From the IMG/VR virus record IMGVR_UViG_3300049740_001081, positions 1-45,003 of that record: 45,003 nucleotides of DNA. The stretch is one strand, 5' to 3'. This stretch comes from a virus. Positions 1 through 45,003 of this stretch are shown in pieces. The position numbers and the translations under genes are program-made. Below the pieces are notes generated by a model. It had not been told where the DNA came from and searched no databases. It saw nothing but the letters and a program-made list of their open reading frames with translations. How positions within the stretch are numbered: the first letter of the stretch is position 1; every line of letters begins with the position of its first letter.

Positions 1-65
1 CTAGACTACACAAGCATATACTAGAACACTATCCAGACATAGCACAAAAGTATCTAAAGTTTTAG
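1..65 (+). CDS. C-terminal end of an unidentified protein (partial)
   Basis: One frame stays open from the window edge to a TAG at 63-65 and ends in residues QKYLKF. Only about 20 residues are visible, so no function can be assigned. It is called because the next 300 bases hold no convincing gene and a fresh promoter follows, which suits the end of an operon. Confidence 0.35.
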   Translation, partial: RLHKHILEHYPDIAQKYLKF

Positions 66-201
66 ACCACTTGACGGATTAACGTCTTGATTTTAGCGGA
101 CAGCGAAACCTCGTCGGCAAGAGCTATAGGCATACTCTAAGTATGACATAGCAGTAGAACACACAAAAGACTCGCTCAAACGAAAAAGACACAGATACAG
201 G

Positions 202-230
202 TTGACAAACACTCCGGATCATTGTATACT
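202..230 (+). promoter_or_regulatory. Sigma-70-like promoter
   Basis: TTGACA at 202-207 and TATACT at 225-230 with a 17-bp spacer. The same -35/-10 pair recurs at 27949-27977 upstream of the sliding clamp. It should drive the radical SAM gene at 403 through a long leader. Confidence 0.75.
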
Positions 231-335
231 AACTACACTAGTACGGTATAGGTGCCGTGGTTTTAGCAAGTATTAAATAAAAGTGCGTAGTTAACTAATA
301 AAAAAATTTAAGCTACCGCTTATAAAAATACTGTA

Positions 336-355
336 AAGCGAGGCGGGCCTCGCTT
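336..355 (+). other. Perfect hairpin in the leader
   Basis: AAGCGAGGC (336-344) pairs with GCCTCGCTT (347-355) around a 2-base loop, or an 8-bp stem with a 4-base loop. No T-run follows, so it is not a typical terminator. It lies 47 bases before the start codon, so it may protect the 5' end or affect translation. Confidence 0.5.
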
Positions 356-402
356 GACGGGGTTTGGTAAGTACATATGCACCGGCCAACCAAAGGAATG
401 AA

Positions 403-1449
403 ATGCAATATAACGAACAACAATCACAATCTAACAGAAAAGTAATTAAAATTAAAAAAGCCAGCAATGCATTTATTATGTTTTGGCATCTAACTGACTT
501 CTGTAACTATAACTGTACTTACTGCCCTCCATGGCTAAAAGCCGGAGATTATCATATGGGCCGTAAACCTGGACATCCTACTAATGAAGAAATTGATATC
601 TTCTTACATAGATTGCAATATGATATATTAAAAGACAATCGACGATCACATATTATGCTATCTGGAGGAGAACCAACAGTACATAAAAGGTTTGGAGAAA
701 TAGTTCATAGGCTATCAGTTGATATGGGTAGTGATGTATGTATTACTACTAATCTAAGTCGACCATTAAAGTTTTGGGAAGGGCTAGAAACATTACCTGC
801 TGGAATGAATATATCATTACATCATGAAACAACAAACATGGATCAGATTAATGAAAAAATGGAATTCCTTGTTCCTGCTGGAGTACAGACTCAATTTAAC
901 TTAGTTTGCGATCCAGGTAACTGGGAAAAAGGAACTATGGAAATGTTTAATGGTTTAGATCCTAAATTTCAAAAGTATATACATGCTTGGCCTTTACACG
1001 ACAATAGTCATAAAAGAAATAGACACATCTACGAATATAGTGCAGAGCAGAGTAGATGGATGAAAGAACGTAACATAATTTATAGAGCAACTCGTAAAAG
1101 AGAAAAGTCTAAATTTAAACAAGAAAACTCTTTTGTATATTTTAGTGACGGAAGTACTTCTACTATTAAGCAAGTTAGCGAAACAACATTTAAACAAGGT
1201 GGACAAAACTGGTTTAATGGATGGAAGTGCAGAGCTGGGCAACAAGCAATTGATGTTAATTTTAGTGGCGAGGTATGGTCTAGTGTATGTAAGTTTGTCA
1301 AGCTCGGTCGTATAGATGATTTTAAGTTATTAGAAGATGCAGTAGTATGTAATAGAGACATTTGTATTCATCCTATGGATTTAGGATTAGATAAAATTGC
1401 GCCAGGGGAAGCGGAGTTTGATACCTGGGGAAAGTTGCTAGTAGGTTAA
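403..1449 (+). CDS. Radical SAM protein with C-terminal cysteine-rich (SPASM/twitch-like) region
   Basis: This 348-residue protein has the radical SAM signature CNYNCTYC near its N-terminus (CxxxCxxC, binding the SAM-cleaving 4Fe-4S cluster) and the GGEP motif (SGGEPTVHKRF) that binds the SAM amino group. The C-terminal third has spaced cysteines (GWKCRAG, SSVCKF, VVCNRDIC) that could hold a further cluster, as in SPASM or twitch proteins. I chose the ATG at 403 because AAAGGA lies 5 bases upstream; an in-frame TTG at 364 lacks a site. Family members modify peptides or small molecules by radical chemistry, and the substrate here is unknown. It is distinct from the two paralogous radical SAM genes at 14904 and 21913. 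Confidence 0.8.
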   Translation: MQYNEQQSQSNRKVIKIKKASNAFIMFWHLTDFCNYNCTYCPPWLKAGDYHMGRKPGHPTNEEIDIFLHRLQYDILKDNRRSHIMLSGGEPTVHKRFGEIVHRLSVDMGSDVCITTNLSRPLKFWEGLETLPAGMNISLHHETTNMDQINEKMEFLVPAGVQTQFNLVCDPGNWEKGTMEMFNGLDPKFQKYIHAWPLHDNSHKRNRHIYEYSAEQSRWMKERNIIYRATRKREKSKFKQENSFVYFSDGSTSTIKQVSETTFKQGGQNWFNGWKCRAGQQAIDVNFSGEVWSSVCKFVKLGRIDDFKLLEDAVVCNRDICIHPMDLGLDKIAPGEAEFDTWGKLLVG

Positions 1450-1456
1450 ATACAGT

Positions 1457-2995
1457 ATGATCAATAATAACACTAAAATTTATCTAGACATGGATGGCGT
1501 ACTTGCAGACTTCTTTGGAGCATGGTCTGAAAAGGCAGGCGTTAAAAATTGGAAAGATATTCCGCCTGATCAAGTTAATACTACATTAGATGATATGATA
1601 GGAACTGATTTCTTTAACACACTTCCTAAGTTTCCTACTGCTAATACACTAGTTGATTTAGCAAAATCATATACTGGAGAGTATCATATTAATAGCTCTC
1701 CGTTGCGTAACGACCATGAGAATAGCGGACAATGGAAGAAAGTTTGGATTAAAAGAGAATTAAGCACACAACCTAAAACCATTATACTTACAAATACAAA
1801 AGAGAAGTATGCAGTAAATCCAGATGGTAGTGCTAATATATTAATTGACGATAGAGGTGCTAACATACAAGCATGGGCTCACGCAGGCGGCATTGGCCTC
1901 AAGTATCAAGCAGATGAAAATACCATTGCTGAACTTAGAGCAAAATTAGATAAAGTTTTTAATATTACTCCAGGGCAAGATCCTAAACTAACAGAAGGCA
2001 AAATTAAAAAGCATCCTGAAGAAGATGGTGCATACTTACTAGACTACAATGGTAAGGAATACAAAGTTTCAAAATTTCTCAATAATAATTTAAGACATGC
2101 CGGCGAGTGGAGTATTTTTCAATTAGAAAATAACGAATGGGAATGGGTAGATACTGTAACCGGTAGAAACTATGCTATTGAAAGAATACGACAGATAAAT
2201 GAAGATGCAGTAGCATTAAGAGTTATAGATCCAAAACTACCTAACTGGAAAGAACCAAAAAAGCCTACCAAGCATCAAAGACGCAAAGCATTAACAAAGC
2301 AATACAATAAAACTGTAAAAGAGGACCCAGAGCTTAATGACGTTGAAGTCAGCTTACACGGAGATGCTAAAAAAGGTTATGTATTAAGTAAAATTGCTGT
2401 ACCAAAAGAATTGCGTAATACAGGTATTGGCTCTAAGGTAATGAACGACTTAACAGACAAAGCAGATGCAGAAGGTGCTATTATCGCACTAACACCAGAT
2501 AACACTTACGGTGGATCTAAAACAAGACTTACACAATTTTATAAACGTTTTGGGTTTGTTCCTAACAAAGGAAGAAATAAAGACTTTCGTTATAGAGAAA
2601 CTATGATACGTTATCCTGTTACAGAAGATATAGATTACACTCGACCAGATTTTGATAGCGAATGGGAAGAAGCTATGCGTTATCCTCAATTTGAAAAAAT
2701 GGGTAAAGAGGCATGGATTGATCTTGCTAGTAGCGGAAGAATAATTAATATTAATGATGCATTATCTAATTTAATGTACAATACAGATGCCGGCGAAAAG
2801 TTTAGAAATACATGGCACGAATTAGATGCAGACAAGAAGAAAAGATTTGTACAAGCTCTAGATAAAGAAAGAGTTGAATTACCTATTATTGCCCGTTGGC
2901 CAGATGGTGGTTTAGAATTAATAGGTGGTAATACTCGTTTAACAGGATTAATGTTAAACAAAGGCGAAGCAAAGGCTTGGATATTTAACGCATAA
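1457..2995 (+). CDS. Fusion: HAD 5'-nucleotidase-like + GNAT acetyltransferase + ParB-like C-terminus
   Basis: This 512-residue protein combines three recognisable parts. Residues 6 to about 155 resemble phage and bacterial 5'(3')-deoxyribonucleotidases of the HAD superfamily: D11-M-D13-G-V-L-A-D supplies the nucleophile and acid/base pair, ILTNTKEKYA fits the later Thr/Lys motif, and LIDDRGANI gives the Mg-binding DD pair. Around residues 300-380 is a GNAT-like domain with an acyl-CoA loop (RNTGIGSKVM) and a typical QFYKRFGFVP segment. The last 45 residues include GGNTRLTGLM (490-499), which resembles the ParB/sulfiredoxin GxxR segment. The middle (170-260) is unassigned. The HAD part suggests dephosphorylation of nucleotides; the targets of the other two domains are unknown. 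It starts 7 bases after the radical SAM stop. Confidence 0.7.
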   Translation: MINNNTKIYLDMDGVLADFFGAWSEKAGVKNWKDIPPDQVNTTLDDMIGTDFFNTLPKFPTANTLVDLAKSYTGEYHINSSPLRNDHENSGQWKKVWIKRELSTQPKTIILTNTKEKYAVNPDGSANILIDDRGANIQAWAHAGGIGLKYQADENTIAELRAKLDKVFNITPGQDPKLTEGKIKKHPEEDGAYLLDYNGKEYKVSKFLNNNLRHAGEWSIFQLENNEWEWVDTVTGRNYAIERIRQINEDAVALRVIDPKLPNWKEPKKPTKHQRRKALTKQYNKTVKEDPELNDVEVSLHGDAKKGYVLSKIAVPKELRNTGIGSKVMNDLTDKADAEGAIIALTPDNTYGGSKTRLTQFYKRFGFVPNKGRNKDFRYRETMIRYPVTEDIDYTRPDFDSEWEEAMRYPQFEKMGKEAWIDLASSGRIININDALSNLMYNTDAGEKFRNTWHELDADKKKRFVQALDKERVELPIIARWPDGGLELIGGNTRLTGLMLNKGEAKAWIFNA

Positions 2996-2998
2996 ATA
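2991..2998 (+). promoter_or_regulatory. T4-type late promoter box
   Basis: CATAAATA overlaps the stop of the fusion gene, 25 bases before the ATG of the 2OG oxygenase. T4 late promoters have a single -10 TATAAATA box and no -35. One base differs. Confidence 0.5.
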
Positions 2999-3023
2999 AA
3001 CTTAGCAGTTAAAGGAGTTGTCA

Positions 3024-3983
3024 ATGGGTATACCTAAAATTGAGTCTTATCAGATTCAAGATCTATCATTATTAGACGAAATAAACAAACATGTCAATAA
3101 CACAGATTGGTATGCAATGACAGAAAGAAATGATTCATATGAACAAGCAGTAAACGAAGGATTACTAACTGAAACAAAACTTGCCCAATTAAAAAAAATA
3201 CACAGTACCAACCTAAACATGCAACTGCTTATAAAAGCAAGAATTAATGAGCAAGGTTTGTGGCCACACCACCATCTCCTGCCTGAAGAAGACGACGGTA
3301 TTCTTAAATTGCGTAGTATTGTTAGACAAGCATACGGCTGGGACGAAACTAGTGTTAAAAGAAGAGCACTTCCAGTCTGGAATCTATTTGACTATATGAA
3401 TAAAACATTCTTTAACAATGAACTTACATTAGATGGGCATGGCGAAGAAGTATCCGGTGCTAGGCATATATGGTACGATAAAGATAATATGGATATTCCA
3501 GGTTGGGGAGATGACACCGGGCCAAATGGAAAATTTGATGAACGAGATCCAACTCCTGTCTTTGTAGCATATGCTAATGGCAAGTCTAGTTCAACTAGAC
3601 GTATCGCTGGTGCCAATGCTAGAGGTTTAAGCAACGGTGTACATAGAGATTGGGATCAGGATTGGAGAGAAGATGAAATTGAGGATAATGGATATTATTC
3701 TTTGTTAGTTCATATTAATAAAGAATGGGCATACTCTGAAGCAGGCGAGCTACTATTTTACGAAACCATAAGCCCTGATAATGCTTTATCTGTACATGAG
3801 AGAAGAGGATACGGAGTTGGCAGACCGACTCATATGTTTGGGCATGTTCCTGGATCTGTAATTTTATACCCTGCAACAGCATTACATGCTACACATGGCA
3901 TTCAAGCTAAAGCCGCAACATCCAAGTCGTTTTCTAAAAAGATAGTTTACAGGGTTCAACGCAGGTCTACACTTGCTAAATAA
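3024..3983 (+). CDS. 2-oxoglutarate/Fe(II)-dependent oxygenase
   Basis: This 319-residue protein has a 2OG-Fe(II) oxygenase C-terminal half. H207-R-D209 supplies the HxD pair (GVHRDWDQDW), GELLFYE is the expected beta-strand, and the distal metal His is H288 or H291 (ALHATHG), followed by a basic 2OG-binding segment near residue 315 (KKIVYRV). Such prolyl-4-hydroxylase-like enzymes are frequent in T4-like cyanophages and other marine myoviruses. They hydroxylate proteins or nucleobases, but the substrate here is unknown. The ATG at 3024 is preceded by AAAGGAG at 3011-3017. An earlier in-frame TTG at 3018 directly abuts that site and was rejected. A late promoter box lies just upstream. Confidence 0.75.
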   Translation: MGIPKIESYQIQDLSLLDEINKHVNNTDWYAMTERNDSYEQAVNEGLLTETKLAQLKKIHSTNLNMQLLIKARINEQGLWPHHHLLPEEDDGILKLRSIVRQAYGWDETSVKRRALPVWNLFDYMNKTFFNNELTLDGHGEEVSGARHIWYDKDNMDIPGWGDDTGPNGKFDERDPTPVFVAYANGKSSSTRRIAGANARGLSNGVHRDWDQDWREDEIEDNGYYSLLVHINKEWAYSEAGELLFYETISPDNALSVHERRGYGVGRPTHMFGHVPGSVILYPATALHATHGIQAKAATSKSFSKKIVYRVQRRSTLAK

Positions 3984-4012
3984 GTATAGAATTAAGATAG
4001 GAGAATAATTCA

Positions 4013-4306
4013 ATGGGATTTTTTAAAGCAATTAAGTCTTTTTTCAGTGGACCAGAAGAAACCAAAGAAGATAAGAAACTTGCTAAGGCTTATAGAAAAG
4101 TAGTAGAGGTAAAACCATCTGCTATTACTGAGCCAATTGTTTTGGTTACTAAAGCCAAGACTTCAACCGAACTAAAAAAGATGACAAAGAAAGCACTTGA
4201 CACATATGCCAGAGAAGAGCATAATATTGAACTCGATGGTCGTTTGACTAAAGATAAGATGATTATTTCTTTTAATAAAGAAATTAAAAAGAAAAAGAAG
4301 AAGTAG
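4013..4306 (+). CDS. Small basic protein with amphipathic N-terminus
   Basis: Uncharacterised 97-residue protein, rich in lysine and ending in a run of six. The start GFFKAIKSFFSG is amphipathic and could contact membrane or another protein. A GGAG site precedes the ATG. It is followed after 2 bases by the nucleotidyltransferase-like gene and is probably co-transcribed with it. No family recognised. Confidence 0.65.
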   Translation: MGFFKAIKSFFSGPEETKEDKKLAKAYRKVVEVKPSAITEPIVLVTKAKTSTELKKMTKKALDTYAREEHNIELDGRLTKDKMIISFNKEIKKKKKK

Positions 4307-4308
4307 AT

Positions 4309-5121
4309 ATGTTACTCAGGGATCTATTAGTACCAACAGCAGATGTTGAAACTATTTTAATAAGACGTATACCTATCAACGAAGGTGGACATGCGTTCAA
4401 GGACCCTACAACTAAAGAACTTCTTACTAAACAGAATGCTACGACAGCAGAAGTAGATGCCACCCTAAAAGCATTAGGTTCACGTCTAGGCATAGACTTA
4501 ATTAAAAATAAAACAGGGAGTACAATCTATCCAAACAAAATTACAGGCGATGGTGACACTAACTTAGATCCAACTGACTTTATGAAAGTTGATCCTAGTG
4601 AAGATGCTAAAGTTAGTATGAACAAGTTCAGGGAATGGTTGACTAGCAAACTACTTGGAGCAGGCATCCAAGATACACATATTAAAAAGGGAGGTGACGG
4701 TCTTGCAGTTATGTCACCCATTCCCGGAACTGACGAATACTTACAAGTAGACTTAGACATTAGCACACCAGGAGATGGACAATTTGCTAGGTGGTCTAGA
4801 AGAGGAGAGCCAGGATCAGCAAAAGGTGTTTTTAGGCATATACTTAAAAGTGCTATTGCAAGAGGTATTAATCCAAACTTAAAATGGTCTTTTAAGAATG
4901 GTTTAGTAGATGAGGTTACTGGAGAAGCTACAAAAGATCCAGAAACTATTGCCAAGAGATTATTTGGCGATAAAGGAAAAGCAACAGACCTAGATAATAT
5001 AGGTGCAATCTTAAATGCACTAAAGAGTTACAGACCTGATATTGCTGATGATGTAATTGAAAAGGCACAACAAGGTGTTGCTAACATGAAGTTTGATTAT
5101 AAATACGGAGAAGAAAAGTAA
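4309..5121 (+). CDS. Putative nucleotidyltransferase-fold protein, possibly virion-associated
   Basis: This 270-residue protein carries a set of motifs seen in phage nucleotidyltransferase-like proteins: GSTIYPNKITGDGDTNLD resembles the GS...GDxD metal-binding loop, YLQVDLDIS resembles the third-carboxylate strand, and PGSAKGVFRHILKSAIA fits the helix after it. Family members transfer nucleotidyl groups to RNA, proteins or small molecules; the substrate is unknown. The N-terminus MLLRDLL matches that of the gene at 5432 and is related to those of 8105, 9747 and 10334, so it may be a shared targeting peptide. Its stop overlaps the next start by one base. The assignment rests on motif order only. 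Confidence 0.5.
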   Translation: MLLRDLLVPTADVETILIRRIPINEGGHAFKDPTTKELLTKQNATTAEVDATLKALGSRLGIDLIKNKTGSTIYPNKITGDGDTNLDPTDFMKVDPSEDAKVSMNKFREWLTSKLLGAGIQDTHIKKGGDGLAVMSPIPGTDEYLQVDLDISTPGDGQFARWSRRGEPGSAKGVFRHILKSAIARGINPNLKWSFKNGLVDEVTGEATKDPETIAKRLFGDKGKATDLDNIGAILNALKSYRPDIADDVIEKAQQGVANMKFDYKYGEEK

Positions 5122-5426
5122 TGTGGGATATGTTAACACAATTAGCAACTGATAGGCTATGGATATACACAGGTATTGCTGGAAGTATTTTTGGAGCCTT
5201 GTTTCTATTTTGGGTTAAAGATACATATATTGCATTTTGGGTGTTTACCAAATGGGATAACATATTAAATTTTCTTGTTGACAGATGGGGTTGGACTTGG
5301 TTTAAACACGATCCAGAGGGATGGAAAAAGATAAATCCAAAACTAACATCTAAGGTTGAAGATTTAGAAAACCGTATTAGGAAGTTAGAAAAAACAAAAA
5401 AGATTATTATTAAGAATAAAGGTTAA
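5121..5426 (+). CDS. Small membrane protein with C-terminal coiled coil
   Basis: Uncharacterised 101-residue protein. A hydrophobic span at about residues 14-33 (WIYTGIAGSIFGALFLFWV) should cross the membrane once, and a second hydrophobic/aromatic stretch follows at 37-60. The C-terminal 30 residues have heptad-like spacing and many charges (VEDLENRIRKLEK), which suggests oligomerisation. It sits between two genes with the same N-terminal signature. A holin-like or virion membrane-contact role is possible but not shown. Confidence 0.6.
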   Translation: MWDMLTQLATDRLWIYTGIAGSIFGALFLFWVKDTYIAFWVFTKWDNILNFLVDRWGWTWFKHDPEGWKKINPKLTSKVEDLENRIRKLEKTKKIIIKNKG

Positions 5427-5431
5427 AGTAT

Positions 5432-6469
5432 ATGTTACTAAGAGAGTTACTTAAAGAAGACGAAGAAACTAAACAGGCTATTATTGCAAAGATTTCTGGC
5501 CTTCAGGCAGATAACGAACAGGATGCTGAGATACTTGATAGAATTTTTAGAACATTGCATAATGATGATATATCAGGTAAGATTGCACAAGCATTTGGAC
5601 CTCCAACAGAAGATGATACTTTCCAACTTGAACCTCTTTTAAAAACACTTACACAAATTATATTCCATGCAGGTGTTAATTATAAAAGCCTAAGTACATT
5701 TCTAAGCAAACTAGAAAAAGGCAATGTTGTTGATGTTGGCAAAATTGTTAATCCGGGTGTAGGAAGTGTTAGAGACTTCTTTGGCGGTGACGAAACAGCA
5801 ACACGAGTATTTCAATCTATGGCAACATTAGGTGCAGGTAAAAAACAAAAAGGCCCTGGTGAATATGCACTTGCTATGCTATCTAATAAAATCAGATTAA
5901 AAAGCGATGGTGGAGATATTGAAGCCGCAGGTAAAGGGATTGAAGTTAAAGCCGAAACATCTACTGGAGGCGGACGTCTTGGTGAAGGTGGACCTACTAA
6001 CATAGTAGCAAAAGAATACTGGAGCCAACTTCCTAGTATGGCCCAACACTTTGAGAACGGTGGTAAAGGACTTGGACTTAAACGAGCAGTTCCTTACCTT
6101 GCATTAGATCTTCCACTTAACGATCCTGAAAAGAAGAAACAAAGACAAGATATACTTACAAAATGGTTTTCACAAGTCTTTAAAGACCCAGCTCCGTTTG
6201 TTGCCGCAATGATGCAAGACGATCCGGTTGTAGCAGAAAGAATGTACGGTAAAGCAAACTATGAGGCTTATAAAGCAAATTATGGATGGGACGGATTATT
6301 AGGCATTAACTTTCCACAATTAAAATATGTGATGGTTAATACAGGTGACGAGTTTGTTAAGATGATAGAAGCAGGACATTTCTCTAGTCTTAGCATAAGT
6401 TTAGTTCCTAGTAGTGCTAGGCCGTCAGAGGTATATGCACAATTAAGTCTTACAAAAGCAAAAGCATAA
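5432..6469 (+). CDS. Putative PD-(D/E)XK-type nuclease, possibly packaged in the virion
   Basis: This 345-residue protein contains a restriction-endonuclease-like centre: D162 in GGDIEAAG, then E171-V-K173 (GIEVKAE), the spacing of a PD-(D/E)XK catalytic triad. The following glycine-rich turn (TSTGGGRLGEGG) is also common after that strand. The N-terminus MLLRELLKED matches the signature shared with neighbouring genes and contains an L-K-E triplet like a T4 prohead protease site. One reading is a nuclease packaged with the head and injected to attack host DNA; another is a structural protein with a chance motif. ATG 5432 lies 5 bases after the previous stop. Confidence 0.5.
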   Translation: MLLRELLKEDEETKQAIIAKISGLQADNEQDAEILDRIFRTLHNDDISGKIAQAFGPPTEDDTFQLEPLLKTLTQIIFHAGVNYKSLSTFLSKLEKGNVVDVGKIVNPGVGSVRDFFGGDETATRVFQSMATLGAGKKQKGPGEYALAMLSNKIRLKSDGGDIEAAGKGIEVKAETSTGGGRLGEGGPTNIVAKEYWSQLPSMAQHFENGGKGLGLKRAVPYLALDLPLNDPEKKKQRQDILTKWFSQVFKDPAPFVAAMMQDDPVVAERMYGKANYEAYKANYGWDGLLGINFPQLKYVMVNTGDEFVKMIEAGHFSSLSISLVPSSARPSEVYAQLSLTKAKA

Positions 6470-6520
6470 CTCGTATGCTTTAAACACATAAACTTTAGGT
6501 TTATATCATCAACATGTTAA

Positions 6521-6528
6521 TATAAATA
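6521..6528 (+). promoter_or_regulatory. T4-type late promoter box (perfect)
   Basis: TATAAATA, identical to the T4 late consensus, 24 bases before the ATG at 6553. This is the best late box in the window. Confidence 0.7.
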
Positions 6529-6552
6529 AAGTGTAAGCACAAAGGAGCCGCT

Positions 6553-6969
6553 ATGAATAAATTTAATATTGCGGTTGCTATGATGATAGGTATATTAATA
6601 GCTTTTGCTAGTCAAAGTAGTGCCGCCCCAACTGATAACGAAATTAAACCGGAAGCACCATCGCAACCGGTCGTACCACAGCCACAACAATCTTTTAAAC
6701 CAGTGATTTGCCAAGTCACGGCAATAGTTGTTGATAATCTCAAAAACAAATATAACGAATTACCAGTATTTGTTGGAGACGGCCAGGATCAAGCAGGAAC
6801 TAGTTATGTTGTCTCTCTAAATCGAGACAATGGGGAATTTACTATTGTACAATTTTCAGCAGACAGAGGTACTGCATGTATTATTGGTTCTGGTACAGGA
6901 GCAAAAGTAACTATGATTCCATCAGAGAAAACGAAAGGTATGCCTGTTATTTTTCCAATAAGTAATTGA
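6553..6969 (+). CDS. Secreted/periplasmic protein of unknown function
   Basis: A 138-residue protein with a clear signal peptide: a short basic start, a hydrophobic core (VAMMIGILIAFA), then a likely cleavage region around SQSSAAP. A proline-rich linker follows (EAPSQPVVPQPQQ), then a small domain with two cysteines (VICQVTA and TACIIG) that could form a disulfide after export. AAAGGAG precedes the ATG and a perfect late promoter box lies upstream, so it is probably made late. A role at the cell envelope is inferred; no family was recognised. Confidence 0.7.
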   Translation: MNKFNIAVAMMIGILIAFASQSSAAPTDNEIKPEAPSQPVVPQPQQSFKPVICQVTAIVVDNLKNKYNELPVFVGDGQDQAGTSYVVSLNRDNGEFTIVQFSADRGTACIIGSGTGAKVTMIPSEKTKGMPVIFPISN

Positions 6970-6994
6970 CAATGACAGACAAATATACTATAAT
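6966..6994 (+). promoter_or_regulatory. Consensus sigma-70 promoter overlapping a start codon
   Basis: TTGACA (6966-6971) and TATAAT (6989-6994), 17-bp spacer, both perfect consensus. It overlaps the first codons of the small membrane protein gene, so its transcript would begin inside that frame and serve the gene at 7126 or an internal start. Confidence 0.6.
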
Positions 6995-7169
6995 GTTTTA
7001 TATGCTTAACACTTTCTATTTGACAATAGTTATAGGAATGGTGTTAGGGTTTTATATTTTCTTGGGTTCATACTTCTTGATTATTACAATAATGTGTGTT
7101 CCTTTCTGGATTGCTGGAGAATTATATGGGCAAGAAAAATCTAATTTGGAACCTACAAGAAGAGATTAA
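6972..7169 (+). CDS. Small hydrophobic membrane protein
   Basis: Uncharacterised protein of about 65 residues, nearly all hydrophobic from residue 8 to 48 (LTIVIGMVLGFYIFLGSYF and following), consistent with two short transmembrane helices. The start is uncertain: the ATG at 6972 has no good ribosome-binding site and lies inside a consensus promoter, so translation may start at a later Met (6993 or 7038). The 3' end overlaps the next gene by 44 bases. Confidence 0.45.
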   Translation: MTDKYTIMFYMLNTFYLTIVIGMVLGFYIFLGSYFLIITIMCVPFWIAGELYGQEKSNLEPTRRD

Positions 7170-7860
7170 TTACAATCAAGATTTTTTTATTCCACTTGAC
7201 TTAAAGTTAGATCCAGAAGAGAAGAATAACTTTGCAATGCATTTTGCAAAAGAGTATCTACCTGGAATGAGCAAGATGACAAACTTGTCTGTTGCTGATG
7301 GTAATGTAAAGGAATTTTTCCCAAACTCATATAAACAAGCCAACGACTTGCTAAGGCCATTAGGTTTATGTGCTAGAGCTATGACTTTATTTGTTTCTCC
7401 TCCTACTCCTGATATAGAACAATGTAGAAACGTACATATAGATTCTACTAAAACAAGAGAAGGAGATGTATTTCCTTTAGAAGCAAGACTTAGTTATTAC
7501 GAAATGGCAGAGGTACCAGGGATTATAAGATGGTATCCTTCAAACAAAGATGAGGTTGAGTATGTTAAACTTCCTCAAGCTGATAGTGCTATATTTGAAG
7601 GAAAGAATAGTAGAATATATGCAACAGAATGGATAACCGCATTAAGACAAGGCAGACTTTCTTGGGAGGATGCACCAGACTACATACACTCTACAACTAC
7701 TTCTGTACCTAGTGCATTACTAAGAACTAACCTACCTCATCATGTTATACAAGGTCCAGGTGTTAGAATAACAGTTTCATGTCAAATACAATGGATACAT
7801 TCAAAGAGTCCCGTAGGTACATGGCAACACATACGGGATAAGTATCTATATGAACAATAA
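7126..7860 (+). CDS. Possible 2OG-Fe(II) oxygenase-like protein
   Basis: This 244-residue protein shows a weak oxygenase signature: H104-I-D106 (NVHIDSTK) as the HxD pair, and H205/H206 followed 8-9 residues later by R214 and a T/S strand (HHVIQGPGVRITVS), the usual arrangement of the distal metal His and the 2OG-binding Arg. The central part (YYEMAEVPGIIRWYP) resembles a cupin strand pair. The ATG at 7126 follows TGGAGA by 5 bases and is preferred to earlier in-frame starts. If correct, this is one of three such oxygenases in the window (with 3024 and 38098). The substrate is unknown. Confidence 0.45.
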   Translation: MGKKNLIWNLQEEINYNQDFFIPLDLKLDPEEKNNFAMHFAKEYLPGMSKMTNLSVADGNVKEFFPNSYKQANDLLRPLGLCARAMTLFVSPPTPDIEQCRNVHIDSTKTREGDVFPLEARLSYYEMAEVPGIIRWYPSNKDEVEYVKLPQADSAIFEGKNSRIYATEWITALRQGRLSWEDAPDYIHSTTTSVPSALLRTNLPHHVIQGPGVRITVSCQIQWIHSKSPVGTWQHIRDKYLYEQ

Positions 7861-7879
7861 AAAACAAAGAGAATTATCT

Positions 7880-8026
7880 ATGGATTACTGTAACAACTGC
7901 GGTCGGGGTAGCCACTGTGGTGTGCCAGTAATGGAAGACTTTAGACGAGAGCCATATAATCATGGTATCGAAGGACAAATATGTGTTTGTAAGTATTGTA
8001 TGTGCGGAAGATGTGCAACTAAGTAA
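7880..8026 (+). CDS. Small cysteine-rich, probably zinc-binding protein
   Basis: A 48-residue protein with eight cysteines: CNNCGRGSHCG near the start and CVCKYCMCGRC near the end, enough for one or two zinc sites. An in-frame ATG at 7850, overlapping the previous gene, would add ten residues (MNNKKQRELS); AAAGAGA before 7880 favours the shorter form. No family recognised. Phage proteins of this kind often bind nucleic acid or a host protein. Confidence 0.55.
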   Translation: MDYCNNCGRGSHCGVPVMEDFRREPYNHGIEGQICVCKYCMCGRCATK

Positions 8027-8104
8027 ATTACAAGAAGGTATTAACCACTTACATTTGACTAAATATAATGAAAGTAGTTACTTAAATAGACGAGGAATAA
8101 AACT

Positions 8105-9052
8105 ATGAAATTTAGAGATATTGTACATGAAGACGGAGAGGGTGGCGGTGGCGCCGCTAGTACTTCTACTGCTTCTGCTGATGTTGGTGGACTTGCTTAT
8201 CCTTTATTTGTTAAAGGTAAAACCCGCAGACAAAAAAGAAAAAATGCAAAAAAAGCAGTAGGACAAAAGAATTACGGTGGACCTAGTTATATAGGTAAAG
8301 GCGTATATGAATCCGAAGGTGCAGATCTAATTGAAGCTGAAATTAATGAAATATTTGGTCTAGGCCAAAAGAAAAATCCAGCTGTTAAGCAAAGTAGTGT
8401 ATATAGAGTACTACAACAAATTTCTACAAACACAGATCCTTCGCCAAAAGATGTTAAACTAGATGACGGACAGATTATTGCTGTTACTCCAGATCAAGCA
8501 ACAAGAATTGTTAACGCCGCAACATTACAAGGTAGTGCTGGTGGATGGGAAAAACAATTAGGCGACTGGGAAATTTTTAAAAAAGTTGTTCAGTTTGCTA
8601 AAGTACCTTTAGCCAAACTTCGTAAAAGTACACCAGGAAAACATTGGACAGAAGAGAGTGCAAAATTAGGTGAAGCTAACATAGTTGACCATGATGGTGT
8701 TATTTACAAAATGGATAGACAAGATCCAATGAACAAAACCGAAGTAGCAGTATTAGGTGGAGCAGGACGTTATACATTAGAAGGGCTAAGAGAGAAAGCA
8801 AGAACCGAAGCACAAGCACTAGCAAATGATCTCAAAGAAGGTGGAGCAAGTGGAATGACATTTCTTACAGCCAAACAAAATATCTATCAATTATCCAATA
8901 CTATAGAAACTATTGTATCAGCATACAACCAACTAGAACGTATTAGACGTAAAGGCGGAAGAGGATCAAGAGGAATTACAAGAGAACATATTGAACCAGT
9001 ACAGATTGGTATTAAAGTTTTAACTGAAGCAAAGGAAAAGTTTAAGCTATGA
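8105..9052 (+). CDS. Uncharacterised late-type protein with glycine/serine-rich N-terminus
   Basis: A 315-residue protein. The start MKFRDIVHED fits the signature shared with neighbouring genes, followed by a flexible stretch (GEGGGGAASTSTASADVGG) and a very basic segment (GKTRRQKRKNAKKA). The rest is mainly helical with no motif I recognise. The layout of a short leader, disordered linker and basic patch would suit an internal head or DNA-associated virion protein, but this is inference. A GAGGA site precedes the ATG, and the stop overlaps the next start (ATGA). Confidence 0.6.
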   Translation: MKFRDIVHEDGEGGGGAASTSTASADVGGLAYPLFVKGKTRRQKRKNAKKAVGQKNYGGPSYIGKGVYESEGADLIEAEINEIFGLGQKKNPAVKQSSVYRVLQQISTNTDPSPKDVKLDDGQIIAVTPDQATRIVNAATLQGSAGGWEKQLGDWEIFKKVVQFAKVPLAKLRKSTPGKHWTEESAKLGEANIVDHDGVIYKMDRQDPMNKTEVAVLGGAGRYTLEGLREKARTEAQALANDLKEGGASGMTFLTAKQNIYQLSNTIETIVSAYNQLERIRRKGGRGSRGITREHIEPVQIGIKVLTEAKEKFKL

Positions 9053-9750
9053 TACAGATAAGACTCATGCATGAAGGTAAATTAATTAAAAAGATCTCTA
9101 GCAGAGTCAGTGAATCTGTTGTGCTTCAACACTTAGATAATTTTGTAGGGGATTATGATGAAATTCATTATTACGGAAACGTGACAGAAGACTTTAAAGA
9201 TACAATGAAAAAAGTAGGTAAGAAGATTGTTCCTGCCGCAATGGCGGCTGGTATTGCAATGGGTGCCGCAGATAATGCAGGAGCACAGACATTTGATTTG
9301 GATCAAAATATTGGTTCACTTATTGGACAGGTATTCTCACCAAACTATCAACAATTAAAAAGAGAACGTGATGCTAATAGACGTGTTGAAAGAAGAGCAT
9401 GGGAAGCAAAACGTAGAGAGCTTGACAGAGCAAGAGTTAGAGCCGCAAGAGAAGCTGGTAAGAGAGAAGCTGAAAGAATATATGGTGCACCTTCGTCAAA
9501 TAAAAAGAGTGCTGTAGTTTATGATCAGGCCCGTCTTTCAAAAAGCGGAAGAACTATGTACTTGTATAAACCAAATGGACAAGTACTTGCAATTAAAACA
9601 AAAGACTTGGAATGGATTGCAGGAGACTCTAAGAGAATGGGACATTACCTTAGTCCTACAGGAAAAGTATACTATGTTAAGAATGGTGTTCCGTTACCAG
9701 AAGGAAGAGGAAGAGCTACACATAAAAAAATAAAGGACTTAGTCAAATGA
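9049..9750 (+). CDS. Uncharacterised protein with internal signal-like segment and basic coiled coil
   Basis: A 233-residue protein whose start overlaps the previous stop and is preceded by AAAGGAAAAG. Residues 53-82 look like a signal peptide (KKVGKK, then IVPAAMAAGIAMGAA, then AGAQ), preceded by a 52-residue extension. An ATG at 9205 (Met53) would place that segment at the N-terminus and give a secreted form. Residues 100-150 are Arg/Glu/Ala rich with heptad character (RRAWEAKRRELDRARVRAA). The C-terminus has a small beta-rich region (LYKPNGQVLAIK, YLSPTGKVYYVKNG). Function unknown. Confidence 0.55.
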   Translation: MIQIRLMHEGKLIKKISSRVSESVVLQHLDNFVGDYDEIHYYGNVTEDFKDTMKKVGKKIVPAAMAAGIAMGAADNAGAQTFDLDQNIGSLIGQVFSPNYQQLKRERDANRRVERRAWEAKRRELDRARVRAAREAGKREAERIYGAPSSNKKSAVVYDQARLSKSGRTMYLYKPNGQVLAIKTKDLEWIAGDSKRMGHYLSPTGKVYYVKNGVPLPEGRGRATHKKIKDLVK

Positions 9751-10331
9751 AAAATATGAGACAATTAATTAATGCCGTTATGGTTACAGAAGGCACCTGG
9801 GCTTTACCAACTACTGATGATCAAGTAGCTAAGATGAATATGTTAATGCAAAATCCTATAGCATTAGGTGACGGTGGCGAAAATGCAACAAATCAAATTT
9901 CTTTTGCATTTGGTGACGATACATTGTATGACAATTTAGGAGATGCTGGAGATCAAGATCCAACTGCAGATGCTAGGCCAATCATAATGAAATGGTTAGA
10001 TGGTGTAGTAGGAACTTTTGGTGTTGAATACGACAAGTATATGTCTGCTATAGCTGATGCAAACAGAATGGGACAAATGGAATTACCTCTAGACGAAGAT
10101 AGTGTTGATGATGATAAGACTGATCAATTAAACAACCTCTTCATGTCAGTAGATGCATTAAAGCAAGAAGTTGAAGAACTAGCAAAACTAGATACTCAGG
10201 AAGGTGCTTCAGGGGTTGGAGACTTGCATGATCAGATTACTACAATGTACAATCTATTAGATAAATTTGATGATGTAATTGACAGGTCAACTAATATTGT
10301 ACCAACAGGATTAAGACAAGGAAAGTATTAA
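9747..10331 (+). CDS. Acidic uncharacterised protein with shared N-terminal signature
   Basis: A 194-residue, strongly acidic protein. MKNMRQLINAV followed by VTEG matches the N-terminal signature of the neighbouring 10334 gene (MNMRKLINIVEA). The rest is rich in Asp, Gln and Met with predicted helices, including a heptad-like segment (FMSVDALKQEVEELAKL). It overlaps the previous stop by ATGA and is followed by the 938-residue gene after 2 bases. A scaffold-like or internal head role is possible from acidity and context only. Confidence 0.55.
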   Translation: MKNMRQLINAVMVTEGTWALPTTDDQVAKMNMLMQNPIALGDGGENATNQISFAFGDDTLYDNLGDAGDQDPTADARPIIMKWLDGVVGTFGVEYDKYMSAIADANRMGQMELPLDEDSVDDDKTDQLNNLFMSVDALKQEVEELAKLDTQEGASGVGDLHDQITTMYNLLDKFDDVIDRSTNIVPTGLRQGKY

Positions 10332-10333
10332 TT

Positions 10334-13150
10334 ATGAACATGCGTAAACTTATTAATATTGTCGAAGCTGATCCAGCAGTAGGAACTATACCTGCTTCTG
10401 GTGCTACTCCAGTAACGGCTAGTGTTAAGCCTACGCCACCAGCTAAAGGTTCCGCCGTTCGCAAACAAGAAAAAGATGCCGCACAAGATCAATCAGCTTT
10501 ACCAGGTGGTAAAGAAGATCCAAATGCAGTTGAACTTGATAAAGATAACGGATTAGATAAAGGTACACTTGATGCTATTGAAAAAGCAGGTGTTACCATT
10601 AATGTAAAAGAAGCAGATATTAATTCACGCGATGACGATATTTTAAAAGATATACTTGCAAATAATCAAGAGGCGTGGAATAATTTTAAAGAAGGAAATG
10701 ACATTACAGATAATGATGATTTCTATCAACAATTAGTTAGTCACTTTATTAGTACAGATCAACTTTCACAAGATGATGTTGATAAAGGGGTTGCTGTTGA
10801 ACGTATTACAGGATGGCTAGACACACTAGCTAACAACGTGGAGGTTGTAGAAATGGACGACAACGATTTTGAAAAGTACGGTGACGAAGCCGATAGAGAT
10901 GAAAAGGCATCTGATAGTGATCGTAAAAATGCTGATAAGAATGTTATCATGCAGATACGAAGAGCCGCAGATGGACAAAAACCTACAAAAATATTTGTAG
11001 ATGATGGTGAGGTTATATTAGACCCAGCAACTGCTAAGAAAGTAAACTATGCATTTGATAATATTCGCCCACAAGCAAAAGGTCAATTTCAAGGTATGCT
11101 ACAAACCAAAGCAGGCCTAACTGATGTGATTAAGATGGTTGACGGCAAAACAATTCCAGAGGCTACCTCCACAGCCGAATCTAAGATTGCTGTCAAAGAA
11201 GATAATACAGCTAATATGCCTTTCATGGAAGTCATATATCAATACGTAGATGAAGAAGAAGATTCGGATGGTACTATGTACCTTGATAGTAGTAGATTAA
11301 TTGCTGATGTTGAGTATATGATTAAACAAGACAATCCAGGTGTAGAAATTATGTCTGAAGATGTTCAAGAATCTAGAATGGGATTTAAAGACTTAGATAA
11401 ACTAGGCAAAGAAAATGCAAGTAAAGTTGACCAAGAGGCACGCCGTCAAGGTAGTGCTGATATGGAGCCTGGTGATGCAGATCAGCTACGTTATAAGATT
11501 GCTAAAAAGATGGGTCTTGCAGAAAATGAAGGAAGTATTAACGAAGGAAGTCTTAACGAAGGAACTATGTCTAATGACGTTGATTCAGATGAATTTATGA
11601 ACTTTCTTCAAACAAAAAATTTAGCAGTTGGTCCAGACCCGTTTGCAAATGCTGACGGCGATGAGTATGGCGAAGAAGAAATGGTAAAAATTATGAAGAT
11701 GGGTGCAGAAGATAAAGTTGGTGCATTCTTTTTTGATGATGAGCTATGGGACGACCTGCATGTATTAAGAACAGAGCAAGGTGCAGATGCAAATGCTATG
11801 CCATTAATTGTAAAGAGAGCTAAAGAGTTATTTGTTGATGAATCAGTTCAAGAAGAAAAGGCTCCTCGTACTGCAAAAGATATTGCACAAGAGATTAGAC
11901 AAAAAGAATTAGAACTACAGAAACTATACAAAACAGCAACTATCAAGGATTTAGAAGGTGCTAAAGACTTAATGAATAGAACTAAATCATTAGACCGTAT
12001 TAAGATTGGCGAGAGCTACGAAGGTGCTACAGCAGAAGAAGTAGCTGATGCAATTAAGCAACGTATGTTTGTTAATGGTATGATAGAGAAAGCACTTGAA
12101 AAAGGACAAGATCCTCAGACAATTATGTTAGCAATCGAAGATGTTGCACAATTTCACGAAGGTGCAGAAGAGCTAGGTTCAAGTGATATTAGCATTATGT
12201 GTAAAGAAGTTATGCAACAATTAGGCGGAATGGACGAAGCATATATTGATGATAATCAAATGGATTCAATTTACGAAGCCGCAGATATTAAACCAAAGTT
12301 AACATACGAAGACATTACTAGAGAATTAGAAGAAGGCCAAGTAGTTGATAAAGATATGGCATATCAAATTATGATGATAGGCGATAACGACGCAGAATTA
12401 TATCAACAACAATTCCTTCCAATCATTAAAAACTTAATGAGAAAACGTGATAAAGGCATTTACGAACCTGAAAAGGCTGTTAAGTTATGGCGTTATTGGG
12501 TTGACAATGTTGTTAAGAAACATGCCAAGGATCTTGGAATTGTATCGTCTAGACAAGTTAGCGGAGCCACTCGTAATGAGGTTGCTAAAGAAAAAGAAGA
12601 ACAAGAACGTATGGAAATGGATTTAGGTAATTGGGACAATAACAAGTCAGCTGGAACTGCTAAAGAATCAGTTGAACAAGTTAACGAAGCAGAAATGTAT
12701 AAGTCATTAGAAGATGTATATCCAGCAGGTCCTACAGAGATTTGGTTTTGGAAACAAGACAATGGTAGAGATTTTATGATGGGAATGAAATGGTTATCTG
12801 AACGTGGTGTAGAAGTTACTAAAGCCACATTACAAGATACACATGTAAAGATTGGTACTATTGCAGAAACTGATCCAGAAAAAGTTTATGGTATGATGCA
12901 AGGCGAAAACTGGTCACCAGAAGGTGAAGCAAGAGAGCTTATTAGTAAGTCCGGTTCTGGACATACTAGTATGAGTGTTGGAGATGTTCTCGTTATTGGA
13001 GGCAAACTACAAATGGTAGATAGATTTGGATTTGTTAATCCAGAAGATGAGAAAGAAGTTTCCATGGCAGAGAGTACACTTTACTCACCAGAAAAAACAG
13101 CCGCACTAATAACAGATAAGATCTTTGAGGAGACTAAAAATGCAAAATAA
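10334..13150 (+). CDS. Large acidic multi-segment protein (938 residues), possible internal head protein or polyprotein
   Basis: The longest reading frame in the window, and uncharacterised. The start MNMRKLINIVE|AD resembles a capsid-targeting peptide ending in I-V-E, the site type cut by T4 prohead protease. A Pro/Ala-rich disordered linker follows (about 12-45), then several acidic helical segments separated by linkers. A short tandem repeat (NEGSI-NEGSL-NEGTM) lies at about 398-412. Many Glu-rich junctions could be further protease sites, so the protein may be processed into pieces. The C-terminal 130 residues look more compact (EIWFWKQDNGRDFMMGMKWL, DVLVIGGKLQMVDRFGF). It overlaps the next gene by 11 bases. 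Confidence 0.6.
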   Translation: MNMRKLINIVEADPAVGTIPASGATPVTASVKPTPPAKGSAVRKQEKDAAQDQSALPGGKEDPNAVELDKDNGLDKGTLDAIEKAGVTINVKEADINSRDDDILKDILANNQEAWNNFKEGNDITDNDDFYQQLVSHFISTDQLSQDDVDKGVAVERITGWLDTLANNVEVVEMDDNDFEKYGDEADRDEKASDSDRKNADKNVIMQIRRAADGQKPTKIFVDDGEVILDPATAKKVNYAFDNIRPQAKGQFQGMLQTKAGLTDVIKMVDGKTIPEATSTAESKIAVKEDNTANMPFMEVIYQYVDEEEDSDGTMYLDSSRLIADVEYMIKQDNPGVEIMSEDVQESRMGFKDLDKLGKENASKVDQEARRQGSADMEPGDADQLRYKIAKKMGLAENEGSINEGSLNEGTMSNDVDSDEFMNFLQTKNLAVGPDPFANADGDEYGEEEMVKIMKMGAEDKVGAFFFDDELWDDLHVLRTEQGADANAMPLIVKRAKELFVDESVQEEKAPRTAKDIAQEIRQKELELQKLYKTATIKDLEGAKDLMNRTKSLDRIKIGESYEGATAEEVADAIKQRMFVNGMIEKALEKGQDPQTIMLAIEDVAQFHEGAEELGSSDISIMCKEVMQQLGGMDEAYIDDNQMDSIYEAADIKPKLTYEDITRELEEGQVVDKDMAYQIMMIGDNDAELYQQQFLPIIKNLMRKRDKGIYEPEKAVKLWRYWVDNVVKKHAKDLGIVSSRQVSGATRNEVAKEKEEQERMEMDLGNWDNNKSAGTAKESVEQVNEAEMYKSLEDVYPAGPTEIWFWKQDNGRDFMMGMKWLSERGVEVTKATLQDTHVKIGTIAETDPEKVYGMMQGENWSPEGEARELISKSGSGHTSMSVGDVLVIGGKLQMVDRFGFVNPEDEKEVSMAESTLYSPEKTAALITDKIFEETKNAK
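11525..11569 (+). repeat. Three 15-bp tandem units in the 938-residue gene
   Basis: Three in-frame units of 15 bases encode NEGSI, NEGSL and NEGTM. Each carries the core AAYGAAGGA. The repeat extends an acidic linker and is probably variable in length between relatives. Confidence 0.7.
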
Positions 13151-14891
13151 AGAATTTAATAAAATGTATGCTAAAATAAGAGATCTTAATGATGATACTA
13201 TTTTAGATGAAGGAGCCTGGTCAGATCTGTGGCATGGTACCAGACAGGAAAAGAAATCAGACCAAGCAACAAAAGATGCTTATGATGCATATAGATTAGA
13301 AAAGATTACTAAGAAGTTTGAGAAAGACGGTTTATCTCCTGAAGATGCTCGCAAGTATGCATACCGTAAAGTGTACGGTGCTCCGGTAGAAGAAGCAGAT
13401 TCAATTGACTTCGCAAAAAAGAAGCAATTGAAACTACCAGATAATTTTTTTAGAAATATTGCGATGATGGATAATCCCCATGCAGAAATAGAAAGATTAC
13501 TAAATGATCCAAGCAGTCAAGGTGAAGTAGTTAGAAATTATTATACTTCTTATTCACAAGAATATGAGTTAGATCCTGTAAAAGATAAAGAAGAAATTAT
13601 TGATTATGTTGTCCAAGATTTTGGAGATACAACAGTTGAAGAAGCAGAACCTCTACAAATTGGAACAACATCAGAAATAGAAGACAAATACTATCCGATC
13701 ACATATACTGCTGATATTTCATATGATAGCAGAGATCGTATGGAAGTTGATAATATAGTAATACACGATAAAAATGGAGAGATGTTACCACCAGACCATC
13801 CAGTATATCAAGCAGAGGTAGGATTTATTGAAGACGAAGTAAAACGTACTGGAGAAGAAGATGGAGAAGTAGTTGGTGAAAGCATTACTAACGAAGCAGA
13901 ACAGATTAATAATGAGTTAAATAGAATTCTAAAACTTTCTGGACTGTCTGAAGCTACAAGTCCGCCTGAAGTAATTAATCCTACTAAAGATAGTTCGCCA
14001 GCAGATCTCAAAGCCGCAATCAAGTATGCAAAATACATGAAGGCAAAGATGGATACTGACAAAGCAACAGCAACATATGATAAAGAAATTGATCAATTAG
14101 AAGGTTGGTTAAAATCTAAGTCAACAATGAAAACAGAAGGCAAGATGTCAGGTGTGCACCAAGACGCACAAGAAAATGACAAAGAAGATTTTATTGCAAT
14201 GCACAAAGATCACATGTCAGCAGAAGAAGCTGGCAAGATGTGGGACGAAGTACAAAAACAAATGAACGAAGATTTTGATAGTAGTCACCCTGACTTTCCT
14301 AAAGCACAGGCTTACGCCAGTGAAAAAGATGCTGTAAAAGATATAATTGCAAAGCATCCAGAAGCCGCAAAGACACTTCAGCAATCCGGTGATGTATTTT
14401 CTATTTACGACACAGACTTATATTTAGATTTGTTTGATCACTTTGCAGAGGACATGCCTTATGGAACACAAAAAGGTAGAGACGGAGATCCAGTAGAGTG
14501 GATCAATGATGAATTAGATACAATGGGAATACTTGAAAGTATTGTTGCTTATAAAGTTGAAGAAGGTACACAGAAACCTTTTGTCTCATTAACTAAAGGT
14601 ATTTGGACTGTTACTGATGGTAATGGAAATGATGTTAATGGCTTTGATAATAAAGAAGAAGCCTTTCTATATCTCGAAAAACATTATGATGAGTTATTAG
14701 ATCCTCAACCAATTAGATTAAAACGTACACAATCTGATATTGACTATATGAAGCAGATGGATAACTCACACGCATTAATATACGGAGAGAGCAGAAACAC
14801 TTACTTCCATAAAGGAGATAAGGAATTTAAAGTTATCCCTGAAGGTTATAAGAAAACTAAAAACGGAACAATTACTAAAGTATTGAAATAA
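13140..14891 (+). CDS. Acidic uncharacterised multi-segment protein
   Basis: A 583-residue protein. I chose ATG 13140 because GAGGAGA precedes it; an in-frame TTG at 13125 overlaps that site. Like its upstream neighbour it is built from acidic helical blocks joined by linkers. It contains NNELNRILKLSGLSEA at about residue 260, a short helix-plus-Glu segment that looks like a recognition or cleavage motif, and a compact C-terminal part (FVSLTKGIWTVTDGNGNDVNGF, then EGYKKTKNGTITKVLK). The similar composition and adjacency suggest the two genes act together, perhaps in head assembly. No enzyme motif was seen. Confidence 0.55.
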   Translation: MQNKEFNKMYAKIRDLNDDTILDEGAWSDLWHGTRQEKKSDQATKDAYDAYRLEKITKKFEKDGLSPEDARKYAYRKVYGAPVEEADSIDFAKKKQLKLPDNFFRNIAMMDNPHAEIERLLNDPSSQGEVVRNYYTSYSQEYELDPVKDKEEIIDYVVQDFGDTTVEEAEPLQIGTTSEIEDKYYPITYTADISYDSRDRMEVDNIVIHDKNGEMLPPDHPVYQAEVGFIEDEVKRTGEEDGEVVGESITNEAEQINNELNRILKLSGLSEATSPPEVINPTKDSSPADLKAAIKYAKYMKAKMDTDKATATYDKEIDQLEGWLKSKSTMKTEGKMSGVHQDAQENDKEDFIAMHKDHMSAEEAGKMWDEVQKQMNEDFDSSHPDFPKAQAYASEKDAVKDIIAKHPEAAKTLQQSGDVFSIYDTDLYLDLFDHFAEDMPYGTQKGRDGDPVEWINDELDTMGILESIVAYKVEEGTQKPFVSLTKGIWTVTDGNGNDVNGFDNKEEAFLYLEKHYDELLDPQPIRLKRTQSDIDYMKQMDNSHALIYGESRNTYFHKGDKEFKVIPEGYKKTKNGTITKVLK

Positions 14892-14903
14892 GGATCTAAG
14901 TAT

Positions 14904-16223
14904 ATGGCATTTTGCAGGTTACCCTGGCAGGGATTAATGATCACTCCACTTGGCGACTTTAGACTCTGTGCATTAACTAACGGGTTAGATTACAATCAGG
15001 GCATGTCGACAGATGAAGATGGCAAGCTCATGAACATAATGACTCATTCCCCAAATGAAGGTTTAAACGGAAAGTGGCATCGTGAAGTAAGAAAGAACGA
15101 TGTGCAATCTGATGGCTCTTGGCATGACATATGTAGTTGTTGCAGAGATAGAGAAATTGCTACTGGTAGTGACATTAAACACATTGCCGCTAGTAGAAGA
15201 CAAAGTATGGAACGTAGAAATCCTAGCACACATATTGTTGATGGTAGCACTTATAAAGACGTTAAAATGGACAAAGACGGATATGTAGATTGGATGCCTA
15301 CTACACTAGATATTAGATTTGGTAACCTGTGTAATATGGCTTGTGTACAATGTGGACCTAACTATAGTAACAAATGGTATGAGGACTGGGTAGGCTTTTA
15401 TGGAGAAAATGCTCCATGGGGTTTTGGACGTAGCAGACAACGTTTATCTAGAAACGAGCATAATAAACTTGTTAACAAACAAGAAGTAAAATGGTGGGAG
15501 ACACAAACATGGTGGGACAAATTTGACCAGATGCTTCCTAACTTAGAACACATTTACCTCACAGGAGGCGAACCTATGATTGTTCCTGCACATGATGAGA
15601 TGCTTGATCGTATTATTGCTTCAGGTCGTGCTAAAGATGTTTACTTAGACTACGACACTAACCTAAGTGTTATTAATACTAAGTTAGCAAAACGTTGGGA
15701 CCACTTCAAGCATGTAGAGATTGCTGGTAGTATTGATGCAAGTGAAGACAATTATGAATTTGTAAGACATGGTGGTAAGTGGGAAAAGTTTGATGAAAAC
15801 GTTACCCGTATTAAAGAATTTGAGAAGAACGGAGTTGTCAAACTTTATAGACTTACTGCTTGTATGCAACCTACAACAATATTTTCTATATTACAAACTG
15901 AACAATATTGTATGAACAAAGGTATTCCGTTTCAAATAAGATTTGTAGATAGTCCTAAGATGCATAGTATAATGAGCTTACCTCGTTCAGCTAAAGAAGA
16001 AATTATAGAGATATATAGTAAAGTAGATACTATTACATCGAGACTTGTAGTTGAATGGACTACTGATCACTTAGATGAGAAATACGAAAGTCCAGAAGAT
16101 GTTAAACGTTATGTAAGAATTATGAATTATCTAGATACATCTCGTGGTACAGACTGGAAAGTACAGACAAAAGGTACATGGGAAATGCTAAGTAAGCATT
16201 GTAACTTAGGAGAATTAAAATAA
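14904..16223 (+). CDS. Radical SAM protein, twitch-domain type (paralogue 1)
   Basis: A 439-residue protein with the radical SAM cluster motif CNMACVQC in LDIRFGNLCNMACVQCGP and the GGEP motif (YLTGGEPMIVPAHDEML). It starts with a domain containing FCRLPW...GDFRLCAL and CSCCRD, typical of phage twitch-containing radical SAM proteins that may bind an extra cluster. It is clearly paralogous to the minus-strand gene at 20477-21913: both have FC..PW, GDF..C.L, MN.MTH and IRFGNLCNM.CV.C at the same places. Substrate unknown. AAGGAT precedes the ATG, and its stop overlaps the endolysin start by one base. Confidence 0.8.
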   Translation: MAFCRLPWQGLMITPLGDFRLCALTNGLDYNQGMSTDEDGKLMNIMTHSPNEGLNGKWHREVRKNDVQSDGSWHDICSCCRDREIATGSDIKHIAASRRQSMERRNPSTHIVDGSTYKDVKMDKDGYVDWMPTTLDIRFGNLCNMACVQCGPNYSNKWYEDWVGFYGENAPWGFGRSRQRLSRNEHNKLVNKQEVKWWETQTWWDKFDQMLPNLEHIYLTGGEPMIVPAHDEMLDRIIASGRAKDVYLDYDTNLSVINTKLAKRWDHFKHVEIAGSIDASEDNYEFVRHGGKWEKFDENVTRIKEFEKNGVVKLYRLTACMQPTTIFSILQTEQYCMNKGIPFQIRFVDSPKMHSIMSLPRSAKEEIIEIYSKVDTITSRLVVEWTTDHLDEKYESPEDVKRYVRIMNYLDTSRGTDWKVQTKGTWEMLSKHCNLGELK

Positions 16224-16852
16224 TGGCAGACGCAAAAGATATTGATTTAGCAACATTAAAGGAGTGCTTGCCTAAAGCTAAAGAAGCTAACCTTGCTAAA
16301 TTTATAGAAGGTATCAACGAAACATTTGATACATTTGATATGATTAACCCACAACGTCAAGCAATGTTCTTGGCACAGACTGCACACGAGTCAGGAAACT
16401 TTAGGTATACAGAAGAAAATCTTAACTATAGCGGTTCTGCTTTGATGCGTGTATGGCCTAGACATTATCCGACTAAAGAGATTGCCGCAGTCTACAATCG
16501 TAATAAAGAAATGATTGGTAATAGAAGTTATGGCGGACGTATGGGTAACGGAGATGAAGCAAGTGGCGAAGGATGGAAGTATAGAGGTAGAGGTATTATT
16601 CAGTTAACTGGTAAAAATAATTATCGTGCTTGTGGTAAAGAACTAGGTATTGATTTATTAGAAAATCCAGAAATGGCCAAGGATAATCCAGTTGCAGTTT
16701 TAAGTGCTGGCTGGTTTTGGGAAACTCGTAGACTTAATAGATGGTGTGATAAAGGTGACGTTAAGAAAGTAACTAGACTTATTAACGGAGGCACCAACGG
16801 ACTTAAGGATAGAGAACAGCATTATAATCATATACTACACGTCTTATCTTAG
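16223..16852 (+). CDS. GH19 chitinase-like endolysin
   Basis: A 209-residue glycoside hydrolase family 19 domain without signal peptide or cell-wall-binding domain. AHESGNFRYTEENLNYS carries the catalytic Glu (E56) and the second acid around E64/E65; WKYRGRGIIQLTGKNNY is the substrate-cleft signature, and INGGTNGL closes the fold. GH19 domains in phages of Gram-negative hosts cut peptidoglycan between sugars and serve as lysozymes. The absence of a signal sequence implies a holin-dependent route; small membrane proteins in the window (5121, 6972, 18241) are candidates, but none is proven. Confidence 0.85.
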   Translation: MADAKDIDLATLKECLPKAKEANLAKFIEGINETFDTFDMINPQRQAMFLAQTAHESGNFRYTEENLNYSGSALMRVWPRHYPTKEIAAVYNRNKEMIGNRSYGGRMGNGDEASGEGWKYRGRGIIQLTGKNNYRACGKELGIDLLENPEMAKDNPVAVLSAGWFWETRRLNRWCDKGDVKKVTRLINGGTNGLKDREQHYNHILHVLS

Positions 16853-16855
16853 TCT

Positions 16856-18244
16856 ATGCAAAATACAAGGAAACGTAATAGGCCTCCTAAAGCAAAATGG
16901 ATAGCTGATAGAAACTCTGCTCTTGAAAAATTGCCAGAGAGGAACACTAGTAAGAAACAAACTCCAATTAATTTTTATTGTGATGAAATTGGATTTCCGT
17001 TGGACCACAAACATTGTTTAAGTAGATGGTGCTATCAGTATGTGCTAAACTTAACAGGTACAGTAGACCAACATCACTTTACAAAAAACCCATTAATAGA
17101 TCATGTTGCATTACTAAGCACTAACAGAGAAGTAAATGTTAAACTGTTTGAACAAGGTTTATCTAGTACAGGTTCTAATGTAGTTGTTATAGGATTAATG
17201 GGAGGCTGGTCTAGTTATAAACTTGATGCAATTACAAAATGGTTTACTCATGAATCTCGTAAAAGTTTTTGGAATAATGAGGATTGCCAAATAGTTTTAG
17301 ATTATAGTCAAGAAGGTTTTGACGAATACTTTGGCTCTATTCATAATTGGGTAAACGAACATAGTTTACATAACAGAGTTACAGTAGTATCTGGATCTTA
17401 TAATTGTAAAAAAGTTTTAACTAATTGGGAACATATGGTTTCTAGGCAAAACAATTTTAATATAGTATGGTATGGATTTTTTGCAGAATGGATTAGTAAT
17501 AGAGTTGAAAGTAAACCACAACCAGTTAATTATATTGCAGGCAACAAACGCCTTATGTGTCTTAATCGTAGACCTCATCCGCATAGAATGGTACTAGCTT
17601 CTATGTTAGAAAGAGAAAGCCTAATTGATAAGATAGAAATAAGTTTTCCTAAACATATGTCTGAGGCTGGACCTTATCGAACAGCTGGGCATGATAATGT
17701 ACGTTTATTCTGGGATCGTACTGTAGATTATCAGAATGGTTTTATTGATCACTTAGTAGAACCTTTTAATAGTTTATTTAAGAAACTACCTTTAATAGCA
17801 GATACAGATGACTTTGCTACTAATCATGCTACAGATTTTAATGTTGATTTATATAAAAACTTTCCAATTAATATTGTAACAGAAACATTATTTTTTACAC
17901 AGAATGTTTTTCCTAGCGAAAAGTTATGGAAGCCAATGGCACAAGGACAGCTATTTTTAGTAATGGGTGCTAAAGACTTTTTACCTTCTTTACGTTCTAT
18001 GGGATTTAAAACTTTCTCTCCTTTTATTAACGAAGAATACGATACTATTGTAGACCATTTAGAACGTGCAGAAGTACTAGTTCGAGAGATTAAAAGAATA
18101 ATCGAATTACCAGAAAAAGAATTTAAAGATATTTTAATTAACTGTCAAGAAGCGATCAAACATAATCAGAGTTTGATATTAAATAATAGCGAAGTTAAAA
18201 GACTAACTTCAAAAAATATTATTGAATGCCTTGAGAGTATATGA
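16856..18244 (+). CDS. Glycosyltransferase-like protein
   Basis: A 462-residue protein with a C-terminal segment typical of phage glycosyltransferase-like proteins of the exostosin/fucosyltransferase-like type: FPSEKLWKPMAQGQLFLVMG, then LRSMGFKTFSPFINEEYD. There the S/T-EK-x-x-KP-x-x-x-G block is the likely nucleotide-sugar site. The middle has an RLMCLNRRPHPHR segment also typical of that group. The sugar donor and acceptor are unknown. No strong ribosome-binding site precedes the ATG at 16856. It overlaps the membrane protein gene by ATGA, and the next gene makes a sugar acid, so a glycan role is likely. Confidence 0.6.
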   Translation: MQNTRKRNRPPKAKWIADRNSALEKLPERNTSKKQTPINFYCDEIGFPLDHKHCLSRWCYQYVLNLTGTVDQHHFTKNPLIDHVALLSTNREVNVKLFEQGLSSTGSNVVVIGLMGGWSSYKLDAITKWFTHESRKSFWNNEDCQIVLDYSQEGFDEYFGSIHNWVNEHSLHNRVTVVSGSYNCKKVLTNWEHMVSRQNNFNIVWYGFFAEWISNRVESKPQPVNYIAGNKRLMCLNRRPHPHRMVLASMLERESLIDKIEISFPKHMSEAGPYRTAGHDNVRLFWDRTVDYQNGFIDHLVEPFNSLFKKLPLIADTDDFATNHATDFNVDLYKNFPINIVTETLFFTQNVFPSEKLWKPMAQGQLFLVMGAKDFLPSLRSMGFKTFSPFINEEYDTIVDHLERAEVLVREIKRIIELPEKEFKDILINCQEAIKHNQSLILNNSEVKRLTSKNIIECLESI

Positions 18245-18450
18245 GAAGAGAAACTAGAACACGAACAATAGTAAAAGCATTAATTTATAGATTATGGATT
18301 ATACTAACAATATGGATAATGTTAGTTCTTATGGGCGAAGAAACCGACGAAGCCCTAGGTGTTTCAGTTGTTACTAATATAGGATGGACCATTGTATATT
18401 ATTACTACGACAGACTTTGGTTAAAAATTAAATGGGGAATGGAAGAATGA
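18241..18450 (+). CDS. DUF2061-like small membrane protein
   Basis: A 69-residue protein with the DUF2061 pattern: an N-terminal R-T-x-x-K-A-L-x-Y-R segment, two transmembrane helices (IILTIWIMLVLMG and a second around TNIGWTIVYYYY) and a closing RLW-x-K-I-K-W. Function of the family is unknown. The gene overlaps both neighbours by four bases (ATGA), so it is translationally linked to the glycosyltransferase-like and dehydrogenase genes. Confidence 0.7.
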   Translation: MRRETRTRTIVKALIYRLWIILTIWIMLVLMGEETDEALGVSVVTNIGWTIVYYYYDRLWLKIKWGMEE

Positions 18451-19718
18451 AAGTTGGATTTATTGGACTAGGTAAACTAGGAATGCCTTGTGCAGAAGTT
18501 ATGGCAGAAAAATATGATGTTACAGGATACGATATTGCAAAAGTATCTTCGATTAAAGTTAGTGTAAGACATACTATTAAAGATACTGTAAAAGACAGAG
18601 ACATTATATTTGTTGCTGTACCTACTCCACATGATCCTGCTTACGGAGGAAGTACTCCAATTGCAGATAAAGAACCAAAAGACTTTGATTATAGTATAGT
18701 TAAAAGAGCATTAGATGAAATTGATCTTCATGTAAACAAAACACAGTTAGTAGTTCTTATTAGTACAGTATTACCTGGAACAGTTAGAAGTGAATTAGTA
18801 GACCATATTAAACATGCTCGTTTTATTTACAATCCTTATTTGATTGCTATGGGTAGTGTTGCCTGGGATATGGTAAATCCTGAATGTTTAATTATAGGAA
18901 CAGAAGACGGAACAGAAACTGGTGATGCTAAAATACTAGTTGATTTTTATAAACCTTTATTAGAAAACAATCCAGAAATTAATATTGGTACCTGGGACGA
19001 AGCTGAAGCAATTAAAGTTTTTTATAATACTTTTATTTCAGTTAAGATTGGTTTAGTCAATATGATACAAGACGTTGCAGAAGCAAATGGAAATATTAAT
19101 GTTGATGTTGTTACTGATGCATTAAAGAAAGCAACTCAACGTATTGTTGGTCCAAAATATATGACTGCTGGAATGGGAGACGGAGGAGCCTGCCATCCTA
19201 GAGATAATATTGCACTACGTTTTCTTGCACAGAAATTAAATTTAGGATATGATCTATTTCATTCTATTATGCAGTCTAGAGATATGCAGGCGAAAAAAAT
19301 GGCAGAACGTTTACTTGAACTATCAACAGAATATAACTTGCCTATTGTTATACATGGTCGTGCATATAAGCCAGGAGTTGAATATACAGTTGGTAGTTAT
19401 AGCGAACTAGTAGCACAATATGCCGCACACGAATTAAATCAAGTATACTATGTTGATCCATTAACTGGTGACAACTTACCTAAAAAGAATATGAAAGCAG
19501 TTATATTATTAGCACACAATGAACAAGTAACATATGCTGGTACGGGTGTAAAAGCAACAGAATCAGGATATTATTTTAAGTTTGCTAAAGGTAGTATAGT
19601 TGTTGATCCTTGGAGGACAACAAAAGAGATTCCAGGTTGTGCTGTTGTACACTACGGTAATCCTAGAAAGATATGGTCTGCTCAAAGTCAAAGGAAGAAA
19701 TTTCTTGGTCTGTTTTAA
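18447..19718 (+). CDS. UDP-glucose/GDP-mannose dehydrogenase family protein
   Basis: A 423-residue enzyme of the nucleotide-sugar dehydrogenase family, which oxidises UDP-glucose or a related sugar nucleotide to the uronic acid with two NAD+. It has the N-terminal dinucleotide site (GFIGLGKLGMP), the VPTP loop (AVPTPHDP), a middle segment with the catalytic cysteine C249 (GDGGACHPRDN, equivalent to GGSCFPKD) and a C-terminal sugar-binding domain (HGRAYKPGV). The ATG at 18447 follows GGAAG and overlaps the previous stop; the Met at 18432 is inside that gene. The 3' end overlaps the convergent carbamoyltransferase gene by 56 bases. It probably supplies a uronic acid for a capsule-like or virion glycan. 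Confidence 0.8.
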   Translation: MKVGFIGLGKLGMPCAEVMAEKYDVTGYDIAKVSSIKVSVRHTIKDTVKDRDIIFVAVPTPHDPAYGGSTPIADKEPKDFDYSIVKRALDEIDLHVNKTQLVVLISTVLPGTVRSELVDHIKHARFIYNPYLIAMGSVAWDMVNPECLIIGTEDGTETGDAKILVDFYKPLLENNPEINIGTWDEAEAIKVFYNTFISVKIGLVNMIQDVAEANGNINVDVVTDALKKATQRIVGPKYMTAGMGDGGACHPRDNIALRFLAQKLNLGYDLFHSIMQSRDMQAKKMAERLLELSTEYNLPIVIHGRAYKPGVEYTVGSYSELVAQYAAHELNQVYYVDPLTGDNLPKKNMKAVILLAHNEQVTYAGTGVKATESGYYFKFAKGSIVVDPWRTTKEIPGCAVVHYGNPRKIWSAQSQRKKFLGLF

Positions 19719-20502
19719 GAAGTAATACTAATAGAGCCATTCTAATATATAATCCATTTTCCATTTGCTCAAAATATTTTGCTCTTGGATCTTTATCAAA
19801 CCAAACAGGTATTTCTTCGTTGCGTGGGAACGGATGCATAACTATTGCATCTTCTGGTATGTGATGTATATGTTCTTTCTTCATACTGTAACTACCACTA
19901 CTTCCTCTTTCTTTTTGTACTCTCGTTAGATAGTAAACATCACTCTTTGGCCATATACTCTTATCGTATGTATCTATAAAATGCTTTTTGCAATTAGGTA
20001 ATGCTTTATCTAAACTATGTACTGTTCTGCCGTTTTCTATATCTCCAATAAATGTAATTGTAAGATCTTTGATCTTGTTAAATTTTTTATAGATTGTATA
20101 CAAATCTAAAAGTGTTTGTGTAGGATGTTCTCCATTGCCATCACCTGCGTTTATTATAGGAACCTTACTTACTTTTGATGCTATTGATGCATCACCTGCT
20201 TGTTGACTTCTCAATACAATTAAGTCGCAATAGTTAGACATTGTAATAATAGTATCTTCTAGATTTTCTCCTTTAGACACCGAACTATAGTTTACATCAT
20301 TAATTGAAATTACTTGTCCGCCAAGTTTATACATTGCACTAGCAAAAGAACTGCTAGTTCTTGTACTTGGTTCGTAAAATAAGTTAGTTATTATTTTACC
20401 TTTTAAACTTTCTTGAAATTCTGTAGGAGCTGACTTTATATTATTTGCTAATTTAAATATTGAAATAAAATCAATTTTATTCAGTTGAACTAGGTGTTGC
20501 AT
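19663..20502 (-). CDS. pyrB: Aspartate carbamoyltransferase, shortened
   Basis: Catalyses carbamoyl phosphate + aspartate to carbamoylaspartate, the first committed pyrimidine step. Active-site motifs are intact: S46-T-R-T (FYEPSTRTSSSF) for carbamoyl phosphate, the SKGE loop (SSVSKGENLEDT), HPTQTLLD, GRTVHS, the aspartate-domain Arg in TRVQKERG, and HPFPR. At 279 residues it is about 30 shorter than the usual catalytic chain; the missing part lies between GRTVHS and TRVQKERG, in the aspartate domain. No regulatory chain (PyrI) is present. It overlaps the upstream radical SAM gene by 26 bases on the same strand. It may be an unregulated enzyme that raises pyrimidine supply during infection. 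Confidence 0.85.
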   Translation of the reverse strand: MQHLVQLNKIDFISIFKLANNIKSAPTEFQESLKGKIITNLFYEPSTRTSSSFASAMYKLGGQVISINDVNYSSVSKGENLEDTIITMSNYCDLIVLRSQQAGDASIASKVSKVPIINAGDGNGEHPTQTLLDLYTIYKKFNKIKDLTITFIGDIENGRTVHSLDKALPNCKKHFIDTYDKSIWPKSDVYYLTRVQKERGSSGSYSMKKEHIHHIPEDAIVMHPFPRNEEIPVWFDKDPRAKYFEQMENGLYIRMALLVLLLKTDQEISSFDFEQTISF

Positions 20503-21913
20503 GTAAGTTCTCTATCTTTTCCGGATCACAATGTTTAGAAAGTAAATCGTATACGTCATGTAATACAACTCTCCATTTATGTTTTCTACGTTGATCAAGT
20601 ATGTCCATGTATTTTATATATTCGTTTAAATGAAAGTATTGGTCTTCTAATTTATCATCATCAATATATTTTTCTAACAATCTAATCATTGAGAAGATCC
20701 AATTTCTATATTTCTGTGAATGTTCGTATGTTTCGTTGAAGTGATAAAAGTTTTGAATAATTTCTTCTTTAGCACTTCGTGGCAGATATCTAACATCCAA
20801 CCATTTAGGTCCTTCTAAAAATCTAAAGTTAGCCTTAACTTGGTATTTCTCGCATAGCTCAATTACTCTAAATATAGCATAAGGACTTTGTATTCCTACA
20901 CAACTACTAAGGTACTCAATTTCTAATCCAGGAAATTCTTGAACCATCTCTAAATTTCTAATAAACCTTTCCCAATTACCAGGGTTACGAATTAATGTAT
21001 ATCTTTCTTCTGTATCATCGACACTTATACATAAGAATACCTGTTTAAACTTAGTTAACTTTTCTAGTAATCTTTTGTTAATGATTGTTAAGTTAGTGTC
21101 AAATCTTAATGTCATTTCTTTTGCTGTATCGGCTTCAATTAGTTTATCTAACGTTTGCTCTAGTTCAGGAACAACAAAGGGTTCTCCGCCTGTGAAGTAT
21201 ATGTGTCTTAGTCTAGGAATGATTGCTTCAAACTTGTCTCTCCAAGTTTGTGTCTGCCACCATTTCTCTGAATTTGCAATATCAGTTTTACCATTCTTAT
21301 CAGGTAGTAAGTAAAATGTTTTATATTTTCCTAGTTTAAAGATTGGTTCCCCGTCGTAGTAATCAAATGCAATCCAGTCGTCATACCACATACTACTATG
21401 CTGAGGGCTACACATCACACATCTCATGTTGCATAAGTTACCAAATCGTATGTGCAGGTTAACTACTCTTGATGTTGTTGAACCATCTGGTTGCATATAG
21501 TAGTGTGCTTGGCTTGGAACTACATAACCTTTAGTACGTTGGGCTGTACCAATTGAAACTCTCATTCTCTTACTAATGCCACGTTCTCTTAACTTCTTCC
21601 CGTAACGTGTGCCTTTCATTCCTTTAGTAGCTTCTTCTGACTCATAGCAATTACGACAACGTTGTGGTTTTTCATTTCTAGATAATTGTAGTCTGTGATC
21701 TTTGTGTGTTTTACTGTTTAGTGCTTCGTCAAAGTCATGTGTCATTACATTCATAACTTGATCGTCTTCATCTCTAGCCATCCCAAACGTTTCATCATAG
21801 TTTGCTAAACAACAGATACTAAAATCTCCGTTTGATGATATTTCAAGTTGGCTCCAAGGTTCAGAACAAAAGCTGTCCTCGCTGAAGTTATAAGGGCTTG
21901 GTTTATAATCCAT
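20477..21913 (-). CDS. Radical SAM protein, twitch-domain type (paralogue 2)
   Basis: A 478-residue radical SAM protein with CNMRCVMC in LHIRFGNLCNMRCVMC, the GGEP motif (YFTGGEPFVVPELEQ), and an N-terminal FCSEPW...GDFSICCL region with RCRNCYESEEA matching the CSCCRDREIA of paralogue 1 (14904). The C-terminus is longer than that of paralogue 1. It lies between a nitronate monooxygenase-like gene (17 bases upstream) and the carbamoyltransferase. The substrate is unknown. Only a weak ribosome-binding site (GAGAAA) precedes the ATG. Divergence between the two paralogues, at this reading, suggests different substrates rather than recent duplication. Confidence 0.8.
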   Translation of the reverse strand: MDYKPSPYNFSEDSFCSEPWSQLEISSNGDFSICCLANYDETFGMARDEDDQVMNVMTHDFDEALNSKTHKDHRLQLSRNEKPQRCRNCYESEEATKGMKGTRYGKKLRERGISKRMRVSIGTAQRTKGYVVPSQAHYYMQPDGSTTSRVVNLHIRFGNLCNMRCVMCSPQHSSMWYDDWIAFDYYDGEPIFKLGKYKTFYLLPDKNGKTDIANSEKWWQTQTWRDKFEAIIPRLRHIYFTGGEPFVVPELEQTLDKLIEADTAKEMTLRFDTNLTIINKRLLEKLTKFKQVFLCISVDDTEERYTLIRNPGNWERFIRNLEMVQEFPGLEIEYLSSCVGIQSPYAIFRVIELCEKYQVKANFRFLEGPKWLDVRYLPRSAKEEIIQNFYHFNETYEHSQKYRNWIFSMIRLLEKYIDDDKLEDQYFHLNEYIKYMDILDQRRKHKWRVVLHDVYDLLSKHCDPEKIENLHATPSSTE

Positions 21914-21930
21914 AAATTTTTTTTCTCATT

Positions 21931-22842
21931 TTATATTAGACTCTGTACTAGAGTATTTACCGTTACGATACTAGTTATATGACTGATACCTTTTCCAGCA
22001 AAAACATGTCCTGTAGTTCCTGTTGTAATTCCAGCATGTAAACTAAATGTATTATTATCGTTATCTTTACCTTTGTATTCTGAAAATATCAATGCATTTT
22101 GCTTTGCACTTTCTGTTTGTAACTTTCCTAATGTTTCTGCATTCTTATTTACTAATTGATTTTTTGCTTCGTTGCTTAAAGGACTCTCTTCTGTAGCCGC
22201 GAATAAAGTGCCAATACCTACATAGTCTGCACCTAGTTCTGTCATAGATTTGATATCCTCTTTTGTTCCAACTCCACCTACTGCTATAATATCAATTCCA
22301 CTATAATATTCTCTAGCATAATTTATACAAAACTCAATTCCTTTTGCATCTCCAGCTCTACCAGCACCGTGGGGACTTTTAATACCTAGTGCATCTACTT
22401 GTCTATTTCCAGCCCACCGTGCATACCTAGATATATCAGTTGGAACAGATACAACTTTTAATATTAATTTAATACCAGAGTCTTGCATTCTACTTTGATG
22501 AGATGTTACTACTGCTTCATTACTTCTATATAATTCATCAACTTGAATAAGTTCTACGTGACTAACTTTTTCTTCTATTAATAAATCGCACATAGTAGAT
22601 TCTTCGTCTATTAGAAATTGTGTGTCAATGCTTATAATTAAATCTGCATTAGGACACTCTTTATAAAATTCTTTTATATTTTTTCTAAGCCAATCATAAC
22701 TCAACCTACCAGGGCCTGTATAATAATTGAAAGCACTAATACTAGGTACTGCTCCGGCCTTGCTTGTTGCAATAGCTAATTTTAAATCAGATACTCGATT
22801 CATAGCCATTGCTATAATAGGATATTTAGAATTGAATAACAC
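21931..22842 (-). CDS. Nitronate monooxygenase/2-nitropropane dioxygenase-like FMN enzyme
   Basis: A 303-residue TIM-barrel protein. The opening PIIAMAMNRVSDLKLAIATSKAG fits the P-I-x-A-M-x-x-x-S/T start of NPD enzymes, and GGVGTKEDIKSMTELGADYVGIGTLFAATEES is the FMN phosphate-binding region with the ATEES signature. KSPHGAGRAGD is the usual mid-barrel glycine loop. It starts with GTG at 22842, preceded by GGAG. The family includes nitronate monooxygenases and FabK-like reductases, so the true reaction is uncertain. Dihydroorotate dehydrogenase was considered because of the nearby pyrB, but the ATEES signature argues against it. Confidence 0.65.
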   Translation of the reverse strand: MLFNSKYPIIAMAMNRVSDLKLAIATSKAGAVPSISAFNYYTGPGRLSYDWLRKNIKEFYKECPNADLIISIDTQFLIDEESTMCDLLIEEKVSHVELIQVDELYRSNEAVVTSHQSRMQDSGIKLILKVVSVPTDISRYARWAGNRQVDALGIKSPHGAGRAGDAKGIEFCINYAREYYSGIDIIAVGGVGTKEDIKSMTELGADYVGIGTLFAATEESPLSNEAKNQLVNKNAETLGKLQTESAKQNALIFSEYKGKDNDNNTFSLHAGITTGTTGHVFAGKGISHITSIVTVNTLVQSLI

Positions 22843-22852
22843 ATTTCTCTCC

Positions 22853-22860
22853 GATAAATA
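22853..22860 (+). promoter_or_regulatory. T4-type late promoter box
   Basis: GATAAATA, one mismatch to TATAAATA, 31 bases before the ATG at 22892. It lies in the 49-base divergent gap and abuts the ribosome-binding site of the minus-strand gene. Confidence 0.5.
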
Positions 22861-22891
22861 GTACTATTACTTATTAAGGAGTTTTTGTATT

Positions 22892-23689
22892 ATGCATCCG
22901 TATCCAAGACCAAATGAACGTATAGTTATAGTATCCGGAGGGTTTGATCCTCTGCATTCTGGACATCTAAAGTTACTTAAAGGAGCAAAAGAGTTAGGAC
23001 AATATCTGCTAGTTGGTGTTAATTCGGATCAATGGCTAGGAATAAAAAAAGGAAAAAATTTTCAAAATATAAAGGAAAGACTTGATATTCTAAATTCTTT
23101 AGATATGGTTAACTCTGCTATGGAATTTGATGATAGTGATGGAACTGCATGTAAACTAATAGATCATGTAAAGAAAACTTTTCCGGATAATGAAATCATA
23201 TTTGCAAATGGTGGTGACCGTACTACCAATAATGTACCGGAGTCGAACATTACTAATATTACATTTGCATGGGGTGTTGGTGGAGAAGAAAAAACTAACT
23301 CTAGCAGTGAGTTATTGTACAGATGGGGTAAACACAATACACAAACAGAACACCGTCCTTGGGGTGCCTGGACGGTACATAGAGATTTAAAAACAACAAA
23401 AGTTAAAGAATTAACAGTCGAGCCAGGGAAAAGTCTTTCTATGCAACGACATAAAGATAGAGCCGAGCATTGGTTTGTTGCAGAAGGTGAAGCAACAGTT
23501 TATACACTTGATATAAGTTCAGACCAAGAACTAATTGGCCATTTTCCAATGCACTCCTCCTTACATATAAATCAGGACCAATGGCATATGTTATCTAATG
23601 AAACCAATAGCTTACTTAGAATTATTGAAATACAATATGGTTCTAACTGTTCCGAACAGGATATATTTCGGTTAAATGACCAAAAATAA
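22892..23689 (+). CDS. Fusion: nucleotidyltransferase (HxGH) + mannose-6-phosphate isomerase-type cupin
   Basis: A 265-residue two-domain protein. Residues 10-135 form a cytidylyltransferase-like domain: GGFDPLHSGH (H22, H25), then GVNSDQWLG, as in RfaE/HldE C-terminal or TagD enzymes that activate sugar or polyol phosphates. Residues 150-262 are a cupin like the C-terminal part of type II phosphomannose isomerases: RPWGAWTVH, VEPGKSLSMQRHKDRAEHWFV and the expected GEATV. The usual KMSKS-like ISSTxIR part appears as TNSSSELLYRW. The two parts could act in sequence on a sugar phosphate. AAGGAG precedes the ATG. It is the first gene of a plus-strand block after the divergent cassette. Confidence 0.75.
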   Translation: MHPYPRPNERIVIVSGGFDPLHSGHLKLLKGAKELGQYLLVGVNSDQWLGIKKGKNFQNIKERLDILNSLDMVNSAMEFDDSDGTACKLIDHVKKTFPDNEIIFANGGDRTTNNVPESNITNITFAWGVGGEEKTNSSSELLYRWGKHNTQTEHRPWGAWTVHRDLKTTKVKELTVEPGKSLSMQRHKDRAEHWFVAEGEATVYTLDISSDQELIGHFPMHSSLHINQDQWHMLSNETNSLLRIIEIQYGSNCSEQDIFRLNDQK

Positions 23690-23692
23690 TAC

Positions 23693-23721
23693 TTGACCTT
23701 TGATCTAAAGTGTAGTATAGT
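23693..23721 (+). promoter_or_regulatory. Sigma-70-like promoter upstream of dsbA
   Basis: TTGACC (23693-23698), 17-bp spacer, TATAGT (23716-23721). It belongs to the same promoter series as 44270 and 44648, each with TTGACC. Confidence 0.7.
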
Positions 23722-23755
23722 AACACTTGTAAATACAAACCTATAAGGAGATCAA

Positions 23756-24007
23756 ATGTTTACCCCAGAGCAAATTGCTAAACTAAAGTCCGTAATTAAT
23801 GACGGCGTACAAATTAAACGTGAAGTTGAGGACCTAAATGGTGGACTCAAAGATACAGTTTCCGCGATTGCAGAAGAACTTGAAATTAAACCAGCAGTTC
23901 TAAATAAAGCAATCACTAAAGCATTCAAAGGTGACTTTGAAAGAGATCAAACTGATCTTGAGGCTGTTGAAGAAATCCTTGACGTAACTGGTAATAAAGT
24001 TCCTTAA
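23756..24007 (+). CDS. dsbA: DsbA-like double-stranded DNA-binding late-transcription protein
   Basis: An 83-residue protein resembling the DsbA family of T4-like phages: an N-terminal helix (FTPEQIAKLKSVINDGVQIKRE), a DLNGGLKDTVSAIAEELEIKP core, then an acidic C-terminal helix (DLEAVEEIL). In T4, DsbA binds double-stranded DNA near late promoters and affects late transcription. It has its own promoter and an AAGGAG site. The assignment rests on size, layout and the GxLKDTxxAxAEExxIKP pattern; confirmation needs a profile search. Confidence 0.7.
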   Translation: MFTPEQIAKLKSVINDGVQIKREVEDLNGGLKDTVSAIAEELEIKPAVLNKAITKAFKGDFERDQTDLEAVEEILDVTGNKVP

Positions 24008-24045
24008 GACTTACATAATTAATATTGTAGAAAAGAGGAAAGCTA

Positions 24046-25086
24046 ATGCGAATTGAAGATGAAATTAAACTAGATTTTAAAGATGTTCTCTTTAAACCTA
24101 AGAGAAGTAAACTAGAATCTAGACGAGATGTTGACCTGCTCCGTACTTTTAAATTCCATAATTCTGGAAATGAATGGACAGGAGTTCCTATTGTAGCAAG
24201 CAATATGGATGGTGTTGGAACTTTTACAATGGCTAAAAAGTTGCAAGAACATAAGATGTTGACTATAATGCGAAAACATTATACACTTGATGAATGGAAT
24301 CAAGCCATCGGTGACGGTGTTAAGATGAAGTACCTAAGTGTATGCACAGGAACAGCCGCAATCTGGGATCCAGAAGCGGAAGACTTTGCAACAATGAATG
24401 CAGTATTAGGAGCATACCCGGATATTAAATTTATTACAGTTGATGTAGCAAATGCTTATCACGAAAACTTTGGAGACTTTATTTCACGTCTTCGTGACAG
24501 ATATCCAGATAAAACTATTATTGCAGGCAATGTTATTACTGCAGAAATGGTTGAGGAGTTAATTATCAAAGGTGCCGACATTATTAAGTGTGGTATTGGT
24601 CCAGGATCAGTATGTACTACACGACTAATGACAGGTGTTGGAATTCCTCAGCTATCAGGTATTATCGAATGTGCAGATGCGGCAAACGGTATCGGTGGTC
24701 ATATTATTGCAGATGGCGGTTGTGTATACCCTGGTGATGTTTCCAAAGCATTTGGAGCAGGTGCTCATTTTACCATGCTTGGTGGTATGTTAGCAGGCCA
24801 TGATGAATCTGAAGGAGAGATAATCGATGGCATGGTAAAGTTTTATGGTATGAGCTCAGACGAAGCTATGTCAATTTATGGTTCTCGTAAATCTGGTTAC
24901 AGAGGAGCAGAAGGTAAAGTAGTTACTGTTCCTCATAAAGGTTCTGTTGATAATACCGTAACAGAAATATTAGGCGGAGTTAGAAGCACATGTACATACA
25001 TTGGAGCAAACAGAATTAAAGATATGCCAAAGTGTGCAGTTTTCGTACGTTGCTTGAATACACATAATACAGTCTATGGAGGCTAA
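24046..25086 (+). CDS. guaC: GMP reductase
   Basis: A full-length (346-residue) GMP reductase, which converts GMP and NADPH to IMP and ammonia. The catalytic cysteine is C190 in GIGPGSVCTTRLMTGVGIPQ, the signature of IMPDH/GMPR enzymes; SRKSGYRGAEGKVV is the GMPR-type closing segment; and no CBS domains are present, which separates it from IMP dehydrogenase. The enzyme would remake the adenine/guanine balance from degraded host nucleic acids. AGAGGAAA precedes the ATG. It sits between DsbA and DNA polymerase, so it is probably expressed with the replication genes. Confidence 0.9.
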   Translation: MRIEDEIKLDFKDVLFKPKRSKLESRRDVDLLRTFKFHNSGNEWTGVPIVASNMDGVGTFTMAKKLQEHKMLTIMRKHYTLDEWNQAIGDGVKMKYLSVCTGTAAIWDPEAEDFATMNAVLGAYPDIKFITVDVANAYHENFGDFISRLRDRYPDKTIIAGNVITAEMVEELIIKGADIIKCGIGPGSVCTTRLMTGVGIPQLSGIIECADAANGIGGHIIADGGCVYPGDVSKAFGAGAHFTMLGGMLAGHDESEGEIIDGMVKFYGMSSDEAMSIYGSRKSGYRGAEGKVVTVPHKGSVDNTVTEILGGVRSTCTYIGANRIKDMPKCAVFVRCLNTHNTVYGG

Positions 25087-25089
25087 TAA

Positions 25090-25293
25090 ATGAGTCTAAA
25101 CGAAAAAATTGATGCTAGGATGGATGCACTCCAGCATTGGATGGAAACTAACTATCATATAGACCACGAAGAGGAAGTGTATAACTTGACACTATCTATA
25201 TCCAAGTTTTGGTCTATAATGAATGATGCGGATAAGGATTATCTCCAAGTCGCACAAGATGCAATTAAAAATAAAACAATGTGGAGTACATAA
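25090..25293 (+). CDS. Small uncharacterised protein upstream of DNA polymerase
   Basis: A 67-residue acidic, helical protein rich in Asp and aromatic residues (HWMETNYHIDHEEEVYN). It begins 3 bases after the GMP reductase stop and ends 1 base before the polymerase start, so the three genes form one transcript. No known domain was recognised. Confidence 0.6.
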   Translation: MSLNEKIDARMDALQHWMETNYHIDHEEEVYNLTLSISKFWSIMNDADKDYLQVAQDAIKNKTMWST

Positions 25294-25294
25294 T

Positions 25295-27940
25295 TTGTTC
25301 GTAGATGCTTGGCAGGATCGACAAAAAGAAATAGTTAATGTAGTAGAACGTGTTAATGGCAAGCGGGTAATGAAAGTTTATCCTTGTCGTTATGTAATGT
25401 ACTATGCAGATGCTAAAGGCAAGTTTGTAGACATTGCTGGAAACAAACTTAGTCGTATTATGGTTGGCAATGCAAAAGCATTTGATAAAGAGAAACGTAT
25501 TCATGGACATGGAAGAACATGGGAAAGTGATTATAGGCCTCTACAACGTTGCTTAGAAGAAAACTACAACGGTCAAGAATCTCCCAAGTTACAAGTTGCA
25601 TTCTTTGATATTGAAGTTGATTACGATAGAGAAAAAGGATTCTCTGATCCTAGTGATCCTTTTAATCCAGTTACTGCCGTAACAGTACACCTGGGTTGGT
25701 TAGATAGAACAATTACATTTGTTGTTGCTCCTAAAAAAATGTCTAAAGAACATGCAGAAAGTATTGTATCAAAATTTGATGACACAATACTATGCGAAAC
25801 AGAAGATTTATTACTTGAATACTTTTTAGATATCATTGAAGATGCAGATGTACTAAGTGGTTGGAATTCAGAAGGTTATGATATTCCTTACATGGTTAAT
25901 CGTGTTACTAGAGTATTAGGCAAAGATCAAACTAGACGGTTTTGTCTATGGGATAGGTTTCCTACTAAACGAGAATTTGAACGTTATGGAAAGACTCAAG
26001 AAACTTTTGATACAATTGGCCGTGTACATTTAGATTATTTAGAGTTATATAGAAAATATAACTATCACGAACAACATACTTATAGACTTGATGCTATTGG
26101 CGAATTTGAAATTGGCGAAAAGAAAATTCCATATGAAGGATCTTTAGACCAGTTATACAACAATGACTTTGAAAAGTTTATTGCATATAATAGACAAGAC
26201 GTTGTACTGTTAAAGAAACTAGATGACAAACTACAGTTTATTGACTTAACAAATCTTATCGCTCACTCTAATACTGTTACACTTAGAGCTACAATGGGAG
26301 CCGTTGCAGTTACAGACCAAGCACTAGTTAATGAAGCACATAGTAGAGGAATGATTGTTCCTGATAGGCCGAGGCGTAATAAAGAAGTAGCAAATGCCGC
26401 CGCTGGTGCTTATGTTGCAGTACCTAAGAAAGGCATGCACGAATGGATAGGTAGTATGGACTTAAACAGTTTGTATCCTAGTATTATCCGTGCATTAAAT
26501 ATGAGTCCAGAAACTATTGTTGGGCAAGTACGTCAAACAGAAACTGAAGACATGATTGAAAGTTTCTTATCTTCTGGTAAAGGTGTTGCTGAAGCATGGG
26601 AAGGAAAGTTTGCTTGCCCTGAATACGAACATGTAATGAATCGTGACAAAGGCATTACCTTAACAGTTGATTGGGAAAATAATCAATCAGAAGAAATGTC
26701 TGCCGCAGAAATATATGACTTAGTATTTTTTAGTGGACAGTCCTTAATGATGTCTAGCAATGGTACTATATTTTCGTATGCACAAAAAGGTATTATTCCT
26801 GGACTACTAGAACGTTGGTATGCAGAACGTAAAGAGTTACAAGCAGAACTAAGAAAAGCAGAAACAAAAGAAGATAAAGACTTTTGGGATAAAAGGCAAT
26901 TAGTTAAAAAGATTAATTTGAATAGTGCATATGGTGCTTTACTTAATGCAGGTAGTAGATTTTTTGATATGCGATTAGGGCAAAGCACAACTCTTACCGG
27001 ACGTTGTATTGCTAGACATATGGCAGGCGCAGTAAACGAATCGTTTACTGGTAAAAAAGATCATGTAGGTGATGCAGTAATTTATGGAGATACAGATTCT
27101 GTTTACTTTAGTGCTTATCCATTATTCAAAGATGAAATTGAATCTGGCAAAGTAGAATGGACTAAAGATAAAGTTATTGAAATTTATGATACAGTAGCAG
27201 AACAAGTTAACGATACGTTTCCAGGGTTTATGAACGAGGCATTTAATTGTCCTCAAGTACTAGGTGAAGTTATTAAAGCTGGTAGAGAAGTTGTTGCGTC
27301 TCGTGGAATTTATATGACAAAGAAACGTTATGCAGTTATGATATATGACGAAGAAGGTTCTAGGAAAGATACAAATGGATCTCCTGGAAAACTTAAAGCA
27401 ATGGGCTTAGATATGAAACGTGCAGATACTCCAGAGTTTATGCAAAGGTTTCTAGAAGAAATATTAGGAATGACATTGGAAGGTACTGATCCTGAGATTG
27501 TTATGCAACGTGTAAAAGCATTTAGAGAAGAATTTAAGTCTCGACCTGGTTGGGAAAAGGGTACACCTAAGAGAGTTAATAACTTAACTAAACATACAGC
27601 CGTTTATGATAAGACTGGTAAATGTCGTATTGGACATGCATTGGCGGCAATAAATTGGAATAGACTTAAGAAGGCATTTGGTGACCAACGTAGCATGGAT
27701 CTTACTGATGGACAAAAAACTATTGTTTGTAAATTAAAAAACAATCCTATGCAAATTAATTCAATTGGTTATCCAATTGATGAGCTAAACATTCCTGATT
27801 GGTTTAAAGAATTACCATTCGACCACGACGCTATGGAAGAAACTATTATTGACAGTAAAATAGATAACTTGCTTGGTGTGCTTAAATGGGATTTATCCCA
27901 AACAAAAGACAGAGGATTTGTTGATGACCTTTTTGGATAA
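25295..27940 (+). CDS. gp43: Family B DNA polymerase, T4 gp43 type
   Basis: Replicative polymerase of 881 residues with 3'-5' exonuclease. Exonuclease motifs: D105-I-E107 (FFDIEVD), LSGWNSEGYD and YNRQDVVLL. Polymerase motifs: A at D389 (SMDLNSLYPSI), B at 538-547 (KKINLNSAYG) and C at D599-T-D601 (YGDTDSVY). T4 gp43 is of similar size (898). The start is TTG at 25295, with GGAG 8 bases upstream and only 1 base after the previous stop; the ATG at 25223 lies within the previous gene and would add 24 unrelated residues. It works with the sliding clamp encoded immediately downstream. The clamp loader genes (44/62) are not in this window. Confidence 0.95.
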   Translation: MFVDAWQDRQKEIVNVVERVNGKRVMKVYPCRYVMYYADAKGKFVDIAGNKLSRIMVGNAKAFDKEKRIHGHGRTWESDYRPLQRCLEENYNGQESPKLQVAFFDIEVDYDREKGFSDPSDPFNPVTAVTVHLGWLDRTITFVVAPKKMSKEHAESIVSKFDDTILCETEDLLLEYFLDIIEDADVLSGWNSEGYDIPYMVNRVTRVLGKDQTRRFCLWDRFPTKREFERYGKTQETFDTIGRVHLDYLELYRKYNYHEQHTYRLDAIGEFEIGEKKIPYEGSLDQLYNNDFEKFIAYNRQDVVLLKKLDDKLQFIDLTNLIAHSNTVTLRATMGAVAVTDQALVNEAHSRGMIVPDRPRRNKEVANAAAGAYVAVPKKGMHEWIGSMDLNSLYPSIIRALNMSPETIVGQVRQTETEDMIESFLSSGKGVAEAWEGKFACPEYEHVMNRDKGITLTVDWENNQSEEMSAAEIYDLVFFSGQSLMMSSNGTIFSYAQKGIIPGLLERWYAERKELQAELRKAETKEDKDFWDKRQLVKKINLNSAYGALLNAGSRFFDMRLGQSTTLTGRCIARHMAGAVNESFTGKKDHVGDAVIYGDTDSVYFSAYPLFKDEIESGKVEWTKDKVIEIYDTVAEQVNDTFPGFMNEAFNCPQVLGEVIKAGREVVASRGIYMTKKRYAVMIYDEEGSRKDTNGSPGKLKAMGLDMKRADTPEFMQRFLEEILGMTLEGTDPEIVMQRVKAFREEFKSRPGWEKGTPKRVNNLTKHTAVYDKTGKCRIGHALAAINWNRLKKAFGDQRSMDLTDGQKTIVCKLKNNPMQINSIGYPIDELNIPDWFKELPFDHDAMEETIIDSKIDNLLGVLKWDLSQTKDRGFVDDLFG

Positions 27941-27948
27941 CAAAGTCG

Positions 27949-27977
27949 TTGACATTTGCCTAAATTATATGTATACT
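27949..27977 (+). promoter_or_regulatory. Sigma-70-like promoter upstream of the clamp
   Basis: TTGACA (27949-27954), 17-bp spacer, TATACT (27972-27977). Same pair as at 202-230. It allows the clamp to be transcribed separately from the polymerase. Confidence 0.75.
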
Positions 27978-28002
27978 GTAAAAACAATGGAGATTATGAA
28001 TT

Positions 28003-28722
28003 ATGCTTAAAGACATTACACTAGACGTTTCGAAGAATATTGCTTCGCTTGGTACGTTTGAAGAAATTCTGGTAGAGAAAGATGCAGGTAAAACAAAGTT
28101 TACTGCTTATCCAGAAGATAGTACAATTACCGTACTAGCAGAAGCACCTAAAGAATATGATGAACTACCTGATAAGTGTGGTATGCTTAACTTACCTTTC
28201 TTTGTTGGTTTGTCTAATTTATATAAGAGTGAAGACTCTAATGTAGCAACTGGCACAAATAGCAAGGATGAAACTGATAGATTTGTTTTTACTGATAAAG
28301 GCGGAAACAACGATCATTATCGTTTAACTCCAACTAACTTAATGAAAACTAAGCCTAGGAGTTTTAAAGGTACAGAGTGGCAAGTTACATTGCAACCAGC
28401 GGCTAATAAGATTTCTGAACTTGCAACAAGAGCAGGACTTTATACTAATATTGATCCTAATCTAATTGCTACTACTGCTGATGGAAAACTTATTTTTACA
28501 TTAGGTGGACAAGCAGGTGGCGGACATATTGGTAAGTTTGTTGTAGCAGATACAACACAGGAACTTAAACAACCTGTTACGTTGCCTATTAATGCATTAA
28601 TTTTAGCATTAAAAACAGCAAGCCAGGGTACGCCTATTCTAAGTATTTCGGAGAAGGTTGCTAAAGTAGAATTTGACAGCGGTGTTATTGCTTATGAATA
28701 TCTAATTATGGCTCAAGGATAA
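28003..28722 (+). CDS. gp45: Sliding clamp, T4 gp45 type
   Basis: A 239-residue protein close in size to T4 gp45 (228). The overall beta pattern fits a clamp: a short N-terminal helix (ITLDVSKNIASLGTF), a mid segment LPDKCGMLNLPFFVGLSNL comparable to the IYDLNGFLGILSL of T4, and a C-terminal strand pair with GVIAYEYLIMA. The clamp tethers gp43 to DNA and, in T4, also activates late transcription. Position right after the polymerase and its own promoter support the call. Sequence similarity to T4 is weak by eye. Confidence 0.75.
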   Translation: MLKDITLDVSKNIASLGTFEEILVEKDAGKTKFTAYPEDSTITVLAEAPKEYDELPDKCGMLNLPFFVGLSNLYKSEDSNVATGTNSKDETDRFVFTDKGGNNDHYRLTPTNLMKTKPRSFKGTEWQVTLQPAANKISELATRAGLYTNIDPNLIATTADGKLIFTLGGQAGGGHIGKFVVADTTQELKQPVTLPINALILALKTASQGTPILSISEKVAKVEFDSGVIAYEYLIMAQG

Positions 28723-28744
28723 TTGACAGAAAAGAGGCACAAGC

Positions 28745-30292
28745 ATGACAACAAATAAAACTGATCTGTGGACTACTAATAAAGACTATGCAGTCTTCTT
28801 ACCTAGTATTTCTACATTCTATTCTACAATAGTAAGTAAAGAACAAAACGAGCCGGGCAAGAGTGTTCCACCAGAACGTGTTCCAGCTGGTTTTGAAACT
28901 GGTATTGAAGGATTAAATTTCTTAAATAAAAAAGACGCATACTTCTATTATCCTTATGCACTTTACTCTGCTGGACATGCTCAGTTAGATCTAAGTAAAA
29001 CTGATACTATGGAAAGTATGATCCAAAAGAGAGATCGCAAAGATACTTTTATCTTAGGTGACTCTGGTGGTTTTCAGATTGCAAAAGGTGTAATTAAATT
29101 TGACTGGGAAAACTTTATGGAACGTCCAGGTGATGAAGGTTACAAAGGAAGTGCAGATAAAACTCGAGGGCAAATTTTAAATTGGCTTGAGCATACTGCT
29201 GATTACTCTATGGTACTTGATATTCCGACTTGGGCGGCTAGGCCTCCTTTGAATGAACGTACTGGACTAAAGAGTTTTCAACAATGCCTAGACGGTACGT
29301 TGTATAACAATGCATGGTTTATGGCTAATAGAAAGAACCAAACAAAGTTTCTAAATGTATTACAAGGTAGTACAAATGAAGAAGCAGATATTTGGTATGA
29401 AAATGTAAAACACTTCCCGTTTGAAGGTTGGGCGATGGGTGGTAATAATATGCAAGATGCCCACCTATTGCTTCGTAGATTAATTCAGATGCGTGACGAA
29501 GGAATGCTTGAACCAGGTAAAGATGTTATTCATGTACTTGGAACAAGTCGATTGGAATGGGCAATCTTTTTAACGGCGGTACAAAGAGCCTTAAAGGCAA
29601 CTGTCAATCCGAACTTACTCTTAACATACGACTGTGCATCTCCATTCGTTAGCACGGCATACGGCTTATCTTACACTCAACATGTACACACAAACGAACG
29701 TATGACTTATGTAATGGAAAAGGCTGTTGATAATAGAGACTTTAGCGGAAGTACTATTCCGTGGCCTTGGTCGTCAGCAGTTGGTGACCGAATTACAATG
29801 GGAGATGTCTGCTACTATAAACCAGGGCAGGCTAACAAAAATGGGAAAGTTGCTAAAACAAGCTGGGATACCTTTTCTTATAGTTTGATTATGGCACATA
29901 ACGTGGATCAGCATATACAATCTGTTCAAAGAGCTAATGTATTAGCAGACATTGCTTGGCAACAAACACATCCTGATCCTAGACAATGGAGAAAGACTAG
30001 ACAAAAAACTCAAGAAGGTCAAGTTGATCTTTGGGTTCCTCGTAATGTATTATACATGATGGAACTAGTTGATATGGTATTTAAAAGTGAAGAACCGTAT
30101 AAACTACTTGATCAATGTATACCATTAATGACTGAGTTTTCTGGACGTAAGACTCGTAAAACTGGTGCTGATTCAGTTAACGATTTATTTGATACAGACG
30201 ATGGAGAAACAACTGAAGTTATTGCAGAGGCAGGTGCGTTTGATGATCCTAATGATGCAGAACTTGAAAAACTAGTCATAGGAGTTGAATAA
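28745..30292 (+). CDS. dpdA: TGT-like transglycosylase, probable phage DpdA (7-deazaguanine DNA modification)
   Basis: A 515-residue protein of the tRNA-guanine transglycosylase superfamily. D106 in GDSGGFQ matches the catalytic-acid motif of TGT, GWAMGG fits the glycine loop, and D296 in TYDCASP matches the nucleophile motif (FDCVxP). The CxCxxC zinc motif of bacterial tRNA TGT is absent and the protein is longer than tRNA TGT (about 375), which favours DpdA, the phage enzyme that exchanges guanine in DNA for a 7-deazaguanine base. FolE, QueE and a QueD-like gene nearby support that. The C-terminal tail is acidic. The stop overlaps the next start by one base. A tRNA-modifying role cannot be excluded. 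Confidence 0.75.
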   Translation: MTTNKTDLWTTNKDYAVFLPSISTFYSTIVSKEQNEPGKSVPPERVPAGFETGIEGLNFLNKKDAYFYYPYALYSAGHAQLDLSKTDTMESMIQKRDRKDTFILGDSGGFQIAKGVIKFDWENFMERPGDEGYKGSADKTRGQILNWLEHTADYSMVLDIPTWAARPPLNERTGLKSFQQCLDGTLYNNAWFMANRKNQTKFLNVLQGSTNEEADIWYENVKHFPFEGWAMGGNNMQDAHLLLRRLIQMRDEGMLEPGKDVIHVLGTSRLEWAIFLTAVQRALKATVNPNLLLTYDCASPFVSTAYGLSYTQHVHTNERMTYVMEKAVDNRDFSGSTIPWPWSSAVGDRITMGDVCYYKPGQANKNGKVAKTSWDTFSYSLIMAHNVDQHIQSVQRANVLADIAWQQTHPDPRQWRKTRQKTQEGQVDLWVPRNVLYMMELVDMVFKSEEPYKLLDQCIPLMTEFSGRKTRKTGADSVNDLFDTDDGETTEVIAEAGAFDDPNDAELEKLVIGVE

Positions 30293-30828
30293 TGAAAAGA
30301 GACTATCAAGTAGGAGTAAAAGATGATGTTGAGTTTTTTACTGGTATAGAGATCGAAAGGTCTCCTGCATTTGGATTAATGACATTATTTGTAGTTGGAG
30401 TACATCCTTCAGAAGATATTATAAAGATGGCAGAAGAAAAGAATTGCGAAGCCATTTACTTTGGAGCAAATCAAAGTTTTCCTAATCCTACTGCTATAAC
30501 ATTGGATTCAATTAATATTTGGAAAGAATGGGAAACTATGATTAAAAATGTCTTGACAAGTACTAAGATTTATTGTACACTAGATATAGACATTAAATGT
30601 TTAACTTGTTTTCAAGGAACAGAATTAAATAACTATAATAGGTTCATTCCAATGATTTCGGTAAAACTTCCGAATGTAGAAAGCCTTAACTATAATACAA
30701 CAGTTAAGATAGACGATACAGATTTTGATGATACTAATCCAGGAATATGGTGTCATAGTTTGAACAGTTTAATGAACCGAAAGAATTTTACATCCTGGTG
30801 TGAATATAAAAACGATAAACCTATATAA
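30292..30828 (+). CDS. Uncharacterised protein translationally coupled to DpdA
   Basis: A 178-residue protein whose ATG shares a base with the dpdA stop. It begins VKDDVEFFTGIEIERSPAFG and has FVVGVHPSEDI, AIYFGANQSF, TLDIDIKCLTCF and an acidic C-terminus (VKIDDTDFDDTNPGIWCHSL). Four cysteines are spread through it, with no cluster motif. I do not recognise a characterised domain, though the FTGIE...FGAN...KIDD pattern looks like a conserved phage family. Coupling to dpdA suggests a partner or a step in the base-modification route. Confidence 0.7.
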   Translation: MKRDYQVGVKDDVEFFTGIEIERSPAFGLMTLFVVGVHPSEDIIKMAEEKNCEAIYFGANQSFPNPTAITLDSINIWKEWETMIKNVLTSTKIYCTLDIDIKCLTCFQGTELNNYNRFIPMISVKLPNVESLNYNTTVKIDDTDFDDTNPGIWCHSLNSLMNRKNFTSWCEYKNDKPI

Positions 30829-30837
30829 GGAGTTGTC

Positions 30838-31140
30838 ATGACAGACGATACAGAAAATCGAGGACATGCTTTTAATCAAGCTCGTACACCAATTCCTCGA
30901 AAGCCAAAGCCTAAGTCGATAATGACTGATGAGAATTTAATTTCTGAAGAAGATGAACAGGAAACTGTACAAACTGAGGAAATTAAAGATGTTGCTGAAC
31001 AAGAAGAAGTACTAGAATCTAGTAGTATTGAAAAACGTTTAGCGGCAATTGAAGAGCAGATGGAAGTTACAAACAAATATTTAAGTGCAATAGATTGGAA
31101 AATTTGGTTGTATCTAAAAGCTGAAAACTACATTGAATAA
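30838..31140 (+). CDS. Small acidic protein with coiled coil
   Basis: A 100-residue protein with AAGGAG upstream. A basic Pro-rich start (RTPIPRKPKPKS) is followed by a Glu-rich segment (EEDEQETVQTEEIKD) and a C-terminal helix (SIEKRLAAIEEQMEVTNKYL). It has no recognised domain and probably interacts with other proteins through the helix. Confidence 0.6.
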   Translation: MTDDTENRGHAFNQARTPIPRKPKPKSIMTDENLISEEDEQETVQTEEIKDVAEQEEVLESSSIEKRLAAIEEQMEVTNKYLSAIDWKIWLYLKAENYIE

Positions 31141-31169
31141 TATTAACCCCTAACCTAAAGGACAGAAAT

Positions 31170-31541
31170 ATGTCAAAAGACATGATCTGGATCACCTTCC
31201 AATTAGAAGGTATGCATTGTTACCCTGCCGCGGCAACTGATCCTAAACTTGCTACCGGCGACGAATATGATGTGAGCTTTTTAGCAAGCCCGCATCGACA
31301 CATCTTTCACTTTAAAGTACACATGGAAGTCTTCCATGATGACAGAGATGTAGAGTTTATACAGTTTAAACGATGGTGTTTAAATCTATATAAAGGCAGT
31401 ATTCTTGAACTTGACTATAAGAGTTGCGAGATGATTGCAGAAGACCTATATAAACAAATCAACGAAAAATATCCAAATCGTAGTGTTTGGATTGATGTAT
31501 CAGAGGATAATGAAAATGGTTGTTTCCGACAATTCGATTAA
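31170..31541 (+). CDS. queD: QueD-like T-fold protein (6-carboxytetrahydropterin synthase family)
   Basis: A 123-residue protein with the layout of QueD/PTPS enzymes: H16 in the first strand (FQLEGMHCY), H42-R-H44 (SPHRHIFHFKV, equivalent to LHGHSFxV) completing a three-His zinc site, DRDVEFIQFKRW matching the IDFxxLK strand, and VSEDNENG matching the C-terminal Glu segment. QueD turns dihydroneopterin triphosphate into 6-carboxytetrahydropterin, the substrate for QueE. The usual cysteine 4 residues before HxH is not visible, so chemistry may differ. Nearby dpdA, folE and queE support a deazaguanine role. AAGGA precedes the ATG. Confidence 0.6.
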   Translation: MSKDMIWITFQLEGMHCYPAAATDPKLATGDEYDVSFLASPHRHIFHFKVHMEVFHDDRDVEFIQFKRWCLNLYKGSILELDYKSCEMIAEDLYKQINEKYPNRSVWIDVSEDNENGCFRQFD

Positions 31542-31938
31542 TGTTCGTCCGCATGTCCGTTTTAATGGACACAGGCGCAATAAGTCCCTTAACCTAGCTC
31601 ATATTAAATATGATCTGTTAAAGATATCCGAGCTATATGATGGGTATCTAACTCCAGATTTAGGGGAACTTCCCCTAAAGCTCTATACTTCCTACTTAGA
31701 CGATCTTAAGAAGGCAGAGCAAATTTACAAGTATACTATTGATGAGCCTATTATGAGGCGTCATGAAGATACTGGTAACCGTAGCTTTACATATACTTTC
31801 CATGTACAAGGTACTCCGGATCGTACTGCTAAAGTTCTTAAGATTCATGTAGGCATTTATAAGAATGCTTATAGTGAAGCAGAACGTTGGGACTATAGAA
31901 GTGATGCTCCTTGGCAAATTGAAGTTGAGTGGGTATGA
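31516..31938 (+). CDS. Uncharacterised protein overlapping the QueD-like gene
   Basis: A 140-residue protein. It overlaps the QueD-like gene by 26 bases in another frame, with AGAGG at 31502-31506 favouring ATG 31516 over 31510. It contains a basic start (VRPHVRFNGHRRNKSL), a helical middle and a beta-rich end (FTYTFHVQ...KIHVGIY...IEVEWV). No family recognised. Overlaps on both sides indicate tight operon coupling with queD and the downstream glycosyltransferase. Confidence 0.6.
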   Translation: MVVSDNSINVRPHVRFNGHRRNKSLNLAHIKYDLLKISELYDGYLTPDLGELPLKLYTSYLDDLKKAEQIYKYTIDEPIMRRHEDTGNRSFTYTFHVQGTPDRTAKVLKIHVGIYKNAYSEAERWDYRSDAPWQIEVEWV

Positions 31939-33119
31939 TGAGAAAGCTATTCTATATGGGATTAGAGCCCTATGAAGGCAGGTATACACTTCAGTTACAA
32001 CAATGGAGTGTAGCGGCTTTCCAAAAGAGAAACATTGATTATGTAATTGTTCCTGGAACTACCATTGACAATACAAAAGCAATTAGTGTTGGACAAGTAC
32101 TTGATGCACATGGACGTTCGTACTTTGGTATGAGTCAACTTATGAATCTAGTACAGATGATGAGAAGTGGAGAATGCACTGGTGATGATGTTATCTTCTT
32201 TGAAGACATGTTTCAGCCTGGTATGGAATCATTACCTTATATCATGTGTCAGATACCAAAAGAGCAACGACCTAAGATTTTTCTACGTTGTTTAGCTCAG
32301 GCAATTGACCCAGATGATTTTGTTCATGTATGGGGTATGAGTAAATGGATGAGTTTGTATGAACAGATGTGTAACGAAATTCCTAATGTTCATATTCTAG
32401 CAACAAATGAAGAAATGGTTGCACATATGAGGATTGCAAACTGGACTGCTCCAATCTATAACATTTCTGGTTTAAGTTTTGGTAAACAAGAAGTACTTGG
32501 TCGCATTGGTGGTAACGTACAAGACTGGGAAACTAGACAAGACAGAGTTGTATTTGCGGCAAGGTTTGATCAAGAAAAGCAACCTGATTTCTTTATGGAT
32601 ATCATTGAAAAGGTAAAAGACTCAGGACATCCTGTAGAATTTGCAGTACTAAGTGGAGGACCTTTGCGTTCTAATAATCCTAAGTATATTGAACGTGCAA
32701 AAGATTTAGAAGAAAGAGGACTTCTTAAAATATATACTGACTTGCAAAAAAATGATTATTATCATTTGCTAAATGATAGTAAAGTTTTGTTTAATTGTGC
32801 ATTGCAAGACTGGGTAAGCAATACTGTAAGTGAAGCAGACACATTAGGTTGTAATGTAGTTTATCCTGCTTACAGAAGTTTTCCTGAAACTTTTTCTAAT
32901 GACTTTACTCGTTTGTATATTCCATGGAGTCAAGAAGATGCAATTAGTAAAATTATGAAAGGATTAGATTCTCCTAGTCCTAACATGGGAAAGATAAGTG
33001 ACTGGACTGATAGTACTATTGATCGTATGATTGATATTATGCAAGGAAGTTATAAACATAATGAATGGTCTAGGTCTGGTAATAGATACAGAGACCATGT
33101 AGCAACATCTAAATACTAA
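31935..33119 (+). CDS. GT-B-type glycosyltransferase-like protein
   Basis: A 394-residue protein with two Rossmann-like halves. The second half has VVFAARFDQEKQPDFFMDII, similar to the donor-site strand R-x-x-x-x-K-x-x of GT4 enzymes, then EFAVLSGGPL, and DSKVLFNCALQDWVSNTVSEADTLGCNVVYP, the E-x-x-x-x-G loop that grips the donor sugar nucleotide. The start is ATG 31935, overlapping the previous stop; several alternatives lie within 6 bases. Its acceptor is unknown. The next genes make or activate sugars, so transfer to a glycan, a virion protein or modified DNA is possible. Confidence 0.65.
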   Translation: MMRKLFYMGLEPYEGRYTLQLQQWSVAAFQKRNIDYVIVPGTTIDNTKAISVGQVLDAHGRSYFGMSQLMNLVQMMRSGECTGDDVIFFEDMFQPGMESLPYIMCQIPKEQRPKIFLRCLAQAIDPDDFVHVWGMSKWMSLYEQMCNEIPNVHILATNEEMVAHMRIANWTAPIYNISGLSFGKQEVLGRIGGNVQDWETRQDRVVFAARFDQEKQPDFFMDIIEKVKDSGHPVEFAVLSGGPLRSNNPKYIERAKDLEERGLLKIYTDLQKNDYYHLLNDSKVLFNCALQDWVSNTVSEADTLGCNVVYPAYRSFPETFSNDFTRLYIPWSQEDAISKIMKGLDSPSPNMGKISDWTDSTIDRMIDIMQGSYKHNEWSRSGNRYRDHVATSKY

Positions 33120-33131
33120 GAGGTAGTATAA

Positions 33132-34148
33132 ATGCAACAAGAAAGAGATGAATGGATTGCTATTACTGGATGCAATGGTTACATTGGTGGTCAGACAGTT
33201 TTAGAATTTAAAAGATTAGGATATAAAATACTTGGTATTGATAGAAACCAATCAACTGGTTCCTGGTTGCAAGAACATATAGATTCTTTTATACCAGGTG
33301 ATTATGTAAATGGAATGTTTTTACATCAACTAAGACAGCTTAAACCTGTTGCATTTATTCATGTTGCTGGAGAAAGTTTAGTTGGTCCTAGTGTACTTGA
33401 TCCTTCTAAGTATTACATTAATAACGTAGGAGGAACATCTAAGCTTCTTTCAGCATTAAACACTATTGGTTTCAAAGGAACATTTGTATTTTCAAGCTCA
33501 GCGGCTGTTTATTCAGATACAGACCCTAAACAGAATCAAAGTATCAGAGAAACATTTGAAACCATTCCTCCTAGTCCATACGGTATGAGTAAATTAATGG
33601 CTGAGAAAGTTATTGAGGATTGTGCAAAAGCATATGGATTTAATGCAATAGCATTACGTTACTTTAATGCTTGCGGAGCGGATAAAGAAGTTAGACATGG
33701 ACAAGTAAAATCTGCTACTCATTTAATTGCAAAAGTTATGAATGCTTTAATTAATAAAGAGGTGTTTACATTAAATGGTATTGACTATGACACACCAGAC
33801 GGAACTTGTGTTAGAGACTATCTACATGTAGAAGATATTGCTAAAGCTCATAGAGTTGCATATGAACTTGGTAAAACTTTTAAACCTGGACAGTTTGATT
33901 ACTTTAATTTAGGTACTGGTAAAGGTTACTCTATTAAAGAAATTATTAGCACTATTGAAAGACATACTAACAAAAAACTATTAGTTCACAAAGGTCCTAG
34001 GAGACCTGGAGACCCTGGGAGGTTAGTGGCTAGTTCTAAGAAAATAGAAAGTACTGCTGGTTGGAAAGCAGACAATTCGTCTCTAGATAATATTATTAGA
34101 ACATCATGGGCTTGGTACAACTCTCAGAGGTTTAAGGATTATGCATAG
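33132..34148 (+). CDS. GalE-like NAD-dependent sugar epimerase
   Basis: A 338-residue extended short-chain dehydrogenase. It has the NAD site (ITGCNGYIGGQT), a nucleotide strand (GIDRN), SSSAAVYSD with the Ser of the catalytic set, Y-G-M-S-K as the YxxxK pair, and the GalE-typical VRDYLHVEDIAKAH. UDP-glucose 4-epimerases have this layout and size. Expected reaction: UDP-glucose/UDP-galactose interconversion, though other UDP-sugars are possible. It starts 12 bases after the glycosyltransferase and sits in a sugar-gene run. Confidence 0.85.
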   Translation: MQQERDEWIAITGCNGYIGGQTVLEFKRLGYKILGIDRNQSTGSWLQEHIDSFIPGDYVNGMFLHQLRQLKPVAFIHVAGESLVGPSVLDPSKYYINNVGGTSKLLSALNTIGFKGTFVFSSSAAVYSDTDPKQNQSIRETFETIPPSPYGMSKLMAEKVIEDCAKAYGFNAIALRYFNACGADKEVRHGQVKSATHLIAKVMNALINKEVFTLNGIDYDTPDGTCVRDYLHVEDIAKAHRVAYELGKTFKPGQFDYFNLGTGKGYSIKEIISTIERHTNKKLLVHKGPRRPGDPGRLVASSKKIESTAGWKADNSSLDNIIRTSWAWYNSQRFKDYA

Positions 34149-34161
34149 AAAGGTAATTAAC

Positions 34162-34341
34162 ATGACATGTATTAAAACAAAACGTGGACGGAAATTAGGT
34201 GAAGAGGAAGCTAATCATAAGTTTCTACATTTAAAGATGGCTGGTAAATTTGTAGAAAACTTTTTCTTCGAGAATGAGATCCATGAAAAATGGAAAGATC
34301 ACACAAGCAAAGAATTTACTATTATATATAGTGGAAATTAA
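34162..34341 (+). CDS. Small basic uncharacterised protein
   Basis: A 59-residue protein with AGAAAGG 8 bases before ATG 34162; an upstream Met (34141) lies inside the epimerase gene. Lys/His/Glu-rich with aromatic residues (NFFFENEIHEKW). No domain recognised. It ends one base before the cupin start. Confidence 0.5.
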   Translation: MTCIKTKRGRKLGEEEANHKFLHLKMAGKFVENFFFENEIHEKWKDHTSKEFTIIYSGN

Positions 34342-34342
34342 C

Positions 34343-34666
34343 ATGTTAACAATTAATGATATTGGTGGTATTGTTGCTAAGGAAGATGAACGTTATATTG
34401 TTAAAGATAACACACATCTAAACAACTTAGTACTAAGCTCTACTACACTTCATCCTCATAAAAACACAACCGGACATAACCATGTAGGACAAGAAGAAGT
34501 TTACATATTTACAAAAGGATCTGGAAAAATGCAACTTGATGATAAAACAATTTATGTTGAAGAAGGTAATATTGTATTAATTGAAGATGGAGTTTTTCAT
34601 AAAGTATTCTCTGGTCCGCATGGTATGGATTTTATTTGTGTTTTTGATGGAAGGAGATCTCATTAA
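34343..34666 (+). CDS. Small cupin protein
   Basis: A 107-residue single-domain cupin. Motif 1 is G-H-N-H-x4-E (TTGHNHVGQEEVYIF) with KGSGKM completing it, and motif 2 is DGVFHKVFSG. This metal-binding fold occurs in sugar-phosphate isomerases and related enzymes. ATG 34343 is used because the longer frame runs back through the previous gene. The context (epimerase upstream, cytidylyltransferase downstream) points to sugar metabolism. TAATG coupling to the next gene. Confidence 0.75.
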   Translation: MLTINDIGGIVAKEDERYIVKDNTHLNNLVLSSTTLHPHKNTTGHNHVGQEEVYIFTKGSGKMQLDDKTIYVEEGNIVLIEDGVFHKVFSGPHGMDFICVFDGRRSH

Positions 34667-34923
34667 TGTCTAGTATGCCAACTGAAGAAGAAATGCAAGA
34701 ATTTCAACAAGAGTTATGGGATCTGTTCACTCAGAGAATTGGTCCAGAGTCTGATGGACATCTACTAATGGTTGCAGGCACAATGATTGAGGCCGCAATT
34801 GAACTTTATACTTTAGTATTAACAGACGAAGAGGTTACTAGGCTCTTTAAAGAACTAGTAGAAACAGTTCCAGAATGCAGGGAGAAGATGGCTAAACGTT
34901 TAGGCACTCTTACGATTCACTAA
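34666..34923 (+). CDS. Small acidic helical protein
   Basis: An 85-residue, Glu-rich, all-helical protein (EEEMQEFQQELWDLFTQRI). It overlaps both neighbours by one base, so it is translated in series with the cupin and cytidylyltransferase. No known domain. Confidence 0.6.
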   Translation: MSSMPTEEEMQEFQQELWDLFTQRIGPESDGHLLMVAGTMIEAAIELYTLVLTDEEVTRLFKELVETVPECREKMAKRLGTLTIH

Positions 34924-35336
34924 TGAAAACAGGTATTACATTTAGCACATTTGATTTATTACATGCAGGACATATTGGTATGCTAAGAGAGGCAAAAGCA
35001 AATTGTGATTATCTAATCGTAGGTTTACAAAGCGATCCTACTATTGACCGTCCTGATACAAAGAATAAACCTATACAAACAATGGTAGAACGTTATGCCC
35101 AACTAAATGCATTAAAGTTTGTCGATGAAATTGTTCCGTATCAAACGGAAGTAGATGTAGTGGATATACTAGAGTTGTTTCAGATAGATGTCAGATTCTT
35201 AGGAGACGAATACAGAGATAAGGATTTTACAGGCAAAGACGTATGTCGTAAACGAGATATCGAGTTACATTTTAATAAAAGAGATCATAGATTTAGTTCA
35301 ACTGATTTAAGAAAAAGGGTGTGTGATAATGGGTGA
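34923..35336 (+). CDS. Cytidylyltransferase, glycerol-3-phosphate type
   Basis: A 137-residue enzyme of the TagD/CTP-transferase family. H14-A-G-H17 in TFDLLHAGHIGML is the nucleotide-binding HxGH, GLQSDPTIDRP and IQTMVERYAQLNALKFVDEIVPY are the usual second and third motifs, and RFSSTDLRKRV fits the closing S-S/T-T-x-x-x-R. It activates a phosphorylated polyol or sugar with CTP. The substrate may be glycerol-3-phosphate or a related compound. This is a second nucleotidyltransferase of this fold after 22892. Confidence 0.8.
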   Translation: MKTGITFSTFDLLHAGHIGMLREAKANCDYLIVGLQSDPTIDRPDTKNKPIQTMVERYAQLNALKFVDEIVPYQTEVDVVDILELFQIDVRFLGDEYRDKDFTGKDVCRKRDIELHFNKRDHRFSSTDLRKRVCDNG

Positions 35337-35523
35337 AATAATTTTAGTAGTATATTTAAGTTTAGGTGGCGGATTTAATATGAGTATTGATCCAGAACAG
35401 ATATACGGGATAACTAAAATTGAAGACTGTAAGAAACACCTTCCAACTATAATTAAAGAATATAATGCAACAGAAGGAACTTGCTTTATAGGCAAGATGA
35501 CAGAAAGGTTAGAAAAAGCATAA
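35329..35523 (+). CDS. Small protein with hydrophobic N-terminus
   Basis: A 64-residue protein with a hydrophobic start (EIILVVYLSLGGG) and two later cysteines (EDCKKHL, GTCFIG). The layout resembles the gene at 40919 (short hydrophobic start, then a C-x(n)-C domain), so both may be exported and disulfide-bonded. It overlaps the cytidylyltransferase and glutaredoxin genes. Function unknown. Confidence 0.5.
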   Translation: MGEIILVVYLSLGGGFNMSIDPEQIYGITKIEDCKKHLPTIIKEYNATEGTCFIGKMTERLEKA

Positions 35524-35789
35524 TGTATAATACTAGGCATAAGATTGAAATTTATAGCAAGGATTTATGTCCTTATTGTGATATGGCTAAGGAGTTCTTT
35601 AAACAAAAAGAGTTAACTTTTGTAGAACATAAAATTGGTCATGCAGATAGTACATATCCAAATGGATTTACTAAACAGATGTTACTTGAAAGAGTACCAG
35701 GTGCTAGAACAGTACCTCAAATTTTTATTGATGGAAAACTTGTAGGAGGCTGGACTGATTTAATAAATCATGAAATTTATACATCATGA
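35523..35789 (+). CDS. Glutaredoxin
   Basis: An 88-residue glutaredoxin with active site CPYC (KDLCPYCDMAKEF), TVPQIFIDG carrying the cis-Pro, and GGWTD near the glutathione pocket. Phage glutaredoxins supply reducing power for ribonucleotide reductase and similar enzymes. ATG 35523 overlaps the previous stop (TAATG); an upstream Met lies inside that gene. The 3' end overlaps the next start (ATGA). Confidence 0.9.
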   Translation: MYNTRHKIEIYSKDLCPYCDMAKEFFKQKELTFVEHKIGHADSTYPNGFTKQMLLERVPGARTVPQIFIDGKLVGGWTDLINHEIYTS

Positions 35790-36043
35790 ATGAAATTAAA
35801 TTGGATAAAAGTATTGTAGAATTATCTAAAGTTAAGAAATGGTTAAATGCACATTGTGGCAAAAGATGGAAAGCCCGTAATTATAAAGGTCAAGAAATTG
35901 ATTGGCGAAGAGTACACAACCTAAGAAAGAGTACAGATACATTTAATAATATGTCAATGACTACATATGTTTCTTTTAACAAACGAGAAGATATGTTAGA
36001 ATTTATTGAAAAATGGCCATCAGAAGTCTTGATTAATTCGTAG
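35786..36043 (+). CDS. Small basic uncharacterised protein
   Basis: An 85-residue protein with Lys/Arg/Trp-rich middle (NAHCGKRWKARNYKGQEIDW). It has no recognised motif. ATGA coupling to glutaredoxin places it last in that operon; a promoter pair for folE follows. Confidence 0.6.
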   Translation: MNEIKLDKSIVELSKVKKWLNAHCGKRWKARNYKGQEIDWRRVHNLRKSTDTFNNMSMTTYVSFNKREDMLEFIEKWPSEVLINS

Positions 36044-36057
36044 AAAGAGTGTATAAT
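36029..36057 (+). promoter_or_regulatory. Sigma-70-like promoter upstream of folE
   Basis: TTGATT (36029-36034), 17-bp spacer, TATAAT (36052-36057), overlapping the end of the preceding gene. A late box follows 14 bases later, so folE may be transcribed in two phases. Confidence 0.55.
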
Positions 36058-36070
36058 AAATTATGTTGTT

Positions 36071-36078
36071 GATAAATA
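36071..36078 (+). promoter_or_regulatory. T4-type late promoter box upstream of folE
   Basis: GATAAATA, one mismatch to consensus. A small hairpin (GCTAC/GTAGC, 36086-36101) lies in the leader between this box and the ATG at 36145. Confidence 0.5.
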
Positions 36079-36144
36079 ATACTAAGCTACACAAAGGTAG
36101 CCTAAAACAAATTAAAATTAATCCGTGTAAGGAAGGAAAATAAA

Positions 36145-36825
36145 ATGTCTTATAATAAAACTAAAACCGATCCCGCTCTGGGACAATCAATCCACGAATA
36201 TCTAGTTAAGCAAGGAGTTGAAACTCCGAGTATAGATAACAATCTAAGTCGTACAGACAAGATTGAAATAATTGAAAAACACTTCATTAAAATTATGGAA
36301 GCATTAGGACTAGATCTAACAGATGATAGTTTAATGGATACACCTAAGCGAGTTGCTAAGATGTATGTAAACGAAATCTTTTGGGGTTTAGACTACGAAG
36401 CATTTCCTAAATGTACAGCCGTAGACAATAAAATGAAATATGATGAAATGGTTGTAGAACGTAATATTAATGTTCAAAGTAACTGTGAACATCATTTTGT
36501 TATTATTGATGGACTTGCTACAGTAGGTTATATTCCTAATCAAAAAGTATTAGGGTTATCTAAAATTAATCGTATTGTAGAATACTTTGCTAAACGTCCT
36601 CAGATTCAAGAACGTTTAACAGAACAAGTATTTCATGCTTTACAAGCTATCTTAGAAACTGAAAGTGTTGCGGTAGTTATTGATGCACAACATTATTGTG
36701 TTAAGTCTCGTGGTGTTGAGGATACTGGCAGTTCTACTGTTACTAGTAAACTAGGCGGTGTATTTAAATCCGACCCAGCTGTTAGAACTGAATTTATGAA
36801 TATCTTTAATAAACCCAAGAACTAA
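36145..36825 (+). CDS. folE: GTP cyclohydrolase I
   Basis: A 226-residue FolE, which turns GTP into dihydroneopterin triphosphate, the entry point for folate and 7-deazaguanine synthesis. Zinc ligands C114, H117 (CEHHF) and C185 (HYCVKSRG) are present, with the family segments [14 protein letters not shown] and [12 protein letters not shown]. The size matches bacterial FolE. It has both sigma-70 and late promoter elements upstream and an AAGGAAGG site. It feeds the QueD-like and QueE enzymes in the same region. Confidence 0.95.
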
Positions 36826-37217
36826 TGACTAAAATATTTGAAAGTCCTGATAAAGGAAAAACAGTATATTCTAGAAAATTTGGAGAACAGGATATGTCTA
36901 AACGTAAACTTGAGGTGTCATCTACTGTAACATTTGACGATACAGGTTCCAATGAAACAATTGGTACAGTACCTGTGCTCACAACAACGGAAGACATTGG
37001 CTGGAATAATAGTCATGCATTTGCTCCTGTATATAACGAAAGTAGCGAAGCTATTAACAAGATTAACAAATCGTTAGATGCTATTAATAAACGTCTTGCT
37101 ATTCTAGAACCCAACTTAGAATTAAATGAAAAGTTTGAAGGACTAAAACAATTATACCAAGAGTACAAAGCAATGGAAAAACTACTATCAGGACCTACTA
37201 ACAACGAAGAGGAATAA
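36825..37217 (+). CDS. Uncharacterised protein with coiled coil
   Basis: A 130-residue protein. It starts within the folE stop (TAATG). A polar N-terminal half is followed by a heptad-like C-terminal helix (EAINKINKSLDAINKRLAIL) and an acidic tail. The C-terminus resembles that of the 30838 protein (helix with KRLAxIE/LE), so both may be tail- or head-associated coiled-coil proteins. Function unknown. Confidence 0.6.
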   Translation: MTKIFESPDKGKTVYSRKFGEQDMSKRKLEVSSTVTFDDTGSNETIGTVPVLTTTEDIGWNNSHAFAPVYNESSEAINKINKSLDAINKRLAILEPNLELNEKFEGLKQLYQEYKAMEKLLSGPTNNEEE

Positions 37218-37221
37218 ACAT

Positions 37222-37770
37222 ATGCAGAAGATGTTTCTAGACCAAGTACAAGTTGATAATGCAATACAGGATATTGTAAGTCAAATGTATAAAGACCAAT
37301 GGAGACCAGACTATATAGTTGGCATTACAAGAGGTGGGTTATATCCTGCTCTTATAATGAGTCATCAATACGAATTGCTTATGCATACTTTAGATGTTAG
37401 ATTACGAGACGGTACATCTACTAATGAAAGCAACAGTTGGATGGCAGAGGATGCATTTGGTTATATACCTGAATCAGAACAACCTATCTTCAAGTCAAGG
37501 TGGGATCCTAGTAGAAGAAAGAAGATTCTTATTGTAGATGATATCAATGATACTGGTGCAACATTTGAATGGATTAAAGCTGACTGGAGAGCTGGCTGTA
37601 TGCCTCAAGAACATGATTGTTGGAATGTTATATTCGGTAATGATGGTAATGTAAGGTTTGCTTCGATAGTAAACAATTTGAGTAGTGATATCAATATTAA
37701 CTATACTTCAATTGAAATTAATAAAGCAGAGAAAGACCATTGGATTGTCTTTCCATGGGAGACAAAATAA
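37222..37770 (+). CDS. Purine phosphoribosyltransferase-like protein
   Basis: A 182-residue type I phosphoribosyltransferase. ILIVDDINDTGATF is the PRPP-binding loop (two acidic residues, then DTGAT), and YIVGITRGGLYPALIMSH is the N-terminal strand with the G-I-T-R-G-G loop. Family members transfer phosphoribose to xanthine, hypoxanthine or guanine. Position between folE and ferredoxin/queE raises the idea that it handles a deazaguanine base, but nothing in the sequence shows this. GAGGAA precedes the ATG. Confidence 0.8.
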   Translation: MQKMFLDQVQVDNAIQDIVSQMYKDQWRPDYIVGITRGGLYPALIMSHQYELLMHTLDVRLRDGTSTNESNSWMAEDAFGYIPESEQPIFKSRWDPSRRKKILIVDDINDTGATFEWIKADWRAGCMPQEHDCWNVIFGNDGNVRFASIVNNLSSDININYTSIEINKAEKDHWIVFPWETK

Positions 37771-38097
37771 GTGCCACATTACGTTGTTGACGCATGTGTT
37801 AAATGCAAGTATACAGATTGTGTAGAAGTATGCCCTGTAGATTGTTTCTACGAAGGTCCAAATATGTTAGTAATCAACCCTGATGAATGTATTGATTGCG
37901 GAGTGTGTATTCCGGAATGTCCGGTTGATGCAATTATTGACGATTATCAAATGAAGGATTATCCTGACAAAGATTGGATTAAGATTAACCATGAGATGTC
38001 AGAGCAATGGCCTAACATTACAGATCAAAAAGATCCTTTGCCTGAGGCAGAAGAATTTAAAGACACAAAAGATAAAAAGAGTTTAATGGAGAAATGA
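37771..38097 (+). CDS. fdxA: FdxA-type seven-iron ferredoxin
   Basis: A 108-residue ferredoxin with the layout of Azotobacter FdI/FdxA: a 3Fe-4S/4Fe-4S N-terminal half ([20 protein letters not shown]) and [14 protein letters not shown], followed by the family C-terminus ([17 protein letters not shown]). It starts with GTG at 37771, immediately after the PRTase stop. FdxA proteins carry electrons at low potential; a natural partner is the radical SAM QueE encoded nearby, or one of the other radical SAM enzymes in the window. Ferredoxins are uncommon in phages of non-photosynthetic hosts. Confidence 0.9.
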
Positions 38098-38856
38098 TTG
38101 GCTATTAACTATAACGAGTTAAGAGATTTAATAGATTTAAGTAAATGTCCTCACCTTATTGAAAAATACAAAGGTGTTGTTTCTTTGCCTCTTGACTTAG
38201 AACCATTTGTGTTTGATAACGAAACTGCTTTTTGGGATCTATGGACAAATGAGAATCATGTTGTTTGGAGAAATCATATTGATAGAGGATCTAGTAATTT
38301 AACTAGCCCAGAACTATCACATACACAATGGCATGGGTTAGCACTACATGAGGACATGGAACTGTACGAACATGGATCTTGGGGTACTAAAATTACCGAA
38401 GAGGCTAGAAAAATAAGTCCTATTATGGTACAAAGAATGTTTGACGAACTGCCATTTGTTAGAATAAGAAGTATTAGGCTTTGGTCTGCACATAAACAAA
38501 TACCAGCACACTATGATGGTAACATGCCAGACAGTTTAGATGGTAAAATGTTCTTTCCTACAGAAATTCGTATTATGTTACAAGATGATAATCCAAAACC
38601 TACATTCTGGCTTACTTCTGCTAAAGAGCATAAACCTAATACCGAAGTACCAGCAGATCAAAAGCATTATGTTGTACTACCAGAAGGTACCAATACATTT
38701 GCATGGAATAATGAAGATTACTTGCATGGTGCAGATTTTGATGGATCAAACCGTAAAGTATTGGCAGTAATCAAAGGTTGGGTAGACTTAACAAAATTAG
38801 AAACCTTACTTGATAAAAGTATTGCAAAGTACCCAGACTTTGTAGTTAAGATTTAG
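38098..38856 (+). CDS. Aspartyl/asparaginyl-hydroxylase-like 2OG oxygenase
   Basis: A 252-residue protein with metal ligands H138-Y-D140 (IPAHYDGNMPD) and H210 (YLHGAD), followed by an Arg a few residues later (GSNRKVLAVI), the layout of the cupin-like 2OG oxygenases that hydroxylate Asp/Asn or Arg. The TTG start at 38098 follows GGAG by 6 bases and begins directly after the ferredoxin stop. It lies between ferredoxin and QueE, so it may modify a phage base or protein. Compare 3024 and 7126. Confidence 0.7.
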   Translation: MAINYNELRDLIDLSKCPHLIEKYKGVVSLPLDLEPFVFDNETAFWDLWTNENHVVWRNHIDRGSSNLTSPELSHTQWHGLALHEDMELYEHGSWGTKITEEARKISPIMVQRMFDELPFVRIRSIRLWSAHKQIPAHYDGNMPDSLDGKMFFPTEIRIMLQDDNPKPTFWLTSAKEHKPNTEVPADQKHYVVLPEGTNTFAWNNEDYLHGADFDGSNRKVLAVIKGWVDLTKLETLLDKSIAKYPDFVVKI

Positions 38857-38857
38857 G

Positions 38858-38886
38858 TTGACTTTACAGTTTAAATCTAGTATAAT
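38858..38886 (+). promoter_or_regulatory. Sigma-70-like promoter upstream of queE
   Basis: TTGACT (38858-38863), 17-bp spacer, TATAAT (38881-38886). A second TATAAT (38891-38896) follows. QueE starts at 38908 with GAGGAGAG upstream. Confidence 0.7.
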
Positions 38887-38907
38887 ACGTTATAATGAGG
38901 AGAGCAT

Positions 38908-39795
38908 ATGAAATACTATTATAGTGAGATATTTCACAGTATACAAGGTGAAGGACATTATACTGGTGTTCCTACTGCTTGGATACGTTTCTTTTTATGT
39001 AACTTACAATGCAATGGATTTGGTCAGATAGATCCTACAAACCCTAGCACATATGAGTTGCCTTTTGAGGACTTTGATGTATCTAGTGTAGACAGAGTTG
39101 AAGACTTACCTGTATGGGACAAAGGTTGCGACAGTAGTTACACTTGGGCAAAGAAGTTTAAAAGCCTAATGGGACATGAAGAGCCTGATGTATTAGCAAA
39201 TAAAATTATTGATATTATTAGAACAGATAGTAATCCAGAAGGACGATTCCTACATCCAGTTTCTCAATATAGACAACATTTATGTATTACAGGTGGTGAA
39301 CCACTTATGATTACTGGACAACGTGCAGTTATTGGAATATACAATGAACTGCATAGACAAAGTAACTTACCAGGTAGTATGACATTTGAAACTAATGGTA
39401 CACAGAAACTAAGTGACGATTTTAAGAATTGGGTAGAGTCAATTGATACTGAAATATTTTTTAGTGTCAGTCCAAAACTATGGACAGTAGCAGGTGAGAA
39501 GCCTGAGAAGGCTATTAAGCCAGACAATGTAGCAGAGTATTATAATTTATCTAAAGCAGGTCAATTAAAGTTTGTAGTAGGTGATAAGGAGGAACATTGG
39601 CAAGAAATGGAAAGTGTAATTGCACAATTTAGAAAAGCAGGAGTAAAATGGCCAGTTTGGGTTATGCCTGTTGGTGCAAGAGAAGAAGAACAAACTGCAA
39701 CGGCAGGTGCTATTGCAGAAAGAGCATTCAAACGAGGATATAATGTGGCGGCAAGAGTGCATGTTTATTTGTTTGGAAATGCTATAGGAACATAA
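38908..39795 (+). CDS. queE: QueE, 7-carboxy-7-deazaguanine synthase (radical SAM), with insertion
   Basis: A 295-residue QueE, which rearranges 6-carboxytetrahydropterin to 7-carboxy-7-deazaguanine. The start YYSEIFHSIQGEGHYTGVPTAWIRF and the TGGEP motif (ITGGEPLMI) are typical. The cluster motif is split: C31 and C35 (CNLQC) are followed by a 38-residue insert, and the third cysteine is likely C74 in GCDSSYTW, which matches the CDTxYxW that normally follows the third cysteine at once. Bacterial QueE is about 220 residues. Its product would go to QueC (not seen here) to give preQ0, the base used by DpdA. Confidence 0.9.
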   Translation: MKYYYSEIFHSIQGEGHYTGVPTAWIRFFLCNLQCNGFGQIDPTNPSTYELPFEDFDVSSVDRVEDLPVWDKGCDSSYTWAKKFKSLMGHEEPDVLANKIIDIIRTDSNPEGRFLHPVSQYRQHLCITGGEPLMITGQRAVIGIYNELHRQSNLPGSMTFETNGTQKLSDDFKNWVESIDTEIFFSVSPKLWTVAGEKPEKAIKPDNVAEYYNLSKAGQLKFVVGDKEEHWQEMESVIAQFRKAGVKWPVWVMPVGAREEEQTATAGAIAERAFKRGYNVAARVHVYLFGNAIGT

Positions 39796-39798
39796 ATA
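39791..39798 (+). promoter_or_regulatory. T4-type late promoter box
   Basis: CATAAATA overlaps the queE stop codon, 51 bases before the lipoprotein ATG. One mismatch to TATAAATA. Confidence 0.45.
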
Positions 39799-39849
39799 AC
39801 GTTGCTTACAGAAGGCAGTTTTACACAAAATAGAAAAGGATTTCTAACT

Positions 39850-40125
39850 ATGAATACAATTAAGGTTATTCCAGTGCTTTTTTCTACATTAGCAGTACTA
39901 GGTGCATGTTCACCTGGTCACATAGCGGCCAATAAAAACGGCAAAGCAGAATATGTTTGGGTTGGATGTCAAAAGGTTGTAAAGAATCCTAGTCCGTCAG
40001 GAGCATATGCTATTAGCCCTGACCCACTTCAGGATTTGGCTATTGGTGACAACTTTTACTTTAAACAAGTCGGCAATGACGGAACTGTTGGTCCAGTCGA
40101 AACTGGAGAACCTTGCAAACACTAA
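39850..40125 (+). CDS. Small lipoprotein
   Basis: A 91-residue protein with a lipoprotein signal: a hydrophobic segment (VIPVLFSTLAVLGAC) ending in lipobox L-G-A-C20. The mature part is about 70 residues with two more cysteines (GCQKVV, GEPCKH) that could pair. AAAGGA precedes ATG 39850. Phage lipoproteins often act in superinfection exclusion or lysis; which applies here is unknown. Confidence 0.75.
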   Translation: MNTIKVIPVLFSTLAVLGACSPGHIAANKNGKAEYVWVGCQKVVKNPSPSGAYAISPDPLQDLAIGDNFYFKQVGNDGTVGPVETGEPCKH

Positions 40126-40154
40126 ATTTTCTGATAATTCAAGGAGATAAAGAA

Positions 40155-40346
40155 ATGCAAGTTAAAGGTAAACTAGACGAACTAATGGAAGACAATGACT
40201 GGGCTCTTATATTTGGAGAGGACGGTCGTGTAAAAGGAATTTTTATTCCGCAAGGCAAACAAGAATCAGACGTGCCACAAGAAATGGAAAACTTACTCCG
40301 TGTAATGGGCATAAATTTATATGAGGACGGAGCATCCGTCCATTAA
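40155..40346 (+). CDS. Small acidic uncharacterised protein
   Basis: A 63-residue protein with AAGGAG upstream of ATG 40155. It contains WALIFGEDGRVKGIFIPQG, a beta-hairpin-like segment, and an acidic C-terminus. No family recognised. A terminator-like hairpin follows its stop. Confidence 0.6.
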   Translation: MQVKGKLDELMEDNDWALIFGEDGRVKGIFIPQGKQESDVPQEMENLLRVMGINLYEDGASVH

Positions 40347-40358
40347 TTAGGAATAGCT

Positions 40359-40375
40359 AAACCCCAATGGGGTTT
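40359..40375 (+). terminator. Probable terminator hairpin
   Basis: AAACCCC, loop AAT, GGGGTTT: a perfect 7-bp stem 12 bases after the stop at 40346. The T-run after it is weak (GGCGTTTCTT), so efficiency is uncertain. A second perfect stem (GACGGA/TCCGTC, 40326-40340) overlaps the end of the gene. Confidence 0.5.
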
Positions 40376-40399
40376 GGCGTTTCTTACTTAGGAGTGTTA

Positions 40400-40591
40400 A
40401 TGTCGAGACATTTTATTGAAACTAATCCATGTGAAGGTATATGTGTAGCAGGGTACGGTCCAGAAGGTCAATATTGTATTGGCTGTTATCGTACTGATGA
40501 AGAACGTATAAATTGGAGAAATTACTCTGATGAAGAACGAAACGACATTATAGCACAAATTGTAATACGAGAGGAACAAAATGATGCTTGA
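40400..40591 (+). CDS. DUF1289-type small protein
   Basis: A 63-residue protein with the DUF1289 pattern: NPCEGICV, then CIGCYRTDEERINW, then SDEERNDI. The family is widespread in proteobacteria, function unknown, with likely metal-binding cysteines. The Met at 40400 follows GGAG; an upstream Met lies between genes. Probably acquired from a host. Confidence 0.85.
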   Translation: MSRHFIETNPCEGICVAGYGPEGQYCIGCYRTDEERINWRNYSDEERNDIIAQIVIREEQNDA

Positions 40592-40922
40592 TTGGCTTAA
40601 AAAGAAACTCAGTAAAGAAGTAAAGCATGATCCAACAATGGCTGAGAAAATGCAAAATAGCAAAGAACCTTGGGTTAATGTTATTACTTGTGATGTTAAT
40701 AAGGATAATCCAAAAGAAGGATACTTTGAATTAGAATGGAATCCTGCATTTGTTAAGCATTTAATTAAAGCAAATTACTATGGGCCTACACCTGAAGCAG
40801 TAGTTGATCAATGGTTTACAGATTTATGTACAAACGTTAGTTTAGATGGACAAGCACAACAAAGTGCTATTGCTGATGGTAATAGAGTCCGAACTAACGA
40901 GAAAACGTTAAACCAAGAATGA
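40581..40922 (+). CDS. Uncharacterised small protein
   Basis: A 113-residue protein starting at ATG 40581 (or 40584), overlapping the DUF1289 gene by 11 bases. Basic start (WLKKKLSKEVKHD), central FELEWNPAFVKHLIKANYYG. No recognised domain. ATGA overlap with the next gene. Confidence 0.6.
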   Translation: MMLDWLKKKLSKEVKHDPTMAEKMQNSKEPWVNVITCDVNKDNPKEGYFELEWNPAFVKHLIKANYYGPTPEAVVDQWFTDLCTNVSLDGQAQQSAIADGNRVRTNEKTLNQE

Positions 40923-41185
40923 AGTGGTTATTAGTATTAGTTGCAATAAATCTGTATCCAGATGGTTCGGCAGAACATTATATATTGACAAGTCCTACAT
41001 TTAATAGTTTAGAACAATGCCAGCAAGAAGCAATGGTAAATCATAAAAAAGTAAAGCAGTTAGCATTAGACTATCTTGGTGGCCCTGCTAAAGTCTATTG
41101 TTTTGATCAAGATAATCTTAAAGAATACATAGATCAAAATGCAGTAGGCGGACCTACTACCCCGTCAAAGAAGCATCCAATTTAA
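40919..41185 (+). CDS. Small secreted-type protein
   Basis: An 88-residue protein with a short hydrophobic start (WLLVLVAINLY) and two cysteines (LEQCQQEA, VYCFDQ). It resembles the 35329 gene in layout. It probably crosses the membrane; the signal is short, so this is uncertain. Function unknown. Confidence 0.55.
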   Translation: MKWLLVLVAINLYPDGSAEHYILTSPTFNSLEQCQQEAMVNHKKVKQLALDYLGGPAKVYCFDQDNLKEYIDQNAVGGPTTPSKKHPI

Positions 41186-41310
41186 TGTCCAAGAAAAAGA
41201 AAACATATGAATTGTCTGCATATGATAAACTTTGGTTAAAAGCAATGAATAGTTGTTTAGATCATGAAGGTAAAGTAATTCCATATTTTTGGTTGACAAA
41301 TAAAAAATAG
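41185..41310 (+). CDS. Very small basic protein
   Basis: A 41-residue frame starting at ATG 41185, sharing a base with the previous stop (TAATG). It starts MSKKKKTYELSAYDKLW and ends at TAG 41308-41310. A promoter (41293-41321) begins inside its 3' end. Coding status rests on the coupled start and composition. Confidence 0.45.
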   Translation: MSKKKKTYELSAYDKLWLKAMNSCLDHEGKVIPYFWLTNKK

Positions 41311-41321
41311 TGTGCTATATT
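41293..41321 (+). promoter_or_regulatory. Sigma-70-like promoter upstream of the exonuclease
   Basis: TTGACA (41293-41298), 17-bp spacer, TATATT (41316-41321), 31 bases before ATG 41352. Confidence 0.7.
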
Positions 41322-41351
41322 ATAAAAACAATAAAACTTTAGGAGAAGTTT

Positions 41352-42335
41352 ATGTCATTTCTATTAGTTGACGCCGCTAACTTGTTTTTCCGTGCTAGGC
41401 ATGTAATACGCCATGGTACATCAGAAGAACGTGTTGCAATGAGTTATCACATTATATTTGCTAGTATCTTAAAGCAATGGCGTGAGCAAAAAGCTACTCA
41501 TGTTGTATGTTGCTTTGAAGGACGTAGTTGGCGTAAGAATGTATATCCTCCTTATAAGGCACAAAGATCAGATGCTCGTGCAAAACTTACAGTTAAAGAG
41601 CAAGAAGAAGAAAAGATCTTTTGGGAAAGTTTTGACGTATTTAAAGAGTACCTAACTAAACGTACTAATGTAACAGTACTACAGAATCCTGGTGTTGAAG
41701 CAGATGATTTAATTGCACGTTGGATTGATTTACACCCTAACGATAGACATGTAATTGTATCTAGTGACAAAGACTTTGAACAATTGATTGCTTCTAATGT
41801 TGATTTGTACAATGGTATAACTGGTATTAAGACTACTATTGATGGCTACTTTGATGATAAAGGCAAACCAGTTAAGGACAAGAAAACAAAAGAAGTAAAA
41901 GCGGCTCCTAATCCAGACTTTATGTTATTTGAAAAATGTATGAGAGGCGATGTGTCTGATAATATTTTTAGTGCATATCCTGGTGTTCGTACTAAAGGTA
42001 CTAAGAATAAAGTAGGTCTACAAGAGGCATTTGCAGACAGAGATAACAAAGGGTTTATGTGGAATAATCTAATGCTACAACGTTGGACTGATCACGAAGG
42101 CGTAGAACATTTAGTTAGAGATGATTATGAACGTAATGTTAGCATTATAGATCTACATGCACAACCTGAAGATATTATTAAAGAACTAGATTCTACTATT
42201 GGAGAAGCAGTACAAGTGCCTAAGAAACAAGGTGTTGGTATACATTTTATGAAGTTCTGTGGTAAACACGATATGCAAAAGGCTGTAGATCAAGCACAAC
42301 ATCATTCTGAATGGTTAAGTTCCGTATATGGGTAG
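41352..42335 (+). CDS. rnh: 5'-3' exonuclease / RNase H of FEN type
   Basis: A 327-residue FEN-superfamily nuclease like T4 RNase H, which removes RNA primers from Okazaki fragments. Metal-binding carboxylates occur in LLVDAANLFF (D7), GVEADDLIARW, IVSSDKDFEQL and RGDVSDNI, the expected order. The size is close to T4 RNase H (305). Its own promoter and a GGAGAAG site precede it. It fits the replication set with gp43 and gp45. Confidence 0.85.
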   Translation: MSFLLVDAANLFFRARHVIRHGTSEERVAMSYHIIFASILKQWREQKATHVVCCFEGRSWRKNVYPPYKAQRSDARAKLTVKEQEEEKIFWESFDVFKEYLTKRTNVTVLQNPGVEADDLIARWIDLHPNDRHVIVSSDKDFEQLIASNVDLYNGITGIKTTIDGYFDDKGKPVKDKKTKEVKAAPNPDFMLFEKCMRGDVSDNIFSAYPGVRTKGTKNKVGLQEAFADRDNKGFMWNNLMLQRWTDHEGVEHLVRDDYERNVSIIDLHAQPEDIIKELDSTIGEAVQVPKKQGVGIHFMKFCGKHDMQKAVDQAQHHSEWLSSVYG

Positions 42336-42364
42336 GTTAAAAGTATACTTAACGGTATTTTGAT

Positions 42365-42372
42365 GATAAATA
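42365..42372 (+). promoter_or_regulatory. T4-type late promoter box
   Basis: GATAAATA, one mismatch to consensus, 19 bases before ATG 42392. A palindrome (AAGTATACTT) lies just upstream, around 42340. Confidence 0.5.
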
Positions 42373-42391
42373 CAGTTGAAGGAATAAATTT

Positions 42392-42694
42392 ATGAGCAGA
42401 CCTAAACCTACAGTAATATTAACACATACAGATCAAACAACATATAAGTCAGAAGAGGTACTTAGTGCCGATGCAATATATGCTGTCTTTCACAAAGACA
42501 AGCCTATTAATCTTCGTACTTTAAACTCGCTTGTATCTTATCCTGGACCTAAATATAAGAAAGTATCCTTTTCTAATCCAGGACATGCATTTAACTTGTC
42601 AGATCGATTAAACAAATTATTTAGAACAAACGATTTTTCTGTTGTTGAATTAAAAAACGGCAGAAAGATTGTTGAGCATGGATCTAGCAAATAA
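42392..42694 (+). CDS. Uncharacterised small basic protein
   Basis: A 100-residue protein, Lys-rich with beta-like segments (PTVILTHTDQTTYKSEE, VVELKNGRKIVEHG). No family recognised. The 3' end overlaps the next gene by 17 bases. The late box upstream suggests late expression. Confidence 0.6.
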   Translation: MSRPKPTVILTHTDQTTYKSEEVLSADAIYAVFHKDKPINLRTLNSLVSYPGPKYKKVSFSNPGHAFNLSDRLNKLFRTNDFSVVELKNGRKIVEHGSSK

Positions 42695-43058
42695 ACTAGT
42701 TAAATATTACATAGACAAAAATCCGAGACAAGGTATGTGGGAAACCACAGAAGTTACTCCTTATAGTATGTTTAAAAACTATACTGAAGGTAAGGAGAAA
42801 GGTCTAAGACTTACTAGCTTTGGTTGGAGTCTTATGCGGAAAGATTGGACTCATTACTCTCATCAATTACCAACTGGATTTCGTTTAAATGCTGGACACT
42901 TAATAGGATTGCAAAATCATTGCGATTGGCCTTACTATATAGGTGCAGGGTATTTGAGACTATTTGGAGAAGCGGATAACATAGAAGTACGGCTCGTAAA
43001 CAACGATATTATGCTATGGCTTAATAGTTTAAGCACGTTAGGCCAAGGTAAATTTTAA
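42678..43058 (+). CDS. Uncharacterised protein
   Basis: A 126-residue protein with many aromatic residues (SFGWSLMRKDWTHYSHQL, CDWPYYIGAGYLRLFG). ATG 42678 is within the previous gene; TTGAGCATGG gives a weak ribosome-binding site. It resembles hypothetical proteins of marine T4-like phages in composition only. Function unknown. Confidence 0.6.
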   Translation: MDLANKLVKYYIDKNPRQGMWETTEVTPYSMFKNYTEGKEKGLRLTSFGWSLMRKDWTHYSHQLPTGFRLNAGHLIGLQNHCDWPYYIGAGYLRLFGEADNIEVRLVNNDIMLWLNSLSTLGQGKF

Positions 43059-43065
43059 ATAAATA
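43058..43065 (+). promoter_or_regulatory. Possible late promoter box
   Basis: AATAAATA next to the stop of the preceding gene and 5 bases before ATG 43071. The short distance makes a promoter for that gene unlikely unless translation starts later, so confidence is low. Confidence 0.25.
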
Positions 43066-43070
43066 CATAC

Positions 43071-43502
43071 ATGAAAGACTGGAACCCCTATATTAAGGCC
43101 GGTTGGGAATTGGTTACAGAAGCAACTTCGGTTACTCCTATATACCTAGATCCAGAAATTGAACATTTCCTAGTTTTCACAATCGCAAGAACAATCGAAC
43201 GTAATGACATAGGTAGCGAATCTGTTGCTATTAAAATACTAGAAGCACGTTCTATTCCTAGAGGTAGATCCAGACAACCAATTCTCCGAGCTATTGGTGA
43301 AGAATGTTTGTTTATAGATGCATGGGATATTAAAAAACGTAAATGGCCTAGTATGACATACTATAGTCAAATGGGTCAAATTGCTTTTATGCAGTCTTCT
43401 TTGTCTACTAGACCAAACAACGAACTATTAGAAAAGGCTAGTAATAGTTTTACTATGCTTTCTAAGGTACTTAAATCAGTTCGTGACCTAGCAAAATTCT
43501 AG
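43071..43502 (+). CDS. Uncharacterised basic helical protein
   Basis: A 143-residue protein, mostly helical (HFLVFTIARTIERNDIGSESVAIKILEA, NSFTMLSKVLKSVRDLAKF) with a basic patch (RSIPRGRSRQPILR). It starts 12 bases after the previous stop. No domain recognised; size and composition are common for virion or assembly proteins. Confidence 0.6.
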   Translation: MKDWNPYIKAGWELVTEATSVTPIYLDPEIEHFLVFTIARTIERNDIGSESVAIKILEARSIPRGRSRQPILRAIGEECLFIDAWDIKKRKWPSMTYYSQMGQIAFMQSSLSTRPNNELLEKASNSFTMLSKVLKSVRDLAKF

Positions 43503-43544
43503 TCCTAACTTCGGTAACTTCTCCCGTATACAGTAAATATAGGT

Positions 43545-43565
43545 GTTACGGTATAGAGCCGTAAC
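43545..43565 (+). other. Intergenic hairpin
   Basis: GTTACGG (43545-43551) pairs perfectly with CCGTAAC (43559-43565) around TATAGAG. TAAATATTTTT follows, so it may end upstream transcripts. Its core (TACGGTATAG, then GCCGT) also occurs at 242-258. Confidence 0.45.
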
Positions 43566-43587
43566 TAAATATTTTTAGGAGATTAAA

Positions 43588-44115
43588 ATGATTGACCCAA
43601 GAATAGAAATATATGACATGATTTGGGATATTAGCAACAAGTTAAATGAGCTAACAATGAAGTTGTCAGAAATACCACATGAAATCGAAGAGTACGAAAT
43701 GAACTTCCACGGACCATGTGAGGGTGATTATATGCACCCAGACACACCAACACACGCCAAGCCAGACGGTTTTGGTGAAGATGCTTATTGGGACGCCCCA
43801 ATGCAAGTTTGGATGGAACCATCACAATGGGAGTGGGACGAGCATGATATGTTCGGAAATGCCGCTACAGACTATTGTTATGATTGCGATGCTGAAGAAT
43901 GGATGTATTCAGATGAGCCAGATTGGTCTAATGAGTACACATGGGAAATGGATTACGGTATGGAGTACGATAGTATCTCCGGTGATGACATGCCTCCAAT
44001 GCAAGAAGGAATGGATGGTCCAATGGATGCAAACATTGACGCACCAGCAGTTGAAGCAACAATGATGCCTGAGGAAACTCAAGGTAGCACTCCAGGTACA
44101 GAAGGAAAAGAGTAG
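43588..44115 (+). CDS. Very acidic Trp/Met/Tyr-rich protein
   Basis: A 175-residue protein dense in Asp and Glu with many Trp, Met, Tyr and Pro and few Lys or Arg (WEWDEHDMFGN, DCDAEEWMYSDEPDW). Low complexity toward the end (PPMQEGMDGPMDANID). An N-terminal helix has heptad spacing (DISNKLNELTMKLSEI). No family recognised. Such strongly acidic phage proteins can mimic DNA or act as assembly chaperones; neither is shown. It stands alone between a hairpin and two terminators, so it may be highly expressed. Confidence 0.65.
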   Translation: MIDPRIEIYDMIWDISNKLNELTMKLSEIPHEIEEYEMNFHGPCEGDYMHPDTPTHAKPDGFGEDAYWDAPMQVWMEPSQWEWDEHDMFGNAATDYCYDCDAEEWMYSDEPDWSNEYTWEMDYGMEYDSISGDDMPPMQEGMDGPMDANIDAPAVEATMMPEETQGSTPGTEGKE

Positions 44116-44123
44116 TAACAAGT

Positions 44124-44148
44124 CCGCTTTTATAAAGGGGCTTTTTTT
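44124..44148 (+). terminator. Rho-independent terminator 1
   Basis: CCGCTTT / AAAGGGG stem with one mismatch, TAT loop, then CTTTTTTT. It lies 8 bases after the stop of the acidic protein gene. Confidence 0.7.
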
Positions 44149-44175
44149 ATATCTCCTAAGTTTTGGCGAGTTATT

Positions 44176-44208
44176 AAACCCGTATACTACAATGTATACG
44201 GGTTTTTT
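44176..44208 (+). terminator. Rho-independent terminator 2
   Basis: A perfect 12-bp stem AAACCCGTATAC / GTATACGGGTTT with a 6-base loop TACAAT, followed by more T. This is the strongest terminator in the window, and the second in tandem, so read-through into the next unit is well blocked. Confidence 0.85.
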
Positions 44209-44269
44209 CGTGACTAAGTTATTGTAATCATTGAAGAATAAAAAAAATAAAAAAAGAACCAGAAAAAGG

Positions 44270-44298
44270 TTGACCTTTTAGGACCTGTGTGTTATATT
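44270..44298 (+). promoter_or_regulatory. Sigma-70-like promoter
   Basis: TTGACC (44270-44275), 17-bp spacer, TATATT (44293-44298). It opens a new unit after the tandem terminators, 58 bases before GTG 44356. Confidence 0.75.
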
Positions 44299-44355
44299 AT
44301 ATACATAATGCAGTTGCGAATGGCGTAATTGGTTATTAAATTAAAGGAGATTAAA

Positions 44356-44664
44356 GTGTCAGATATCGTTACTAATGAAGTTCTCGAAGCGGCAATTGAA
44401 GAAGTTGCCAAAGGTGAAACATTTAAATTTGTTGGTTTTGCTACCAGTAAAAAGGGTCGAGGTAAACTTCGTTTCTCAAATGACAAGAGGCGTACACGAA
44501 CTTTGGTCCGTAATGGTTTTACTGACGTTAAGTTTATTGAACTTCCTTATGCAATGAACAAAGAAGAAATTCTTGCTAGTTCATTTGTTGATATGGTTAC
44601 CCCTGTAGTTGTAATTGAAAATATTTCAGAAAATATGCAAAAAGAGGTTGACCTTTCTGCATAA
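44356..44664 (+). CDS. Uncharacterised small protein upstream of the AAA ATPase
   Basis: A 102-residue protein starting with GTG, with AAAGGAG 6 bases upstream; an in-frame TTG at 44329 has no such site. Contains a helical start (SDIVTNEVLEAAIEEVAKGE), a basic middle (SKKGRGKLRFSNDKRRTRTLVRNG) and a beta-rich end. Own promoter before it and another inside its 3' end. No recognised family. Confidence 0.6.
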   Translation: MSDIVTNEVLEAAIEEVAKGETFKFVGFATSKKGRGKLRFSNDKRRTRTLVRNGFTDVKFIELPYAMNKEEILASSFVDMVTPVVVIENISENMQKEVDLSA

Positions 44665-44676
44665 GGTGTGTATAGT
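44648..44676 (+). promoter_or_regulatory. Sigma-70-like promoter upstream of the AAA ATPase
   Basis: TTGACC (44648-44653), 17-bp spacer, TATAGT (44671-44676). It starts within the last codons of the preceding gene and lies 41 bases before ATG 44717. Confidence 0.75.
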
Positions 44677-44716
44677 AGTAACATAATTAAAATTAACCCA
44701 TATAAGGAGCCACATA

Positions 44717-45003
44717 ATGGGACAAGCAGAAACTAAAGTAAATGAGCCAAACACTCTAAAAATTAGCGAGTGTAAGCCAATTATCCGTAAAGCAGTTAAC
44801 AAGAAACGTCCTGTGTTTATTTGGGGACCTCCAGGTTCTGGTAAATCGGATATGGTTGATCAAGTTGCAAATGAATTTGATAACAGTCTTGTTATTGATA
44901 TGAGAATGGCACTTATGGACCCTACAGATATTAAAGGTGTTCCATATTACTCCGCTAACGATAATACTATGAAATGGGCACCTCCAGCAGAATTGCCTAA
45001 TGC
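44717..45003 (+). CDS. MoxR-type AAA ATPase (N-terminal part, truncated by window)
   Basis: The visible 95 residues contain Walker A GPPGSGKS (VFIWGPPGSGKSDMV) and the MoxR-like segment DMRMALMDPTDIKGVPYY. The frame runs off the window, so Walker B is not seen. AAGGAG precedes the ATG. MoxR-type ATPases often pair with a VWA-domain protein as metal-insertion or remodelling chaperones; such a partner may lie just beyond the window. Confidence 0.8.
   Translation, partial: MGQAETKVNEPNTLKISECKPIIRKAVNKKRPVFIWGPPGSGKSDMVDQVANEFDNSLVIDMRMALMDPTDIKGVPYYSANDNTMKWAPPAELPN

Follow-up and report, generated by a model that had tools for sequence, protein, structure and literature searches.

The protein X is very probably a component of a 7-deazaguanine DNA-modification system, and a core part of a variant of phage 7-deazaguanine modification that lacks QueC and contains a glycosyltransferase. 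It is the X family, set in this QueC-less, glycosyltransferase-containing variant, that is new here; DpdA-type modification is already known. The window in which X was studied (the whole stretch of DNA analysed, 45,003 bases) is an entire virus record and is classed as linear. Since such a record is often a fragment, the absence of a gene from the window means little. The features of the window are collected in Table 1.

Table 1. Features of the window, with the basis for each assignment.
Feature	Position	Strand	Basis or remark
Family-B DNA polymerase	25223..27940	+	Adjoins the modification genes in most loci
Probable sliding clamp, phrog_12062 (a family with no assigned function)	28003..28722	+	Annotated as sliding clamp in Phosso, where gene 221 has the corresponding position
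dpdA, divergent DpdA-subfamily DNA-guanine transglycosylase	28745..30292	+	TGT hallmarks DSGG(F/Y)Q, VLQG, FDCASP-like
Ribosome-binding site of X, AGGAG	30280..30284	+	Read from sequence; inside the dpdA 3' end, 7 nt 5' of the ATG
X (178 aa, no known family)	30292..30828	+	ATG start
100-aa ORF between X and c2	30838..31140	+	Outside any conserved cluster
c2, QueD-fold (T-fold) paralogue, phrog_17812	31170..31541	+	AlphaFold pLDDT 94.8; Foldseek
GT4-like glycosyltransferase, "type B"	31929..33119	+	Pfam Glycos_transf_1 E 1.7e-6; subtype analysis
NAD-dependent nucleotide-sugar epimerase	33132..34148	+	Pfam Epimerase E 2e-44
folE, GTP cyclohydrolase I	36145..36825	+	Pfam E 2.7e-63; NCBIfam equivalog
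Phosphoribosyltransferase, xanthine/guanine type	37222..37770	+	Pfam E 1e-11
queE, 7-carboxy-7-deazaguanine synthase	38908..39795	+	NCBIfam QueE models to E 6e-12, under cut-offs; aligns with annotated phage QueE

The reading frame of X was recovered as an earlier note on this DNA had described it, with its ATG and the stop codon of dpdA sharing one base (TAATG, in which the TAA is 30290-30292). Relatives at 43-55% identity, from dozens of independent contigs, keep the frame, and an alignment of 68 sequences has about 30 invariant columns; X is judged from sequence to be a real gene. The invariant residues include G18, E20, E22, T31, F33, K139, D141, D142, N149, W153, W169, Y172 and D175, and in the same alignment they are often polar (E20, E22, N60, D98, K139, D141, D142, N149 and D175). 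Homologues are present in at least 577 contigs of IMG/VR and in 13 of 50,697 phage records, namely 11 PA5oct-like Pseudomonas phages, with about 42% identity, and 2 records of Acidovorax phage ACP17, with 25%. The carriers are many aquatic phages and some cultured jumbo phages. A scan of genome contigs gave four matches, all of them on MAG contigs and three with the same phage-type operon. On a 3-kb MAG contig (L093, 1913-2890) an X-like C-terminal half was seen by eye to be in frame with a HemA-like N-terminus; this fusion is probably a chimeric assembly.

The suggestion that X has no known domain was also borne out, since searches of Pfam, PHROGs, NCBIfam, PADLOC and PDB sequences returned nothing above chance. 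The AlphaFold model of X is confident (pLDDT 89.3, pTM 0.83) and has alternating strands and helices; Foldseek found no PDB match to it at E 0.01, the best being 0.099, and the sole significant match among viral models was the ACP17 homologue. As modelled, X is thus without a recognised fold at this search sensitivity, and no clear match to an unrelated structural family was found by structure prediction and Foldseek. Two possible relationships were considered and rejected. A by-eye alignment of ISVKLP with ISSKLP made a half barrel derived from QueE seem plausible, but the profile comparison failed and gave another, incorrect register (hhalign E 0.17-0.25), and Foldseek placed QueE at rank 8 (E 0.46, TM 0.28). 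Similarly, the best PDB match, SbcD, gave only E 0.099 and TM 0.33 for a metallophosphoesterase of the SbcD/Mre11/gp47 kind, and none of the D-x-H, GNHD or GHxH metal motifs is found among the invariant residues of X. A different, shorter protein of 128-143 amino acids (MAKIGIEVEG...GIKTLF) occupies the same operon slot in Xanthomonas phage X1 (L098, 3018-3449) and in L106 (6001-6384). It has in common with X the N-terminal pattern G-x-E-[VI]-E...T-[LY]-F; homology is suggested but not significant by sequence comparison (hhalign E 0.0075, 5% probability), and the profile ranks, in which one shuffled sequence outscored it, are no more than suggestive.

The association of X with the modification genes was quantified in a set of 90 X loci, of which 77 have at least 3.5 kb of sequence upstream, 62 at least 3.5 kb downstream and 39 at least 9.5 kb downstream; the locus sets are biased toward the best-scoring relatives, and percentages drawn from them describe the clade near the query. 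With the upstream flank available, dpdA was present in 77/77 loci. The GT4-like glycosyltransferase was found in all 62 loci with the shorter downstream flank and so was c2 (61 by clustering and the last, L091, by profile), while the longer flank revealed folE in 39/39 loci and the phosphoribosyltransferase in 29 of them. In the reciprocal direction, loci fetched by dpdA with at least 3 kb downstream (n=57) contained X in 54 cases and c2 and the glycosyltransferase in 57 each. Homologues of X are therefore not found mostly away from dpdA, and no complete genome with X but without dpdA was found. The earlier note had put X forward as the best single candidate for a new component of the system; its place as a component stands, but not as the single best one, because c2 and the glycosyltransferase are tied more strictly to dpdA.

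More weight than these locus percentages is carried by two distant isolates, ACP17 and MIJ3. The usual gene order is polymerase, clamp, dpdA, X, c2, glycosyltransferase, folE, phosphoribosyltransferase, queE. The order in ACP17 differs, being FolE-X-DpdA2-glycosyltransferase-c2-QueE, and MIJ3 has dpdA, glycosyltransferase, c2, phosphoribosyltransferase and queE in one group, with folE and two queD genes elsewhere. Some loci contain dpdA, c2 and the glycosyltransferase without X (L122, L128 and L129), and X was not found in Phosso or BUCT-ZZ01; a 177-amino acid gene in the X slot of Phosso was considered and is not X. Some versions of the chemistry can therefore do without X.

The genes for synthesis of the base point to the product expected. 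FolE, QueD and QueE are all encoded in MIJ3 and ACP17, and FolE and QueE in the window; QueD itself is not within this 45-kb fragment. By profile, QueC, the preQ0 synthase of the preQ0/G+ branches, is absent from the complete X genomes MIJ3 and ACP17, and no full-length match was found in 20 large contigs, while the control, nt-1, scored 6e-54; a few contigs gave partial matches to the profile, probably from other PP-loop genes. In the established pathway FolE, QueD and QueE without QueC lead to 7-carboxy-7-deazaguanine (PMC6884629), which is therefore the expected product here. Some listed members of the DpdA type, e.g. Bipper, also lack QueC (PMC6884629), and its absence marks a branch rather than an exclusion from DpdA-type systems. 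The gene upstream of X is, from its sequence blocks, a real DpdA-type transglycosylase: VLQG and DCASP align with E. coli Tgt (hhalign E 0.0024), and DSGG, VLQG and FDCA with DpdA2 of ACP17 (hhalign E 8e-6). The phage of the window probably replaces guanine, and the phosphoribosyltransferase may recycle the guanine released by DpdA. Elsewhere in the window, an ORF just 5' of the DNA polymerase (24046-25086) resembles GMP reductase (GuaC) by eye, and radical-SAM proteins are unusually many for a phage fragment (364-1449 and 14904-16223 by Pfam; 20477-21913, on the minus strand, like the second of these by eye).

The neighbour c2 could not be assigned to QueD by sequence alone, where the match was not significant; it was the fold that decided, with the c2 model matching E. 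coli QueD in Foldseek at E 2.5e-5 and a TM of about 0.68. Like QueD it has three zinc-type histidines (H16, H42 and H44), and it also keeps E112. At the position that we take to correspond to the catalytic Cys of E. coli QueD, four residues before the His-x-His, c2 differs in having an invariant Leu (Leu38), and a Tyr follows the Asp; the catalytic Cys and His of QueD are both absent. Separate, true QueD genes were present in 10 of the 15 records searched. Furthermore, c2 occurs where X was not detectable, in Cellulophaga phiST, Rhizobium RHph_I1_18, Vibrio Bakedbeans, Aeromonas Ahp1, Synechococcus BUCT-ZZ01 and Sinorhizobium Phosso, and QueC was not found in any of these six. As a marker of the QueC-less set c2 is thus more general than X, which makes it the likelier base-processing enzyme of this branch. 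Cui et al., in 2023, reportedly proposed that the tailoring proteins DpdL, DpdM and DpdN change the 7-deazaguanine of the core pathway; DpdL is said to be a predicted 7-carboxy-7-deazaguanine decarboxylase, and Cellulophaga phages of the phiST type are said to have been included in that study. X is probably none of these three proteins, because the Cellulophaga phages have c2 but no detectable X (in phiST neither tblastn nor a profile found it); it is possible that c2 is the predicted DpdL.

The glycosyltransferase slot contains two diverged subfamilies (loci L003-L092). An epimerase follows the gene in 13/14 loci with type B, the type of the window, and in 3/68 with the other type, and so different sugars seem to be used in this slot. 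The form of X with a short N-terminus goes with the type-B, epimerase-type glycosyltransferase in 12/12 loci, a link which may reflect shared ancestry only. A glycosyltransferase is present in all the X genomes open to this test, including all 13 X-bearing phage records, which also have c2; and four tested phages in which c2 has no glycosyltransferase beside it (phiST, RHph_I1_18, Bakedbeans and Ahp1) gave no match to X. The simplest reading, given the constant position of the glycosyltransferase beside dpdA, would be that it acts on DNA. X also travels with an optional pair of genes, Gfo/Idh/MocA-like and MDR alcohol-dehydrogenase-like, when the pair is present. In ten contigs (L109-L111, L120, L136, L142, L146, L149, L153 and L180) the pair lies between dpdA and X, no other gene of the set coming between MDR and X, and in MIJ3 the three genes MocA-MDR-X are together (the pair being genes 201-202, L095 38121-39889). 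In L122 the pair occupies the X slot and X is missing. Among phage records the MDR gene is found in the PA5oct-like group only.

These observations can be combined in a proposed pathway. FolE, QueD and QueE would make 7-carboxy-7-deazaguanine, with no preQ0 being formed in the absence of QueC; DpdA would put a 7-deazaguanine base into DNA in place of guanine; and the glycosyltransferase would very probably decorate the inserted base further. X would make, modify or transfer the side group, rather than being a subunit of DpdA. This tailoring role is suggested by the occurrence of X only with the glycosyltransferase, by the link between glycosyltransferase type and X form, and by the company of MocA and MDR; nonetheless, we place X at the tailoring stage tentatively, and the whole explanation, of a core operon protein that acts in tailoring and not as a DpdA subunit, has in our judgement about an even chance of being correct. 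The fold and sequence searches gave no match that shows X to be an enzyme. A more specific version, in which X, c2 and the glycosyltransferase (with MocA/MDR in some phages) build a sugar-bearing 7-deazaguanine and X is a new enzyme fold for the side group, is possible but somewhat doubtful. To our knowledge, sugar-bearing 7-deazaguanine in DNA is a class of hypermodification not yet described.

Alternatively, X could act on the free base before its insertion, converting the QueE product to the form that DpdA inserts and so replacing QueC, as for example the predicted DpdL decarboxylase would. The X genomes do lack QueC while retaining FolE, QueD and QueE, X adjoins FolE as well as DpdA2 in ACP17, and there is a weak correlation between X and c2 distances (partial r 0.22, p 0.02), which would fit a base-processing role equally. 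Against this, c2 is the more general marker of QueC-less phages, being present in those of the phiST type, RHph_I1_18, BUCT-ZZ01 and others that gave no match to X, and L122, L128 and L129 dispense with X; we therefore regard a role before insertion as rather unlikely. That X instead assists DpdA, as a partner or as a subunit for targeting, would be in keeping with the position of dpdA, which lies 5' of X and shares its strand in 87/87 loci that have the two genes, and with their overlap or near contact (at most 5 bp apart) in 18 of them. However, the median gap is 242 bp with small ORFs between, and the one-base overlap seen in the window is lineage-specific. In the PA5oct-like phage MIJ3, X is 28 kb from dpdA and adjoins the two dehydrogenase genes. 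X of ACP17 accompanies another DpdA subfamily, the DpdA2 family of nt-1 and KVP40 (36% identity to nt-1); phages with DpdA2, such as nt-1, gave no match to X, and three dpdA loci have no X. Once phage phylogeny was removed, no co-evolution of X and dpdA was seen in their distances (partial r -0.11). The special coupling of X to DpdA claimed earlier is not supported by these comparisons, and a role for X as partner or subunit of DpdA is improbable.

It might also be supposed that X is only a passenger, carried along with the replication region and taking no part in modification, as the polymerase and clamp clusters are each present in 77/94 loci. That a passenger should stay with the modification set through reshuffling, as X does in ACP17 and MIJ3, is not to be expected: in MIJ3 it is far from polymerase and clamp in a genome that retains the whole modification set, and in ACP17 it is inside the FolE/DpdA/glycosyltransferase/c2/QueE block. 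The rarity of X among phage records, and its presence there always with the glycosyltransferase and c2, is similarly at odds with a passenger, and this explanation is considered very improbable.

A widespread QueC-less branch of phage guanine modification is defined here, in at least several hundred viral contigs, with X, c2 and the glycosyltransferase as three parts that lack an assigned function. The complete set is present in the cultured Pseudomonas aeruginosa PAO1 phages PA5oct, Paride, MIJ3 and Callisto, where X, dpdA, the glycosyltransferase and c2 are annotated mostly as hypothetical proteins; these carriers move the question of base and gene from metagenomes to workable phages. In the literature examined on PA5oct-like phages, no report of modified bases in their DNA was found. 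A new modified base, if it is indeed made, would bear on the escape of phages from restriction and CRISPR.

The phage modification systems already described with DpdA or DpdA2, as in Vibrio phage nt-1 and Enterobacteria phage 9g (Hutinet et al. 2019, PMC6884629), have in common with the X set FolE, QueD, QueE and a transglycosylase, and in ACP17 the gene beside X is homologous to nt-1 DpdA2. The X set differs from them in the lack of QueC and, in the window, in a DpdA of a divergent subfamily; its additions are X, the QueD-fold paralogue c2 with its catalytic Cys replaced, the GT4-like glycosyltransferase and, in many cases, a phosphoribosyltransferase. A glycosyltransferase encoded with base-modification genes is likewise a feature of DNA glucosylation by the alpha/beta-GT of T4, where the base is hydroxymethylcytosine; in the system described here the base would be a 7-deazaguanine, and the glycosyltransferase belongs to a GT4-like family, with DNA as its putative acceptor.
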